Part shown: positions 1-56,087 of the stretch, piece by piece
Position numbering within the stretch: position 1 is the first letter of the stretch
Layout of the letters: the number at the start of each line of letters is the position of its first letter
Source of the DNA: Collinsella tanakaei
GTDB taxonomy: Bacteria; Actinomycetota; Coriobacteriia; Coriobacteriales; Coriobacteriaceae
Assembly: GCF_021531055.1 (NCBI RefSeq)
Contig: NZ_JADYTL010000011.1
Location: forward strand, 1-56,087
Direction of reading: 5' to 3'
DNA length: 56,087 nucleotides
Notes under the pieces: model-generated
Told to the model about the DNA's origin: nothing
What the model saw: only the letters and a program-made list of their open reading frames with translations
Databases searched by the model: none
Made by a program: the position numbers and the translations under genes

Positions 1-527
1 GGGCGCTCCTGCGCCATGATTCGCAAGGGGGGAGGGGTGATGGGGACGGTGACCGCGTGAATCCATCTTGAGTGCATGTGGAATAGGGTAAGTATGGTGG
101 TAAACGGCGAAGCAGAAGATGAAGCGGTCCTCTCACCCGCGCCGACAATTACTGAGTGGGAGTGATTCTCCCCTCAAAATAATCTGCAACGCTCTGAACC
201 AGAAACCAACATCCCCGCAGGTAAGAAAGGGTTTTTCTCCGAGGGAGGAAAACCCTTTCTCTGACTTCAGAACACTCCGCTCGGGTTTATTCGTACCGGA
301 ATCCGCACCGCCCCAGAGGGTTCCGGAGTCCCCATCGAAGGACAAGACCAAAGGTATCGGCGGCGATCACATCGTTCGCCTCTATCTCGACCTCTACAGT
401 TTTCCCTCGGTTTGTCAGGATGGGCTGCTGCTACCCTTCGTTTCCCATGCGCGCATGCCATGTTCCACAGCCTGCCTTTACAGGGATGCAACAATAAGGC
501 GTGGGAGGCGAACGGAGGGGATGCGAC
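1..527. other. Gene-poor window edge
   Basis: No convincing gene is seen on either strand. Short open frames exist here but none combines a good ribosome binding site with the GC-ending codon bias of neighbouring genes. The stretch holds one strong hairpin (224-260). The reverse-strand reading of about 130-300 is open and looks more like a recurring intergenic element than a gene, but this cannot be tested from one copy. Confidence 0.5.
224..260. repeat. Perfect 12-bp stem hairpin
   Basis: Arms AGAAAGGGTTTT (224-235) and AAAACCCTTTCT (249-260) are exact reverse complements with a 13-nt purine-rich loop. The stem could work as a terminator or as the core of an intergenic element. No long U-tract follows on either strand, so the role is open. 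Confidence 0.5.
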
Positions 528-740
528 ATGGGTATTCGGGCGTCAATCGGCTTTACGACATACCGTTTGGAGGATCTTGAGCCGAACGAGCGCGAGTCCC
601 TCACATCATGGAGACGGTGCGGAGGCGGGCGCCCCGTCTTCATCGAGCCGCGCATGGTGGATGAGCTCGTAAGCTATCTGCTCGACCGTGCGGAGTCCGG
701 TCCCTTTGACGATCGGCGCTTCTCTCTGCTCCGACAGTAA
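528..740 (+). CDS. Hypothetical small protein, possibly the 5' piece of a broken gene
   Basis: A 70-residue frame starts at an ATG preceded by a strong Shine-Dalgarno (GGAGGGG, 7 nt upstream) and begins MGIRASIGFTTYRLEDLEP. I do not recognise the family. It stops at 738-740. Another frame on the same strand is open from 710 and shows the same GC-rich codon style, so the gene may continue there after a frameshift around 710-735. Read across that shift, the product would run on through the next entry. Whether this is a complete small gene or a 5' fragment cannot be decided without homologues. Confidence 0.4.
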   Translation: MGIRASIGFTTYRLEDLEPNERESLTSWRRCGGGRPVFIEPRMVDELVSYLLDRAESGPFDDRRFSLLRQ

Positions 741-1606
741 CTTCCCGCCTCGGACAGCAGATCGTGGCATGGGCTTTGAAGCAGGAGGCAGCTACGCTCA
801 ACTTCGCCGCGGTCGGTGCCGCTTGGCCCGGTCCGGCGGTCTACGGTTACGATGACGGCGAGGAGGAGCCGGTCGCGGCCTGCGAGCTTCTCGCGGAGCT
901 TTCCCGTGGTGGAAAAGGTCCGGGAGACATCCTTTTTGGATCCGACGAGGTGGCTGTGCCGGGAGACCTTGCCGTCGGCGTGCCGTCACGCCTTCTCGAA
1001 GGCGACCGGAAGGTGTACGCCGTCAGGCAATTCGACGAGTATGGGTCGTATCTCCTTTGTGCCGGCGAGTCCCGTCGTGCAAGCCTGTTTGCCAAGCTTA
1101 TCGTCGACGAGCAGGGGTTCGAAAGCCATGCGTGAAGCTTCGCCGACAACGGCGATGCCGAAGTCGCCGCCGATGGCCGTTCGGCTGACTTTGACGATAC
1201 GTTTGCTCTGCTCGCGATCGAGGGGAATTTCATCGAGTTCGACGAGCGGGGTCGTTTGCCCCTTGGAGATACGGGCCTTGACGGGTTGAAGCCGGGTGCG
1301 CATCTTGGTATCGGCGGTAACGGGGAGACCTTCTTCATCGCCGAAAGCGGACAGGAGAAGAGGCGAAGCGCCCAGGCGGAGGAGGACCTTTCGGAGATGT
1401 GCTTCGAGGGGTGGCGATGCGCCGTGATCGGTCTAGCGAAACGAAGACCGGGTGAGCGTCCGGAGTTGTTGGCGGCTGGCGCCTCTCGTTGCGCATCGCC
1501 GGGCCTAATCGCCGCGTTACCCCGCAGGATCCGATGTTCCCGTTATGATGCCCGTGGCGGTGCCCCCGATGCCATCATCTGCTTTCGAGGTGCGGCCTGC
1601 ATCTGA
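710..1606 (+). pseudogene. Probable decayed gene with an in-frame stop
   Basis: One forward frame is open from 710 to 1606 except for a single TGA at 1133-1135. On both sides of that stop the frame keeps gene-like codon use (GAC, GAG, ATC, GTC, CTG), with readable segments such as KVYAVRQFDEYGSYLLCAGE before it and FALLAIEGNFIEFDERGRL after it. It lacks a good start of its own: the first GTG (764) has no clear ribosome binding site. It may therefore be the 3' part of the gene beginning at 528, separated by a frameshift. Coding character fades after about 1420. I do not recognise the family. A competing open frame on the opposite strand (986-1303) weakens the call. Confidence 0.35.
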
Positions 1607-1649
1607 GATACCATAACCCCGGGAATTACGAGCAGGGGAGCGTGCCATC

Positions 1650-2642
1650 ATGCAAAAGACCAATGCCGGGTTCGGTTCTCGCGGACCGCTGCTGTCGCTG
1701 GCGCCCATGGAAGGGCTCACCGGGCACACCTTCCGCCGGATCCATGCGGCATGCTTCGGCGCGCTCGACCGCTACTACACGCCGTTTCTCACCCCGCCGC
1801 GCGTGGGCAGCTCGTTCGGCAAGCGCGACCGCGGAGAGGTCGATCCGGGCAACAATGCGGGACTCGACGTCGTGCCGCAGCTGCTCACGAAAAACGCCGA
1901 CGAGTTCGTATGGGCAGCTGAGCTTTTGGCGAAGATGGGGTACCGGGAAGTCAACCTGAACGTCGGCTGCCCCTCGGGGACGGTGGTCTCCAAGGGCAAG
2001 GGAGCGGGCTTCCTGCGCTCCCTGGACGAGCTCGATACGTTTCTGGGCGAGGTTTGCCGGAGGTCCCCCATCCCGGTGTCCGTCAAGACGCGGATCGGCA
2101 TCGCGGAGGATGCGGAGTACGACGAGATCCTCGCGATGTTTCGCCGCCATCCGCTCGCGGAGCTGATCGTGCACCCCCGCGTGCAAAAGGATCGCTACCG
2201 CGGTATCCCGCGCTGGAAGCCCTACGGCGAAACGTTGCGAACGGCGCCGTTTCCCGTGGCGTATAACGGCGATATCTTCACCTGCGGCGATATGGATGCG
2301 TTGCTTGCGGCATACCCGGAGACCCGTCACGTGATGCTGGGCCGGGGCATCCTCGCCAACCCTGCCCTGGCGCGCATGTTGGGCGGGGGACCGGCGCTCA
2401 CGCTTGCCGAGCTCGAGGGGTTCCATGACAAGCTGTTTTGCACCTACGAAGCGGAGATGGGCGGCAACGCGGTCTTTCGCATGAAGGAATGGTGGTTCTA
2501 TGCCAAGTGTTCCTTTGCCGACCCGTTGTCGGTTCATCGTGCGGTCAGGAAGGTGCGCACGGTCAAGGATTACCGCGCCGCCACCGAAACGATATTCCGT
2601 AACGGCAAGCTCGCGGATGCTCCCGGGTTCCGCGCGACGTAA
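1650..2642 (+). CDS. dus: tRNA-dihydrouridine synthase (Dus family)
   Basis: 330 residues, the normal size for an FMN-dependent enzyme that reduces uridines in the tRNA D-loop. The N-terminus has the family signature LSLAPMEGLTGHTFR (residues 16-30). NLNVGCPSG (102-110) carries the catalytic Cys107. SVKTRIG and the GRGILANPAL segment complete the TIM-barrel signature and flavin phosphate site. ATG 1650 follows GGGGAG with a slightly long spacer. It lies alone between a decayed gene and a phosphatase gene. The closest DusA/B/C subgroup cannot be fixed by eye. Confidence 0.93.
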   Translation: MQKTNAGFGSRGPLLSLAPMEGLTGHTFRRIHAACFGALDRYYTPFLTPPRVGSSFGKRDRGEVDPGNNAGLDVVPQLLTKNADEFVWAAELLAKMGYREVNLNVGCPSGTVVSKGKGAGFLRSLDELDTFLGEVCRRSPIPVSVKTRIGIAEDAEYDEILAMFRRHPLAELIVHPRVQKDRYRGIPRWKPYGETLRTAPFPVAYNGDIFTCGDMDALLAAYPETRHVMLGRGILANPALARMLGGGPALTLAELEGFHDKLFCTYEAEMGGNAVFRMKEWWFYAKCSFADPLSVHRAVRKVRTVKDYRAATETIFRNGKLADAPGFRAT

Positions 2643-2846
2643 GAAGGCTTCGGGTCGTCTCCCGTTTGCCCGCATGCTTCGGACGGGCATGATGACGCGC
2701 GCGCCTGCGCATCGCCAACGACTGCGGCCATCCCTGTGTGCGGGCATCGGGCTTTCGACGGCTGTGATGTTTTACACGCGGCTGACCAAACCGTCCGCCC
2801 CCTCTGGTAAGGTGTGCCCAACACGATAATCGGAAAGGCATATCAC

Positions 2847-3641
2847 ATGGCACAGGATGCAGCGCAGCTGGCAGGGCACACGGACAACGGTATCATCGCG
2901 TTCGAGGGGCTTCCCAACACCCGCGATCTGGGCGGCATGCCCGCACAGGACGGACGTCGCATCAGGTCGCACCGCCTGCTGCGTTCCGGTCTGCTCGCGC
3001 GCGCGACCGATACCGACCTGGTGCGCCTGCGCGACGAGTACGACTTGCGGCTCGATATCGACCTGCGCACGAACGAGGAGTGTTCCGAGCGTCCGGACCC
3101 CACCGACGCGTTTCCCGGTCTGCGGTTCGTGCATCTGCCCGTCTTCGAGGAGCCGGCGGCGGGTGTCTCGCGCAGCCAAACCGATATGGACCGCGTCCGC
3201 GGCCAGATATTGCGCGGCGAGGTCGGGCCCGCACAGCTCATGATCACCCTGTACCCGCACATGCTGCTCGATGATTGCGGGATCGCGGCGTACACGACGT
3301 TTTTCCGCGAGATTCTCGCCAGTACCGAGGGTGCTGTGCTGTGGCACTGTACGGCCGGCAAAGATCGCTGCGGCATGGCGAGCGTGTTCATCGAGTGTGC
3401 GCTCGGGGTGCCGTGGGGGGTCATCGAGGCGGACTACATGGCCACGAACCGCTTTTACGACATCGCAGTCGAGGACGGTATCCCGGCGGATCCCTTCGAA
3501 GGCGTGGATCGGCGTTACCTCGCCGCCGCGGTCGACGCCGTGGATCGGGAGTTCGGCGGCATGCTCGGCTACATCGAGCGAGCGCTCGGCGTCGACGCCG
3601 AGGCCCGCGCCGAGCTTCGTGCCCGCTACCTCCACGAATAG
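2847..3641 (+). CDS. Tyrosine-protein phosphatase, dual-specificity-like
   Basis: 264 residues. GLPNTRDLGG (21-30) is the typical N-terminal motif of the bacterial/fungal Tyr phosphatase family (SiwB/LipA-like). The signature loop HCTAGKDRCG holds nucleophile Cys168 and Arg174. LDIDLRTNEE (69-78) is the other conserved block. The product is expected to dephosphorylate phosphotyrosine or phosphoinositides; the substrate cannot be deduced. I chose ATG 2847 over an upstream GTG (2814) because GGAAAGG lies just before it. No signal peptide, so probably cytoplasmic. Monocistronic. Confidence 0.88.
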   Translation: MAQDAAQLAGHTDNGIIAFEGLPNTRDLGGMPAQDGRRIRSHRLLRSGLLARATDTDLVRLRDEYDLRLDIDLRTNEECSERPDPTDAFPGLRFVHLPVFEEPAAGVSRSQTDMDRVRGQILRGEVGPAQLMITLYPHMLLDDCGIAAYTTFFREILASTEGAVLWHCTAGKDRCGMASVFIECALGVPWGVIEADYMATNRFYDIAVEDGIPADPFEGVDRRYLAAAVDAVDREFGGMLGYIERALGVDAEARAELRARYLHE

Positions 3642-3721
3642 CGCGAGCGCAATCGTTCGACGGGAACGGGCCGCGCGGGGTCGATCGCGCACGGCCGGGT
3701 GTCGTGGACATCAAGAGAGGC

Positions 3722-3885
3722 AACTTGCTGAAATTGCACTTTTCGGGGGTTTTGAAGCCCCTGAAAGATAAGTCCGTTTTGGCCGGTAATGAAATCACAG
3801 GTAGGTGGCTGTGTCAAAACGCCGAAAAGCTCGGACGCTTCCGTTCGGACTCGAAACCCCCCGAAAAGTGCAATTTCGACAAGTT
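3722..3885. repeat. MITE-like element with about 31-bp inverted ends
   Basis: Left end (3722-3752) and right end (3853-3885) are imperfect reverse complements. Both contain GAAATTGCACTTTTCGGGGG and end in AACTTG/CAAGTT. About 100 bp separate them and carry no gene. The layout fits a non-autonomous miniature element or a large folded RNA. It sits between the phosphatase gene and the nuclease lipoprotein gene. Confidence 0.55.
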
Positions 3886-4019
3886 CGCCCTCAACGAGCG
3901 CCGGACTCGTCGCCGGTTGCGGGCTCTGGAGTCCGTGCGAACCGTTGGCTGAATCGCATCGCCACGCGCTCTGCCTGTGGAACAATAGGGGCCGTTGCGT
4001 TTCGCCTCAAGGAGGATAT

Positions 4020-4886
4020 ATGCTCAAACGGTTCCTGCCCGCCTTCGTATCCCTGTTGCTCGCCCTGCTGCTCGCGGCGTGCGGTCAGCCGGCGTCCCAT
4101 ACCGGTTCGTATGTCGAGCTCTCGGACGAGCCGACCGTCGAGCAGTCGTCGTTTACCGACGACGAGGTCGCCTATGCCGAGGACAACCTCGGATACGAAT
4201 CGTACAGCGACCTCGACGAGTTGGGGCGCTGCGGTGTTGCTCAGGCGTGCCTGGGGCCCGAGACAATCCCCGATTACGGCGAGGAGCGCGAGAGTATCAG
4301 CGAGGTGCACCCGACCGGCTGGCATTCCATCCGCTACGATTTCGTCGAGGGCGAATCGCTCTACAACCGCAGCCACCTGATCGGCTGGGCGCTTTCGGCC
4401 GAAAACGCCAACGAGCGCAACCTCGTGACGGGCACGCGCTACATGAACGCCGATGTCATGCGTCCCTACGAGGAGGAAGTCGCCGACTACATCTACGACA
4501 CCGACAACCATGTCCTGTATCGATCGACGCCGGTGTTCGAGGGCGACGAGCTGGTGTGTCGCGGCGTCCAGGTCGAAGCCTACTCGCTTGAGGACGACGG
4601 CCGCGGCATCGATTTCTCCGTGTGGTGCTCCAACGTGCAGCCCGGGGTCGAGATCGACTACGCCACGGGTGAGGTGCGCCTGTCCGACGAGGATGCGCAG
4701 GCTGCCGACGATGCAGCTTCGAGCGAGGTCGACACCTACGTGCTCAACACCAACTCGCACAAGGTCTATGAGTCGGATTGTCCGGGTGTCGAGGATATCG
4801 CGCCGTCCAATCGCGAGGAGTTCACCGGGTCGCTCGACGAGGCGGAGCGCATGGGCTACGCCCCGTGCGGCCAGTGCCTGGCGTAG
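4020..4886 (+). CDS. Lipoprotein with DNA/RNA non-specific endonuclease domain
   Basis: 288 residues with a lipoprotein signal: a hydrophobic stretch ending in the lipobox LAAC, lipidated Cys21. The central part matches the EndA/NUC1 nuclease fold: NRSHLIGWAL (116-125, general base His119) and NLVTGTRYMN (134-143, metal-binding Asn). The C-terminus has a separate small Cys-rich unit, YVLNTNSHKVY...GYAPCGQCLA, like the metal-binding tail of many surface nucleases. It is expected to degrade extracellular nucleic acid at the cell surface for nutrition or uptake. ATG 4020 follows AAGGAGG. An upstream in-frame ATG exists but lies inside the MITE-like repeat. Confidence 0.87.
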   Translation: MLKRFLPAFVSLLLALLLAACGQPASHTGSYVELSDEPTVEQSSFTDDEVAYAEDNLGYESYSDLDELGRCGVAQACLGPETIPDYGEERESISEVHPTGWHSIRYDFVEGESLYNRSHLIGWALSAENANERNLVTGTRYMNADVMRPYEEEVADYIYDTDNHVLYRSTPVFEGDELVCRGVQVEAYSLEDDGRGIDFSVWCSNVQPGVEIDYATGEVRLSDEDAQAADDAASSEVDTYVLNTNSHKVYESDCPGVEDIAPSNREEFTGSLDEAERMGYAPCGQCLA

Positions 4887-5106
4887 GCCGAACCCCCGGC
4901 GACGGCCCGTTCGCATCAACCGGTCGCTCATCCGGCGTATACGCAAAGGGGCCAAGACGGTCGGCGCGGTGCACCTGATGCGCCGGTCCATGCCGCAATC
5001 GTGTGCATTCTCCCATATAGCTCGGCAATCTGCGATTTTGCCCGCGCGCACGGTTGCGGCATTCTATACTATGCGGGTTCGCAAAACCAATCAGGAGGGC
5101 ATGGTT

Positions 5107-6537
5107 ATGGGCGGATTCTTTGGCGCGGCGTCGAAGCGTGACGTCGTGCTCGATGTGTTCTTCGGCGTCGACTATCATTCGCATCTCGGCACGCGTCGCG
5201 CCGGCATGGTGTTCTGTGAGGGCACGGGCGGGTTCCAAAAGGAGATCCACTCCATCGAGAACACCCCGTTCCGTTCGCGCTTCGACGCGGATCTCGCGCG
5301 CTTCCACGGTACGAGCGGCATCGGATGCATCAGCGACACCGATCCCCAGCCTCTGCTGGTCCGCTCGCGTCACGGCGTGTTCGCCATCACGACCGTCGGC
5401 ATCATCAACAACGCCGACGAGCTCATCCAGCAGCATTTCGAGCGTGGCGGCGCCCAGTTCATGGCCATGAGCTCCGGTGCGGTGAACAACACCGAGCTCG
5501 TCGCGGCACTCATTAACCAGAAGGAAGACCTGGTCGAGGGCATCATGTACGCCCAGAGCGTGGTCGAGGGCTCGCTCACCCTGCTCGTCATGACCGAGGA
5601 CGGCACGATCTTCGCGGCGCGCGATCGCATGGGTCGCCTGCCCGTGCTGATCGGCCGCGACCTCAACGGCGAGGGCTACTGCATCTCGTTCGAGTCGTTC
5701 GTCTACCACAAGCTCGGCTACGAGGATGCCTACGAGCTCGGCTCGGGCGAGATCGTGCGCATCACCGCCGACGGCTTTGAGACCGTGGCGCCCGCGGGCG
5801 ACCAGATGAAGATCTGCGCGTTCCTATGGGTGTACTACGGCTATCCCAACTCCAACTACGAGGGCGTCAACGTCGAGGTCATGCGCTACCGCAACGGCCA
5901 GATCATGGCGCGCGACGAGGCTGCTGCCGGCACACTGCCCGACGTCGATTACGTCGCGGGCGTGCCCGACTCGGGCATGCCGCACGCCATCGGCTATGCC
6001 AACGAGTGCGGCGCCACCTTCGCCCGCCCGTTCATCAAGTACACGCCCACGTGGTCGCGCTCCTTCATGCCCACGAACCAGAGCGTCCGCAACCGCATCG
6101 CCGAGATGAAGCAGATCCCCGTCCCCGAGCTCATCAACGGCAAGAAGCTGCTGCTCGTCGACGATTCCATCGTGCGCGGCACACAGCTCGGCAAGACGGT
6201 CAACTTCCTGTACGAGTCGGGTGCCAAAGAGGTGCACATGCGTTCCGCGTGCCCGCCGATCATGTTCAGCTGCAAGTACCTGTCGTTCTCGCGCGGAAAG
6301 TCCGACATGGACCTCATCGCCCGTCGTGTGGTGCGCGAACTTGAGGGTCCCGAGGGCGACAAGCATCTGGACGAGTACGCCGACAGCACGACCGAGCGCG
6401 GCGGCTGCCTGCTGCGCCGCATCTGCGAGCAGCTCGGCTTCGACAGGCTCGGCTACCAGTCCCTGCCCGGCATGCTCGAGGCGATCGGCATCGATCCCAC
6501 CAAGGTGTGCACGTACTGCTGGGACGGCAAGGAGTAG
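5107..6537 (+). CDS. PurF-like amidophosphoribosyltransferase homologue lacking Cys1
   Basis: 476 residues. The N-terminal half is a class II glutamine amidotransferase (Ntn) fold and the C-terminal half a type I phosphoribosyltransferase. The PRPP loop VDDSIVRGT (351-359) is intact. Bona fide PurF starts its mature chain with a catalytic Cys (CGVFG); this protein reads MGGFFGAASKRD, so Gly replaces the nucleophile. TRRAG (29-33) and the Cys-containing C-terminus (CTYCWDGKE) are PurF-like. It may be an ammonia-dependent or repurposed paralogue. ATG 5107 rather than 5101 is chosen because AGGAGG lies about 8 nt upstream. A TATACT -10 box lies at 5067-5072. A canonical purF is not in the window. 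Confidence 0.85.
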   Translation: MGGFFGAASKRDVVLDVFFGVDYHSHLGTRRAGMVFCEGTGGFQKEIHSIENTPFRSRFDADLARFHGTSGIGCISDTDPQPLLVRSRHGVFAITTVGIINNADELIQQHFERGGAQFMAMSSGAVNNTELVAALINQKEDLVEGIMYAQSVVEGSLTLLVMTEDGTIFAARDRMGRLPVLIGRDLNGEGYCISFESFVYHKLGYEDAYELGSGEIVRITADGFETVAPAGDQMKICAFLWVYYGYPNSNYEGVNVEVMRYRNGQIMARDEAAAGTLPDVDYVAGVPDSGMPHAIGYANECGATFARPFIKYTPTWSRSFMPTNQSVRNRIAEMKQIPVPELINGKKLLLVDDSIVRGTQLGKTVNFLYESGAKEVHMRSACPPIMFSCKYLSFSRGKSDMDLIARRVVRELEGPEGDKHLDEYADSTTERGGCLLRRICEQLGFDRLGYQSLPGMLEAIGIDPTKVCTYCWDGKE

Positions 6538-6568
6538 GTCGGTCCGGACCGCTCGAATGGCGGTTTCG

Positions 6569-6745
6569 GGGCGCCACAAATCCAAAACACCGTTTACGGT
6601 TCGGTTTTGAGGCGCCCTGGCGAGTAGACCGCCATCTTGCAGCAAGAAACCTGCAGGTAGGGAGGGTACGATAATCCGGTCTACTCGGACGGTCGCCCAA
6701 AAACCGAACCCTAAACTTCCGTAATGGTTTCGGCGGGTAGACGGA
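6569..6745. repeat. Nested imperfect inverted repeats after the PurF-like gene
   Basis: GGTTCGGTTTT (about 6598-6608) pairs with AAAACCGAACC (about 6699-6709), and GAGTAGACCG (about 6622-6631) pairs with CGGTCTACTC (about 6679-6688). A further GGGCGCC/GGCGCCC pair encloses 6569-6616. No coding potential is seen. It looks like a folded intergenic element or a degenerate MITE. Confidence 0.4.
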
Positions 6746-6763
6746 TAATGTAAAACGCTAAAA

Positions 6764-6802
6764 ACGAGCGGGGCGCCCGGTGCAGCCGGGCGCCCCGCTC
6801 GT
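6764..6802 (-). terminator. Rho-independent terminator of trmL
   Basis: A 17-bp GC-rich stem (ACGAGCGGGGCGCCCGG) with a very short loop. On the minus strand it is followed by a T-run, which suits termination of trmL. On the plus strand the U-tract is weak, though the stem may also stop reading from the PurF-like gene. Confidence 0.8.
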
Positions 6803-6829
6803 CTCATGAGATGCCGCGCGTCCGGCGCC

Positions 6830-7444
6830 TCATGTCATTCCGGGAAATCCCGTCTGCCGCAATGCCTCGTACAGCACGATCGCGGCAGCATTCGAGAGGT
6901 TGAGCGCGCTGATGCGGTAGTCGTCCGGATCGACGAAGTTGCCGCAGATATCCTGTCGCAGCAGGGGAGAGGTGCCATCGTCTCCATCATCGGGGTGTAG
7001 CGAGCGCTCATGCGCCGCCCAAGCGTCCCGGTTGTCCAGCGACGCGTCATCGGCAAGCATCGGGATACGCTCGCAGCGCGTCGGGGCGCAGGCGAGCAGC
7101 TCCTCGGGGATGCCGGTGCTCTCGCTGCCGAACACCAGATAGTCGCCATCGCGATACGTGCTTTGGGCATACGTGCGCCGCGCCTTCTTGGTGAGCAGGT
7201 GCAGGCGCTCGTCACGTCCGTCCTCGGCAAGCCCGCAGCGCTTCAAAAAATCGTTCCACCCCTCGTAGACGGTGACGTCGAGGTTCTCCCAATAGCCGAG
7301 GCCCGCGCGGCGCAGCATCCGATGGTCGAGCGAGAATCCGAGCGGCCCGATAAGATGCAGGCGCGCCCCCGCAACGACGCAGGTTCGCCCGATATTGCCG
7401 GTATTCGCCGGGATCTCCGGCCGATACAGCACGACGTTGAGCAT
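6830..7444 (-). CDS. trmL: tRNA (cytidine/uridine-34-2'-O)-methyltransferase, SPOUT family
   Basis: 204 residues. LNVVLYRPEIPANTGNIGRT at the N-terminus and LNLSNAAAIVLYEALRQ at the C-terminus are the defining blocks of TrmL; LVFGSESTGIPEELL is the trefoil-knot AdoMet site. It methylates the wobble ribose of tRNA-Leu isoacceptors. A tRNA-Leu(CAA), a likely substrate, is encoded at 53.5 kb. Between the knot and C-terminal blocks there is an Asp-rich insertion (RDAWAAHERSLHPDDGDDG region) that makes it longer than the roughly 157-residue E. coli protein. ATG 7444 follows GAAAGGA on the minus strand; a GTG or ATG further upstream lacks this. Confidence 0.9.
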   Translation of the reverse strand: MLNVVLYRPEIPANTGNIGRTCVVAGARLHLIGPLGFSLDHRMLRRAGLGYWENLDVTVYEGWNDFLKRCGLAEDGRDERLHLLTKKARRTYAQSTYRDGDYLVFGSESTGIPEELLACAPTRCERIPMLADDASLDNRDAWAAHERSLHPDDGDDGTSPLLRQDICGNFVDPDDYRISALNLSNAAAIVLYEALRQTGFPGMT

Positions 7445-7613
7445 GCCCGCACATCCTTTCGAGAGCGTTTGCGACCCCATCTACGGTATCACGCGGCGCG
7501 CTGTACCGTGATGTACATATCCCGTGCATGTGGCCCGCGCCGCGTCCCGTTACGCTACTATCGTGTGGCGCGCCCGCGCGCCCGACCGGATACCGAACGA
7601 AGGGATGACCCCG

Positions 7614-8033
7614 ATGATCAAGGAACTCATCAACGACGACGCCGTGCTCTCACAGCCGTGCGAGAAGGCGACCGCCGACGACGCCGCCATCGCGCAGGAC
7701 CTGCTCGATACCATGGCCGCGACCGAGGACGCCGCGTGCCTGGCCGCCAACCAGATCGGCATCGCCAAGGCCGTCGTCGCCTATGTGGACGACGAGGGCG
7801 TCGCGCACGTCATGTACAACCCCAAGCTGCTGCTGGGTCTCGGCGCCTACAAGGCGGTCGAGCGCTGCCTGTCCCACGACGAGGACTTCAAGGTCACGCG
7901 TTTCGCCAAGGCCAAGGTGAGTTTCGAGGAGCTCGTCGACGGCGAGCTCCAGCCGCGCCGCCGCGACTTCACCGGCTGGGTCGCCCAGATGATCCAGCAT
8001 ATGATCGACCACTGCAACGGCAAGCTGGTCTAA
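7614..8033 (+). CDS. Peptide deformylase-like protein with HMIDH in place of HEXXH
   Basis: 139 residues, the length of the short deformylase group found in gut Gram-positives. The three family motifs are recognisable: ACLAANQIG (41-49, motif 1), ERCLS (83-87, motif 2, metal ligand Cys85) and QHMIDHCNG (128-136, motif 3). The motif 3 His pair (129, 133) is present, but the catalytic Glu is Met130. If correctly sequenced, normal hydrolysis should be crippled, so the protein may be a non-enzymatic relative. ATG 7614 has AAGGG about 9 nt upstream; ATG 7605 lies too close to it. The VanZ-like gene starts 8 nt downstream, implying co-transcription. Confidence 0.85.
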   Translation: MIKELINDDAVLSQPCEKATADDAAIAQDLLDTMAATEDAACLAANQIGIAKAVVAYVDDEGVAHVMYNPKLLLGLGAYKAVERCLSHDEDFKVTRFAKAKVSFEELVDGELQPRRRDFTGWVAQMIQHMIDHCNGKLV

Positions 8034-8041
8034 GCGCGTCG

Positions 8042-9025
8042 ATGAGGTTCCTACTCAATTTCACCGATGAGTTCGCGTTGGCGATCGGTCTGTGGCCGAT
8101 CGCCTCGCTTGTGCTCACCCTGCCGATCCTGGCATATCTCTACCACCGCGACGGCCGTCTGCGCGCCTGGTCGGCGGTCGGCGTGTACCTCGCCGTGCTG
8201 TACCTGCTATCGCTCGCGTGCTTCACGCTCTATCCGCTGCCGAGCGGCACGTCGGGTCCCGGTATCACCTACGGCATCGCGCCCCAGCTCAACCCTCTGC
8301 GCTTCATCAACGACGTGCGCTACGGCGGCGCCGCGGCGCTGTTCCAGATTCTCGCCAACGTGGTGTTCTTCATGCCGCTCGGCTTTTTCTGCCAGCGCAT
8401 CTTCCGCCGCGGCCTCCTCGCGTCCGTGATCGTCGGGTTCCTCGCGTCGCTTGCCATCGAGACCACGCAGCTCACGGGCATCTTCGGGCTGTATCCGTAC
8501 GCATACCGCACCTTCGACGTCAACGACCTCATGTGGAACACCGGCGGCGCCGTCATCGGATGGGGAGCCGCCGCGCTCATCGCCTTCGTACTGCCCGTCG
8601 ACCCCGAGGCCGATGATGACGAGGTCACCGACCGGCCGGGCTTGGTGCGCCGTTTCGTCGCGCTGTTCCTCGACCTGGTCCTGATCGTCGCCGCGACGGC
8701 CATCATGACGGCGGCCGCGATCTTCATCTCGTCGTGGTCCGAACCCGTGGCGAGCCTGTCGCTGGCGGTGCCCTGCGCGCTGTTCGGCGTATCCTACCTT
8801 GTCGTCGAGGGCATCATCCCATGGCTGCGCGACGGCCGCACGCCGGGGTCGGGTTTCGTGCACATGACGTTCGAGACGCGTCCGCGCTTCGGGTTCCGAC
8901 GCTTCCGCTTCTACGTCGCCCGGCTCGTGCTGATGCCGCTGTTCATCGTGGTCTTTCCGCTCGGCATCGCCGTGCTGGTCCTCTACTATCCGCGCCGCCA
9001 CCGCCTGCCCTACGACGCCATCTGA
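8042..9025 (+). CDS. VanZ-like and RDD-domain membrane protein
   Basis: 327 residues, mostly hydrophobic. The first half is VanZ-like: helices around LASLVLTLPILAYLYH, then the loop PLRFINDVRYGG, LANVVFFMPLGFF, IETTQLTG and the FDVNDLMWNTGG signature. The second half (from about residue 205) is an RDD module: DRPGLVRRFVALFLDLVLI and a later IIPWLRDGRTPG segment. VanZ domains are associated with lipid II or teichoplanin phenotypes, but many members are uncharacterised. It follows the deformylase-like gene by 8 nt with no clear separate ribosome binding site, consistent with translational coupling. Confidence 0.82.
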   Translation: MRFLLNFTDEFALAIGLWPIASLVLTLPILAYLYHRDGRLRAWSAVGVYLAVLYLLSLACFTLYPLPSGTSGPGITYGIAPQLNPLRFINDVRYGGAAALFQILANVVFFMPLGFFCQRIFRRGLLASVIVGFLASLAIETTQLTGIFGLYPYAYRTFDVNDLMWNTGGAVIGWGAAALIAFVLPVDPEADDDEVTDRPGLVRRFVALFLDLVLIVAATAIMTAAAIFISSWSEPVASLSLAVPCALFGVSYLVVEGIIPWLRDGRTPGSGFVHMTFETRPRFGFRRFRFYVARLVLMPLFIVVFPLGIAVLVLYYPRRHRLPYDAI

Positions 9026-9066
9026 TCGCCCGGCACCGCTCGCCCGGCCTGGCCGCCGCGCGCCTT

Positions 9067-9786
9067 CTACATCACGAGCGCCCAGGCCACGGCGATGACC
9101 ACCGCGGGCAGCATGTTCGCGGGCTTGAAGGTCTTCTCCCAGATCAGGTTCACGCCGACGCAGAAGATGAGCATCGATCCCACGAGCGCGAGATTCGCCA
9201 GCGCCGCGTCGGTCATGAGCGGGCGCAGCGGCAGGGCGAGCAGGGTGATGCACCCTTGGATCACTGCGACGGGTAGGGCCGAGAAGATGCAGCCGCGGCC
9301 GAGCGAGGCGCTCATCACGCAGACGATCACGGCGTCGAGCGCGCCTTTCAGGGCGAGCGTCGACCAGTCGCCCAAGATGCCGTCCTGGATCGAGCCGACG
9401 ATCGCCATCGCGCCGATGCTCACGGTGAGCGACGTGGACGCGAACCCGTTGACGAAGCGCGAATCGTTCGCGTTGCCGGTGGCACGCTTGAGCCATTCAC
9501 CCAGCTGGACAAAGCGGTTATCCAGATCGATCGCCTCGCCGATCGCCGATCCGAGCGCGAACGAGACGATCATCATGGCGGTCCCGCCGCTCGCAAGATG
9601 GTCGCCCTTGATGGCGAGCATGCGCTCCAGCGTGCCGCCGAGGCCGACGAACAGCACGCACAGGCCTGTGGCCTTCATGATCGTCTCCTGCATGCGGGGG
9701 ATAAGGAACCGCCCGCCGAGCAGGCCGACGATGCCCCCGGCTACGATGCAGATGACGTTGATGAGCGTGCCCAGCCCGATGACCAT
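9067..9786 (-). CDS. DUF554 family membrane protein
   Basis: 239 residues with six or seven hydrophobic segments. The start MVIGLGTLINVICIVAGGI and the Gly-rich FVGLGGTLERML segment are typical of DUF554 (YdfK/YqgA-type), predicted inner-membrane transporters of unknown substrate. GAAGGGAAG precedes ATG 9786 on the minus strand. It converges on the VanZ-RDD gene with 41 bp between the stop codons. No function can be assigned beyond the family. Confidence 0.85.
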   Translation of the reverse strand: MVIGLGTLINVICIVAGGIVGLLGGRFLIPRMQETIMKATGLCVLFVGLGGTLERMLAIKGDHLASGGTAMMIVSFALGSAIGEAIDLDNRFVQLGEWLKRATGNANDSRFVNGFASTSLTVSIGAMAIVGSIQDGILGDWSTLALKGALDAVIVCVMSASLGRGCIFSALPVAVIQGCITLLALPLRPLMTDAALANLALVGSMLIFCVGVNLIWEKTFKPANMLPAVVIAVAWALVM

Positions 9787-9898
9787 ACGCTTCCCTTCGC
9801 TGTGCTCCGAGGCGTATCGCCGGGCTCCAGCCGTCCGCGCGATCGTCCCGCCGCTGGCATCGTAGCAAAATCCGCGGCGCGATGCGTTCCGCCCGGAC

Positions 9899-10100
9899 CT
9901 ATCGGCCGTGTGACGTCACGTCGCCCCCGCCGTCACTGCCGTGCTGTGCAATATAGCTCGCCGGGTCGATTGCCGGTATCGGGGAGGTGGCGTAGCCGCG
10001 CAGGTTCCGCGTGACGATCAGGCTGCAGCCCGCTCCCGTGCCGTTTCGGCTTGGACGGCGTCCTCGAAGTCGTCGATCGGCAGTCGAGCGCCGCCCTCTG
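9899..10100 (-). pseudogene. C-terminal remnant of a PIN-domain (VapC-type) toxin, frameshifted
   Basis: On the minus strand one frame reads LPIDDFEDAVQAETARERAA and stops at 10018-10020. The neighbouring frame then reads SLIVTRNLRGYATSPIPAID and ends at 9899. Joined across one frameshift near 10020 they match the end of PIN nucleases: DFEDA (acidic residue), the T-R-N of the strand, then SP-PA-DPASYI. The N-terminal half with the first catalytic Asp (normally VDTN) is missing. It is therefore a truncated and frameshifted toxin relic. No antitoxin gene is seen next to it, unless the small gene at 10115 is related. Confidence 0.6.
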
Positions 10101-10114
10101 CGTGTTGTCTGTCT

Positions 10115-10411
10115 TCATGCCACCTTGCTGCCTGCCGGGGAGCGCCGTGCCACAAGGGTGACCTCATCCGCGCCCCGCGTCTCACGCCCCATCCGTCGTC
10201 CCGCGCGTTCCGCGTGCGCTCGCGCATGTTCGGCGGCGCGCCCTCGCAGCAGTCCGTCCATCAGGGAGTCCATGGCGTTCGGGTCGCCGATCTGCGCGCA
10301 GGTGATGGGGATCACCTCGATATCGGGAAACGCGTCGCGCTCGACGGGAGCGCTGCACGGGTCGTCGACGATCTCAAGCGCAAGATGCAGGAGTGGAAGA
10401 TACAGGGCCAT
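10115..10411 (-). CDS. Hypothetical protein, 98 residues
   Basis: ATG 10411 on the minus strand has a strong GAGGAGG 6 nt upstream and the product starts MALYLPLLHLALEIVDDP. The middle (IPITCAQIGDPNAMDSLMDG) and the Arg/Ala-rich end (RGRAAEHARAHAERAGRR) look like a short helical protein. I do not recognise the family. It lies directly upstream of the PIN-domain relic, in the place where an antitoxin would sit, but it shows no AbrB, Phd or ribbon-helix-helix motif. The C-terminal third may be out of its original frame. Confidence 0.5.
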   Translation of the reverse strand: MALYLPLLHLALEIVDDPCSAPVERDAFPDIEVIPITCAQIGDPNAMDSLMDGLLRGRAAEHARAHAERAGRRMGRETRGADEVTLVARRSPAGSKVA

Positions 10412-10727
10412 CGGTTCCTCCTCGGATGGGTTCGGAATCTGCGTCACTCTCGTCCGTCTCAGTGCGTACGGCACCGGTCGGGTCGTATCGGACGGGAACG
10501 CCGCCGTGCGGCCATGCTAGCGGTCGATTCTTTCCAGATTCCATGCGCGGTCCTACAGATCCCCGACAACCGCAGGTAGAAGGGCGCACATCACACGGAA
10601 AAACGCCGAAGATCGCAAACGTGTCCGTTCATGAGCTTGTCACAATCGCGGATAGCACCGCGCGCGACCACGTCGTTCGCTATAGTTGGTTGGAAAAGCG
10701 CTTTATTTTGCTAAAGAGAGGTCGCCC
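10412..10727. other. Intergenic region upstream of the lactate dehydrogenase-like operon
   Basis: No gene is seen. A TATAGT -10-like box at 10680-10685 and an A/T-rich stretch with AAAGCG-CTTT (about 10694-10703) lie just before the operon and are the likely promoter/operator region. The rest is featureless. Confidence 0.35.
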
Positions 10728-12329
10728 ATGGTCGACATCATTCCCATGGACCGCGAGCTGCAATCGTATCTGCGCGACGAATCGCGCAGTTCGGGCACGG
10801 CGGATTCCATATCCTTCCCGCGCGACGAGGGCGAGATCGTCGCGGTGCTCCGGCACCTGCGCGCCGTCGGCGGCGATGCGCCCGCCGCGGTGACGGTCCA
10901 GGGCGCGCGGACCGGCCTTGCCGCCGGTGCGGTGCCCGCGGGCGGTCACGTCATGAACCTCTCCCGCATGAACCGTTATCTCGGCTTGCGCATCGACGAT
11001 GACGGGACGTATTGCCTGCGCGTCCAGCCGGGTGTGGTCCTGTCCGAGCTCCGCCGCCACCTGAAAAACAAGACGCTGCCCTCCCAGGGGTGGGCGCCAG
11101 AGGACCATGCGGCCCTCGAGCGCATGTACGCGGGTCCCGAGCGGTTTTTCCCGACCGACCCGACGGAGACCTCTGCCTGTCTGGGCGGCATGGCGGCGTG
11201 CAACGCATCGGGAGCGCGGAGTTTCCGCTACGGTCCCATGCGTGCCCACGTCCGCGGCCTGCGCGTGGTGCTCGCCGACGGCGATACGGTCTCCCTTCGC
11301 CGCGGCGAGGTTCGGGCGCAGGGGAGGCGTCTGCGGCTCACGACGGAATCCGGGCGCACGTACGACCTTGCGCTTCCCACCTACTATATACCGCATGCCA
11401 AGAACGCCTCGGGCTACTTCATCGACGACGACATGGATGCCATCGACCTGTTCATCGGTTCGGACGGCACGCTCGGCGTCATCTCTGAGCTCGAGCTCAC
11501 GCTATCGGAGGTGCCTGCCGTCACGTGGGGCGTGAGCTGCTTTTTCAGCACCGAGACCGACGCCTGTGCGGCGACCGTCGCCATCCGCGCGGGCATCGCC
11601 GACGTCGTCGCGATCGAGTATTTCGACGCGGGCGCCCTCGATATCCTGCGCCATCAGCGCACGGCCGGCACGGCCTTCTCGACGCTGCCGATGCTTGACG
11701 ACGCATGGTCGTGCAGCGTCTACGTGGAGCTCGCCTGCGATTGTCGCGATCATGCACTCGCCGACCTCGCGCATCTGGGCGAGCTGCTCGTCGCGCATGG
11801 TGGGAGTCTCGACGACACATGGGTGGCGAGAACCGATGCCGACCGTGAGACGCTGCGCTTTTTCCGCCATGCCGTGCCGGAGAGCGTCAACATGCTCATC
11901 GACGAGCGACGGCGCACCGATCCGGCGATCACCAAGCTCGGCAGCGACATGTCGGTGCCCGACGACCGCCTGCTCGACGTGATGGACCTCTACCGCACGA
12001 CCCTCGCCGAGGCGGGGCTCCAGTCGGCCGCGTGGGGCCATATCGGCGATAACCATCTGCACGTGAACGTCCTGCCCCGCTCGATGGAGGAGTATGCGGC
12101 CGGCAAGCGCCTGTTCGCACGGTGGGCCGTCGAGGTCGTGCGCATGGGTGGCGCCGTCTCGGCGGAGCACGGCGTCGGCAAGCTCAAACGCGATTTCCTG
12201 ACGACCATGTACGGCGAGGCGCACATCCGCGAGATGGCGGCGCTCAAGCGGCAACTCGACCCGTACTGCCAGCTCGGACAGGGCAATCTGTTCGACGTGC
12301 GGCTCGCGAAGGAAGGTGATCGGGCGTGA
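10728..12329 (+). CDS. FAD-linked oxidase, GlcD/LctD-type (putative lactate dehydrogenase subunit)
   Basis: 533 residues. The N-terminal FAD-binding PCMH domain has VQGARTGLAAGAVPAGGH and TETSACLGGMAACNASGARS; LFIGSDGTLGVISELEL follows. The C-terminal catalytic half carries GHIGDNHLHVN and SAEHGVGKLK, the metal/substrate residues of D-2-hydroxyacid dehydrogenases. Its stop overlaps the start of etfB by 3 bp, and EtfA with a ferredoxin domain follows. This is the gene set of the Acetobacterium lactate dehydrogenase/Etf complex (LctD with LctBC), which drives NAD+-dependent lactate oxidation by electron confurcation. The exact 2-hydroxyacid is inferred, not shown. ATG 10728 follows AGAGAGG. Confidence 0.85.
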   Translation: MVDIIPMDRELQSYLRDESRSSGTADSISFPRDEGEIVAVLRHLRAVGGDAPAAVTVQGARTGLAAGAVPAGGHVMNLSRMNRYLGLRIDDDGTYCLRVQPGVVLSELRRHLKNKTLPSQGWAPEDHAALERMYAGPERFFPTDPTETSACLGGMAACNASGARSFRYGPMRAHVRGLRVVLADGDTVSLRRGEVRAQGRRLRLTTESGRTYDLALPTYYIPHAKNASGYFIDDDMDAIDLFIGSDGTLGVISELELTLSEVPAVTWGVSCFFSTETDACAATVAIRAGIADVVAIEYFDAGALDILRHQRTAGTAFSTLPMLDDAWSCSVYVELACDCRDHALADLAHLGELLVAHGGSLDDTWVARTDADRETLRFFRHAVPESVNMLIDERRRTDPAITKLGSDMSVPDDRLLDVMDLYRTTLAEAGLQSAAWGHIGDNHLHVNVLPRSMEEYAAGKRLFARWAVEVVRMGGAVSAEHGVGKLKRDFLTTMYGEAHIREMAALKRQLDPYCQLGQGNLFDVRLAKEGDRA

Positions 12330-13123
12330 ACATCGTGGTGTGCGTGAAGGCGGTCCCCTCCACGACGGAGGTCAAGATGGACCCGAAGACCAATACGATC
12401 GTGCGCGACGGGCGCGCCTCGGTCGTGAACCCGTTCGACGCGACGGCGCTCGAGATCGCCCTCCAGATCAAGGACGAGCGGACGGTTGCAGGCTTCCCGA
12501 CGACGGTGATCGTGCTGTCCATGGGCATTCCCGCCACGCAGGAGCTTTTGCGCGATTGCATCGCGCGCGGTGCGGACCGCGCGCTGTTGCTGACCGATCG
12601 GGCCTTCGCAGGTGCCGATACGCTCGCCACCACGTACGCGCTCGCCTGCGGGCTGCGCGAGCTCGGCACGGTCGATCTGGTGCTGTGCGGCAAGATGGCG
12701 GTCGATGGGGACACGGCTCAGATCGGGCCCGAGCTTGCGGGTTCCCTGGAGGCCTCCTGCATCACCGACGTGCGGTCCCTGGTTCGCATCGACGACGCGT
12801 CCGTCGCGGCTTGGCATGCGACCGATGAGGGGACCGAGCTTATCGAGACCGACCTGCCGGCGGTGCTCACGGTGTCCAAGGATGTGGCGCAGCTGCGGAT
12901 GCCGAGCATCGCGGGGGTGTTTTCCGCCGAGCGGGCGACCTGCGAGACATGTTCGGCCGCCGAGGTCGCCACCGATCCCTCGCGCATCGGCCTTGCCGGA
13001 TCGCCGACGCAGGTCGTGCGGTCGTTCGTGCCCGAGCGCGCCGCGAGTGCGCAGGTGATCGAGGGGACCATGGACGAGCAGGCGGCACGCGTCGCCGCCC
13101 TGATCGAGGAGGCTGTCCGATGA
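12326..13123 (+). CDS. etfB: Electron transfer flavoprotein beta subunit
   Basis: 265 residues starting at GTG 12326, which overlaps the upstream stop (GTGA). NIVVCVKAVPSTTEVKMD and NPFDATALEIALQIKD are EtfB signatures; VDLVLCGKMAVDGDTAQIGP is the conserved nucleotide-binding/interface segment of confurcating EtfBs. It pairs with the EtfA encoded by the next gene (ATGA overlap) to hold FAD and pass electrons between the dehydrogenase, NAD and ferredoxin. Strict translational coupling of all three genes supports one complex. Confidence 0.92.
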   Translation: MNIVVCVKAVPSTTEVKMDPKTNTIVRDGRASVVNPFDATALEIALQIKDERTVAGFPTTVIVLSMGIPATQELLRDCIARGADRALLLTDRAFAGADTLATTYALACGLRELGTVDLVLCGKMAVDGDTAQIGPELAGSLEASCITDVRSLVRIDDASVAAWHATDEGTELIETDLPAVLTVSKDVAQLRMPSIAGVFSAERATCETCSAAEVATDPSRIGLAGSPTQVVRSFVPERAASAQVIEGTMDEQAARVAALIEEAVR

Positions 13124-14316
13124 GCGGATTGACGGTCGATCGCGAGGCCTGCATCGGGTGCGGCCGGTGCGTGCGCGCGTGCGCGAACGCGGGGATCGAG
13201 CTTGTGTGGGAAGGGCCGCGCAAGTTCGCGCAGGCGACCGATGCGTGCGTGTTCTGCGGGTCGTGCGTGGATGCCTGCCCGTTCGATGCGATCTCCATCA
13301 ACAAGGATGGCGGTTCGGGCGGCGTCGACGTCTCGACGTTCCATGACATCTGGGTGTTCGCGCAGGTCACAGCCGACGGCTGCGTGCTGCCGGTCGCCTG
13401 CGAGCTGGTCGGTCGGGCCCGCGAGCTCGCCGATGTCCGGGGCTGTCATGTCGTCGCCGTGCTGGGCGAGGGCGCGGGCACGGCTGGTTCGGATAACGCC
13501 GAGCGCCTGATCGCCTGCGGCGCCGACGAGGTCATCCGCTGCCGCGACGCGCGGCTGGAACGGCTTGACACCGAGGTGTACGCGCGCTGGATCTGCGGGA
13601 TGGCGCGTGACCGTCGGCCGGAGGTGATCCTGTACGGAGCGACGGCGTTCGGGCGCGAGCTGGCGCCTGCGGTCGCGGTGCGGTTGCAGACGGGCCTCAC
13701 CGCCGATTGCACGGTGCTGGAGCTCGATTCCGCGACGGGGCTGCTGCAGCAGACGCGTCCGGCGTTCGGCGGCAACCTCATGGCGACGATCGTGTGTCCC
13801 GACCATCGTCCCCAGATGGCATCCGTTCGACCGGGTGTGTTCGCCGCTCCCGCGGGCGATCCGACGCGCGCAGGGACCGTGACCGATGTCGCGCTCGATG
13901 CGGGCATCGTGCCGCGGGTGCGTGTGCTCGCCGTCGAGCCGGCGGGAGCCGCGGCGACGATCGCCGATGCGGCGTGCCTTGTGGTCATCGGCCGCGGTAT
14001 CGGGGACAAAAAGCAGGTGCCGCTCATGCGGGAGCTTGCGGCCAAGCTGGGTGCTGAGCTCGGGTGCACCCGTCCGCTCGTCGAGGCGGGCTGGCTCGAG
14101 TATCCGCATCAGGTGGGGCAAACCGGCGCGTCGGTGGCGCCGCGGGTGCTGCTGAGCCTCGGCGTATCCGGTGCCATACAGCATCTGGCGGGTATCGGCG
14201 GTGCTCAGACCATCATCGCCGTCAACGAGGATCCCGACGCGCCGATCTTCGGCGTCGCCCACTACAAGGTCGTCGCCGACTGCGTCGACTTCGCTCGCGC
14301 CCTTCTCGCCACGTGA
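13120..14316 (+). CDS. etfA: Electron transfer flavoprotein alpha subunit with N-terminal 2[4Fe-4S] ferredoxin domain
   Basis: 398 residues. Eight cysteines in two CxxCxxCxxxC sets (11, 14, 17, 21 and 43, 46, 49, 53) form an N-terminal ferredoxin module. The EtfA core follows: ILYGATAFGRELAPAVAVRL, then the FAD-binding C-terminal block with VGQTGASVAPRVLLSLGVSG and IIAVNEDPDAPIFGVAHYKV. The extra ferredoxin domain is known from LctC and CarE, members of ferredoxin-using bifurcating complexes, so reduced ferredoxin is the likely partner. ATG 13120 overlaps the etfB stop (ATGA). It converges on azlD with 29 bp between. Confidence 0.92.
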   Translation: MSGLTVDREACIGCGRCVRACANAGIELVWEGPRKFAQATDACVFCGSCVDACPFDAISINKDGGSGGVDVSTFHDIWVFAQVTADGCVLPVACELVGRARELADVRGCHVVAVLGEGAGTAGSDNAERLIACGADEVIRCRDARLERLDTEVYARWICGMARDRRPEVILYGATAFGRELAPAVAVRLQTGLTADCTVLELDSATGLLQQTRPAFGGNLMATIVCPDHRPQMASVRPGVFAAPAGDPTRAGTVTDVALDAGIVPRVRVLAVEPAGAAATIADAACLVVIGRGIGDKKQVPLMRELAAKLGAELGCTRPLVEAGWLEYPHQVGQTGASVAPRVLLSLGVSGAIQHLAGIGGAQTIIAVNEDPDAPIFGVAHYKVVADCVDFARALLAT

Positions 14317-14345
14317 AAGACGTCAGGCGATCGTTCACGTCGATG

Positions 14346-14669
14346 TCACACGAAGACGAGGTTGACGAGGGCCATGTACGACAGCGTGCCGGCGAGGATC
14401 GCCCAGAGCATGTCGCGCCGCCACACGTACACACCGCCGGTGACAAGGATGCCGAGCGCCTCGGGTACGCCATGGGAGCCTGCGAAGACGTCGACGTCTT
14501 TCAGGCAGTACACCACGAGCAGGCCGAATACCGCTCCCGGTAGCACGCGGCCCAGATAGCGCACATAGCGCGGGGCGCCGTTGCGGAACGCGACGAACGG
14601 CAGGGCGCGCGTCAGGACCGTCGCCGCACCCGCGACGAGCACGGTTATCACCTGCTGCAGGATCGTCAT
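14346..14669 (-). CDS. azlD: Branched-chain amino-acid exporter, small subunit AzlD
   Basis: 107 residues with four hydrophobic segments. ATVLTRALPFVAFRNGAPR near the N-terminus is the AzlD signature. It works with AzlC in the inner membrane to export branched-chain amino acids and their analogues. It starts 6 bp after the azlC stop, so the two are co-transcribed on the minus strand. No terminator hairpin separates its end from convergent etfA. Confidence 0.9.
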   Translation of the reverse strand: MTILQQVITVLVAGAATVLTRALPFVAFRNGAPRYVRYLGRVLPGAVFGLLVVYCLKDVDVFAGSHGVPEALGILVTGGVYVWRRDMLWAILAGTLSYMALVNLVFV

Positions 14670-14675
14670 GGGCGC

Positions 14676-15404
14676 TCACCGTCCTTCCGCATCGTCGCGT
14701 GTGCTGTATATCGGCTCCAGCTTGGCGCGCGGCGCCGTGACGACGATCAGGATGGCGATCATCGCCGGAATCAAAAAGTTGTCCGTGCCGAATACGAGCA
14801 GGGCGGCGGCCGTTGCGATAAGCCCCGTGATCGAGCTCGCATGACACGGCTCGGACAGCCATTGATCGAGGAAGATAACCACGAACAGGGCGGTCATGGC
14901 AAACGAGATGCCCTGGACTGTCAGGGGGATCATGGCGCCGAAGATGCCGCCGAGCGTGCATCCGACGACCCAGAGGGATTGGTTCAGCAGGCTGACGAAC
15001 GTCATGAACCAGCCGCGATCGACGCCTTCGGGCACGCGCGCGGAGTAGTTGATGGAAAACGACTCGTCGCACATCGCGTAGATGAGATAGGGCTTCTTGC
15101 GACCCATGCCCTTGAAGGGCTCCAGCATAGACAGACCGTAGAACAGATGACGCGCCTGCACGACGAGGACCACGGCGAACGTGGTGAGCGGATCGAATGC
15201 GCCGGGTAGCATCGAGGCCACGATGAACTCGGCCGAACCTCCGAAGATGGCGATGGACATGAGCGTCGGCATCCACCAGGGCAGGCCGAGCGAGCTTGCG
15301 TACACGCCGCAGGTGATGCCGAGGAACACGAAGCCGGCCATGATGGGGACGGAAAGGGGGAGCGCCGCGCGAAACGCCGCCGTCTTGGTGCCCGGTCGCG
15401 CCAT
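14676..15404 (-). CDS. azlC: Branched-chain amino-acid exporter, large subunit AzlC
   Basis: 242 residues, multispanning. LPLSVPIMAGFVFLGITCGV and FGGSAEFIVASMLPG are the AzlC hallmarks; QARHLFYGLSML and MCDESFSI are conserved polar loops. It is the main pore of the AzlCD exporter. ATG 15404 follows GGGAGG on the minus strand; an in-frame upstream ATG (15443) lacks one. The upstream spacer (15405-15617) is packed with CCCC-AGGGG palindromes that could affect its expression. Confidence 0.91.
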   Translation of the reverse strand: MARPGTKTAAFRAALPLSVPIMAGFVFLGITCGVYASSLGLPWWMPTLMSIAIFGGSAEFIVASMLPGAFDPLTTFAVVLVVQARHLFYGLSMLEPFKGMGRKKPYLIYAMCDESFSINYSARVPEGVDRGWFMTFVSLLNQSLWVVGCTLGGIFGAMIPLTVQGISFAMTALFVVIFLDQWLSEPCHASSITGLIATAAALLVFGTDNFLIPAMIAILIVVTAPRAKLEPIYSTRDDAEGR

Positions 15405-15461
15405 GCCCCGCCTCCCATCTCTCGAATATCTGCAACGAGTCACAAGGATAGCGCAACAGGA

Positions 15462-15490
15462 TGTAAAAATACCCCAGGGGTTTTCTTACA
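15462..15490. repeat. 29-bp palindromic repeat, copy 1 (upstream of azlC)
   Basis: Near-palindrome: TGTAAAA-ATACCCC then AGGGG-TTTTCTTACA. It shares its core and TGTAAAA edges with the copies at 15492-15522, 30438-30466 and 30504-30532. Confidence 0.8.
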
Positions 15491-15491
15491 G

Positions 15492-15522
15492 ATGTAAAAA
15501 TACCCCAGGGGTTTTTCTACAT
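15492..15522. repeat. 31-bp palindromic repeat, copy 2 (upstream of azlC)
   Basis: Begins ATGTAAAAATACCCC and ends AGGGGTTTTTCTACAT, 1 bp after copy 1 and in the same orientation. Two looser relatives (core CTCCAGGGGTTTTCTTACG and AAGCCCCTGGGGTGCTTTA) follow at about 15547-15605, giving four related hairpins in the spacer between the cyclase gene end and azlC. Confidence 0.78.
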
Positions 15523-15617
15523 AAGAAAGCCTCCCGTCTCACGCAGTTCAAAACACTCCAGGGGTTTTCTTACGCCGGGGTGAAGCCCCTGGGGTGCTTT
15601 ATGTACGGTCGTCGGTT

Positions 15618-16373
15618 TTATTGCTCGAACACGGCGATGACGCGGGCGGGAAGGCCTGTGGCGCCTTCGATCCTCGGCCAGCTCACGAACACGATGGCCC
15701 CCGTCTCGGGTACCTTATCGAGATTCGCCATGACCTCCACCTGCAGGTGGCCGTGGTCGAGTACCCAGCGCTCGCAGGCAAGGTCATCGGCCTCGACGGC
15801 CAGATAGGACGCGTCGGTGTCGAACGTCTCGTGACCGTTCATGGCGATACCGCGTTCGTTGTAGAGGAACTGCAGCGCTTCCATCGACCAACCGGGGCAA
15901 TGCTCGCCGCCCTCGTCGTCGAAGTTGTTGAGCGCATCGTTGTCCGGCCAGCGCAGATACCAGTCCGTGCGCAGCGCCACGAACGCGCCCTCGGGGATGC
16001 GTCCATGCTCGGCCTCCCACTCCTCGATGTCCTCGACCGAGATCGCCACGTCGGGGCCCTGCGCGGCGATCTTGGGCGTGAGGTCGATCACGACGAACGG
16101 CATGGCCATGTCGGCGGCACCGTATGCCTCCGAACCCACCGCACCGGGCGTGAAATGGCTCGGGAAGTCGACATGCGTGCCGAACTGTCCCGGGAACTTG
16201 TAGGTGTGGATGCGGCAGGACAGCATCTCCTCGTCGTAGTCGAACACCGTGCGGCAAAGTTCGACCGAGCCTTCCGGGATGCCTGCCCAGTACGGGCTGT
16301 CGTCGGTCAGCGGATGGGAGAGCTCCACCCACTGACAGCTCTTCAACTTGGCAAGATCGGGCCACAGGCTCAT
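15618..16373 (-). CDS. Cyclase family protein (kynurenine formamidase-like)
   Basis: 251 residues. The metal-binding motif of the family is present as GQFGTHVDFPSHF, and ELSHPLTDDSPYW is the usual N-terminal block. PEGAFVALRTDW and NGHETFDTDASYL are further conserved segments. Family members are Mn/Zn hydrolases or cyclases acting on small amides or polyketides; kynurenine formamidase is the best-known activity, but no kynurenine pathway gene is nearby, so the substrate is unknown. ATG 16373 on the minus strand follows AAGGAG. It lies upstream of azlC, separated by the palindrome cluster. Confidence 0.88.
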   Translation of the reverse strand: MSLWPDLAKLKSCQWVELSHPLTDDSPYWAGIPEGSVELCRTVFDYDEEMLSCRIHTYKFPGQFGTHVDFPSHFTPGAVGSEAYGAADMAMPFVVIDLTPKIAAQGPDVAISVEDIEEWEAEHGRIPEGAFVALRTDWYLRWPDNDALNNFDDEGGEHCPGWSMEALQFLYNERGIAMNGHETFDTDASYLAVEADDLACERWVLDHGHLQVEVMANLDKVPETGAIVFVSWPRIEGATGLPARVIAVFEQ

Positions 16374-16496
16374 GGTGCATCCACTCCTTCGTGTCGGCGT
16401 TCGAACTTACCGAAGATGGTACCCGCTGACGCGAAATTACGTCATGACGTGACATGGGGCCAGACGTACTTTCACCTCCGGTCGACCTTCTTTCGT

Positions 16497-16527
16497 GACA
16501 AGATGGAGCCGGGTTCAATCTTATCGC
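16497..16527. repeat. GACAAGATGG-type palindrome, single degenerate copy
   Basis: GACAAGATGGAGCCGGGTTC then AATCTTATCGC: an imperfect palindrome related to the paired copies at 21253-21343 and 26283-26346. Confidence 0.65.
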
Positions 16528-16680
16528 CCTGTGAAAAACGTCAGACCTCACTTCACGCCGTAAACGGTCAGAAACGGGCAATACCGTTCACCGGTGCATA
16601 TCGACCATTTACCCATGGTGAACGATAATGAATGAATGTGACCGATTCTGGTGCTATCCTCTCGTTGTGAAGGAATTAGA

Positions 16681-16700
16681 ATGGTTTTGGATGGTTTTGA
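16681..16700 (+). promoter_or_regulatory. Direct-repeat candidate operator for the fructose operon
   Basis: Two adjacent 10-bp copies (ATGGTTTTGG and ATGGTTTTGA) lie 38 bp before the regulator start. DeoR-family repressors often bind such direct repeats near their own promoter. Binding here is inferred. Confidence 0.35.
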
Positions 16701-16737
16701 CAGATTCCGTCCAAAGGATACGACGAGAGGAGCGCAG

Positions 16738-17490
16738 ATGCTTGCAGAAGACCGTCTTGAGAAGATCGTTTCCCTGGTCAACGAGCACGGATCGATTACC
16801 GCAACCGAGCTCATGCAGCTGCTGGACGCCTCTGAGTCCACCATTCGCCGTGACCTGACGCGCCTGGCGCAGCTGGGTCGCATCGTGAAGGTTCACGGAG
16901 GCGCTACGGCGGTCAACCGCACGGTCGTTTCCGCCGATCAGACCGTCTACGAGAAGTACAGCGTTCATCTGGAGGAGAAGACGGCCATCGCCCGTTTTGC
17001 CGCCACGCTCATCGGGCCGGACGACTTCGTCTACATCGATGCCGGCTCCACGACCGAGCGTCTCGTCGACTTCATCACCGAGCCGCGCGCCACCTACTTC
17101 ACCAACTCCATCTCGGTTGCCCACGCCCTGCTGTCCAAAGGTTGTCGGGTGCTCGTACCCGCAGGCGAGCTCAAGCCCGTCACCGAGGCGCTGGTGGGCG
17201 AGCAGACGGTGGAGACCCTGCGGCGCTACCACTTTACCGTCGGGTTCTTCGGCGCCAACGGCGCGACGCCCGACGAGGGCTTTACCACGCCCGAGACGGG
17301 GGAGGCGCTCGTCAAGTCGACCGCTCTCGTTCAGACGCTTCGCCCGTACGTGCTGTGCGATTCCAGCAAGTTCTCCATGGTCTCGCCGGTCACGTTCGCC
17401 GATTTCGACGACGCGACGGTCGTGACCGATACGCTGCCGTCCGGCCTCGAGGATTACGCGAACATCATCGTGGCGCCTACCACCGAGTAA
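16738..17490 (+). CDS. DeoR-family transcriptional regulator of the fructose operon
   Basis: 250 residues. The N-terminal winged helix-turn-helix (about 5-60) includes SITATELMQLLDASESTIRR, the canonical DeoR motif. The C-terminal sugar-phosphate sensor has IDAGSTTERLVDFI, FTNSISVAHAL and FFGANGATPDEGFTTP. As first gene of the operon it probably represses itself, fruK and fruA and is relieved by fructose-1-phosphate, as in FruR of Gram-positives. ATG 16738 follows a GAGAGG-type site. It is 39 bp from fruK. Confidence 0.9.
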   Translation: MLAEDRLEKIVSLVNEHGSITATELMQLLDASESTIRRDLTRLAQLGRIVKVHGGATAVNRTVVSADQTVYEKYSVHLEEKTAIARFAATLIGPDDFVYIDAGSTTERLVDFITEPRATYFTNSISVAHALLSKGCRVLVPAGELKPVTEALVGEQTVETLRRYHFTVGFFGANGATPDEGFTTPETGEALVKSTALVQTLRPYVLCDSSKFSMVSPVTFADFDDATVVTDTLPSGLEDYANIIVAPTTE

Positions 17491-17529
17491 TCTGCCAGCG
17501 GAATCCGTCCCATGCAAAGGAGCTGCCCC

Positions 17530-18441
17530 ATGATCCACACCGTGACGTTCAATCCCTGCCTCGACTACGTCGTGGGCGTCGACAACCTGACGCTTGGCGC
17601 GGTCAACCGCGTGTCGACCGAGGCCGTCATGGCGGGCGGCAAGGGCATCAACGTGTCCATCGTCCTGAAGAACCTGGGACACCCGAGCTGCGCGCTCGGC
17701 TTTCTTGCCGGATTCACCGGCGACGAGATCGCGCGACGTCTGCAGCTGCAAGGGGTCGACACCGACTTCATCGAGGTCAGCCATGGCATGAGCCGCATCA
17801 ACGTCAAGGTCAAATCGAACGAGGAGACCGAGATCAACGGCATCGGACCCGATATCGCCCCGTCCGATATCGAGGCGCTCTACGCGAAGCTCGACGCCCT
17901 GACCTCCGATGACATCCTGGTCATTTCCGGCAGCGTGCCGGCAGCTCTGCCCGGCGACATCTATGAGCGCATCATGGAACGTCTCGAGGGCCGCGATATC
18001 CGCATCGTCGTCGATGCCACACGCGATCTGCTGATGAACGTGCTGCCGTTCCACCCGTTTCTCATCAAACCCAACAACCATGAGCTGGGTGAGATCTTCG
18101 GCGTCGAGCTGAAGACACGGGAGGACGTGGTCCCGTACGCTAATAAGCTGCAGGAGCTCGGCGCGCGCAACGTGCTCGTCTCCATGGCGGGGGAGGGCGC
18201 GGTGCTCGTCGCCGAGAACGGCGACGTGATCGAGAGCCCCTCGCCTAAGGGCACCGTGGTGAACTCGGTCGGTGCGGGCGATTCGATGGTCGCGGGCTTC
18301 ATCGCCGGCTATCTGGAAAGCGATGGCAGCTACGAGCAGGCGTTCCGTATGGGCGTGTGTACAGGGTCCGCTAGCGCGTTCTCGCTGGGCTTGGCCGAGC
18401 GCGACCAGGTCGAGGAGCTGCTGGCCACCATCGACAAGTAG
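17530..18441 (+). CDS. fruK: 1-phosphofructokinase
   Basis: 303 residues, PfkB/ribokinase fold. The N-terminus VTFNPCLDYVVGVDNLTLGA and MAGGKGINVSIVLKNLG are the FruK/tagatose-6-P kinase signature; the C-terminal NSVGAGDSMVAGFIAGYL holds the catalytic Asp and anion hole. It phosphorylates fructose-1-phosphate, made by the adjacent PTS permease, to fructose-1,6-bisphosphate. ATG 17530 is preceded by AAGGAG with 7-nt spacing. Operon position between regulator and fruA confirms the assignment. Confidence 0.95.
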   Translation: MIHTVTFNPCLDYVVGVDNLTLGAVNRVSTEAVMAGGKGINVSIVLKNLGHPSCALGFLAGFTGDEIARRLQLQGVDTDFIEVSHGMSRINVKVKSNEETEINGIGPDIAPSDIEALYAKLDALTSDDILVISGSVPAALPGDIYERIMERLEGRDIRIVVDATRDLLMNVLPFHPFLIKPNNHELGEIFGVELKTREDVVPYANKLQELGARNVLVSMAGEGAVLVAENGDVIESPSPKGTVVNSVGAGDSMVAGFIAGYLESDGSYEQAFRMGVCTGSASAFSLGLAERDQVEELLATIDK

Positions 18442-18549
18442 CGCACCATCCGTTCGCGCGAGGTGTCGCGCTCGTTTCAATCCATATGTTGTCAATCCGT
18501 CGAATCTCGGCGGTTGGACCGGCTTATGCCGGGGAAGGGGGTTACCACC

Positions 18550-20565
18550 ATGAAAATCACCGAGTTGTTCAGTAAAAGCGGGGTGAAACTGGGGGTCGAG
18601 GCGGCAACGCAAGCCGAGGCCATCGACGTGCTGGTCGATCTGCATGACGCGAGCGGCAACATCAATGACCGCGACAAGTACCGTCAGGCGGTGCTCGACC
18701 GCGAGGCGCAGTTCAGCACCGCGGTAGGCGACGGCGTGGCCATCCCGCACGCGAAGACCGACGCCGTCGTGCGCCCGGGTCTCGCAGCGATCACCGTGCC
18801 CGCGGGCGTGGACTGGAATGCGCCCGACGGTAAGCCGTCCGATCTGATCTTCATGATCGCCGCGCCCGAGGGCCAGGCCAACGTGCACCTCGAGGTGCTC
18901 GCCAAGCTCTCGATGCTGCTCATGCATGAGGATTTCGGGGCCGCCCTTCGTGGTGCCAAGACGGTCGACGAATTCCTCAAGGTGATCGACGACGCCGAAG
19001 CGGCCCACGATGCCGAGCAGGCGGAGAAGGAGAAGAAGGCCGCCGAGGCCAAGGCCGCTCGCGAGGCCGCTGCCGCCGCGTCTGCCGCCGATTCGGCCCT
19101 GCCGCAGGTGCTCGCCATCACCGCGTGTCCCACGGGCATCGCACACACCTACATGGCAGCCGAGAACCTCGAGAAGGTCGCCGAGCAGATGGGTGTGACC
19201 ATCAAGGTCGAGACCCAGGGCTCCGTAGGCACCAAGAACGCCCTCACCGCCGAGGAGATCGCCGCCTGCCGCGGTATCATCATCGCTGCCGACAAGGGCA
19301 TCGAGCTCGGTCGCTTCAACGGCAAGCCGCTGTACTCCACCAACGTTTCCGCCGGTATCAACGATGCCGAGCGCCTTATCAACATCATCATGAATGGCGA
19401 GGCGCCCATCTGTCATGCCGAGGGCGGAGTGTCCGCATCGGCGGCGTCCGGTGCGACCGAGGGCATGGGCTCGACCATCTACAAGCACCTGATGAACGGC
19501 GTGTCGCACATGCTGCCGTTCGTCGTGGGCGGCGGCATCCTCAAGGCCATCGCCTTCCTGCTCGACACGCAGGGCATGGGAACTGCGGCGTACGGCAGCT
19601 CCACGCCGTTGGCGGCGTTTTTCAACCTGGTCGGCGGCACGGCGTTCGACTTCATGCTGCCCATCCTTGCGGCCTACATCGCCATGTCCATCGCCGATCG
19701 CCCCGGTCTCGCTCCCGGCTTCGTGGGAGGCTGGCTCGCCAAACAGGGTTTCACGCTCGGATATCTTGCAACGGCCATGGATGCCGAAGCGCAGGGTGCG
19801 CTCATCTCGGGCGGTTTCATCGCGGCGCTGTTCGCGGGCTTTGCAGCCGGCTATCTGACCCTCGGGTTCGAGAGGCTGTGCGATCATCTGCCCGAATCGC
19901 TTGAGGGCATCAAACCCGTGCTGCTGTACCCGCTCGTCTGCATCTTCCTGATCGGTTTCGTGATGCTCGCGTTGAACCCGATCTTCGCTGCCATCAACTC
20001 GTGGCTGACGGGCGCCTTGAACAGCCTCGGCACCGGCAATCTCGTGCTGCTCGGCGCAGTGGTCGGCGGTATGATGTCCGTCGATATGGGCGGCCCGTTC
20101 AACAAGGCGGCGTACGTCTTCGGTACCGGCATGCTGTCCGCCGGCACCACCTCCGCGCAGATCGTCATGGCCTCCGTCATGGTCGGTGGCATGGTTCCGC
20201 CCATCGCCATCGCCCTGTCCACCACGTTCTTCAAGAATCGTTGGTCCGCGGCCGACCGCAAGGCCGGCATCGTGAACTACATCATGGGCCTGTCGTTCAT
20301 CACCGAGGGCGCGATTCCCTATGCCGCTGCCGATCCCGGTCGCGTGCTGCCCTCCTGCATCATCGGTTCGGCGATCGCCGGCGCGCTCTCCGCGGGCTTC
20401 GGCTGCACGAGCCCCGCGCCCCACGGCGGTGCCTGGGTGACGCCGGTTATCGGCAACCCGCTCATGTACCTTGTGGCGCTCGTGATCGGCGCCGTGGTGG
20501 CTTGCCTGATCCTGTCGTTCCTCAAGAAGCCGCTTCCGGCAGAGGAAACCGGTCTGGCCAAGTAA
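18550..20565 (+). CDS. fruA: Fructose-specific PTS permease EIIABC
   Basis: 671 residues with three fused PTS domains. EIIA (1-150) has the phosphorylated His67 in GVAIPHAKT. An Ala/Lys/Glu-rich linker (about 150-182) leads to EIIB, where Cys193 lies in ITACPTGIAHTYMAAE. EIIC (about 310-665) is membrane-embedded, with LPFVVGGGILKAIAFLLD, VDMGGPFNKAAY and SFITEGAIPYAAADP, the usual fructose-family motifs. It imports fructose as fructose-1-phosphate. ATG 18550 follows a GGGAAGGGGG tract. A terminator hairpin follows at 20597. Confidence 0.95.
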   Translation: MKITELFSKSGVKLGVEAATQAEAIDVLVDLHDASGNINDRDKYRQAVLDREAQFSTAVGDGVAIPHAKTDAVVRPGLAAITVPAGVDWNAPDGKPSDLIFMIAAPEGQANVHLEVLAKLSMLLMHEDFGAALRGAKTVDEFLKVIDDAEAAHDAEQAEKEKKAAEAKAAREAAAAASAADSALPQVLAITACPTGIAHTYMAAENLEKVAEQMGVTIKVETQGSVGTKNALTAEEIAACRGIIIAADKGIELGRFNGKPLYSTNVSAGINDAERLINIIMNGEAPICHAEGGVSASAASGATEGMGSTIYKHLMNGVSHMLPFVVGGGILKAIAFLLDTQGMGTAAYGSSTPLAAFFNLVGGTAFDFMLPILAAYIAMSIADRPGLAPGFVGGWLAKQGFTLGYLATAMDAEAQGALISGGFIAALFAGFAAGYLTLGFERLCDHLPESLEGIKPVLLYPLVCIFLIGFVMLALNPIFAAINSWLTGALNSLGTGNLVLLGAVVGGMMSVDMGGPFNKAAYVFGTGMLSAGTTSAQIVMASVMVGGMVPPIAIALSTTFFKNRWSAADRKAGIVNYIMGLSFITEGAIPYAAADPGRVLPSCIIGSAIAGALSAGFGCTSPAPHGGAWVTPVIGNPLMYLVALVIGAVVACLILSFLKKPLPAEETGLAK

Positions 20566-20596
20566 TCGCCTCGCGCTCATCCGATTCCACCCCGAA

Positions 20597-20627
20597 GGGC
20601 CCCGTCGCATGGATGGGGCCCTTTTTT
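20597..20627 (+). terminator. Terminator of the fructose operon
   Basis: Stem GGGCCCC/GGGGCCC followed by six T residues, 32 bp after the fruA stop. Confidence 0.85.
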
Positions 20628-20646
20628 GACCTGATTTCACGCTCGA

Positions 20647-20674
20647 GTATCTGATATAGTACCTAATCAGATAC
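20647..20674 (+). promoter_or_regulatory. Operator/promoter palindrome of the toxin-antitoxin pair
   Basis: Perfect 9-bp arms GTATCTGAT and ATCAGATAC separated by 10 bp that contain a TATAGT -10-like box. The position directly before the antitoxin gene fits an autoregulatory operator bound by the antitoxin or the complex. Confidence 0.65.
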
Positions 20675-20698
20675 ATGATTCTGCTTTTGGAGGATACC

Positions 20699-20989
20699 AT
20701 GACAGCCATTTACTCCTCTGCGGCGCTCAAGACCCGCCAGCGCGAGATCAAGGACGAGGCGATGAAGCGGGTCGTCCATATCACCGAGAACGGAAACGCC
20801 GCCTTCGTCTTTTGCTCGGAGGAGGTTTTCGAGAGCGAGTTGCGCCGTGCCCGCGAAGCGGCAGCCTATGAGGAGCGCATGCGCGCGGTGCTGGAGCGCG
20901 GGCGCGCGGACGTCGTGGACGGCAACACCGTCGAGGGGACCGACGCCGCGCTCGCCGAGATCGCGCGAAGGGCGGCTCACCGTGCCTAG
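20699..20989 (+). CDS. Type II antitoxin, Phd/YefM-like
   Basis: 96 residues. The N-terminal half (about 1-50) with SSAALKTRQREIKDEAMKR and VVHITENGNAAFVFCSEEVF resembles the Phd/YefM DNA-binding fold (ITENG then a Val/Phe-rich strand and a 'PEEY'-like acidic turn). The C-terminal half is charged and helical, the usual toxin-neutralising tail. ATG 20699 follows TTTTGGAGG. It overlaps or abuts the toxin gene and has its own palindromic operator. The subfamily is not certain. Confidence 0.78.
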   Translation: MTAIYSSAALKTRQREIKDEAMKRVVHITENGNAAFVFCSEEVFESELRRAREAAAYEERMRAVLERGRADVVDGNTVEGTDAALAEIARRAAHRA

Positions 20990-21251
20990 GATGGTCTACA
21001 CGGATGGCTTTCTGGACGATGCCGCCGCGGTATGGTCGGACCGCGTCCGGGGTCGCTTGGAGCGCATGCTGCGCGCCATAGAGGCGTTTCCGGAGATCGG
21101 CTCGTCGGTTATTCCTGCGTCGATTGGGGCGGCATATGGGACTCGCGTTCGAAAGGCCGTCGTCGAGCCGTTCGATCTCATCTACGAATACGACCCCGAT
21201 GCCGATACCGTCATCGTGTACGGTCTCGTTCCGTTCCGTGCGGCACCGTAG
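20982..21251 (+). CDS. Type II toxin, RelE/ParE family
   Basis: 89 residues from GTG 20982 (8 bp overlap with the antitoxin) or 86 from ATG 20991; AAGGGCGG serves either start. The pattern YTDGFLDDAAAVWSDRV, an amphipathic helix RLERMLRAIEAFPEIGS, then TRVRKAVVEPFDLIYEYDPD and a final strand is that of RelE/ParE toxins (compare VRKLVVDPFDLIYEY in relatives). It should act on mRNA at the ribosome or on gyrase; which one cannot be told. The gene ends immediately before two GACAAG palindromes. Confidence 0.82.
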   Translation: MPRMVYTDGFLDDAAAVWSDRVRGRLERMLRAIEAFPEIGSSVIPASIGAAYGTRVRKAVVEPFDLIYEYDPDADTVIVYGLVPFRAAP

Positions 21252-21252
21252 G

Positions 21253-21343
21253 GCGACAAGATGGTGCCAGGTACAAACTTGTCGCCGGGGCAGAGCCGAC
21301 GGGCTGTCCGGCCGACAAGATTGAACCCGGCACCATCTTGTCG
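21253..21343. repeat. Pair of GACAAGATGG-type palindromes in inverted arrangement
   Basis: Copy A (21253-21285) reads GCGACAAGATGGTGCCAGGT then ACAAACTTGTCGC. Copy B (21313-21343) reads CGACAAGATTGAACCCGGCA then CCATCTTGTCG. Each is an imperfect palindrome and the two are roughly inverted copies separated by 27 bp. Such pairs are typical of REP/BIME-like elements. Confidence 0.75.
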
Positions 21344-21356
21344 CTGTATCACACGA

Positions 21357-21382
21357 AAAGGGCCTCCCGCGGGAGGCCCTTT
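21357..21382. terminator. Bidirectional terminator hairpin after purL and the toxin gene
   Basis: AAAGGGCCTCCCGC/GGGAGGCCCTTT is a perfect GC-rich palindrome whose A/T ends give a short U-tract on both strands. It lies between the convergent toxin and purL genes. Confidence 0.8.
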
Positions 21383-21405
21383 GCTTGCGGTTCGCTCGCG
21401 TGTGT

Positions 21406-24400
21406 CTACGCGAAGTAGGCGACGCCGTTCTCGAAGATCGGCATGAACTTGTCGCCCGGGACGTTGGCGTACAGGCCCTCGCCGCGGCGCTCCACGTGGC
21501 CCATCTTGCCGAAGACGCGGCCGTCGGGGGAGGTGATGCCCTCGATGCAGGCGACCGAGCCGTTGGGGTTCACGTCGAGGTCCATGGACGGCACGCCGGC
21601 CGCATCCACGTACTGCGTGGCGATCTGCCCGCCGGCCACGAGCTTGGCGAGCACGTCGTCGTTGGCCACGAAGCGGCCTTCGCCGTGGGAGATGGCCACG
21701 GTGTAGGTATCGCCGGGTGTGCAGGAGGCGAGCCACGGCGACAGGTTGGACGCCACGCGGGTGCGCACCAGGCGGCTCTGGTGGCGACCGATGGTGTTGA
21801 ACGTCAACGTGGGCGCGTCGGCGGTGGCGTCGACGATATCGCCGTAGGGCACCAGACCGAGCTTCACGAGCGCCTGGAAGCCGTTGCAGATGCCGAGCAT
21901 GAGGCCATCGCGCTTCTGCAGCAGCTCGCGCACGGCCTCGGTGACCTCGGGGGCACGGAAGAACGCCGTGATGAACTTGGCGGAGCCGTCGGGCTCGTCG
22001 CCGCCGGAAAAGCCGCCGGGGATCATGACGACCTGGCTCTCGCGGATGCGACGCGCCAGCTCACGCGTGCTCTCGGCGACCGCCTCGGGCGTGAGGTTGT
22101 TGATCACGAAGGTGTCGGCCACAGCACCCGCGGTGCGGAAGGCGCGCGCCGTGTCGTACTCGCAGTTGTTGCCCGGGAACACGGGGATGATCACGCGCGG
22201 ACGCGCGAACTTCTCGCCGGTATACACGTGCGGGGCCTCGGCGGTAAAGGTGATGGGCTCCACGGCGGGCAGCTTCGCCGCCTCATCGGCGGGCGTTCGG
22301 TAGGGGAACACGCCCTCGATCGCACGCTCCCAGGCCTCCTGCAGCTCGGCGAGGTCGATCGACTCGTCGGCGGTATCGAGCACATAGGCCTCGACGGTGG
22401 TGCCGAGCGGCTCGATGACGAGCCCCTCGGGCGCGCCCTCGAGCAGGGCGTCGGCGTCGTCGGAGAGCTCGACCACGAAGCTGCCGTACATCGGCTCGAA
22501 GAGGCTGTCGATATCGACGTCCTCGGCGAGCTCCAGGCCGATCCGGTTGCCGAGGCACATCTTGAACAGGGCCTCGGCGGTGCCGCCGTAGCCGGGCGTG
22601 GAGATGGCGAGCGCCGCGCCGGAGTCGGCGAGCTTCTCGACGAGTGCGAAGGCGTCGAGCAGCTGGGCCACGTCGGGACGCCAGTCCTCGCCGTACTCGG
22701 CCGGTGCGATGCGCACGACGCGGTGCGTGACGCCCTTGAACTCGGGTGACACGGCGCCGTCGGCGCGACCCACGGCGACGGCGAAGGAGACGAGCGTGGG
22801 CGGCACGTCCAGATCCTCGAACGAGCCGGACATGGAGTCCTTGCCGCCGATGGCGCCGATGCCCAGGTCGACCTGGGCCATGAGGGCGCCCAGCACGGCG
22901 GCGACGGGCTTGCCCCAGCGCTCGGGCTCGGTGCGCAGGCGCTCGAAGTACTCCTGGAAGGTGAGGTAGGCGCTCTCGTGATCGAAGCCGGCCGCCACGA
23001 GCTTGGCGACGGATTCGACGACGGACAGGTAGGCGCCGGCGAACTGGTCGGCCTCCATCAGGAACGGGTTGAAGCCCCAGGCCATCGCGGAGGCCGTGGT
23101 GGTCTCGCCGTCGACGGGGAACTTGGCGACCATGGCCTCGGCGGGCGTGAGCTGCGTGGCGCCGCCGAAGGGCATGAGCACGGTCGCGGCGCCGATGGTG
23201 GAGTCGAAGCGCTCGGCCAGGCCCTTGTTGGAGCACACGTTGAGGTCGGTGACGAGGCTCGTCATGCGCTCGGTGAGCGTGGTACCCGCCCAGGCGGGCT
23301 GCCATACGGAACGCGCCTCGACGTGCGCCGCCTGGTGCTTGGGCGCGCCGTTGCTGGCCAAAAACTCACGGGACAGGTCCACGATCGCGGTGCCCTGCCA
23401 CGCCATGCGGACACGCGGCTCGTGGGTGACCTCGGCGATGACGGTGGCCTCGAGGTTCTCCTCGGCGGCATAACCCATGAACTCGTCGACGTCGTCCTCG
23501 GCCACGGCCACGGCCATGCGCTCCTGGGATTCGGAGATGGCGAGCTCGGTGCCGTCCAGGCCCTCGTACTTCTTGGTCACCTGGTCGAGGTCGATGTACA
23601 GGCCGTCGGCCAGCTCGCCCACGGCGACGGATACGCCGCCGGCGCCGAAGTCGTTGCAGCGCTTGATGAGGCGGCATGCGTCGCCGCGGCGGAACAGGCG
23701 CTGCAGCTTGCGCTCCATGGGGGCGTTGCCCTTCTGGACCTCGGCGCCGTCCTTCTCGATGGACTCGACGTTGTGCGCCTTGGACGAACCGGTGGCGCCG
23801 CCGATGCCGTCACGGCCGGTGCGGCCGCCGAGCAGGATGATCTTGTCGCCGGGGGCGGGGCACTCGCGACGCACGTGGTCGGCGGGCGTGGCGCCCACGA
23901 CCGCGCCGATCTCCATGCGCTTGGCCACGTAGCCGGGGTGGTAGAGCTCGGAGACCTGGCCGGTTGCCAGGCCGATCTGGTTGCCGTAGCTGGAGTAGCC
24001 CGCCGCGGCGGTGGTCACGAGCTTGCGCTGGGGCAGCTTGCCGGCCATGGTCTGGGAGACGGGCACGGTCGGGTCGGCGGCACCCGTCACGCGCATGGCC
24101 TGATAGACGTAGCTACGGCCGGAGAGCGGGTCGCGGATCGCGCCGCCGATGCAGGTCGCCGCGCCGCCGAAGGGCTCGATCTCGGTCGGGTGGTTGTGGG
24201 TCTCGTTCTTGAAGAGGAACAGCCACTCCTGGTCCTCGCCGTCCACGTCGACGGTCACGCGCACGGTGCAGGCGTTGATCTCCTCGGACTCGTCGAGGTT
24301 CTTGAGCTGGCCGGTCTTCTTGAGGTACTTGGCGCCGATCGTGCCCATGTCCATGAGGCAGACGGGCTTCTCGTCGCGGCCGAGTTCGTGGCGGATCTCC

Positions 24401-25149
24401 ATATAGCGGTCGAAGGCCGCCTGGACCACGTCGTCGTCGATCGCGACGTCGGTGAGGACCGTGCCGAAGGTGGTGTGGCGGCAGTGGTCGGACCAGTAGG
24501 TGTCGATCACGCGGATCTCGGTGATGGTCGGATCGCGCTCCTCGCCGCGGAAGTACTCCTGGCAAAACGCGATGTCCGCCTCGTCCATGGCAAGACCGCG
24601 CTCGGCGATGAAGGCGGCAAGACCCGCCTTATCGAGCTCGCGGAAGCCGGTGAGGACCTCGACCGGCTCGGGGTCGGGGATCTGGGTCGCGAGCGTCTCG
24701 GGCTTGTCGAGGGTGGCGATGCGCGCCTCGACCGGGTTCACCACGTAGTGCTTGATGGCGTCGATGTCGGCACCGGACAGGTCGCCCTCGAGGATGTAGA
24801 CCTTGGCCGAGCGCACGGCGGGGCGCTCGCCCTGGCTGATGAGCTGGATGCACTCGCTTGCCGAGTCGGCGCGCTGGTCGAACTGGCCGGGCAGGAACTC
24901 CACGGCGAAGACGGTCGCGCCGGGCACGTCGGGAAGTTCATCGTAGGTGAGGTCGACCTGCGGCTCGGAGAACACCACCGGGCGGCAACGGTCGAACAGC
25001 TCCTGGTCGGCGCCCTCGACGTCGTAGCGGTTGAGAAGGCGGAGGCTCGCAAGACCGGTGATGCCGAGGATGCCGGTGAGCTCGTTTTGGAGCTGCTTCG
25101 CCTCGACGTCGAATCCGGGCTTCTTCTCCACGTAGATACGTAAGACCAT
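21406..25149 (-). CDS. purL: Phosphoribosylformylglycinamidine synthase, single-chain
   Basis: 1247 residues, the size of large-type FGAM synthases with synthetase and glutaminase in one chain. DTYWSDHCRHTTF, KNETHNHPTEIEPFGGAATC and GGRTGRDGIGGATGSSK are the ATP/FGAR-binding signatures. The C-terminal class I amidotransferase (about 975-1247) has RVIIPVFPGNNCEYDTARAF, MIPGGFSGGDE, the nucleophile in LGICNGFQALVK and the His-Glu pair in ISHGEGRF. It makes FGAM in purine synthesis, fourth step. It is monocistronic; upstream there is a TATCAT -10-like box but no purine riboswitch is seen. Confidence 0.95.
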   Translation of the reverse strand: MVLRIYVEKKPGFDVEAKQLQNELTGILGITGLASLRLLNRYDVEGADQELFDRCRPVVFSEPQVDLTYDELPDVPGATVFAVEFLPGQFDQRADSASECIQLISQGERPAVRSAKVYILEGDLSGADIDAIKHYVVNPVEARIATLDKPETLATQIPDPEPVEVLTGFRELDKAGLAAFIAERGLAMDEADIAFCQEYFRGEERDPTITEIRVIDTYWSDHCRHTTFGTVLTDVAIDDDVVQAAFDRYMEIRHELGRDEKPVCLMDMGTIGAKYLKKTGQLKNLDESEEINACTVRVTVDVDGEDQEWLFLFKNETHNHPTEIEPFGGAATCIGGAIRDPLSGRSYVYQAMRVTGAADPTVPVSQTMAGKLPQRKLVTTAAAGYSSYGNQIGLATGQVSELYHPGYVAKRMEIGAVVGATPADHVRRECPAPGDKIILLGGRTGRDGIGGATGSSKAHNVESIEKDGAEVQKGNAPMERKLQRLFRRGDACRLIKRCNDFGAGGVSVAVGELADGLYIDLDQVTKKYEGLDGTELAISESQERMAVAVAEDDVDEFMGYAAEENLEATVIAEVTHEPRVRMAWQGTAIVDLSREFLASNGAPKHQAAHVEARSVWQPAWAGTTLTERMTSLVTDLNVCSNKGLAERFDSTIGAATVLMPFGGATQLTPAEAMVAKFPVDGETTTASAMAWGFNPFLMEADQFAGAYLSVVESVAKLVAAGFDHESAYLTFQEYFERLRTEPERWGKPVAAVLGALMAQVDLGIGAIGGKDSMSGSFEDLDVPPTLVSFAVAVGRADGAVSPEFKGVTHRVVRIAPAEYGEDWRPDVAQLLDAFALVEKLADSGAALAISTPGYGGTAEALFKMCLGNRIGLELAEDVDIDSLFEPMYGSFVVELSDDADALLEGAPEGLVIEPLGTTVEAYVLDTADESIDLAELQEAWERAIEGVFPYRTPADEAAKLPAVEPITFTAEAPHVYTGEKFARPRVIIPVFPGNNCEYDTARAFRTAGAVADTFVINNLTPEAVAESTRELARRIRESQVVMIPGGFSGGDEPDGSAKFITAFFRAPEVTEAVRELLQKRDGLMLGICNGFQALVKLGLVPYGDIVDATADAPTLTFNTIGRHQSRLVRTRVASNLSPWLASCTPGDTYTVAISHGEGRFVANDDVLAKLVAGGQIATQYVDAAGVPSMDLDVNPNGSVACIEGITSPDGRVFGKMGHVERRGEGLYANVPGDKFMPIFENGVAYFA

Positions 25150-25408
25150 GTGTTCCTGCCTTCCTGTGCGGTGCGGTCATGGCGGGGTTTCTGCGCGGCA
25201 GCGGACGAGAGCCTTGAGCCGGCAGGTTGCTAACCCCACCATGATACGACAGTCCCGTATGGAAAGGAACGCGGCGCGAATCCGCGAGGAAAAGTGGATG
25301 CGCACGCCGGCGCGGCCGCGGGGACGGGAACGCGGATGTCCGTCTTCGGAGTTTTCGGCGTCCCCGTGGGTACACTACAGGGCATCGGCCCTGTGAGATC
25401 GGAGGACC

Positions 25409-26239
25409 ATGCACATCGAGACCATCGAGCTTTCGATGCCGGACTACGGCGAGACCGCGCCGGCGCTCACCGCATACGTGCAGGACAACATCCCCGCGCA
25501 GGCGGGACGGTCGCGACCTGCCGCCATCATCTGCCCCGGCGGGGGATACCACATGTGCTCCCCGCGCGAGGGCGAACCCGTGGCGCTCGAGCTCGTCTCC
25601 CGTGGCTTCCAGGCGTTCGTGCTCAGCTACACCGTGCTTGACGAGTCCGAAGCCGCACGGGGCCGTACGCTCTTCCCGCATCCGATCGAGGACCTCGCAC
25701 ACGCGGTCGCGCTCGTGCGCGAGCGGGCGGAGGCATGGTCGGTGGACGAGGACCGCATCGTGCTGTTCGGTTTCTCGGCCGGCGGGCATCTGTGCGCGAC
25801 GTATTCCTCGCTGGCGCATCGCCGGTCGTTTGCCTGGGACATGGGTTTCCCGTTGCGCGACCTCACCGTGTCCGCCCAGGTGCTGGGGTATCCGGTCATC
25901 GATTTCTCGTACGGCTGGCCGGGCGATGAGGTCTACGAGCGCGCCCTGTGCGACGAGGGGGAGCTTACCCGAGCGCAAAGCCTGGTGGATGCCGATACGC
26001 CGCGCACCTTTATCTGGCATACCGCCGAGGACGGGTTCGTGCCGGTGCGCAACACGCTCGCCTATGCCGAGGCGCTCGCCCAGGCGGGGGTCGATTTCGA
26101 CTGCCATATCTTCCATCGCGGACGGCACGGGCTGTCGCTGGCGACCGATCAGACCGGTGCGGACGAGGAGCATCGCGACGGTCACGTGGCGCGCTGGTTG
26201 GATCTTGCGCTCGAATGGCTGGGTGAGGATCCCGCGTGA
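25409..26239 (+). CDS. Alpha/beta hydrolase (esterase/lipase-like)
   Basis: 276 residues. CPGGGYHMCS (42-51) supplies the oxyanion hole of the esterase D/BD-FAE-like group; GFSAGGHL (121-128) has nucleophile Ser123. The acid is probably the Asp in TAEDGFVPVRN and the base the His in RGRHGLSLATD. No signal peptide, so intracellular; related enzymes remove acetyl groups from sugars or xylan, but the substrate is unknown. ATG 25409 follows GGAGG. A palindrome pair (26283-26346) separates it from the next gene. Confidence 0.88.
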   Translation: MHIETIELSMPDYGETAPALTAYVQDNIPAQAGRSRPAAIICPGGGYHMCSPREGEPVALELVSRGFQAFVLSYTVLDESEAARGRTLFPHPIEDLAHAVALVRERAEAWSVDEDRIVLFGFSAGGHLCATYSSLAHRRSFAWDMGFPLRDLTVSAQVLGYPVIDFSYGWPGDEVYERALCDEGELTRAQSLVDADTPRTFIWHTAEDGFVPVRNTLAYAEALAQAGVDFDCHIFHRGRHGLSLATDQTGADEEHRDGHVARWLDLALEWLGEDPA

Positions 26240-26282
26240 TGAACGGGGCGTGACGGGGTGCGCCGCCGACGGGGCGGCGACG

Positions 26283-26346
26283 GCGACAAGATCGCACCTG
26301 GCACCATCTTGTCGGCGACAAGATGGTGCCAGGTGCGATCTTGCCG
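26283..26346. repeat. 64-bp near-perfect palindrome of two GACAAGATGG-type units
   Basis: Unit 1 (26283-26314) GCGACAAGATCGCACCTGGC... and unit 2 (26315-26346) are reverse complements with about one mismatch. It is the most intact copy in the window and lies directly before the metallopeptidase gene, overlapping no coding sequence if the GTG 26371 start is used. Confidence 0.8.
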
Positions 26347-26370
26347 CTGTCGAGTGAGGAGGTGAGACGC

Positions 26371-26760
26371 GTGTACCAGGTGAGCGACGAGGAGTTCGAC
26401 CGCATGGTGGAGGACGCCGTCGCGGCGTTTCCCCTGCGGTTCTTGGAATCGCTTGAGAACGTGGTGATCGTCGTGGCAGACGAGCCGAACGCGCATCAGC
26501 TTCGCGCGCTGGGGCGCACGGAGGCCGAGTCGCGCGGCACCGAGCTGCTCGGCCTGTACGAGGGGGTTCCGCTGACACGACGCGGCGCCGGCTACGGGGA
26601 CGGCGAGCTGCCCGACGTCATCTCCATCTTCAAGGGTCCGCACGAGCGGTGCTTTTCCACCTATGAGGGCCTATCCGAGCAGGTGCGAAGGACCGTGGTG
26701 CACGAGGTCGGGCATTTCTTCGGAAACGACGAGGAGACCTTGCGCGCCATGGGGTATTGA
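26371..26760 (+). CDS. Small metallopeptidase, zincin_1 family (DUF1025-like)
   Basis: 129 residues. The zinc-binding motif HEVGHFFGNDEE (111-122) with a trailing acid, and the N-terminal EEFDRMVEDAVAAFPLRFLE and LLGLYEGVPLTRRG segments, define the short, cytoplasmic 'minimal' zincin family found mostly in actinobacteria. Biological substrate unknown. I set the start at GTG 26371, which has GAGGAGG 8 nt upstream. An ATG at 26323 is in frame but lies inside the palindromic repeat and would not be ancestral. Confidence 0.87.
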   Translation: MYQVSDEEFDRMVEDAVAAFPLRFLESLENVVIVVADEPNAHQLRALGRTEAESRGTELLGLYEGVPLTRRGAGYGDGELPDVISIFKGPHERCFSTYEGLSEQVRRTVVHEVGHFFGNDEETLRAMGY

Positions 26761-26820
26761 CGGGGCGCTGCCGCGTTCAGCCATCGTCGGCGCAAAGGCG
26801 AGGGCGGCATGTGCCCGGGA

Positions 26821-27201
26821 TCAGCCCTCCGATGCGCGCGGCGCGCTCCACGGCTGGATGACGCCCGCGGGGAACGCGGCGAACGCGATGCCGATCGCCG
26901 TGGCACCCTCGCTCTCGTGGAGGCAGACCTGATACGCGCCGTAGACGGCCAGCACGCAGGCGAGCGCCGTCTCGACGAAGATCCACACACCCGCGACCAG
27001 CACGTTGGGCGAGAGGAACGCATGGCGCGCGGACAGCTTTCCCAGCTCTTTGTAGACGTGCATCATGAAGGCGGTGCGCAGGGCGGCCGACAGGCAGGCG
27101 GCACCGAACGTCACCAGGTTGAACGGTGAGCCGGAGATGTAGGCGAACGCGGTCGCGACGGCGACCAGCACGTAGACGGCGGCGGTGAGTATCCAGACCA
27201 T
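26821..27201 (-). CDS. Small integral membrane protein
   Basis: 126 residues with about four hydrophobic stretches (WILTAAVYVLVAVATAFAY; LVTFGAACLSAALRTAFM; LVAGVWIFVETALACVLAVY; AIGIAFAAFPAGVIQPW). I do not recognise the family. ATG 27201 on the minus strand follows AAGGGAG; there is also an in-frame upstream ATG at 27219. It is transcribed convergently with the metallopeptidase gene and lies downstream of hom, but a terminator separates it from hom. Confidence 0.65.
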   Translation of the reverse strand: MVWILTAAVYVLVAVATAFAYISGSPFNLVTFGAACLSAALRTAFMMHVYKELGKLSARHAFLSPNVLVAGVWIFVETALACVLAVYGAYQVCLHESEGATAIGIAFAAFPAGVIQPWSAPRASEG

Positions 27202-27336
27202 GACGCTCCCTTGGAGCACCGACGCGGGATCGGCGGCAACGAATCGGATAGATCAGCGCCCTATTCTACGCGCGCGTCGCCGCCTGGGAACTGTTCCGCA
27301 TAACAACCCTCACGTCGCGTTGCGGGGACGAATCCC

Positions 27337-27368
27337 AAAAAAGAGGGCGCCGATGGACGACGCCCTCT
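27337..27368 (-). terminator. Terminator of hom
   Basis: On the minus strand the stem GAGGGCG/CGCCCTC is followed by six T residues, 22 bp after the hom stop. Confidence 0.8.
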
Positions 27369-27390
27369 TCGCGACCATGTACGGCAGCGG

Positions 27391-28728
27391 CTATTCGTTT
27401 TCCTCGGCGCCTTCAGCCCATGAGGCGACGTCTTCGATGCGGATCACGCTGGCGACCTGTTCCACCGCGGCGAGCTCATCGAGCTCCTGTCGCGCGGCGG
27501 CCATGTCGCCCTCGGCGGCCTTGTGGGTGAGGAACACCACCGAGCAGCGGCTTCCGTCGCCGTCCTGCAGCTGGTTGATCTGCGAGATCGAGATGCCGTG
27601 ACGGGCGAACACGTCCATGATCGGCAGCAGCGTGCCGACCTCGTCGACCACGACGAGGCGCACGTAGTAGCGCGTGACGAGATCGTCGATGGAGCGCAGG
27701 GGCAACACGCGGTCGAACGGCTCGATTTCGGCCTTGGGACCGGGCGTGTGGCTGATGGCATCGGCGAGCTCGAGCACGTCGCCCACCACGGCGCTCGCGG
27801 TGGGGAAGGAGCCCGCGCCGGCACCGTAGAACATGGTCTCGCCCACGGCGTCGCCCACCACGTAGACGGCGTTCATGGCGCCGCTCACGCTGGCGAGCAT
27901 GTGGTCGGTGGGAATCATGGTCGGATGCACGCGCACGTCCACGCCGTCGGCCGTGTTGCGGGCGATGCCGAGCAGCTTGACGGTGTAGCCCAGGCTGCGC
28001 GCCTGCTCGATGTCGGCCGCCGACACGTTGCGGATGCCCTCCTGGAACACGTCGTCGGTCGTGATGCGCGTGTGGAAGGCGATGGAGGACAGGATGGCGA
28101 CCTTGCTGGCGGCATCGAAACCGTCGACGTCGGCCGTGGGGTCGGCCTCGGCGTAGCCCAGGCGTTGCGCGTCGGCGAGCACCTCGGCGAAGTCCAGGCC
28201 CTCGCGCTCCATGCGCGTCAGGATGTAATTGGTGGTGCCGTTTAGGATGCCCGCCACCGTGAGGATCTCGTTGCCCACGAGGGCGTGCTCAAGCGCGTTG
28301 ACGATGGGGATGCCGCCTCCGGCAGCCGCCTCGCAGCGGATCTGCACGTGGTGCTGGGCGGCTAGGCGACCCAGGCGCTCGACATGACGGCCGAGCAGGG
28401 CCTTGTTGGCCGAGACGACGTGCTTGCCGCTCGTGAGTGCCGCCTCGAAGATCTCGGTCGCGGGATGGTCGCCGCCGATGAGCTCGATCACGATGTCGAT
28501 GTCGGGATCGGCGACCACGTCGTGCCAGTCCGAGGTGAACGCCTCGTCGGGCAGGCCCAGCTCGCGGGCGCGCTCGGGCTCGAGGGCGCAGGCGCGCTTG
28601 ATGCGCAGGTCGATGCCGTAGGCGGACAGGTATTCGTCGCGATGGCGCAAGATGACGCGGGCGACGCCTCCGCCCACGGTGCCCAGGCCGATCAGGCCGA
28701 CGTTGACCGTACGTGCTGTGCTGCTCAT
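27391..28728 (-). CDS. hom: Homoserine dehydrogenase
   Basis: 445 residues. NAD(P)-binding NVGLIGLGTVGGGVA at the N-terminus, the substrate region SANKALLGRH and EAAAGGGIPIVNAL, NGTTNYILTRME, and GYAEADPTADVDGFDAASK with the catalytic residues. The last about 80 residues form an ACT domain (YYVRLVVVDEVGTLLPIMDV), normally responsible for feedback by threonine. It reduces aspartate semialdehyde to homoserine for threonine, methionine and isoleucine. ATG 28728 follows GAGGAG. Monocistronic here; it is divergent from the liv operon. Confidence 0.95.
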   Translation of the reverse strand: MSSTARTVNVGLIGLGTVGGGVARVILRHRDEYLSAYGIDLRIKRACALEPERARELGLPDEAFTSDWHDVVADPDIDIVIELIGGDHPATEIFEAALTSGKHVVSANKALLGRHVERLGRLAAQHHVQIRCEAAAGGGIPIVNALEHALVGNEILTVAGILNGTTNYILTRMEREGLDFAEVLADAQRLGYAEADPTADVDGFDAASKVAILSSIAFHTRITTDDVFQEGIRNVSAADIEQARSLGYTVKLLGIARNTADGVDVRVHPTMIPTDHMLASVSGAMNAVYVVGDAVGETMFYGAGAGSFPTASAVVGDVLELADAISHTPGPKAEIEPFDRVLPLRSIDDLVTRYYVRLVVVDEVGTLLPIMDVFARHGISISQINQLQDGDGSRCSVVFLTHKAAEGDMAAARQELDELAAVEQVASVIRIEDVASWAEGAEENE

Positions 28729-29137
28729 CGGGTGCTCCTCTCGAGTCGTGCGCCGCGTGTCCCCACCCGTCCGGCGGGCGTCGCGCGCGGGGTGTCGGTC
28801 CGTGCATAAGGTGGCGGGGTCATCCCGCTGTATGCCAGCATGCACGGTATCGCGCCTGACCTGCGCGTGTCCCCGTCTTGCGTAACAGAGATGTAACACG
28901 TCGACGACGCATGCCATGCATAAACAAAACAGCAGGTCGACTTTAGTATGAATGAGCGCCGACCTGCGATTTAGGCTCGAACGTCCAAAAGGCACCTTAC
29001 GTTTTTTCCATAAAACGAGTAAGGTAGGACGAACCGCCGGTGACGGGATAGCGGGGGAATCGCGCGAAGGCCCTCCCCGGTGGTCGTTCCATATATCGCC
29101 AGCGCACGCGTCTGGCCGCACGTGAGAGGAGAGCCGC
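28729..29137. other. Divergent intergenic region hom/livJ with two stem-loops
   Basis: No gene. Stem 1 is GCAGGTCG (28932-28939) with CGACCTGC (28960-28967). Stem 2 is ACCTTAC-GTTTT with AAAAC-GA-GTAAGGT (28994-29025), a bulged 12-bp stem with a T-rich loop. Both precede livJ in the transcribed orientation and could form a leader or overlap the promoter. No T-box signature was found. Confidence 0.4.
28932..29025 (+). promoter_or_regulatory. Paired stem-loops in the liv operon leader
   Basis: Two consecutive inverted repeats (8-bp and 12-bp stems) separated by 26 nt, 113 nt before the livJ start. Their proximity suggests regulation of the branched-chain amino-acid importer, by a protein operator or RNA attenuation. 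Neither stem has a run of T immediately after it. Confidence 0.35.
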
Positions 29138-30418
29138 ATGTCGAGCCTCACCGGTAAATTCAATCCTGTCGTCAGCCGCAGGAGCATTGTTGCAGGTCTA
29201 GCGGGTCTGGGGGCGGCAGGCGTCCTGGCCGGTTGCTCCAACGGCGGCGACACCGCGTCCGAGGGCAGCTCCTCCGGCACCGACTCCGCGTCCGGCGCCG
29301 TCATCAAGATCGGCGGCATCGGCCCCACCACCGGCGCCGCGGCCATCTACGGTAACGCCGTCATGAACGGCGCCCAGATCGCCGTCGACGAGATCAACGC
29401 CGAGGGCGGCGACATCCAGTTCGAGCTCAACTTCCAGGACGACGAGAACGACGCCGAGAAGTCGGTCAACGCCTACAACAACCTCAAGGACTGGGGTATG
29501 CAGATCCTCGTCGGCACCGTCACCACCGCCCCGTGCGTGGCCGTGTCCGCCGAGACCAACGCCGACAACATGTTCCAGCTCACCCCGTCCGGCTCGTCGA
29601 CCGACGTCATCGGCGGCCAGCCCGACGCCGAGGGCAACATCTCCACGCCGCGCAAGGAGAACGTCTTCCAGATGTGCTTCACCGACCCCAACCAGGGTGC
29701 GGCTTCCGCGCAGTACATCTCCGAGCAGGGTCTGGCCACCAAGATCGCCGTCATCTACAACAACGCCGACACCTACTCCACCGGCATCTACCAGAGCTTC
29801 ATGAGCGAGGCGAAGACCCTCGGCCTCGAGGTCGTCTCCGAGACCACCTTCACCGACGATTCCGCCACCGACTTCTCCGTCCAGCTCAACGACGCCAAGA
29901 ACGCCGGCGCCGACCTGGTCTTCCTGCCGATCTACTACACCCCGATCTCGCTGATCCTCACCCAGGCCGACCAGATGGGCTACGCTCCCAAGTGGTTCGG
30001 CGTGGACGGCATGGACGGCCTGCTCACGGTCGAGGGCTTCGACACCTCGCTCGCCGAGGGCTGCATGCTGCTGACCCCGTTCGTCGCCACCGCCGAGGAC
30101 GAGGCCACGCAGGCCTTCGTCGAGACCTACAAGGGCGACGAGTACGGTAAGGGCGAGACCCCCAACCAGTTCGCCGCCGACGCCTACGACTGCGTCTACG
30201 CGCTCAAGCAGGCCATCGAGGCCGCGGGCATCACCGCCGACATGGACGCCTCGTCCATCTGCGACGCGCTCGTCGAGACCTTCACTTCCTCCGATTTCTC
30301 GTTCACCGGCCTGACCACCGCCGGCGAGGCGGCCACCTGGTCGGATACCGGCGAGATCTCCAAGCAGCCCATGGGCATGGTCATCCAGGACGGCGTGTAC
30401 ATGCCGCTCGACGCGTAA
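29138..30418 (+). CDS. livJ: Branched-chain amino-acid ABC transporter, substrate-binding lipoprotein
   Basis: 426 residues. The signal contains a twin-Arg-like SRRSIVAGL and ends in the lipobox LAGC (Cys33), then a Ser/Gly/Thr-rich linker. The periplasmic-binding fold type I starts at IKIGGIGPTTGAAAIYG; VDEINAEGG, IGGQPD...FTDPNQGAAS and FDCVYALKQAI-like segments are Leu/Ile/Val-binding family motifs. It captures branched-chain (or related) amino acids at the cell surface. ATG 29138 follows GAGAGGAG. Between it and livH lie two palindromic repeats that may lower downstream expression, giving more binding protein than permease. Confidence 0.93.
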   Translation: MSSLTGKFNPVVSRRSIVAGLAGLGAAGVLAGCSNGGDTASEGSSSGTDSASGAVIKIGGIGPTTGAAAIYGNAVMNGAQIAVDEINAEGGDIQFELNFQDDENDAEKSVNAYNNLKDWGMQILVGTVTTAPCVAVSAETNADNMFQLTPSGSSTDVIGGQPDAEGNISTPRKENVFQMCFTDPNQGAASAQYISEQGLATKIAVIYNNADTYSTGIYQSFMSEAKTLGLEVVSETTFTDDSATDFSVQLNDAKNAGADLVFLPIYYTPISLILTQADQMGYAPKWFGVDGMDGLLTVEGFDTSLAEGCMLLTPFVATAEDEATQAFVETYKGDEYGKGETPNQFAADAYDCVYALKQAIEAAGITADMDASSICDALVETFTSSDFSFTGLTTAGEAATWSDTGEISKQPMGMVIQDGVYMPLDA

Positions 30419-30437
30419 GGGCTCAAGAACTGCGGCG

Positions 30438-30466
30438 TGTAAAAATACCCCAGGGGTTATTTTACA
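30438..30466 (+). repeat. 29-bp palindromic repeat, copy 3 (livJ-livH spacer)
   Basis: Reads TGTAAAAATACCCC then AGGGGTTATTTTACA. Exact reverse complement of the copy at 30504-30532 and close kin of the azlC-side copies. Confidence 0.85.
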
Positions 30467-30503
30467 TGCTGTGGTTCCCAAGCTGGCTACGTGATTCGTG
30501 CCG

Positions 30504-30532
30504 TGTAAAATAACCCCTGGGGTATTTTTACA
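30504..30532 (+). repeat. 29-bp palindromic repeat, copy 4 (livJ-livH spacer)
   Basis: Reads TGTAAAATAACCCC then TGGGGTATTTTTACA. Together with copy 3 it can fold into a 29-bp stem with a 37-nt loop in the liv mRNA; each copy can also fold by itself. Confidence 0.85.
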
Positions 30533-30618
30533 CGGGGTGTTTTTACATGCACATGCGGAGGCCGCCTCGCGCAAGGCGGTCTCCGCTTTCGGTTTATCGA
30601 TACAGGAAAGGAGGGGCC

Positions 30619-31500
30619 ATGGAGATTCTCGCGAACATCATCAACGGTGCGAGTCTGGGCAGCGTGTACGCCATCATCGCGCTCGGCTACACCATGGTGT
30701 ACGGCATCGCCAAGATGCTCAACTTCGCCCACGGCGACGTGATCATGGTCGGCGCGTACGTGTGTTTCTGCGCCGTGAGCTACCTTGGGCTCCCCGCGCT
30801 CGCAGGCGTGCTGATCTCGGTCGTGGCCTGCACGGTGCTCGGCATCGTGGTCGAACGTCTGGCGTACAAGCCCCTGCGCAACGCCCCGTCGCTCAACGTC
30901 CTCATCACAGCTATCGGTGTGAGCTACTTTCTGCAGAACGCCGCGTTGCTCATCATGGGCTCCGACCCCAAGTCGTTCTCGTCCATCATCAGCCTGCCTG
31001 CGCTGCAGCTGTTCGACGGCAAGCTGACCATCAGCGCCACGGCGGTCATCACCATCCTGGCCTGCGTGGTCATCATGGCGGCGCTCACCATGTTCACCGG
31101 TAAGACCAAGATGGGCAAAGCCATGCGCGCCTGCTCCGAGGATCGCGACGCCGCGCAGCTCATGGGCATCAACGTGAACTCGACGATCTCTATGGTCTTC
31201 GCGATCGGTTCCGGCCTTGCCGCCATCGCCGGTGTGCTCATGTGCTCGGCGTACCCCACGCTTATGCCCACGACCGGTTCCATGCCCGGCATCAAGGCCT
31301 TCACGGCGGCAGTGCTCGGCGGTATCGGTTCCATCCCGGGCGCGGCGCTCGGCGGCATCCTGCTCGGCATCATCGAGATCCTGGCGCGTGCCTACATCTC
31401 CACCCAGCTCGCTGACGCCGTGGTGTTCGCCGTGCTGATCATCATGCTCCTTATCCGTCCGGCCGGCCTGCTCGGCAAGCCCGTGAACGAGAAGGTGTAG
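30619..31500 (+). CDS. livH: Branched-chain amino-acid ABC transporter, permease LivH
   Basis: 293 residues, about eight membrane segments. LANIINGASLGSVYAIIALG and MLNFAHGDVIMVGAYV are the LivH signature; GKAMRACSEDRDAAQLMGIN is the cytoplasmic coupling (EAA-like) loop. It forms half of the membrane channel with LivM. ATG 30619 follows GGAAAGGAGGGG, a strong site. It overlaps nothing upstream but is co-transcribed with livJ through the palindromic spacer; livM starts right at its stop. Confidence 0.93.
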   Translation: MEILANIINGASLGSVYAIIALGYTMVYGIAKMLNFAHGDVIMVGAYVCFCAVSYLGLPALAGVLISVVACTVLGIVVERLAYKPLRNAPSLNVLITAIGVSYFLQNAALLIMGSDPKSFSSIISLPALQLFDGKLTISATAVITILACVVIMAALTMFTGKTKMGKAMRACSEDRDAAQLMGINVNSTISMVFAIGSGLAAIAGVLMCSAYPTLMPTTGSMPGIKAFTAAVLGGIGSIPGAALGGILLGIIEILARAYISTQLADAVVFAVLIIMLLIRPAGLLGKPVNEKV

Positions 31501-32598
31501 GTGATCGACATGGGTATCAAGGCTCTCAATCCGCAGACGCGCTCGACCATCATCACCTATGCGATCGTGATCGTGGCGTTTATCGCCGTCACCTTGCTCG
31601 ACGGCATGGGCTTCATCTCCAATTCGCTGTCCGGCCAGCTCGTGCCCATCTGCGCGTACGTGTCGCTCGCGGTATCGCTGAACCTCGTGGTCGGTGTGTC
31701 GGGCGAGCTGTCGCTCGGCCATGCGGGCTTCATGAGCGTCGGCGCCTTCACCGGCGTCGTCGTGGCGGGTTGCCTGGCGCGCATGGGCGTCGATTCCGAG
31801 ATCGTGCTGTTCGTGGGCGCGGCGGTGGTCGGCGCCATCGCTGCCGGCATCATCGGCTTTTTGGTGGGCATCCCCGTCATGCGCCTGCGCGGCGACTACC
31901 TCGCCATCGTGACGCTGGCGTTCGGCGAGATCATCAAGAACCTGCTCAACAACTTCTACATCGGTATCGACGACGCCGGTCTGCACTTCTCGATGACCGA
32001 CACCGCCTCGCTCGGCATGAACCAGGGCACGATCCTCATCAACGGGCCCAAGGGCGCGGTCGGCATCGATAAGATCTCGACCTTCGTCTTGGGCATCATC
32101 CTCGTGCTCATCACCGTGGCGGTCGTGCTCAACCTCATGCACAGCCGCGACGGCCGTGCCATCATGGCCGTGCGCGACAACCGCATCGCCGCGGAGAGCG
32201 TCGGCATCAACGTGACCAAGTACCGCCTCATGGCCTTCACGGTCGCCTCCGCGCTCGCGGGTGCCGCCGGCGTGCTCTACGCCATGAACTACTCGACCAT
32301 CACGCCGTCCCAGTTCGACTTCAACCAGTCGATTCTCATCCTGGTGTACGTGGTGCTCGGTGGCATGGGCAACATCTCCGGCTCCATCATCTCGGCGGCC
32401 TTCCTCACCGTGCTGCCCGAGATCCTGCGTCCGATCAACCAGTACCGCATGCTGCTCTATGCGATCGTGCTCATTCTCGTGATGGTCGTCCCGCATACGC
32501 GTATCTACCAGCGTATCGCCGAAGCGCTTCGCGGCCGCCTGCGCAAGGCGCCCGCCGACGCCGCCATCGCAGCCGAGGGAGGTGAGGGCGATGAGTAA
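31501..32598 (+). CDS. livM: Branched-chain amino-acid ABC transporter, permease LivM
   Basis: 365 residues, about nine membrane segments. SLNLVVGVSGELSLGHAGFM and LRGDYLAIVTLAFGEII are LivM hallmarks; DGRAIMAVRDNRIAAESVGI is the coupling loop. It starts at GTG 31501, immediately after the livH stop, with GAAGG 5 nt upstream; ATG 31510 is the alternative. The C-terminus ends in a short acidic tail overlapping the livG start by 8 bp (ATGAGTAA). It partners LivH. Confidence 0.93.
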   Translation: MIDMGIKALNPQTRSTIITYAIVIVAFIAVTLLDGMGFISNSLSGQLVPICAYVSLAVSLNLVVGVSGELSLGHAGFMSVGAFTGVVVAGCLARMGVDSEIVLFVGAAVVGAIAAGIIGFLVGIPVMRLRGDYLAIVTLAFGEIIKNLLNNFYIGIDDAGLHFSMTDTASLGMNQGTILINGPKGAVGIDKISTFVLGIILVLITVAVVLNLMHSRDGRAIMAVRDNRIAAESVGINVTKYRLMAFTVASALAGAAGVLYAMNYSTITPSQFDFNQSILILVYVVLGGMGNISGSIISAAFLTVLPEILRPINQYRMLLYAIVLILVMVVPHTRIYQRIAEALRGRLRKAPADAAIAAEGGEGDE

Positions 32599-33466
32599 GT
32601 TCTCCGACTTCGCCCGCGCCCGCCGCGAGGGCACCAAGATGGTGCCGGTGCCGAGCGTCTCGATCATGCCCGAGCGCGACCTGGGTAAGGCCCCGGCGCT
32701 CGAGTGCCTGCATCTGGGCATCGACTTCGGTGGCCTCAAGGCCGTCGACGACTTCAACATCACCGTCGGCCGCACCGAGATCTGCGGTCTGATCGGCCCC
32801 AACGGCGCCGGTAAGACCACGGTGTTCAACCTGCTCACCAAGGTGTACCAGCCCACGCGCGGCACGATCATGGTCGACGGCCAGGACACCGCCGGCATGA
32901 ATCCGGCGCGCGTGAACCAGATGGGCGTGGCGCGCACCTTCCAGAACATCCGCCTGTTCGACTCGATGACCGTCGAGGAGAACGTGGCGGTCGGCCTTCA
33001 CAACCAGCACCACTGCGGCATGGCCACGAGCATCCTGCGCCTGCCGCACCACTGGAAGAGCGAGAAGTACTACCACGAGCGCGCCCTCGAGCTGCTGGAC
33101 ATCTTCGACATGACCGGCCTTGCCGACCATGAGGCGGGTTCGCTGCCCTACGGCGCCCAGCGTCGCCTGGAGATCGTGCGCGCGCTTGCCACGAATCCCA
33201 AGCTGCTGCTGCTCGACGAGCCGGCGGCGGGCATGAACCCGTCCGAGACCGCCGAGCTCATGGAGAACATCGTCAAGATCCGCGACCGGTTCCAGATCGC
33301 CATCATGCTCATCGAACACGACATGAACCTCGTCATGAACATCTGCGAGGGCATCTGCGTGCTCAACTTCGGCAAGATCATCGCCAAGGGCACGCCCGAG
33401 GAGATCCAGCAAAACGATGCGGTCATCGAGGCCTATCTGGGTAAGCAGAAGGAGGTGGAGGCGTAA
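32591..33466 (+). CDS. livG: Branched-chain amino-acid ABC transporter, ATPase LivG
   Basis: 291 residues. Walker A GPNGAGKTT, Q-loop region ARTFQNIRLF, a signature YGAQRRLEI in place of strict LSGGQ, Walker B LLLLDEPAAGMN and the H-loop EHDM. An N-terminal extension of about 30 residues precedes the ATPase core. The order livJHMGF and overlaps mark one operon. LivG energises the LivHM channel together with LivF. The start ATG 32591 overlaps livM. Confidence 0.93.
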   Translation: MSKFSDFARARREGTKMVPVPSVSIMPERDLGKAPALECLHLGIDFGGLKAVDDFNITVGRTEICGLIGPNGAGKTTVFNLLTKVYQPTRGTIMVDGQDTAGMNPARVNQMGVARTFQNIRLFDSMTVEENVAVGLHNQHHCGMATSILRLPHHWKSEKYYHERALELLDIFDMTGLADHEAGSLPYGAQRRLEIVRALATNPKLLLLDEPAAGMNPSETAELMENIVKIRDRFQIAIMLIEHDMNLVMNICEGICVLNFGKIIAKGTPEEIQQNDAVIEAYLGKQKEVEA

Positions 33467-34168
33467 ATGCTGTCCGTCTACAACATCAACGTGTGGTACG
33501 GCGCGATCCACGCCATCAAGAACGTCTCCTTCGAGGTGAACGATGGCGAGGTCGTCGCGCTGATCGGTGCGAACGGCGCCGGCAAGTCCACGACGCTCAA
33601 GACCCTGTCCGGCCTTCTGCGCTCGCGTTCCGGCTCGATCAAGTTCATGGACGAGGACATCATGCACATGTCCGCCGAGAAGATCGTCGAGCACGGTCTG
33701 GTGCATGTGCCCGAGGGCCGTCGCATCTTCCAGCAGATGACCGTCGAGGAGAACCTCGACATGGGTGCCTACACGCAGCCGCGCGACACCATCGCCGGCA
33801 ACCTCGAGCGCGTGTACACGCATTTCCCGCGCCTCGCGGAACGCCGTCGCCAGATCGCCGGCACGTTGTCGGGCGGCGAGCAGCAGATGCTCGCCATGGG
33901 CCGCGGCCTCATGGCCAACCCCAAGCTGCTGATGCTCGACGAGCCGTCGATGGGCCTGGCGCCCATCCTGGTGGAACAGATTTTCGAGATCATCCAGGCG
34001 CTGCACGAGGCCGGTACCACGATTTTGCTCGTCGAGCAGAACGCGCAGGCGGCGCTGTCGATCGCGACGCGCGCCTACGTGATGGAGACCGGTCACGTGA
34101 CGCTGTCGGGCACCGGCGAGGAGCTGCTGCACAACGACGACGTGCGTCGCGCCTACCTGGGTGGCTGA
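33467..34168 (+). CDS. livF: Branched-chain amino-acid ABC transporter, ATPase LivF
   Basis: 233 residues. Walker A GANGAGKSTT, RRIFQQMTVEENLDMGAY region, signature LSGGEQQMLAMGRGLM, Walker B LLMLDEPSMGLAP and H-loop LVEQNA are all intact. It is the smaller ATPase of the pair with LivG. ATG 33467 abuts the livG stop (TAAATG). A terminator follows at 34215, closing the operon. Confidence 0.94.
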   Translation: MLSVYNINVWYGAIHAIKNVSFEVNDGEVVALIGANGAGKSTTLKTLSGLLRSRSGSIKFMDEDIMHMSAEKIVEHGLVHVPEGRRIFQQMTVEENLDMGAYTQPRDTIAGNLERVYTHFPRLAERRRQIAGTLSGGEQQMLAMGRGLMANPKLLMLDEPSMGLAPILVEQIFEIIQALHEAGTTILLVEQNAQAALSIATRAYVMETGHVTLSGTGEELLHNDDVRRAYLGG

Positions 34169-34214
34169 TCGTTTCGCCGCCGCCTCGTTGGCGCTGCGTT
34201 TGATCTGAGGCTCG

Positions 34215-34251
34215 AGCCCGTCGGTGCCCCGTGGCGCCGGCGGGCTTTTTG
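34215..34251 (+). terminator. Terminator of the liv operon
   Basis: AGCCCG-TCGGTGCC and GGCGCCG-GCGGGCT form a stem followed by a T-run, about 46 bp after the livF stop. Confidence 0.8.
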
Positions 34252-34320
34252 CGCGCAGGTGGGGGTCGACGCCGCGGGGCGCAGGGATCGTCGTGAGCGG
34301 CCGGGGCTCCTCGGCGGCGG

Positions 34321-34440
34321 TTGGAACACCCTACTGACAGGTGGAACTCCCTACTGACAGCAGAGACTCATCACTGACAGCGGAGACTCTGTACTGACAG
34401 CAGAGGCTCTGTACTGACAGCGGAGACTCTGTACTGACAA
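34321..34440. repeat. Tandem array of six 20-bp units (left block)
   Basis: Six directly adjacent 20-bp units, each ending in ACTGACAG (the last in ACTGACAA), for example CGGAGACTCTGTACTGACAG at 34381-34400. The consensus is nnGGAACTCnnTACTGACAG-like, with the last eight bases almost invariant. The block reads in the opposite sense to the right block at 34461-34620. Confidence 0.9.
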
Positions 34441-34460
34441 AATCGAGGGAAAATAGGCGA

Positions 34461-34620
34461 CTATTGTCAGTGGAGAGTTTTAACTGTCAGTAGTGAGTCT
34501 CACCTGTCAGTAGTGAGCCCCGGCTGTCAGTACAGAGTTTCGGCTGTCAGTAAGGAGTCCGGCTGGCGGTGGGGAGTTCCACCTGTCTGCGGGGAGCCAC
34601 AGCCGTCAGTGGCGAGTTCT
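34461..34620. repeat. Inverted tandem array of eight 20-bp units (right block)
   Basis: Eight 20-bp units of the reverse complement of the left consensus, with CTGTCAGT as the core in most copies (for example TAACTGTCAGTAGTGAGTCT at 34481-34500). The three last units are more degenerate (GGCGGT, CTGTCTGC, CCGTCAGT). The blocks are separated by exactly one 20-bp spacer rich in A (34441-34460). Core sites are therefore in step at 20-bp intervals throughout. Confidence 0.9.
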
Positions 34621-34662
34621 GCCCGACATCGGAATCCAGTCTGGCCCGACATCGGAATCCAG
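34621..34662. repeat. Two direct copies of a 19-bp sequence
   Basis: GCCCGACATCGGAATCCAG occurs at 34621-34639 and again at 34644-34662, immediately after the 20-bp array. No coding sequence overlaps it. Confidence 0.85.
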
Positions 34663-34756
34663 CTTGTCACGACGGTGCGATCTTTCCCTCCCTAACTCCG
34701 TCGTTCCGAAGCCGCGGCGGCGGGGTACACTGGTGTCGAGGGGATGGTGAGGTGCC

Positions 34757-34843
34757 ATGGGAGTCCCGTTCTGGTTGTTCGTGACCATCGCGTTGGCGAT
34801 CTGTTGGGTTGCCGACCAGACGCGCGACCATGATTCCCGCTGA
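34757..34843 (+). CDS. Putative 28-residue single-pass membrane microprotein
   Basis: ATG 34757 begins a 28-codon frame whose product starts MGVPFWLFVTIALAICW and ends in the charged tail ADQTRDHDSR. The hydrophobic stretch is about 17 residues, enough for one membrane helix with the tail facing the cytoplasm. A GAGGTG-like site lies 4-5 nt upstream. It sits between the 20-bp array and cutC. No family is recognised; the frame could be fortuitous. Confidence 0.4.
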   Translation: MGVPFWLFVTIALAICWVADQTRDHDSR

Positions 34844-34885
34844 TGTGCCAGCCGTTCCCGCGGACCGGTCTATAAGGAGGAATCT

Positions 34886-35578
34886 GTGAGCGAGACGACG
34901 ATCCTGCGCGAGTTCTGCGCCGAGAACTTCACCGACGTGCCGGCTGCCATCAAAGCGGGGGCGCGTCGCATCGAGCTGTGCGACAACCTGGCCGTCGGCG
35001 GCACGACGCCGTCGCTCGGTGTGATCGAGCACACGGTCGCCTACGCCCACGAACACGGCGCACGCGTGATGACGATGATCCGGCCGCGCGGCGGCGACTT
35101 CGTGTACAGCGACGATGAGCTCGCCATGATGGAATCCGACGTGTTCTCCGCCTGCGAGGCCGAGACCGACGGCGTGGTGTTCGGCTGTCTCAAGGGATCC
35201 GAGAGCGACGGTTACGAGCTCGATCTCGATGCCTGCAAGCGGATCGTGGGCGCGGCGATCGCGGCGGCCGACGCGTTTTGTCTCGATCATATCGACATCA
35301 CGTTCCACATGGCGTTCGACGCGTTGCCCGCCGAGGCGCAGCTTCCCGCGATCGATACCCTGGCGGATCTGGGCGTCACTCGCATCCTCACGCACGGCGA
35401 TGTCGCCGGCACGCCCATCATAGATAACCTCCCGCGCCTGCGCGAACTCACCGAGTATGCAGGCGACCGTCTGATCATCCTGCCCGGTGCGGGCATCACG
35501 CACGCGAACGTGGCGGATGTCGTCGCGGCGATCGGGGCCCCCGAGGCACACGGCACCAAGATCGTCAAGCTCGCGTAG
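34886..35578 (+). CDS. cutC: Copper homeostasis protein CutC family
   Basis: 230 residues, the compact TIM-barrel length. LREFCAENFTDVPAAIKAGARRIELCDNL at the N-terminus (family signature ending AGGTTPS, here VGGTTPS) and VMTMIRPRGGDFVYSDDELAMM are unmistakable; RILTHGD and ILPGAGI follow near the C-terminus. CutC has been linked to copper handling, though its biochemical role is debated. GTG 34886 follows AAGGAGG. No copper exporter is adjacent. Confidence 0.92.
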   Translation: MSETTILREFCAENFTDVPAAIKAGARRIELCDNLAVGGTTPSLGVIEHTVAYAHEHGARVMTMIRPRGGDFVYSDDELAMMESDVFSACEAETDGVVFGCLKGSESDGYELDLDACKRIVGAAIAAADAFCLDHIDITFHMAFDALPAEAQLPAIDTLADLGVTRILTHGDVAGTPIIDNLPRLRELTEYAGDRLIILPGAGITHANVADVVAAIGAPEAHGTKIVKLA

Positions 35579-35836
35579 ACGTTTTCCATCAACCGATGCA
35601 TCGATGCGCCCCGTATCTGCGGGGCGCATGTCTTATTTGGGACATCGGATAGGAAACATTGCAACATATCGGTAAATGGGCATGCGGGATGGTGCCTTCC
35701 CACATGTCGAAAGCGGCTGCACATGCCTGTTCGCATAACGTCCCCAACGGCTTACAGTGCCCTGACATGCGTTTGATAGAATGGCGAAACCAAAGGTAAA
35801 ACGCCTGCTTAAAGGCTATGTTGTTGGAGGTTCGCC

Positions 35837-37564
35837 ATGTGCAAGCCCTGGTCTCGCATCATAGCATCCGCGTGTTCCGTGCTGCTGGTCATCGTGTTGG
35901 CAGGGTGCGGCGGCCTCGGTCTACCGGGCCTTCCCGCACCCTCGGCCCCCGAAGGCGGTTCTGCGACGACATCAGGCGTCTCACAGGATCTTGGCGAGAA
36001 CGTGGAACTCTTCGAGCCTTCCGGCGGCTCGTCGTCCGTCCGGCTCAAGATCGCCTCCGGTTCCGAGAACAAGGAGGCCGCCTATGCCATCGCCTATGCT
36101 GTCGAGCAGTCCGGCGTAGCTATCGAGATGCACTACATGGGTTCACTCGACATCATGGCGGTGCTCGAAGCGGGCGGGGGAGACTACGATGCCGTATGGC
36201 CGGCCTCATCCATGTGGATTTCGATGGGCGATTCGGGTCACATCGTTCGCGATTCGAAAAGCACATCCACGACGCCCGTCGTGTTCGGTATCGCCAAGAC
36301 AAAGGCGATCGAGCTCGGTTGGGCCGAGGGGGATGGTACGACCGCTTCGCCTTCCACCGCAGAGATACTCGATGCGGTTCGCAGCGGTGACCTGTCCTTC
36401 TCGATGACCTCGGCTACGCAGTCGAACAGCGGCGCGTCCGCCTATCTGGCGTTTTTGACGGCGCTGTCGGGTACCGACGGCGCGCTGACTGCGGAGAATC
36501 TCGAGGATGCCGGCCTCACGTCCGAGGTCGCGTCGCTGCTGGCGGGTGTGGACCGCTCCTCAGGCTCATCCGATTGGCTCAAAGAGATGGTCGTCGCCGA
36601 TCCCGAGACGCATCAGGCGATGGTGAACTACGAGTCGCTTGTCTCGCAGGCCAACCGCGAGCTGGAGGAAGCCGGCCACGAGCCGCTGGTGGCGGTATAT
36701 CCCTCCGATGGCATCGCGATTTCGGATAGCCCGTTGGCTTATGTGGATCGCGGCCAGGACGATAAGGTCGAAGAGGCCTTCGCGGCGTTCCAGCAGGCTC
36801 TGGCGGACGATGATGCGACGCTCGCCCTCGAGCGCGTCGGCCGTCGCTGCGGGTTGGGAGGCAAGCTTTTGCACGCAGATGACGAGGATGTGCAGCGCGC
36901 ATTTTCGGCGTCGTGGGGTATCGTCCAGGATGCCAGCGCGCTGAAATCCGTTCCGCTGCCGGCGGGCGATGTGATCGAACAGGCGCTCACCCTCTATCAG
37001 ACCGTCCTCAAAAAGCCGTCGTACACGGTTTGGGTCGTCGACTATTCGGGATCCATGTACGGTGGGGGCAAGGAGGGCGTGGTTTCGGGCCTCGAGCAAG
37101 CGCTCGATCCGCAGCTCGCTGCCGCGTCGATGATCCAACCTGCCGAAGGTGACGTGAATGTTCTCATCCCGTTTGCCGGATCTCCCGGTTCGGCGGTCGT
37201 CGCCCACGGTTCGGATACGGCGGGCTTGCTCGACGAGGCCCGCGAGCGCGAGGCGGACGGCGGTACCGATATGTATGCCGGGCTGCTCGCCGCGCTCGAG
37301 CTGGCGAGCGCGGCGAAAGACGGGGGAGGCTACACGGTCGCCATCGCCCTGCTGTCCGATGGCGTGTCGGACACGATGAATCACGATGCGTTCTTGGAGG
37401 CCTACAAGCGGACGGGCAGCGACATCCCCGTGTTTTCCATCATGTTCGGCGATGCGGACCCCACGCAGCTCGATGAGCTGTCCGAAGCGACCAACGGGCG
37501 CACGTTCGATGGGCGCGAGGGGGATCTCGCGACGGTGTTCCGCCAGGTCAAAGGATACAACTAG
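35837..37564 (+). CDS. Lipoprotein with periplasmic-binding-like and von Willebrand A domains
   Basis: 575 residues. The lipobox LAGC gives lipidated Cys24. Residues about 65-350 resemble extracellular solute-binding proteins (VRLKIASGSENKEAAYAIAY; YDAVWPASSMW). The C-terminal VWA domain (about 395-575) has the MIDAS motif DYSGSM (402-407), the GGTDMYAG threonine and the later SDGVSD aspartate, so a divalent metal site looks complete. First gene of a four-gene set with an XpaC-like protein, a second PBP-like protein and TelA; it may sense or bind a cell-surface ligand. ATG 35837 follows TTGGAGG. A TAGAAT -10-like box lies about 60 bp upstream. Confidence 0.85.
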   Translation: MCKPWSRIIASACSVLLVIVLAGCGGLGLPGLPAPSAPEGGSATTSGVSQDLGENVELFEPSGGSSSVRLKIASGSENKEAAYAIAYAVEQSGVAIEMHYMGSLDIMAVLEAGGGDYDAVWPASSMWISMGDSGHIVRDSKSTSTTPVVFGIAKTKAIELGWAEGDGTTASPSTAEILDAVRSGDLSFSMTSATQSNSGASAYLAFLTALSGTDGALTAENLEDAGLTSEVASLLAGVDRSSGSSDWLKEMVVADPETHQAMVNYESLVSQANRELEEAGHEPLVAVYPSDGIAISDSPLAYVDRGQDDKVEEAFAAFQQALADDDATLALERVGRRCGLGGKLLHADDEDVQRAFSASWGIVQDASALKSVPLPAGDVIEQALTLYQTVLKKPSYTVWVVDYSGSMYGGGKEGVVSGLEQALDPQLAAASMIQPAEGDVNVLIPFAGSPGSAVVAHGSDTAGLLDEAREREADGGTDMYAGLLAALELASAAKDGGGYTVAIALLSDGVSDTMNHDAFLEAYKRTGSDIPVFSIMFGDADPTQLDELSEATNGRTFDGREGDLATVFRQVKGYN

Positions 37565-37575
37565 GGAGTTTGTCG

Positions 37576-38256
37576 ATGGGGTACATCGTCGGGGCGATAG
37601 CGGGTGTTGCGGCTGGTCTGGCATGCGTGCTCGCGGTAGGCGGCATTCCCGGTATCATCTCGGGCCTTGCCGTGGCTGCGCTGCTGTACGTCGGTGCCGG
37701 TCAGTTGCTCAAACCGGAGCGCCGCCTGGCGGGTGTCGCCGCGAGCATGCTGCCCGACGGCGAGGCGGCGTCCGAACGTATCGACGCGGCCTATGACCTG
37801 GTGCGCGCCATCTCCGCAAGACGGGGTAAGGTGCGTGACGGGCGGGTCGCCCGCGAGATCGACGACCTCATCCGCGACATCCAGGCGCTCATCGCCTGTG
37901 TGGAGGAGCAGCCTACAACGTACCGGAGGCTCGCGCATTTCCTGTCGACCTATGCGGACCAGTGTCTGCGCATGCTTGATGGTTACCTGGGCGTCGAGCG
38001 CATGGGTACATCCGCGTTGCTTGAAGGGGCGCACGAGGACGCGCTCGATGCCTTGGCGGCACTTCAGGGCGTCGCGCAAGGCGAGCTCGCACGGGCGACG
38101 GGAAGACGTGCCGCCGAGGTTGAGACGAGCTCCGATGCGATCGTGCGCCTCATGGAGATGGATGGCTACCTGCCCGATCGTTCGGAGGACGCTGGAGCCG
38201 ATACGAAGCGGCGGGATGCGGCGCCCGCATCCGATGCCATGCAGGGAGGGAACTAG
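37576..38256 (+). CDS. XpaC-like membrane protein (5-bromo-4-chloroindolyl phosphate hydrolysis family)
   Basis: 226 residues. Two N-terminal membrane helices (YIVGAIAGVAAGLACVLAV; IPGIISGLAVAALLYVGA) precede a helical cytoplasmic region with AASERIDAAYDLVRAISARRG and AREIDDLIRDIQALIACVEE. The architecture and the neighbour TelA match the XpaC/TelA pair of many Gram-positive bacteria. Function is unknown; XpaC was named after a Bacillus phosphate-indolyl phenotype. ATG 37576 (7 nt after GGGAG) is 11 bp downstream of the lipoprotein stop. Confidence 0.75.
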   Translation: MGYIVGAIAGVAAGLACVLAVGGIPGIISGLAVAALLYVGAGQLLKPERRLAGVAASMLPDGEAASERIDAAYDLVRAISARRGKVRDGRVAREIDDLIRDIQALIACVEEQPTTYRRLAHFLSTYADQCLRMLDGYLGVERMGTSALLEGAHEDALDALAALQGVAQGELARATGRRAAEVETSSDAIVRLMEMDGYLPDRSEDAGADTKRRDAAPASDAMQGGN

Positions 38257-38257
38257 C

Positions 38258-39349
38258 ATGAAACTCGCAAAGGGCAGGATCGTTGGCCTGATATGCGTGC
38301 TGGCCGCGGTGGCGATTGTGGGCGGTGTGTTCGCCTTCCGAGCTGCCCAGCCTGAACCGGTGGCACCTGTCGAGCCGGTCTCGGTCGATGGCTACCTGGG
38401 CGGCGAGAAGATCTCGCTGTTCGACGACGAGGAGTTCGTCGACCTCTCCGAGCGGGCGGGACTCGATATCTCCTATCGGAAGGCGGGGTCGCTTGCGATG
38501 ATGGAGGCGTCGACTGATGGAATGGACTACCTGTTCCCCTCCTCGCAGGCTGCCGTGGAATACGGTGATGAGCTCGGCGTGGCCTCGACCGGCGAGCAGA
38601 TCGTCCTCAATTCGCCGATCGTCGTCTACACCTATCGCGATGTCGCCGATGCGCTCGTGGAATCGGGCATCATGGCGAAAGACGGAGAGGTGTACACGCT
38701 CGATGTGGATGCGGCCGTCGAGGCGATGCTCGCCGATACGACATGGGAAGAGCTGGGCTATGCGGGCGGATACGGTCAGTTCCGCATCGATAGCACCGAT
38801 CCTGCGGAGTCGAACTCCGGTAACGAATGGGCCGCGCTGATCGCCAACTCGCTTGCCGGTGGACGGCCGGCGAGCATGGAGGATATCGAGCGCGATGCCG
38901 ATTCCATACGTAAGATCTTCGCAAAGTCCGGATGGATGGAGACGAGTTCGGAGGATTCGTTCCGTCAGTTCCTGACGTTGGGAGAGAGCTCCAAGCCCAT
39001 GATGGTCGGTTACGAGAGCCAGGTTCTCGATCTGTCGGTGAACGAGCCGGAGCTGTTCGAGCAGGTGGCCGACGACCTCGTCATCGCGTATACCACGCCG
39101 ACCGTATGGTCGACGCACGTGCTCGTCTCGCTTACCGACAACGGCGAGTCGCTGTGCGACTTCCTCATGAGCGACGAGGTTCAGCAGCTCGCTTGGGAGC
39201 GTCATGGCTTTCGCGGGGCCTCGCAGCTCGGTACGGATAGCGCCGAACGTTTCGATGTGATCGGTGTCGCCGAACGTGTGCCGGCGGCTGTCGAGCTGCC
39301 CGCGCCCGATGCGATGCAGCGCTTGATTCAAGTGGTGAGCGGCGCCTAG
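38258..39349 (+). CDS. Membrane-anchored periplasmic-binding-like protein
   Basis: 363 residues. One N-terminal helix, IVGLICVLAAVAIVGGVFAF, anchors it; no lipobox cysteine is present. The rest is solute-binding-like, sharing with the first gene the tail logic STDPAESNSGNEWAALIANSL and LCDFLMSDEVQQLAWERHGF, which is the C-terminal block of class II/III binding proteins. ATG 38258 overlaps the previous stop by 1-2 bp after AGGGAGG. It probably acts outside the membrane with the VWA lipoprotein. Confidence 0.78.
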   Translation: MKLAKGRIVGLICVLAAVAIVGGVFAFRAAQPEPVAPVEPVSVDGYLGGEKISLFDDEEFVDLSERAGLDISYRKAGSLAMMEASTDGMDYLFPSSQAAVEYGDELGVASTGEQIVLNSPIVVYTYRDVADALVESGIMAKDGEVYTLDVDAAVEAMLADTTWEELGYAGGYGQFRIDSTDPAESNSGNEWAALIANSLAGGRPASMEDIERDADSIRKIFAKSGWMETSSEDSFRQFLTLGESSKPMMVGYESQVLDLSVNEPELFEQVADDLVIAYTTPTVWSTHVLVSLTDNGESLCDFLMSDEVQQLAWERHGFRGASQLGTDSAERFDVIGVAERVPAAVELPAPDAMQRLIQVVSGA

Positions 39350-39399
39350 ACGGTCTGACATCGTCATCCGGAGCGCACCGCATCACATGCCGGTTATAC

Positions 39400-39420
39400 C
39401 CCGAGCTCTTGCAGCTCGGG
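39400..39420 (+). promoter_or_regulatory. 8-bp stem hairpin before telA
   Basis: CCCGAGCT and AGCTCGGG pair across a 5-nt loop, 19 bp before the telA ATG. No U-tract follows, so it is not a normal terminator. It could set the relative expression of telA in the operon or hide its ribosome binding site. Confidence 0.45.
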
Positions 39421-39439
39421 TATCGAGAAAGGAACGAAC

Positions 39440-40597
39440 ATGTCCGATACCGTCGAGAACGTCGTCGAAGCCGCACCGGTGAGGAAGAGCCTGAGCTTGG
39501 CCGATATCGCTGCCTCGCAAGGCGATGCGTCGACATCGATGCGAGCGGAGACCCCGCTTGCGGTTGCCGAGCACCAAGCGGTGACCATGAGTCCCGAAGA
39601 CGAACGACGCGCCCGCGAACTCGCTGCGACCATCGATTTCACCAAGGCGGGTATCGAGAGCACCTATGCACGCGATACGCAGCGTTCCATGGCGGATTTC
39701 GCCGATGATGTGCTCGCTCGCACGTCGAACAAGACGACCGGCGAGGCGGGAGCGCTTCTGCGCGAGCTGCTCACAGAAGTGGAGGGCGCCGAGCTCTCGG
39801 GTGTGAAGAAGGTTCCCATCATCGGGCAGATCGTGGTTGGCGTCGACAAGCTGCGCCGTACCTATCAGAAGGTTGCGCCCCAAGTGGACGAGGTCGTCGA
39901 GAAGCTCGAACGTGCGCAGGCTCAGATGATCGCCGACATCGCCATGTACGACACCATGTATCAGCGCAACGTCGAGCAGTATCGCTCGCTCAAGGTCTAC
40001 ATCGCGGCCGGCCGGCAGGCACTCGAGGCCTTTCGCGCCGAACAGCTCCCCGCACTCGAGGCGGAGGCGACGGCGAGCGGCGACGCCATGAGCGCGCAGG
40101 TGCTCAAGGATTTCAAGGATAAACTCGAACGCTTCGATAAGCGTTTGGACGACCTCGATCGCGTGAGCGTCGTGAGTCTGCAAATGGCGCCGCAGCTCAA
40201 GCTGCTGCAAAACGCCGACAAGAACATCTCGGACAAGATCGACACGACGGTGTCCACCACGATTCCGCTGTGGAAGTCGCAGATGGTGATTGCGCTCGGA
40301 CTCGCCAACCAGCGATCGGCGCTCGATCTGCAGAAAAGCGTCGACGATGCCACCAACAAGCTGCTGCGCGCGAACGCCGAGGCGCTGCAGCAGGGGGCGG
40401 TCGATGCCGAACGTGCCACGCAGCGCGGAACGGTGGATATCGAGACACTCGAGGAAGTGAACAAACGCCTGATCGATACGCTTCGCGAGACGCTGAAGAT
40501 CCAACAGGAAGGGCGTGCTGCCCGTGCGGAGGCGGAGACGCGCATGCGGCAGATCGAGGGCGACCTCAAGACGGCGCTGCTCGAGGCTGCGAAGTAG
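39440..40597 (+). CDS. telA: Toxic anion resistance protein, TelA family
   Basis: 385 residues, typical for TelA/KlaA. It is mostly helical; ELLTEVEGAELSGVKKVPIIG and QRNVEQYRSLKVYIAAGRQAL are conserved, and VSTTIPLWKSQMVIALGLANQ lies in the second half. TelA is linked to tellurite resistance and to nisin or envelope-stress tolerance in Gram-positives; its biochemistry is not known. It ends a four-gene set with the PBP-VWA lipoprotein, XpaC-like and PBP-like proteins, so an envelope-protection role is inferred. ATG 39440 follows GAGAAAGGA. Confidence 0.88.
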   Translation: MSDTVENVVEAAPVRKSLSLADIAASQGDASTSMRAETPLAVAEHQAVTMSPEDERRARELAATIDFTKAGIESTYARDTQRSMADFADDVLARTSNKTTGEAGALLRELLTEVEGAELSGVKKVPIIGQIVVGVDKLRRTYQKVAPQVDEVVEKLERAQAQMIADIAMYDTMYQRNVEQYRSLKVYIAAGRQALEAFRAEQLPALEAEATASGDAMSAQVLKDFKDKLERFDKRLDDLDRVSVVSLQMAPQLKLLQNADKNISDKIDTTVSTTIPLWKSQMVIALGLANQRSALDLQKSVDDATNKLLRANAEALQQGAVDAERATQRGTVDIETLEEVNKRLIDTLRETLKIQQEGRAARAEAETRMRQIEGDLKTALLEAAK

Positions 40598-40667
40598 ATA
40601 CGAAGATACCGCCCGTCGCGCTATACTAACGCCGTATACTGTTCGAACAAGAGCGAGAGGGCGATTC

Positions 40668-41474
40668 ATGACGAAAACCGTTGAGCCTATGATTCCTTCC
40701 GCGCCCCGTGCCATCTTCTTCGACGTGGATGGCACACTTGTCTCGCATCGAACCAAGCGGGTTCCGCCCAGTACGGTCGCCGCCTTGGCCGAGCTGCGTC
40801 GCCGCGGCTGCAAGGTGATCGTCGCCACGGGACGCTCCATGCCGGAGTTCGGCTTTTTGCCCCTGCAGGACCTTACCTTTGACGGATACGTGCTGGTCGG
40901 CGGCCAGGAGGCGCGCGACGTCGACGGCAAGGTGATTTTCTCGGATCCCATCGTCGGGTACGATCTCGCGGTGTTGTTGGAGGAGTTCCGCGCCCGCCGT
41001 CGCCCCATCCTGTTCTACGAGTCGGTGCGCATGTACGCGAACTTCGTCAACGATCATGTCCGTCAGGTGGAGGCGGAGGTGTCGACTCCCGTGCCGCCGA
41101 TCGACGAGCCGCGACCCGACCTGCCGGTCCTCAAGGCCATCATCTACGAGGACGCCACGCGCGAGGACGATCTCATGGCCCGCCTGCCGGGCTGCAAGGC
41201 GACGCGCTGGCATCGCGGTGCCTACGATGTCGTGCCGGCGGCGGGCGGTAAGGTTGCGGGCATCCAAGCCCTGCTCGACCACTACGGCATCGCGCCCGAA
41301 CAGACCATGGCCTTCGGCGACGGCGAAAACGATGCCGATATGCTGCGGTACGTGCATACCGGTGTGGCCATGGGCAACGGCGATGCGGATGCCAAGGCGG
41401 CCGCGGATATCGTCTGCGGCGATATCGACGAGGACGGGCTCGCCCGTGCGCTGGCGGATTTCGGCCTGATATAG
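40668..41474 (+). CDS. HAD-superfamily hydrolase, Cof-type (IIB)
   Basis: 268 residues. Motif I FFDVDGTL (nucleophile Asp19, Asp21), motif II VIVATGRS, and motif IV GDGENDADML with VAMGNGDADAKAAADIV define a Cof/IIB sugar- or nucleotide-phosphatase. The IIB cap is about residues 85-190. Substrate unknown. ATG 40668 follows GCGAGAGG. TATACT-like -10 boxes occur at 40622-40640, so it likely has its own promoter downstream of telA. A hairpin (41490-41526) follows. Confidence 0.88.
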   Translation: MTKTVEPMIPSAPRAIFFDVDGTLVSHRTKRVPPSTVAALAELRRRGCKVIVATGRSMPEFGFLPLQDLTFDGYVLVGGQEARDVDGKVIFSDPIVGYDLAVLLEEFRARRRPILFYESVRMYANFVNDHVRQVEAEVSTPVPPIDEPRPDLPVLKAIIYEDATREDDLMARLPGCKATRWHRGAYDVVPAAGGKVAGIQALLDHYGIAPEQTMAFGDGENDADMLRYVHTGVAMGNGDADAKAAADIVCGDIDEDGLARALADFGLI

Positions 41475-41489
41475 GATCGCTCGAAGACA

Positions 41490-41526
41490 GGCGCCTCGTT
41501 ACGGCACCATGCCGCAACGAGGCGCC
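41490..41526. terminator. Bidirectional terminator-like hairpin
   Basis: GGCGCCTCGTT and AACGAGGCGCC form a perfect arm pair enclosing an inner CGGC/GCCG. Long T-runs are absent on both strands, so it may act as a roadblock or a weak terminator between convergent genes. Confidence 0.6.
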
Positions 41527-41542
41527 CGTCGTCACATCGCTG

Positions 41543-42544
41543 TTATTTCCGCTGGGACAGCTGCCGCGCCACGCGAACCTTCCGTTTGCGCTCCCCGGTG
41601 TCCTCGGCGCACAGCCGCTCGATCACGTGCCCGAACACCGCGGCGAGGATCTGCTGGAACAGCGTGCCGCACATGACGGGGAACACCGTCTCGCCGGGGA
41701 AGTACTGCGCGGCGATGACCGCGCCCGACGAGATGTTGCGCAGGCCGCAGGTGAAGCTCATGGTCGCGAGCATCGGCTGCGACCCGTGCATGATGCGCGC
41801 CGCGAGCAGCCCCCAGAAGAAGCCCGAGGTCGCGAACACGAGGATGAACAGGGCGACCTCGAGTCGCTGCCAGGTCATGTGCAGCACGTACTCGCTCATC
41901 GAGGTGGAGTTTGCGGTGATGAGCACGATGGTGATCAGGCGGCTGAGCGGGCTCAAGGCGGGGGAGAGGGTGTCGTGTCCCCAGCCGCGGGACAGTTCGT
42001 TGACCACGATTCCGGCAAGCGCGGGCAGCGCGATCATGAAGACCATGTCCATCATCATGCCCATGGCGTCGATCTGGATCGAGGCGCCGAGCAGCACGGA
42101 CAGGGTAAAGGGTATGGTCAGCGGCGAGATGACGGTTGAGACGAGGATCGAGGCCAGGCACAGCGGGCCGTCTCCCTCGTAGATGCCGACCCACATGAAG
42201 CTGATGACGGCGATGGGCACGCAGTACTCGAGCACCACGCCGGCGACGAGGTTCACGTTATCCCCGAACAGCACCGATGCGAGCAGGAAGGCGAGCAGCG
42301 GCATGAAGACCTCGGCGATGGCGAGGATGACCAGCAGGCGGGCGGGGTGACGGAAGACCGCGAGCAGCTGGCCGAACGTATTGCAGAGCGCCCCTTGGAA
42401 CGTCATGATGGCGAAGATGAACGGCACGATGGCCTTGAGCGGGGCGAATACGCCGGGGAGCAGGACGCCGGTGGCGACGCAGACGGGTACGATGAAGGCC
42501 ATGTGCGATCCGATCGCCGCACCCATCCGCTTCCAACGGTCCAT
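41543..42544 (-). CDS. Bile acid:sodium symporter (BASS/SBF)-type permease
   Basis: 333 residues from ATG 42544, with about ten membrane helices. FIFAIMTFQGALCNTFGQL, CVPIAVISFMWVGIYEGD and LCLASILVSTVISPLTIPF resemble the SBF/ArsB-like permeases; TCGLRNISSGAVIAAQYFPGE is the conserved late block. Members move organic anions, pantoate or bile acids with sodium. GAGGGG lies 9 nt before ATG 42544 and only 3 nt before the alternative ATG 42550, hence the choice. The substrate is not deducible. Confidence 0.8.
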   Translation of the reverse strand: MDRWKRMGAAIGSHMAFIVPVCVATGVLLPGVFAPLKAIVPFIFAIMTFQGALCNTFGQLLAVFRHPARLLVILAIAEVFMPLLAFLLASVLFGDNVNLVAGVVLEYCVPIAVISFMWVGIYEGDGPLCLASILVSTVISPLTIPFTLSVLLGASIQIDAMGMMMDMVFMIALPALAGIVVNELSRGWGHDTLSPALSPLSRLITIVLITANSTSMSEYVLHMTWQRLEVALFILVFATSGFFWGLLAARIMHGSQPMLATMSFTCGLRNISSGAVIAAQYFPGETVFPVMCGTLFQQILAAVFGHVIERLCAEDTGERKRKVRVARQLSQRK

Positions 42545-42911
42545 GAACATAGTCCCCCTCATCCCCTTGTATGCGCAGCGCTTCGACGAGCGCCCGACGG
42601 CGCGCGTCCTGCCATGCTAATGAAAGCATGTTACCGATGGATTACCGCGGCAAGTGTCACACGGAACATTCTTGCCTGCTGCCATGTGTTCGGCCCCGCC
42701 CACGGGTGGGTTCGTCACCGCTCCCCGCGCTCCTGTCGATTATGTCCGCACGGTGCGTATAATGGAGACGTTCAACAGCACGGCCCGCCGCAGCGGGCTC
42801 ACATTCAAGGACGTGCCCGTATGTATAGAACGCACTCCGCGCGCCAGGCGTGTGCCCCGCGCCGCGCGCTCGACCTGCAGCTTGGCGATGTGACACATGG
42901 GGTGGTGCGCC
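42545..42911. other. Divergent intergenic region permease/recJ
   Basis: It contains a TATAAT -10 box (42758-42763) reading towards recJ and a stem in the early transcript (GCCCGCCGC/GCGGGCT, about 42783-42799). A 34-codon frame (42821-42925) overlaps the recJ start. Nothing else recognisable. Confidence 0.45.
42758..42763 (+). promoter_or_regulatory. Consensus -10 box upstream of recJ
   Basis: TATAAT lies 149 bp before the recJ ATG. A clear -35 hexamer at 17 bp spacing is not visible. Confidence 0.4.
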
Positions 42912-42925
42912 ATGTCGTCGCTTAA
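42821..42925 (+). CDS. Possible 34-codon leader ORF overlapping the recJ start
   Basis: ATG 42821 (AAGGA 10 nt upstream) runs to a TAA at 42923-42925, overlapping the recJ ATG (42912) in another frame. The product (MYRTHSARQACAPRRALD...) is Arg/Ala-rich and unfamiliar. Such overlap would allow translational coupling. It may equally be a chance frame in GC-rich DNA. Confidence 0.3.
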   Translation: MYRTHSARQACAPRRALDLQLGDVTHGVVRHVVA

Positions 42926-45900
42926 GACCACCCGTCGCTGGACGGTCGCCCCCAACGATGCCGAGCTCGAGCGCACGCTCGCGCATGGCCTTTCCATCGC
43001 TCCGCTCGTCGCGCGCATCATGGTCGCGCGCGGCATCCGCACAGTCGAGGAGGGCAGGCTGTTCCTCACGCCGTCCCTCGAGCGCGACTGGGCCGATCCG
43101 GCCATCATCCCCGGCATGATGCAGGTCGCCGACCGCGTCGAGGCGGCGCTCGACGCGCATGAGTCCATCGCGGTCTTCGGGGATTTCGATGTCGACGGCA
43201 TCACGTCGACCTGCCTGCTCACCGAGGCGCTTCGCGCGCTTGGCGGGACGGTCCATCCCTTCATCCCGCATCGGTTCGACGAGGGCTACGGGCTTTCGGC
43301 CACGGCGCTCGAGCGCGTGGTGCGCGAGTGCTCCCCGTCGCTCATCATCACCGTCGACAACGGCATCGCCGCCCGCGCGGAGGTGGCGGCCCTCGTCGCG
43401 CGGGGTATCGATGTCGCGGTGACCGACCATCACGAGCCTGCCGACCTCGTGCCGCGGGGCGTGCCGGTCGCCGATCCCAAGCTCGCCGCCGAGAGTCCCA
43501 GCCGCGAGCTGGCCGGCGCGGGCGTGGCGCTCAAGCTCGTCCATATGCTCGGTGAGCGTCGAGGCGCGCCCGACCTGTGGCGCTCCTATACCGAGGTCGC
43601 CGCGCTGGGCACGGTGTCGGATATGATGACGCTCACCCCCGAGAACCGCGCCCTCGTCGCCGACGGTATCGAGCAGATGCGGCATACCGCGCGCCCGGGC
43701 TTCATCGCGCTGGCGGCGCTCGCACGCACCGACCTCGCCGCGATCACCGCCGATACCCTGTCGTTCTCCCTGATCCCGCGTCTGAATTCCGCGGGGCGTA
43801 TGGCCGATCCGACGCTCGCCCTCGATCTCTTGCTGGCGACCGACCCCATCGAGGCCGGGCGTCTCGCCTCAGAGCTCGAGACCATCAACCAGCAGCGACG
43901 CGATATCGAAGGTGAGCTCGCCGACCGTGCGATGGAATCGGTCGAGGCGACCTACGACGGCAGCCGTGTGATCGTGGCCGGCGGCGAAGGCTGGCACGAG
44001 GGCGTCAAGGGCATCGTGGCGAGCCGTCTGACCAGCCGCTATCACGTGCCGACGCTGCTGTTTTCCATCTCGGACGGCATCGCACGCGGCTCGGGACGCT
44101 CGGTCGGGTCGGTGAACCTGTTCGACGCCGTCGAGGCGTGCTCGGACCTGCTCATCCGCTTCGGCGGCCATGCGGGCGCCGTGGGCGTTACCGTCGAGGC
44201 CGACAAGCTCGATGAGTTGCGCGAGCGCCTGGCACAGGTGCTCGGTGCCCTGCCGCCCGAGGACTTCGAGGACACGCGCGAGGTCGCCGCGCTCGTGACG
44301 CTCGACGAGCTCGACATCGACACGATCGAGCAGATGTCGACGCTCGAACCGTTCGGCCAGGGCAACAAGGTGCCCCTGCTCGCCGCGACGGGCGTGACCA
44401 TGGCGGACCGCGCCGCCGTGGGCAAGTGCGGCGAGCATATGCGCTTCACCGCGACCGACGGCGTGTCGAGCGTGGCTGCGATCATGTTCCGCGTGCCCGA
44501 TATCGAGCGGCAGGTCGCCTGCGATTCGGTGGTCGACCTCGTCTTCGAGGCGGTGGCGGAGCACTGGCAGGGTCGCGTCAAGCCCAAGCTCATGGTCAAG
44601 GACATCCTGTGCCATACCTGCGACGACGGTGCATCCGGTCAGGACGGCGTCGACGACGATCGGCTCTTCGGGAGCCGCCGGTGCGAGGGCGCCTCCGACG
44701 CTGACGCCGACGCCGATGCCATGCCGAAGACGACGGACCCGTCCACCATGACGCTCGATGCGCCCGCGCTGCAGACGGCCAGGCGCCGTATGCTCGCAGA
44801 GCTTTCCTATGACGAGCTCACACGTACGCTCATCCACACGATGATCGGCGCCGCGTCGCCGCATCCTGCGCAAACCGAGGCCCTCGCCGCACTGGCGCAG
44901 GGGCAGGGCGTCTTGGCCATCATGGGGACGGGCCGCGGCAAATCGCTCATCTTCCAGGTCCATGCCGCGCGCGAGGCGATCCTCAACCGCCGTGCGAGCG
45001 TGTTCGTCTACCCGCTGCGCGCGCTCGTGGCGGACCAGTCCTACCACATCACCGAGGCGTTCGCCGGGATCGGCGTGGGCTGCGCGGTGCTGACCGGCGA
45101 GACGCCCGCGCAGGCGCGCGATGCCGTGTTCTCCCGTCTGGCGCGTGGCGAGCTGGACGTCGTGCTCACCACGCCGGAGTTCCTTTCGATCAACCGCGCG
45201 CGGTTCGCCCAGGCCGGCCGTATCGGGTTTCTGGTCGTCGACGAGGCGCATCACGCCGGCCTCGCCCGCTCCGGTGAGCGCGGGGCGTACCTCGACCTAC
45301 CGGAGATCCTTGCCGGCCTGCACCATCCGACGGTGCTGGCGACGACCGCCACGGCCAATGCGCGCGTGGCCGACGAGATCCGACGCATCCTGCCGCTCGA
45401 GCGCACCGTCATCGACGAGCATGTGCGCGATAATCTGCGGCTTGAAGACGAGCGCGACCTTGCGAGCAGGGAGAACCGATTGGTCTCCATCGTCGCGACG
45501 GGCGAGAAATGCGTGGTCTACGTCAACTCGCGCGACCAGTCCCGCAGCCTCGCACGGATGCTCCGCCGTCGCGTGCCCGAGCTTGCGGGGTCCATCGCGT
45601 TTTACAACGCGGGCCTCACGCGCGATGTCCGTCAGCGCGTCGAGGAGGCCTTCCGCGAAGGCGAGCTCACCTGCATCGTATCGACCTCGGCGTTCGGGGA
45701 GGGCGTGAACCTGCCCGATATCCGACATGTGGTGCTCTACCATATGCCGTTCGGCTCCATCGAGTTCAACCAGATGAGCGGCCGTGCAGGACGCGACGGC
45801 CTGCCCGCGCGCATCCACCTGCTCTACTCGACGCGCGATGCGCGTATCAACGAGCGCCTGCTCGATTGCGCCGCCCCGGAGCGAGATGAGCTCGTCACGC

Positions 45901-46277
45901 TCTACCGTGCCCTGCAGACCATGTGGCGCTCGAACCGCTCGCGCACCGGCGAGGACAGCTTCACCGCGACCGATCTGGATATCGTGCAGATGTGCTTGGC
46001 TATCGATGCACGCCGGCCCATGGAGGAGCGCGCCGTCTCCTGCGGTCTCGCGGTGTTCGAGGAGCTCGGCTTCGCACGCGTCTCCGCCGTCGGCGACGCG
46101 CGTCGCATCGCGATGGCCGATCGCCCGGGACACGTCGACCTCGCCTCATCCGTGCGCTACCTCGAGGGCATCCATGCGCGCATCGAGTTCACGGCGTTCC
46201 GCAGGTGGGCGCTCACGGCATCCGCTTCTGATATGCTTGAACGAGTGAACACACCTATCACACCGCGAATCGGGTAG
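42912..46277 (+). CDS. recJ: RecJ nuclease fused to a RecQ-like DEAH helicase
   Basis: 1121 residues. The N-terminal about 570 are a RecJ single-strand exonuclease: DFDVDG (91-96), TVDNGIAA, VTDHHEP, then RLNSAGRMADP and the DHHA1 block RFGGHAGAVGVTVEAD. After an Asp-rich linker (about residue 595-620) comes a superfamily 2 helicase: Walker A MGTGRGKS (671-678), DEAHH (777-781), ATTATAN, and QMSGRAGRDGLPARIHLL. The pair of activities RecJ+RecQ is known to resect DNA ends; here both lie on one chain. ATG 42912 follows GGGGTGG. It is 11 bp upstream of relA, in one operon. Confidence 0.92.
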   Translation: MSSLKTTRRWTVAPNDAELERTLAHGLSIAPLVARIMVARGIRTVEEGRLFLTPSLERDWADPAIIPGMMQVADRVEAALDAHESIAVFGDFDVDGITSTCLLTEALRALGGTVHPFIPHRFDEGYGLSATALERVVRECSPSLIITVDNGIAARAEVAALVARGIDVAVTDHHEPADLVPRGVPVADPKLAAESPSRELAGAGVALKLVHMLGERRGAPDLWRSYTEVAALGTVSDMMTLTPENRALVADGIEQMRHTARPGFIALAALARTDLAAITADTLSFSLIPRLNSAGRMADPTLALDLLLATDPIEAGRLASELETINQQRRDIEGELADRAMESVEATYDGSRVIVAGGEGWHEGVKGIVASRLTSRYHVPTLLFSISDGIARGSGRSVGSVNLFDAVEACSDLLIRFGGHAGAVGVTVEADKLDELRERLAQVLGALPPEDFEDTREVAALVTLDELDIDTIEQMSTLEPFGQGNKVPLLAATGVTMADRAAVGKCGEHMRFTATDGVSSVAAIMFRVPDIERQVACDSVVDLVFEAVAEHWQGRVKPKLMVKDILCHTCDDGASGQDGVDDDRLFGSRRCEGASDADADADAMPKTTDPSTMTLDAPALQTARRRMLAELSYDELTRTLIHTMIGAASPHPAQTEALAALAQGQGVLAIMGTGRGKSLIFQVHAAREAILNRRASVFVYPLRALVADQSYHITEAFAGIGVGCAVLTGETPAQARDAVFSRLARGELDVVLTTPEFLSINRARFAQAGRIGFLVVDEAHHAGLARSGERGAYLDLPEILAGLHHPTVLATTATANARVADEIRRILPLERTVIDEHVRDNLRLEDERDLASRENRLVSIVATGEKCVVYVNSRDQSRSLARMLRRRVPELAGSIAFYNAGLTRDVRQRVEEAFREGELTCIVSTSAFGEGVNLPDIRHVVLYHMPFGSIEFNQMSGRAGRDGLPARIHLLYSTRDARINERLLDCAAPERDELVTLYRALQTMWRSNRSRTGEDSFTATDLDIVQMCLAIDARRPMEERAVSCGLAVFEELGFARVSAVGDARRIAMADRPGHVDLASSVRYLEGIHARIEFTAFRRWALTASASDMLERVNTPITPRIG

Positions 46278-46288
46278 GAGGGATCATC

Positions 46289-48679
46289 GTGGAATCCTCT
46301 GTGTCGAACAAGGCTGCCGGGACGCACGCGCGGGTTCATACCAACCAGGAGGGCTCGTTGCAGCCCACCTCCGCGTTGATGCACTACACACGCGCCGACG
46401 ACCTGCCCTTCGAGATCATGGCGGACAACTACGACAAGCTCGCCAACCTCTGTCGCAAGTACATGAGCGACGACGATTGCGCCAAAGCCGAGCGCGCGTA
46501 CTGCTTCGCCGCCGAGAAGCACGCCAAGCAGAAGCGCCGGAGCGGCGAGATGTACATCAACCATCCCGTCGAGGTCGCCATCATCCTGGCCGAGCTCAAG
46601 ATGGATTGCGACGTGGTATGCGCCGCCCTGCTCCACGACACGGTCGAGGACACCGAGACGTCGCTGGCCGACGTGACCGGCATCTTCGGCGAGACGGTCG
46701 CCGAGCTCGTGGACGGCGTGACCAAGCTCACCAACATCGACGTGGACACCATGGACGAGAAGCAGGCGCTCAACCTGCGCAAGATGTTCCTCGCCATGAA
46801 CCGCGATATCCGCGTGGTCATCGTCAAGCTTGCCGACCGCCTGCACAACATGCGGACGCTCGCGGCGCTTCGCGAGGATCGCCGCCTGTTCAAGGCGCGC
46901 GAGACCATGGACGTCTATGCGCCGCTTGCCGACCGCCTGGGCATCTCGTCCATCAAGTGGGAGCTCGAGGACCTGTCGTTTTTCTATCTGGAGCCCGAGG
47001 CCTACCAGCGCATCGCACGCATGGTCGCCGAGAGCCGCGAGGTCCGCGAACGCTTCTTGGCCGAAACCATCAAGACGCTCGACGACGAGCTCAAGCGCGT
47101 GGGCATGACCGGTTACCAGATCAACGGCCGCTCCAAGCACTACTGGTCCATCTACCAGAAGATGAAACGCAAGGGCAAGGAATTCTCCGAGATCTACGAC
47201 TTGGTCGCGTTGCGCGTCATCACCGGGTCGGTGGGCGACTGCTACTCGGCGCTCGGTGCCGTGCACACCCTGTGGCATCCCATGCCGGGACGCTTCAAGG
47301 ACTACATCGCCATGCCCAAGCTCAACAACTACCAGTCGCTGCACACGACGGTCATCGGTCCCACGGCCCGTCCGCTCGAGATCCAGATCCGCACGTACGA
47401 GATGCACGAGCAGGCCGAGTACGGCATCGCCGCGCATTGGCTCTACAAGCGCTCCGGCGGCTCCAGCGCCGCCAAGTCCAGCGAGGCGCAGCGCCTGGAC
47501 GACCAGATCAACATGCTCAAGCATTCACTCGACTGGGCCGCCTCCGACGACATCGACGACGCGAAGGAGTTCCTGCACACCCTCAAGGCCGATCTCTACG
47601 ACACCGAGATCTTCGTCTTCACGCCCAAGGGCGAGGTGTTGAGCTTGCGTGCCGGCGCCACGCCGCTCGACTTCGCCTACGCGGTCCACACCGAGGTGGG
47701 CAACCATTGCGTCGGCGCCAAGGTCAACGGCGTCATGGCGCCGCTCACGCACGAGCTCGCGACCGGCGACCGCGTGGAGATCATGACCAACAAGGCGTCG
47801 CGGCCCTCGCACGACTGGCTGAACATCGTGCGCACCCCGTCGGCACGCTCCAAGATCAAGCGCTACTTCGCCGCGGTGACCAAGGACGACAACGCGACCG
47901 CCGGACGCGACATGCTCGCCCGCGATCTGCGCAAGCGCGGCTACGGCATCTCCACGCAGCGCACGACGCGTGCGCTCAACACGGTTGCCGAGCAGCTCAA
48001 CTTCAAGCAGATCGACGACGTGTTCGCCGCGATCGGTGCCGGCAAGCTCGCTGTGCGCATGGTGGGCAACAAGGTGCAGCAGATCTTGGATCCCAAGCCC
48101 GAGGCGCCCGTCAAGAAGACCGATGCCGAGTCGGAGGTCGAGCACCAGCCTGCCCGCGGCTCGAATCGTCGTCCGCGCACGGGCGGCAAGTCGAACTCCG
48201 GCGTGATGGTCAACGGCGGACAGAGCAAGGACCTGCTCGTGCGCCTCGCCCATTGCTGCAACCCCGTGTTCGGCGACGATATCGTGGGCTTCATCACGCG
48301 CGGCCGCGGCGTATCGGTGCATCGCGCCAACTGCCCCAACGTCAAGGGCCTCATGGAGCATCCCGAGCGCATGATCGACGTCGCATGGGATCGCGGTGCC
48401 GACGCGCTGTTCCAGGTCGAGATCGTGGTCGAGTGCCTCGACCGCATGGGCCTGCTCAAGGACGTGACCATCGCGATCGGCGACGCCGGCGGCAACATCC
48501 TGTCCGCCGCGACCGCGACCGACCGCGAGGGCGGCGCGACGCTGCGCTTCTTGGTCGAGATCTCGGATGCGAGCGGTCTGGAGCCGTTGTTCTCCGCCAT
48601 CTCGTCGGTGGAGAGCGTCTACGACGTGCGCCGTCTCATGCCGGGAGAGGGTAACAACACCATGAAGCGCCGCTCCTAG
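46289..48679 (+). CDS. relA: (p)ppGpp synthetase/hydrolase, RelA/SpoT homologue
   Basis: 796 residues, bifunctional RSH type. HD hydrolase domain: RRSGEMYINHPVEVAIIL and LLHDTVEDTE; synthetase domain: QINGRSKHYWSIYQKM, RFKDYIAMPKLNNYQSLHTT and EIQIRTYEMHEQAEYGIAAH. A TGS domain (FVFTPKGEVLSLRAGATPLD) and a C-terminal ACT follow. The HD motif is intact, so hydrolysis should be active. GTG 46289 follows GGAGGG. It controls the stringent response; the location between recJ and the MBL hydrolase is a familiar order in this class. Confidence 0.95.
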   Translation: MESSVSNKAAGTHARVHTNQEGSLQPTSALMHYTRADDLPFEIMADNYDKLANLCRKYMSDDDCAKAERAYCFAAEKHAKQKRRSGEMYINHPVEVAIILAELKMDCDVVCAALLHDTVEDTETSLADVTGIFGETVAELVDGVTKLTNIDVDTMDEKQALNLRKMFLAMNRDIRVVIVKLADRLHNMRTLAALREDRRLFKARETMDVYAPLADRLGISSIKWELEDLSFFYLEPEAYQRIARMVAESREVRERFLAETIKTLDDELKRVGMTGYQINGRSKHYWSIYQKMKRKGKEFSEIYDLVALRVITGSVGDCYSALGAVHTLWHPMPGRFKDYIAMPKLNNYQSLHTTVIGPTARPLEIQIRTYEMHEQAEYGIAAHWLYKRSGGSSAAKSSEAQRLDDQINMLKHSLDWAASDDIDDAKEFLHTLKADLYDTEIFVFTPKGEVLSLRAGATPLDFAYAVHTEVGNHCVGAKVNGVMAPLTHELATGDRVEIMTNKASRPSHDWLNIVRTPSARSKIKRYFAAVTKDDNATAGRDMLARDLRKRGYGISTQRTTRALNTVAEQLNFKQIDDVFAAIGAGKLAVRMVGNKVQQILDPKPEAPVKKTDAESEVEHQPARGSNRRPRTGGKSNSGVMVNGGQSKDLLVRLAHCCNPVFGDDIVGFITRGRGVSVHRANCPNVKGLMEHPERMIDVAWDRGADALFQVEIVVECLDRMGLLKDVTIAIGDAGGNILSAATATDREGGATLRFLVEISDASGLEPLFSAISSVESVYDVRRLMPGEGNNTMKRRS

Positions 48680-48788
48680 CCCAGGCCTTCCCAGGCACCC
48701 CACCTCGCCGTTCAAGCCTTCGGGCGCCGCACGCTAGGCGTGCGCCCTCGGCTTTCACGGCGATCTGGGGTGCCCGGGAAGGCCTGGG
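48680..48788. repeat. Large palindromic element 1 after relA
   Basis: Left arm 48680-48718 (CCCAGGCCTTCCCAGGCACC...) and right arm 48750-48788 (GGTGCCCGGGAAGGCCTGGG at the end) are imperfect reverse complements. Inside, GGGCGCCGCACGC and GCGTGCGCCC pair. It may terminate recJ-relA transcription. Confidence 0.75.
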
Positions 48789-48795
48789 GGGGGGC

Positions 48796-48893
48796 GGAGG
48801 TGCCCGATCTTGCCCTTCAATCGTCGGGCGCCGCACGCCAGGCGTGCGCCCTCCTCTTTCAGGGCAACCTCGGGCACCTGGGAAGGCCTGGGG
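48796..48893. repeat. Large palindromic element 2, related to element 1
   Basis: GAGGTGCCCGATCTTGCCCT pairs with AGGGCAACCTCGGGCACCT, around the same inner core (GGGCGCCGCACGCC / GGCGTGCGCCC) as element 1. A third, degenerate copy (CGCCTTGTCGCTCAAGCC...) follows at about 48902-48945. Confidence 0.7.
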
Positions 48894-49011
48894 GATGGGG
48901 CGCCCCGCCTTGTCGCTCAAGCCTTCGGACGCCCGGTAAGGCGTGATGGGGGTGGATGGGGCTCGATGTTCTCAACTGTTGGTCGCTGTATGCATACGCG
49001 AAAGGATGTCC

Positions 49012-49719
49012 ATGGAGACTGAAGATTTCACGCTCGACCTCACGCCGAGCGGTTCGGTGTCGATCGAGTGCGTGGTGAACGGACCGATCCAGACCAACAC
49101 CTACTTCGTCGTCTCGGGCGACGAGGCGGTGGTCATCGATCCGGCGTGGGAGGGCGATAAGCTTGCGCGACGGTTTGCCGCGCGCTACCCGAACGCTGCC
49201 ATCCGTGCGCTCGTGTGCACCCATGGACATGCCGACCACACGGGCGGCGTGGCGGGGATGCGCCGCGTTCTGGGCGATGCCGTGCCGTTCGTGATCTGCG
49301 AGGACGATGTCGAGCTTGCCGATCGCCATATCGATTGGCTGCGCGAAGCCTGGGGGATCGACACCGAGCGCCCGCCGGCGCCCGATCGCCTGCTCCATGA
49401 GGGCGATACGGTCGAGTTCGGCAACGTGCGCCTGCAGGCGATCGCCACGCCGGGGCACACGCCGGGCGGTATCGTGCTGTTCGGTGCCACTGAGGACGGC
49501 AACGTCGCATTCTGCGGCGACACGCTGTTCCCCGGAAGCCATGGCCGTACCGATCTGCCCGGTGGCGACGAGACCACGATCATGCACTCGCTTGCCCACC
49601 TGTTCCGGCTGCTGCCCGAAGATACCCTGTGCCTGTGCGGGCACAACGGGTCGACCACAGTCGCCGATGAGCTGGAGGACAACGCCTTCGTGCGCCGTGC
49701 GCTGCATACAGGCTACTGA
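49012..49719 (+). CDS. Metallo-beta-lactamase-fold hydrolase (glyoxalase II-like)
   Basis: 235 residues. THGHADHTGG (70-79) has the metal-binding HxHxDH; ATPGHTPGG and FCGDTLF add the His and Asp ligands and CGHNG the last His. This set matches the glyoxalase II/YcbL group of cytosolic thioester hydrolases. Substrate uncertain. ATG 49012 has AAAGGA just upstream; ATG 49006 overlaps the Shine-Dalgarno. It is separated from relA by the palindromic elements, so a distinct promoter is likely. Confidence 0.88.
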   Translation: METEDFTLDLTPSGSVSIECVVNGPIQTNTYFVVSGDEAVVIDPAWEGDKLARRFAARYPNAAIRALVCTHGHADHTGGVAGMRRVLGDAVPFVICEDDVELADRHIDWLREAWGIDTERPPAPDRLLHEGDTVEFGNVRLQAIATPGHTPGGIVLFGATEDGNVAFCGDTLFPGSHGRTDLPGGDETTIMHSLAHLFRLLPEDTLCLCGHNGSTTVADELEDNAFVRRALHTGY

Positions 49720-50045
49720 TCGGGTTGCGACCGTTGCGGCCGGCATGTATGCCGCGCTTTCGTCCCGTCGCGCGCGAGTGGTCGGATGATGGTGGCGAAC
49801 GGTTGCCGTACGCGGTGCGGATTCTGTCGATCGCGAGGTCCCCGTACGCGAATCGTGCGGGGACCTCGTTTGTGTCGAGGCGTTGAGCTGCGACTATCCG
49901 GTTGTCGTCGGGATTCTGTCGGATGCTCGTCGGATTGTTTCCAAGATCCGTCGGATGCCGCCCCGTCGGTTTCGCGACCCGACGTGCGGCTGCCGCCCGC
50001 TTCGCTAGGCTGGATGGGGAGCCGGATTCGACGAAAGGTGGCGCG
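49720..50045. other. Intergenic region after the MBL hydrolase gene
   Basis: No gene. It holds a terminator hairpin (49835-49870) and a run of degenerate CGTCGGAT-like words (about 49909-49975) of unknown meaning. Confidence 0.4.
49835..49870 (+). terminator. Terminator hairpin
   Basis: GAGGTCCCCG and CGGGGACCTC pair around a 13-nt loop and are followed by GTTTGT. Confidence 0.7.
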
Positions 50046-50726
50046 ATGGGCGGGTTCGAGGATGTGCAACAGGCGGTCATGGACGTAGCCAACGATCTGG
50101 TCGAGAGGAAAGAGACCTATCTGGAGCGGGCGATCGAGGAGTTTATCGCGCTCGTCGATCCGGCGGCCTGCCATAGCGCCCAGCCCACGCTCGAGCAGAT
50201 CACCACGGTCAACCTCTGCTTTTCGGAATGGGTGATGTTCGAGCGCCCCTTGGGGGACGATAAGACCCCGATCCGGCTCGGATACGAACGGGCGAGGCGG
50301 GAGGAGACGCCACGGAAGGCGGCGATTCTGCACGCGATCGATGAGACGCAGTTTTTCTCCCGATTCGCGATCTGCGGAAAGGACGGCGAGCGGGGGATGG
50401 CGTCGCTGCGTGACGTGCGGACCGGGGAGGCTTACGAGGTCTTCGACCCCGAGGTGTGTGCGCAACGGCGCTGGGCATCGGGGACGATCGCGCTGCGCAT
50501 CGCGTGCGTGGACGGCGTGTGGCAGACGGTCGGCCAGGTGAGGCTGTACGACCGGGCGCCCGCACCGGCAGGAGTCGTCGATGACTCCTGCGGGGTGTGC
50601 ATCGGGATCGGGCCGAACGGGATGGATGTGTGGTCGGAATCGTACTATCTGCATCTGCTGCGCGATGTGATCGGGGCGGACGGCCGCTTTCTCGAGACCC
50701 TGCGTGTTCGTGAACCCGCTACGTAG
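50046..50726 (+). CDS. Conserved-looking hypothetical protein
   Basis: 226 residues starting MGGFEDVQQAVMDVANDLVE, with a helical N-terminus and a mixed middle (TTVNLCFSEWVMFERPLG; LHAIDETQFFSRFAICGKDG) ending in a possible binding fold (GEAYEVFDPEVCAQRRW; GTIALRIACVDGVWQTVGQV). I do not recognise the family and propose no function. Codon use is like that of its neighbours, arguing for a real gene. ATG 50046 follows AAAGGTGG. It has no partner in the immediate neighbourhood; fba follows 185 bp downstream with its own promoter-like TAGACTAT. Confidence 0.7.
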   Translation: MGGFEDVQQAVMDVANDLVERKETYLERAIEEFIALVDPAACHSAQPTLEQITTVNLCFSEWVMFERPLGDDKTPIRLGYERARREETPRKAAILHAIDETQFFSRFAICGKDGERGMASLRDVRTGEAYEVFDPEVCAQRRWASGTIALRIACVDGVWQTVGQVRLYDRAPAPAGVVDDSCGVCIGIGPNGMDVWSESYYLHLLRDVIGADGRFLETLRVREPAT

Positions 50727-50911
50727 GCCTGTGGATATGCCCATCTGCAGGGTCTTTGCCCGTGTCGGCCGTGCGGGATGCCGCCTATGCAGGGATGACG
50801 CGGTACGCTACGTAACGAGTGCGTTATGCCCGGCCATTTGCTGGACGGCGTCGATTCCATCAGTGGTAGACTATGGCGAAGTATCAGAGCAAACCTACAG
50901 GGAGGTTTCGT

Positions 50912-51778
50912 ATGCTCGTCAACGCAGCAGAGATGCTCAAGAACGCCGAGGCCGGCCATTACGCCCTCGGTGCCTTCAACACCAACAATCTCGAGTGGAC
51001 CCTTTCCATCCTCCAGGCAGCCGAGGAGGCCAAGTCCCCGCTGATCATGCAGTGCACCGGCGGTGCCGCCAAGTGGATGGGCGGCTACAAGGTCTGCGCC
51101 GATATGGTAAAGGCCGCCGTCGAGGCCCTGAACATCACCGTCCCCGTCGCCCTGCACCTCGATCACGGTTCGTATGAGGACTGCTTCAAGTGCATCGAGG
51201 CCGGCTTCACCTCCATCATGTACGACGGCTCCCACGAGGAGACCTTCCAGATCAACCTCGACCGCACCAAGGAGCTCGTGGAGCTCGCCCACTCCAAGGG
51301 CATCTCCATCGAGGCCGAGGTCGGCGGCATCGGCGGTGTCGAGGACGGCGTCGCCTCCAACGGTGAGCTGGCCGATCCCGCCGAGTGCAAGCAGATCGCC
51401 GACCTGGGCGTCGACTTCCTGGCTTGCGGCATCGGCAACATCCACGGCGTGTATCCGGCCGACTGGGCTGGCCTGTCCTTCGATCGTCTGGCCGAGATCA
51501 AGGCCGAGGTCGGCGACCTGCCGCTCGTGCTCCACGGCGGCACCGGCATTCCCGTCGACCAGATCCAGAAGGCCATCTCTATGGGCGTCTCCAAGATCAA
51601 CGTCAACACCGACCTGCAGCTCGTGTTCGCCGCCGCCACGCGTGGCTACATCGAGGCCGGCAAGGACCAGCAGGGCAAGGGTTACGACCCCCGCAAGCTC
51701 CTCAAGCCCGGCCGCGACGCCATCGTCGAGCGCACCAAGGAGCTCATGGCTGAGTTCGGCTCTGTGAACAAGGCGTAG
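50912..51778 (+). CDS. fba: Fructose-1,6-bisphosphate aldolase, class II
   Basis: 288 residues. GHYALGAFNTNNLEWTLSIL at the N-terminus, PVALHLDHGSYEDCFKCIEAG (zinc-binding His/Asp), FTSIMYDGSHE, and LPLVLHGGTGIP with a further metal His are the class II signature. It cleaves fructose-1,6-bisphosphate to triose phosphates, and can take the product of FruK. ATG 50912 has GGGAGG at 6-nt spacing; an upstream in-frame ATG (50873) lacks one. Monocistronic, closed by a large hairpin. Confidence 0.94.
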   Translation: MLVNAAEMLKNAEAGHYALGAFNTNNLEWTLSILQAAEEAKSPLIMQCTGGAAKWMGGYKVCADMVKAAVEALNITVPVALHLDHGSYEDCFKCIEAGFTSIMYDGSHEETFQINLDRTKELVELAHSKGISIEAEVGGIGGVEDGVASNGELADPAECKQIADLGVDFLACGIGNIHGVYPADWAGLSFDRLAEIKAEVGDLPLVLHGGTGIPVDQIQKAISMGVSKINVNTDLQLVFAAATRGYIEAGKDQQGKGYDPRKLLKPGRDAIVERTKELMAEFGSVNKA

Positions 51779-52060
51779 CGCCTGCTCTCACACACCTGTC
51801 CGGAAAGCCCCGGAGGGTTCCCACGCGCGCGTCCTCGCCGCTTCGCGGCTGCGGGATTGCGCGCTTAGGGAAGCCCTCCGGGGCTTTCCTGCGTTTACGG
51901 GGTCGGGCGTTTCGACTTGATGGAAGAGCGGGCGAAGCTGGGCGGAGGTTGGGGTTGGGGGCGTTGTGCTGCGCTTCGCGCCCAGGGGGTGTTGGGGGTA
52001 GAATCGGGACGGTTCGGGGTTGTGACCCTGGCTTATCGGTAATGGATGCAAGGGGGAGAG
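51779..52060. other. Intergenic region between aldolase and transglutaminase genes
   Basis: No gene. It holds a long hairpin (51802-51889) and a possible TAGAAT -10 box (51997-52002) before the transglutaminase-like gene. Confidence 0.4.
51802..51889 (+). terminator. Long hairpin terminating fba
   Basis: GGAAAGCCCCGGAGGGTTCC and GGGAAGCCCTCCGGGGCTTT are near-perfect complementary arms, with a second small stem (CGCCGCTTCGCGGC) inside. The U-tract is weak. The structure resembles the large paired elements near 48.7 kb in style though not in sequence. Confidence 0.6.
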
Positions 52061-53485
52061 ATGGCGGTTAAGACTGAGTATCCTGAGCGCGGTGGACTTG
52101 TGGACAAAGGTCCGGTTGGGTGCACTGACGAGGTTTCCAACGACGACTATCGGTTCCTCGTGCTGGGTTTGCCTGCCGAGATCGAGCGGCTCAAGCAGGC
52201 GGGATATCTCGATGAGGCGATTTGCGCGTGTGACGAGTTGCTGAAAGGCGATGTCACGCCCGAGCTCGCGGCATGTCTGCGCGTCGAACGACATCGTATG
52301 GGGCGGCTCGCGCGGCAGTTCTGCGTGACGCGTGCCGAGGCGCTCGCCGCCATCCGCGCCGAGTGGCCGGAGTTCACCGAGGTCCAGTTCGACGACCTTA
52401 TCGCGCGCAAGCGCATCGATTGGCGCTATATCGAGGGTGAGCGGCGTTTTCTGGACAACTTCATCGATTCGCTGCGCGTCTACCCGCATGAGGTTCCCGG
52501 CCTCAAGAAGGACGAGTCGCGCGATCTCGAGCTGCGCGACGCCATGCTCGAACGCATGCATGAACAGGGTGGCCTGACCTGCGAGATCGCGCTCAAGGCC
52601 TCGATCGAGGTCCCGGGTGCTGTCGCAGGTGAGATGCTGCGCGCGTGGTTGCCCGTTCCCGCCGCCTGCCCCCAGCAGTCGGATATCGAGGTGTACGACT
52701 GGACCCCGGGCGTGATCGTGGCGAAGGAAGGCACCCCTGCGCGAACGGCGTTTTGGGGTTCGCGGGAGAGGCGGTCCTTCGACGCGAGCTACCGCTATCG
52801 CATCCATGCGCCCTATGTCGATACCTGCGCTCCCGCTCCTGCCGAGCATGTCGTCGCTGGCGATACGGTGACCGACGACGATCTTGCCGAACTCGCTCCG
52901 CACATCGTGTTCACGCCGTATCTGTATACGTTGACGGCGCGCGTGGTGGAGGGTATCGAGCGCCCGATCGATCGGGCACGTGCCATCTACGACTACATCA
53001 CCGTCAATGTCGACTACCGCTACCAGCCGTCGTACGCGCAGCTGGACTGCATTCCGGACAACTGCGCCAAATCGCTTCGCGGTGACTGCGGCGTCATGGC
53101 GCTCACGTTCATCACCATGTGCCGGATCGCGGGTATTCCCGCCCGTTGGCAATCCGGCCTGTACGTGTCGCCTGACTACGTGGGGCCGCACGATTGGGCG
53201 ATGTTTTACACCGATGAGTTCGGATGGTTGTGGGCGGATTGCTCCTTCGGGTCTTCGGCGCGCCGCGAGGGCAACGAGGCGAGGCGGCTGCACTACTTCG
53301 GCAACCTCGATCCGTGGCGCATGGTCGCGAACTCGCGTTACCAGGCCGAACTCGCGCCGGCATGCGACGGGGTGCGCTGCGATCCGTTCGACAACCAGAT
53401 GGGCGAGGCGAGCGTGGAGGGCCGCGGCTGTGATGAGCACGAGATGCGCCGGTCCATCGAACTGATCGAAATGCACGAGGTCTAA
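52061..53485 (+). CDS. Transglutaminase-like protein
   Basis: 474 residues. The C-terminal part has the papain-like triad of the TGc domain: Cys in LRGDCGVMALTFI, His in GPHDWAMFY and Asp in WADCSFGS. The N-terminal about 200 residues are helical and unassigned; a middle segment (PGEMLRAWLPVP-like; LLP...TVTDDDLAELAPHIV) resembles the domain found before bacterial transglutaminases. No signal peptide, so probably intracellular. Likely a protease or amidase of unknown target. ATG 52061 follows GGGGGAG. Confidence 0.85.
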   Translation: MAVKTEYPERGGLVDKGPVGCTDEVSNDDYRFLVLGLPAEIERLKQAGYLDEAICACDELLKGDVTPELAACLRVERHRMGRLARQFCVTRAEALAAIRAEWPEFTEVQFDDLIARKRIDWRYIEGERRFLDNFIDSLRVYPHEVPGLKKDESRDLELRDAMLERMHEQGGLTCEIALKASIEVPGAVAGEMLRAWLPVPAACPQQSDIEVYDWTPGVIVAKEGTPARTAFWGSRERRSFDASYRYRIHAPYVDTCAPAPAEHVVAGDTVTDDDLAELAPHIVFTPYLYTLTARVVEGIERPIDRARAIYDYITVNVDYRYQPSYAQLDCIPDNCAKSLRGDCGVMALTFITMCRIAGIPARWQSGLYVSPDYVGPHDWAMFYTDEFGWLWADCSFGSSARREGNEARRLHYFGNLDPWRMVANSRYQAELAPACDGVRCDPFDNQMGEASVEGRGCDEHEMRRSIELIEMHEV

Positions 53486-53500
53486 TCGCGCGGCGTATGC

Positions 53501-53506
53501 TACTAT
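53501..53506 (+). promoter_or_regulatory. -10 box of tRNA-Leu
   Basis: TACTAT ends 14 bp before the tRNA, at a fit distance for direct tRNA transcription. The -35 box is not clear. Confidence 0.4.
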
Positions 53507-53520
53507 AGTCCGCGTGCTGT

Positions 53521-53607
53521 GCCCGAGTGGCGGAATTGGCAGACGCAGTGGACTCAAAATCCACCGGTAGCGATACCGTAAGAGTTCGAGTCTCTTCTCG
53601 GGCACCA
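53521..53607 (+). tRNA. tRNA-Leu (anticodon CAA)
   Basis: 87 nt with an encoded 3' CCA. Acceptor stem GCCCGAG/CTCGGGC, anticodon stem GTGGA/TCCAC around loop CTCAAAA (anticodon CAA, codon UUG), a long class II variable arm (CGGTAGCGATACCG) and the T-loop GTTCGAGTC. Class II form and discriminator A fit leucine. Terminated by the hairpin at 53621. Confidence 0.95.
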
Positions 53608-53620
53608 TAGAGAGCAGCGA

Positions 53621-53645
53621 GGGTCCCAGCGATGGGGCCCTTTTC
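53621..53645 (+). terminator. Terminator of tRNA-Leu
   Basis: GGG-CCC arms (GGGTCCC/GGGGCCC) closed by a short loop and followed by TTTT. Confidence 0.65.
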
Positions 53646-53648
53646 ATA

Positions 53649-53712
53649 ATGGGAAGAAAGTGCCTGCCCCCTTTTTCCCATGGGAAAAAGGGGACAGGCA
53701 CTTTCTTCCCAT
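53649..53712. repeat. 64-bp near-perfect palindrome
   Basis: ATGGGAAGAAAGTGCCTGCC and its complement at the other end meet at CCCATGGG, with one mismatch in the arms. It is another intergenic palindrome family, distinct in sequence from the GACAAGATGG one, and lies just before the ArsC-like gene. Confidence 0.85.
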
Positions 53713-53729
53713 CGAGCAGGTGAGGGCCC

Positions 53730-54071
53730 GTGAACATCCAGATCTTCGGCACCAAGAAAAGCTTCGATACCAAGAAGGCGCAGCGCTACTTCAAGGAGCG
53801 CCGCATCAAGTTCCAGTTCATCGACCTCAAGGAAAAGGAAATGAGCAAAGGCGAGCTCCAAAGCGTGCTGCGCGCGGTCGGGGGAATCGATGCCGCGATC
53901 GACCCCAAGGCGAAAGATCAGGACGCCGTCGCCCTCATCACCTATCTCGCCGACAGCCAGAAGTTCGACAAGTTGCTCGAGAACCAGCAGGTGCTTCGCG
54001 AGCCGATCGTGCGTAACGGCAAGCAGGCGACGGTCGGCTACGAGCCGGATATCTGGAAGTCGTGGGAATAG
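53730..54071 (+). CDS. ArsC/Spx-like protein without any cysteine
   Basis: 113 residues. The thioredoxin-like fold of the arsenate reductase/Spx/YffB group is evident: NIQIFGTKKSFDTKKAQRY at the N-terminus and REPIVRNGKQATVGY at the C-terminus (cis-Pro strand, then GxxATVG). The usual catalytic Cys position (KNCDT in YffB) is Ser11, and the protein has no Cys at all. It cannot do thiol chemistry like ArsC, so a non-redox role is possible. GTG 53730 is the start. It lies between tRNA-Leu and the infC operon. Confidence 0.85.
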   Translation: MNIQIFGTKKSFDTKKAQRYFKERRIKFQFIDLKEKEMSKGELQSVLRAVGGIDAAIDPKAKDQDAVALITYLADSQKFDKLLENQQVLREPIVRNGKQATVGYEPDIWKSWE

Positions 54072-54119
54072 CGACGGCGATGGATATCCCCGTGCGACCA
54101 TCATGGTGAAACCGTGGAG

Positions 54120-54343
54120 TGGGCCGCATGTGGGGGAGTTGTGGTACCATAGCCGCTGCGCTGTGATGCACAGTGTCTGAAAGCGGGGCGGACGCCCCCA
54201 CCTTTCGGCGCCTGCGGGTAGCTGTCTGGTCGTACAACGTATCGTCTGCGGGGCAAAACGCCCTGCGGTCTTGAGCCGAGTACCCGGATGCTTCCTGTAG
54301 GCATTCGGGTTTTGTTTTGTCCACAATGAAGGAGGTTGGGACA
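54120..54343 (+). ncRNA. Leader RNA of the infC-rpmI-rplT operon
   Basis: A 200-nt stretch without a gene carries several hairpin-forming words, then the terminator-like stem CCCGGATGC/GCATTCGGG followed by TTTTGTTTT (54282-54318), directly before the infC ribosome binding site. The layout is that of ribosomal protein L20-type autoregulatory leaders, where an attenuator decides transcription into infC. I could not verify the pseudoknot or alternative fold. Confidence 0.6.
54282..54318 (+). terminator. Attenuator-like terminator in the infC leader
   Basis: ACCCGGATGC pairs with GCATTCGGGT, followed by a U-rich run. It sits 26 nt upstream of the infC start, and 11 nt before its Shine-Dalgarno, so read-through must be regulated. 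Confidence 0.7.
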
Positions 54344-54907
54344 ATAGCTAAGCATCATGACGACACCCGTATCAACGGGGAGATCACCGCGACCACGTGC
54401 CGCCTGATCGGTGTCGACGGCTCCCAGCTGGGCCTGTTCGGCATTCGCGACGCCCAGCGCGTCGCCGACGAGCAGGGTCTTGACCTGGTGGAGATCGCGC
54501 CCAACGCCGAGCCTCCCGTGTGCAGGGTCATGGACTACGGTAAGTTCAAGTACCAGCAGGCCATGAAGGCCAAGCAGGCTCGCAAGAACCAGTCCCGCGT
54601 CGAGGTCAAGGAGATGAAGTTCCGTCCCAAGATCGACGTGGGCGACTATGAGACCAAGAAGGGTCATGTCATGCGCTTCCTCAAGAAGGGTGCGCGCGTC
54701 AAGATCACGATCATGTTCCGCGGTCGTGAGATGGCCCATCCGGAGCAGGGTCTCAACGTTCTCGAGCGTCTTGCCGCCGATCTCAAGCCCTACGCGACGG
54801 TCGAGTCGGCACCTAAGCTTGAAGGACGAAACATGCTTATGCTCCTCGCCCCCATCAAGGGTGCTTTCGACGATGTCGAGAGCAAAGAGGATGACACCCA
54901 GAACTAG
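54344..54907 (+). CDS. infC: Translation initiation factor IF-3, AUA start
   Basis: 187 residues. RINGEITATTCRLIGVDGSQ begins the N-domain; LVEIAPNAEPPVCRVMDYGK, the linker, and KEMKFRPKIDVGDYETKKGH are IF-3 signatures. The strong AAGGAGGT (54329-54336) is 7 nt before ATA 54344, giving M-AKHHDDTRING; no ATG lies at the proper distance. An ATG at 54326 overlaps the Shine-Dalgarno. A non-AUG start is the known basis of infC autoregulation by IF-3. rpmI and rplT follow in the operon. Confidence 0.93.
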   Translation: MAKHHDDTRINGEITATTCRLIGVDGSQLGLFGIRDAQRVADEQGLDLVEIAPNAEPPVCRVMDYGKFKYQQAMKAKQARKNQSRVEVKEMKFRPKIDVGDYETKKGHVMRFLKKGARVKITIMFRGREMAHPEQGLNVLERLAADLKPYATVESAPKLEGRNMLMLLAPIKGAFDDVESKEDDTQN

Positions 54908-54936
54908 TGTTGTAGCAACCGATTAAGGAGAAGCAC

Positions 54937-55134
54937 ATGCCTAAGATGAAGTCCCACAGCGGCACCAAGAAGCGTTTCCGCCGCACCGGTACGGGCAAGC
55001 TCATGCGCGCCAAGGCGTTCAAGAGCCACATCCTGACCAAGAAGACGACCAAGCGCAAGCGCAACTTCCGCCAGGAGGGCGAGATCGCCGCTGCCGACAA
55101 GAAGGTCGTCACCGCACGTCTCGCTGGTCGCTAA
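54937..55134 (+). CDS. rpmI: 50S ribosomal protein L35
   Basis: 65 residues, exactly the family size. [20 protein letters not shown] and the Lys/Arg-rich helix [11 protein letters not shown] are the signature. It is a component of the large subunit, between infC (29 bp upstream) and rplT. AAGGAGAAG precedes ATG 54937. Confidence 0.97.
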
Positions 55135-55188
55135 TCGACGGGCACCCATCAGTTTTCGAGAACATCTACGACGAGGAGTTGATCAGAT

Positions 55189-55548
55189 ATGGCACGAGTC
55201 AAGCGCTCCGTGAACGCCAGGAAGAAGCGCCGTACCGTTATGAGCCGTGCGAAGGGTTACTACGGTGCCGCTTCGCGTACGTACAAGCACGCTAAAGAGC
55301 AGGTTCAGCACTCCCTGCAGTATCAGTATCGCGATCGCCGCAACAAGAAGCGCGAGATCCGCAGCCTGTGGATCACCCGTATCAACGCCGCGGCTCGCCT
55401 GAACGACCTGTCCTACTCCCAGTTCATGCACGGCCTGAAGGTCGCCGGCATCGATCTGGACCGCAAGGTTCTGGCTCAGATGGCCTACGAGGACGCCGAG
55501 TCCTTCGCCGAGCTGGCCGCCATCGCCAAGAAGGCGCTCGAGGCCTAA
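55189..55548 (+). CDS. rplT: 50S ribosomal protein L20
   Basis: 119 residues. [20 protein letters not shown] and [20 protein letters not shown] form the long basic N-terminal helix; [20 protein letters not shown] is the second conserved block. L20 binds 23S rRNA early in assembly and represses its own operon through the infC leader. GGAGTTGATCAGAT precedes ATG 55189. A terminator follows at 55573. Confidence 0.97.
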
Positions 55549-55572
55549 GGCTTCTTATATATGCGACTCATC

Positions 55573-55608
55573 AAGCGCGGGATGCCTCCGGTATCCCGCG
55601 CTTGTTCT
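55573..55608 (+). terminator. Terminator of the infC-rpmI-rplT operon
   Basis: AAGCGCGGGAT and ATCCCGCGCTT are perfect arms around an 8-nt loop, followed by TTGTTCTGT. Confidence 0.85.
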
Positions 55609-56087
55609 GTATAGAGAGGGAGTATGTCCAAAGCAGATACGTGCCGTGAGTGCCGCACTGGATGGGGGAGCACGCGCTTACTCGGGAATCGGAGTATGAA
55701 AGAGCGGGGTCGGTCGTATATGCGCGAGCAACGTGTATCTATACATGCCGACGTCCGAGAGCATCGTGCCTCGGCAGCTTCGAGGGTTAAAGGCGGAGGT
55801 GGGGAAGCCGCCTTTACGTTCCATATCGCGCAGCCGGTAAAGAAGAGCTTGTCGAAAACCCGTGGGCGCGAGACGCTGAAAGCGCTGGGTAATGAACGGG
55901 TAAGGCATGTGTCTGCTCCGTAAAGGGAGTTGCGATCGAAATCAAGAATATGTAGGAAATGTGGAGGCCCGGATTCCCGCCCCCGGCGGCCCCGGCGTCT
56001 GGCAATATATCTCCTTGCCGCGCGGCGCCGCCGCGCAGGCGGGCACCTTGAGAACCGGATACTGCGAGGATATGCAAGGGAAGACGA
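55609..56087. other. Gene-poor window end
   Basis: A 99-codon frame (55624-55923) starts after GAGAGGGAG but its product (MSKADTCRECRTGWGSTRLL...) resembles nothing known and its codon use is poor, so I did not call it. The final 60 bases include CACCTTGAGAACCGGATACT, reminiscent of the spacer just before a 23S rRNA, but no rRNA follows within the window. Confidence 0.35.

Follow-up and report, generated by a model that had tools for sequence, protein, structure and literature searches.

Opposed tandem arrays of a 20-bp unit around a fixed-length centre in Collinsella tanakaei: a dispersed intergenic repeat family that may represent a miniature element

The window, by which we mean the whole 56,087-nucleotide stretch of Collinsella tanakaei DNA analysed here, contains an array of opposed 20-bp units in the gap between livF (ORF end at 34168) and cutC (ORF start at 34886), and we were able to confirm this array as six units reading one way, a 25-bp centre and eight units reading the other way. 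The product of cutC was recognised as CutC in a Pfam scan, and the name livF is assumed from an earlier, sequence-only reading of this DNA. The features of the gap are as follows:

34228..34254, plus strand: terminator-like stem (34228-34244) and T-run 3' of livF (consensus scan only)
34320..34439, minus strand: left arm, six 20-bp units, all five steps 20 bp
34420..34484, no strand: core of 65 bp, the centre plus the first unit of each arm
34440..34464, no strand: centre, 25 bp between TGACA and TGTCA, dyad symmetry weak
34465..34623, plus strand: right arm, eight units, of which five are intact, followed by a 19-bp step and three degenerate units

The six and eight opposed units between the two genes had been described in the sequence-only reading and are borne out by our unit reading and by the coordinates. 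Its proposal that all 15 blocks keep an exact 20-bp register stands for the left arm and for units one to five of the right arm. Beyond these, a step of 19 bp separates the fifth unit from the sixth, and the right arm, described there as eight regular units, degenerates over its last three. What was taken as an A-rich spacer of 20 bp is better described as TGACA-N25-TGTCA, with 25 bp between the two motifs and the arms lying in no common 20-bp frame. Read outward from the centre, the unit consensus is TGTCARTRSNGAGTYYC followed by three free bases. The 65-bp core is hairpin-capable and is the segment most similar among the dispersed copies described below. The terminator-like stem precedes the array and hence transcription of livF probably ends upstream of it; a similar stem and T-run can be seen by eye in alignments of the same place in two related genomes, G021 and G022. 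We scanned 396 kb for opposed arrays, made up of the window and, from eight relatives, 17 stretches of 20 kb each. Two matches fell within the window array and one in another species, using a threshold that would miss some weaker known arrays, including several from the genome G013, whilst a crude control of one block-shuffled copy per stretch gave none; the window array is thus not a product of chance. Directly after the right arm, at 34624-34673, a 23-bp repeat (CGACATCGGAATCCAG...) occurs in about two copies. Just upstream of cutC there is also a 28-codon ORF (34757-34843, plus strand; MGVPFWLFVTIALAICWVADQTRDHDSR), the peptide of which is by eye near-identical in G021 and G022 within differing surrounding DNA, and which possibly encodes a small membrane protein.

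The genome of the window (G000, 2.23 Mb) holds 15 such arrays, of which 14 have the window-type unit (13 found by similarity search and one by a tandem-unit pattern). The fifteenth (C8:312348) has a GC-rich unit and the left core CGACA; it was found by the centre pattern, and its centre length is fixed by that search. The TGACA-N25-TGTCA centre is present in 14/14 window-type arrays, all found by searches that did not use the centre. Matches to the tandem-unit pattern number 55 in G000 and three in G021, with none in the other 41 of the 43 genomes searched, and the reversed control of this pattern gave none in all 43. When an inner-core pattern was run against one genome per species for 84,980 species, a set from which records close to the window's own may be absent, Collinsella tanakaei ET30 and one further record (L080) were returned; the latter contains single units only and was dismissed as chance. 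A centre-pattern match in G017 was likewise attributed to chance, as it has two mismatches and no resemblance to the unit. No match was found in plasmids or phages, and none in viral contigs by the tandem pattern; two viral contigs that do match the centre pattern share one common stretch in an open-looking reading region with no tandem units, again consistent with chance. A phage or plasmid origin is rejected on these grounds.

As judged by a simple gene caller, the genes around the 14 window-type arrays are convergent at six, co-directional at seven and divergent at one, and 13 of the 14 arrays lie 3' of at least one gene. The neighbours were scanned in a survey that covered the immediate ones at all but six arrays (C8a, C8b, C10, C16, C9e and C9f), and they are unrelated: purine synthesis, an ATPase, an alanine symporter, a MarR regulator, YccF, a macro-domain protein, a molybdopterin enzyme, a glycosyl hydrolase, ribosomal L24, thiamine synthesis, DcuC, Ppx/GppA, an MFS transporter and CutC. 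No function common to these scanned neighbours was found. The gene for ribosomal L24 adjoins array C9d, that for EF-G lies about 2 kb from C9e, and the large ORFs beside C9f are taken by us to be rpoC and rpoB by size alone.

Walking outward from the 14 centres gave 166 units and 138 steps in arms of 2 to 11 units, and the step is exactly 20 bp in 132 of the 138; none of the six exceptions (19, 18 or 21 bp) comes before step five. The phasing suggested by the sequence-only reading is upheld in this form, as strict 20-bp spacing near the centre. Unit quality falls along the arms in the same direction: at 13 constrained positions, which we picked from the consensus, departures per unit are 0.18 and 0.04 in the first and second units and reach 0.9-2.0 from the sixth, values that understate the outer decay since the walk halts at poor units. 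At position 9 of the unit, 135 of 139 intact units have C or G. The centre consensus is dyad-symmetric, with AA, GG, CC and TT at mirrored places, and no covariation of base pairs was found within the centre.

For the core as a whole, 19 sequences were compared, and standard pairs occupy 69.4% of mirror cells, against 34-40% when slid. The covariation score of the core exceeds that of 499 of 500 shuffles, and such signal as is present lies at positions 7-10 of the first units. Pairs changed on both sides are not enriched (17, against 18.0 in shuffled sets), nor are cells with changes on both sides (53 against 48.8, with 130 of 500 shuffles as high) or further pair types (47 against 50.9). Within an array, opposite first units resemble each other (permutation p 0.03; p 0.002 for positions 8-10), and this likeness fades outward, with p 0.07 for second and third units and p 0.48 for fourth units (six arrays), a pattern that may reflect fold-back origin or conversion rather than selection. 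Native arms of the 14 arrays also fold better than swapped ones, both as DNA (p 0.001 when one unit is included and p 0.014 when two are) and as RNA (p 0.003 and 0.007). Given the likeness of the first units and the better folding of native arms, fold-back is favoured in the core, be it by selection or by origin.

Several copies share near-identical cores. The centres of C9b, C9c and C16 agree at 20-24 of 25 positions and those of C9e and C14 at 22 of 25, the latter in inverted orientation, when the best centre pair in 500 column-shuffled sets reaches 20 of 25. The 400-bp flanks of the 14 arrays have nothing in common except one REP. Among the copies with near-identical centres, the first units are alike at 15-18 of 20 positions (background 14.5) and the second units at 12-16 (background 14.7). 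The exception is the pair C9b/C9c, two arrays 3 kb apart in which units three to five of the right arm are also alike (16-17 of 20), and here copying or conversion may have extended beyond the core. Two further suspected pairs (C9f/C9g, and C10 with the C9a array of G021) were set aside, their first units being at background. Likeness of units within an arm amounts to 14.6 of 20 for adjacent and 14.1 for non-adjacent units, with 13.7 between arrays, which lends weak support to local growth.

Comparison with related genomes (G021, G022, G016, G008 and G013) covered 29 stretches at the places of 11 arrays, and in none of these were two adjacent window-type units found. Some stretches cover part of the gap only or lack a flanking gene (L151, L167, L168 and L146 span part of the gap or a single flank), L165 and L166 were excluded, and the C9e/f region is rearranged in the relatives. 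At three places, C9a, C9b and the window's own, relatives have arrays too. At C9a and C9b the arrays of G021 differ in unit number from those of G000; the right arm at C9b has five units in G000 against two in G021, followed by the same sequence, the left-hand neighbour genes differ between the two genomes, and the third step of the G021 array there is 18 bp. At the window's place, G021 and G022 have GC-rich units (approximately TGTCGCGGNGGGGTCTCGCA) around TGACA-N25-TGTCA, and the centre together with the first units is inverted between these two genomes. A fixed intergenic sequence with constant copy number, which the sequence-only reading had named as evidence against a transposon, is thus not what is seen between species: both presence and unit number vary. 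Unrelated flanks, near-identical cores and 29 array-free stretches in relatives together indicate that the element has probably spread in the G000 lineage, and parsimony, applied to these sequence comparisons, favours gain in that lineage over loss in the relatives. The earlier suggestion of a non-autonomous element gains weight from the same material, namely 15 copies, near-identical cores in some of them amid unrelated flanks, and no such array in the relatives where the places of 11 arrays were compared. A MITE would have terminal inverted repeats and a target-site duplication; by eye, neither sharp array ends nor a clear duplication were found at the compared places.

Other repeats were met at some of these places. 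The C14 array (L081 3020-3220) lies between two 34-bp direct copies of a GGGGACGTGTTC repeat, of which G021 has by eye a single copy at the same place; these were rejected as a target-site duplication, as they are REP copies that also occur in tandem elsewhere. At the C9d place, occupied in G000 by the opposed array, G021 and G022 (L139, L151) have tandem units of about 21 bp (CCGCGGCAAA...) that all run one way, and the gap equivalent to that of C16 in G013 (L152 640-760) contains a near-perfect 23-bp tandem repeat.

The same layout recurs with other units in other Collinsella. In G013, seven matches to an opposed pattern were found (control 1) with a 21-bp unit CGTTCCSGGGGC and a 30-bp centre; the pattern fixes this centre length, leaving the period and the further units free, and several of the array centres are strong palindromes. 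The same pattern gave 0-3 matches elsewhere with 0-2 in controls, and eight genomes with 1-3 matches were dropped as background. The scan for opposed arrays mentioned above, which presets no unit, yielded one array in the 340 kb from eight genomes (17 x 20 kb); it lies in G005, with units of about 20 bp containing GTGCWCCGAAG around a strong hairpin. This unit is also present in G045 and G054, both kept after reading of the matches; a match in G056 resembles a coding repeat and was left out. The arrays of G005 and G045 have hairpin centres, and at one locus with shared flanks in these two genomes one arm has by eye three units in G005 and five in G045.

Turning to known systems, BOX elements have a variable number of inner repeats and are not mirror-symmetric, and the centromere array parC of pSK41 consists of 20-bp direct repeats bound by ParR; no parR- or parM-like gene was found among the scanned array neighbours. 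Four Y1 transposase genes are present in G000 (L194-L197; C8:234.6k, C9:168.8k, C13:139.8k and C13:15.5k), which we take to be RAYT-like by their size. Neither the unit nor the centre pattern occurs at any of the four loci (about 1.2 kb on each side); each has a different palindrome nearby, and some of these palindromes also adjoin arrays. The motif GGGGACGTGTTC of one Y1 gene is also found beside arrays, at a distance of no more than 400 bp, namely at C9a, at C9c in four copies and at C14. In G005, a genome with arrays of its own, no Y1 match was obtained (E 0.001). Membership in a RAYT/REPIN system was rejected for G000 on the basis of these four loci and of G005, although the unit of the latter differs. 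No cognate transposase or binding protein was found for the arrays.

REPINs are, according to the available extract of PMC3116915, inverted REP pairs that form a hairpin, are moved by a RAYT and are extragenic and dispersed. The arrays resemble REPINs as portrayed there in being inverted pairs with a set spacer length (14/14 arrays), hairpin-capable, extragenic and dispersed in related copies, but differ in that each of their arms consists of 2 to 11 units in tandem and that no RAYT with the unit was found. BIMEs, including BIME-2, are presented in the accessible part of PMC2817692 as composite intergenic palindromic repeats of variable copy number, features that the arrays share going by that extract; their orientation alternates, however, whereas here it is uniform within each arm and the arms oppose once. 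The comparison with REPINs and BIMEs also draws on a portion of PMC3733652. Among the matches listed for open-licence PMC papers, titles and abstracts contain no description of such repeats in Collinsella, and the part of PMC8040213 at hand mentions Collinsella and REPs separately.

The sequence-only reading had also pointed to IS21, either as element ends or as a junction scar. This has a basis in the IS21 ends as they appear in an excerpt of PMC10122671, with several direct repeats per arm, spaced 23 bp, and a terminal CA, and in the available text of PMC11208146, which gives at least two repeats per end; to the extent of these extracts, the arrays are alike in having several direct repeats about two helical turns apart within an arm and a terminal CA. 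They differ from IS21 ends in their 20-bp period, opposite polarity and centre of 25 bp in 14/14 arrays, and no transposase lies nearby. G000 itself allows a comparison: its IstB matches comprise one strong copy (178 bits, contig C13) and four others of 19-27 bits, none within 12 kb of any array. The ends of the clear IS21-type copy have AACGGGCCG-like repeats 23 bp apart by eye, unrelated to the array unit, and no run of array units was found in the 7 kb fetched around it. With unrelated ends of another period and IstB at this distance, the arrays are rejected as an IS21 end, junction or scar, and this explanation, largely refuted, keeps the smallest probability of all those considered.

Among the remaining alternatives, the one that we take most seriously, if still as an improbable one, is that the arrays are passive sequence: replication would stall at a short inverted repeat, template switching would copy one arm onto the other and slippage would multiply the 20-bp units, with no protein and no dedicated mobility, dispersal being due to rare accidents. 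Such a process would accommodate arms of unlike unit subtype (as on the two sides of C11), decayed outer units, whole-unit changes between orthologues, the inversion of the centre between G021 and G022 and the matching of inner units within arrays. It has difficulty, however, in that conversion is unable to create arrays where none stood and that 14 arrays share one consensus (as with C/G at position 9) and one centre length. This constraint on particular bases, together with the exact 20-bp steps near the centre and a centre that is dyad-symmetric yet non-covarying, would be expected if the arrays were instead functional chromosome-organising or regulatory sites, at which a host protein nucleates at the dyad and polymerises outward, with copies being retained for their usefulness. 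The position of 13 of the 14 arrays 3' of a gene (simple gene caller) and the proximity of C9d to the ribosomal L24 gene and of C9e to that of EF-G also speak for such a role, but arrays are missing at compared places in G021, G022 and others, the unit sequence varies between species of one genus and the scanned neighbour genes share no function, and we rate this reading as unlikely, below the passive one. A transcribed structured RNA with a long hairpin appears very improbable: the RNA fold of the 300-bp array does have a z-score of -13.85, but opposed arms alone predict strong folding, the array lies beyond the terminator-like stem, and between 34100 and 34900 there is no Rfam match near its gathering score (two microRNA matches at 24-26 bits, against 93 and 130). 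The centre was also considered as a promoter and set aside, with two weak sites (0.1 in shuffles), the first hexamer of which, CTGACA, is the unit core itself.

The explanation that we prefer, with a probability that we place just short of even, is that the array is a non-autonomous, hairpin-cored miniature intergenic element, with arms that lengthen as units are duplicated and a putative protein that reads the units. In this proposal the first left unit, the fixed centre and the first right unit make up a core of about 65 bp that can fold back as a hairpin, and it is this core that most clearly recurs at new intergenic places. After arrival, the arms would gain and lose whole 20-bp units by tandem duplication and loss, and such turnover of whole units would leave the inner units near consensus and the outer units to decay. 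The units would serve as recognition sites for a putative protein acting in trans; their exact spacing near the centre, at about two turns of the helix, could keep bound protomers on one face of the DNA, and this phasing could let binding spread outward from the dyad. Dispersed copies with shared cores, absence at the sites of relatives, whole-unit differences, centre inversion and the constancy of the step are read from the compared sequences; what we infer is that the element is mobile, that it works in its hairpin form and that a protein acts on it in trans. Overall, the arrays are dispersed intergenic palindromic elements, a known kind, with a real chance that they form a new class.

A wider generalisation, which we hold more tentatively and consider the less probable side of the question, is that Collinsella contains an element class defined by its architecture: a hairpin or dyad core of fixed length and opposed arms with lineage-specific units (TGTCAGT, 20 bp; GTTCCSGGGGC, 21 bp; GTGCACCGAAG, about 20 bp). 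The spread and enlargement of such elements would be due to a fast-evolving protein that acts in trans and belongs neither to the RAYTs nor to the IS21 transposases.

For most short dispersed repeats of bacteria, the explanation lies in RAYT-REP pairs or in MITEs that belong to known insertion sequences. The layout described here is unusual and, in a single genus, is built from at least three different unit sequences; one lineage probably gained it, and G005, which has a unit of its own, has it with no detectable Y1 transposase. If the arrays are driven by a protein, that protein would be an unrecognised partner of bacterial repeats; if they are not, they would be a clear example from nature of amplification that is driven by a palindrome and keeps a strict period.
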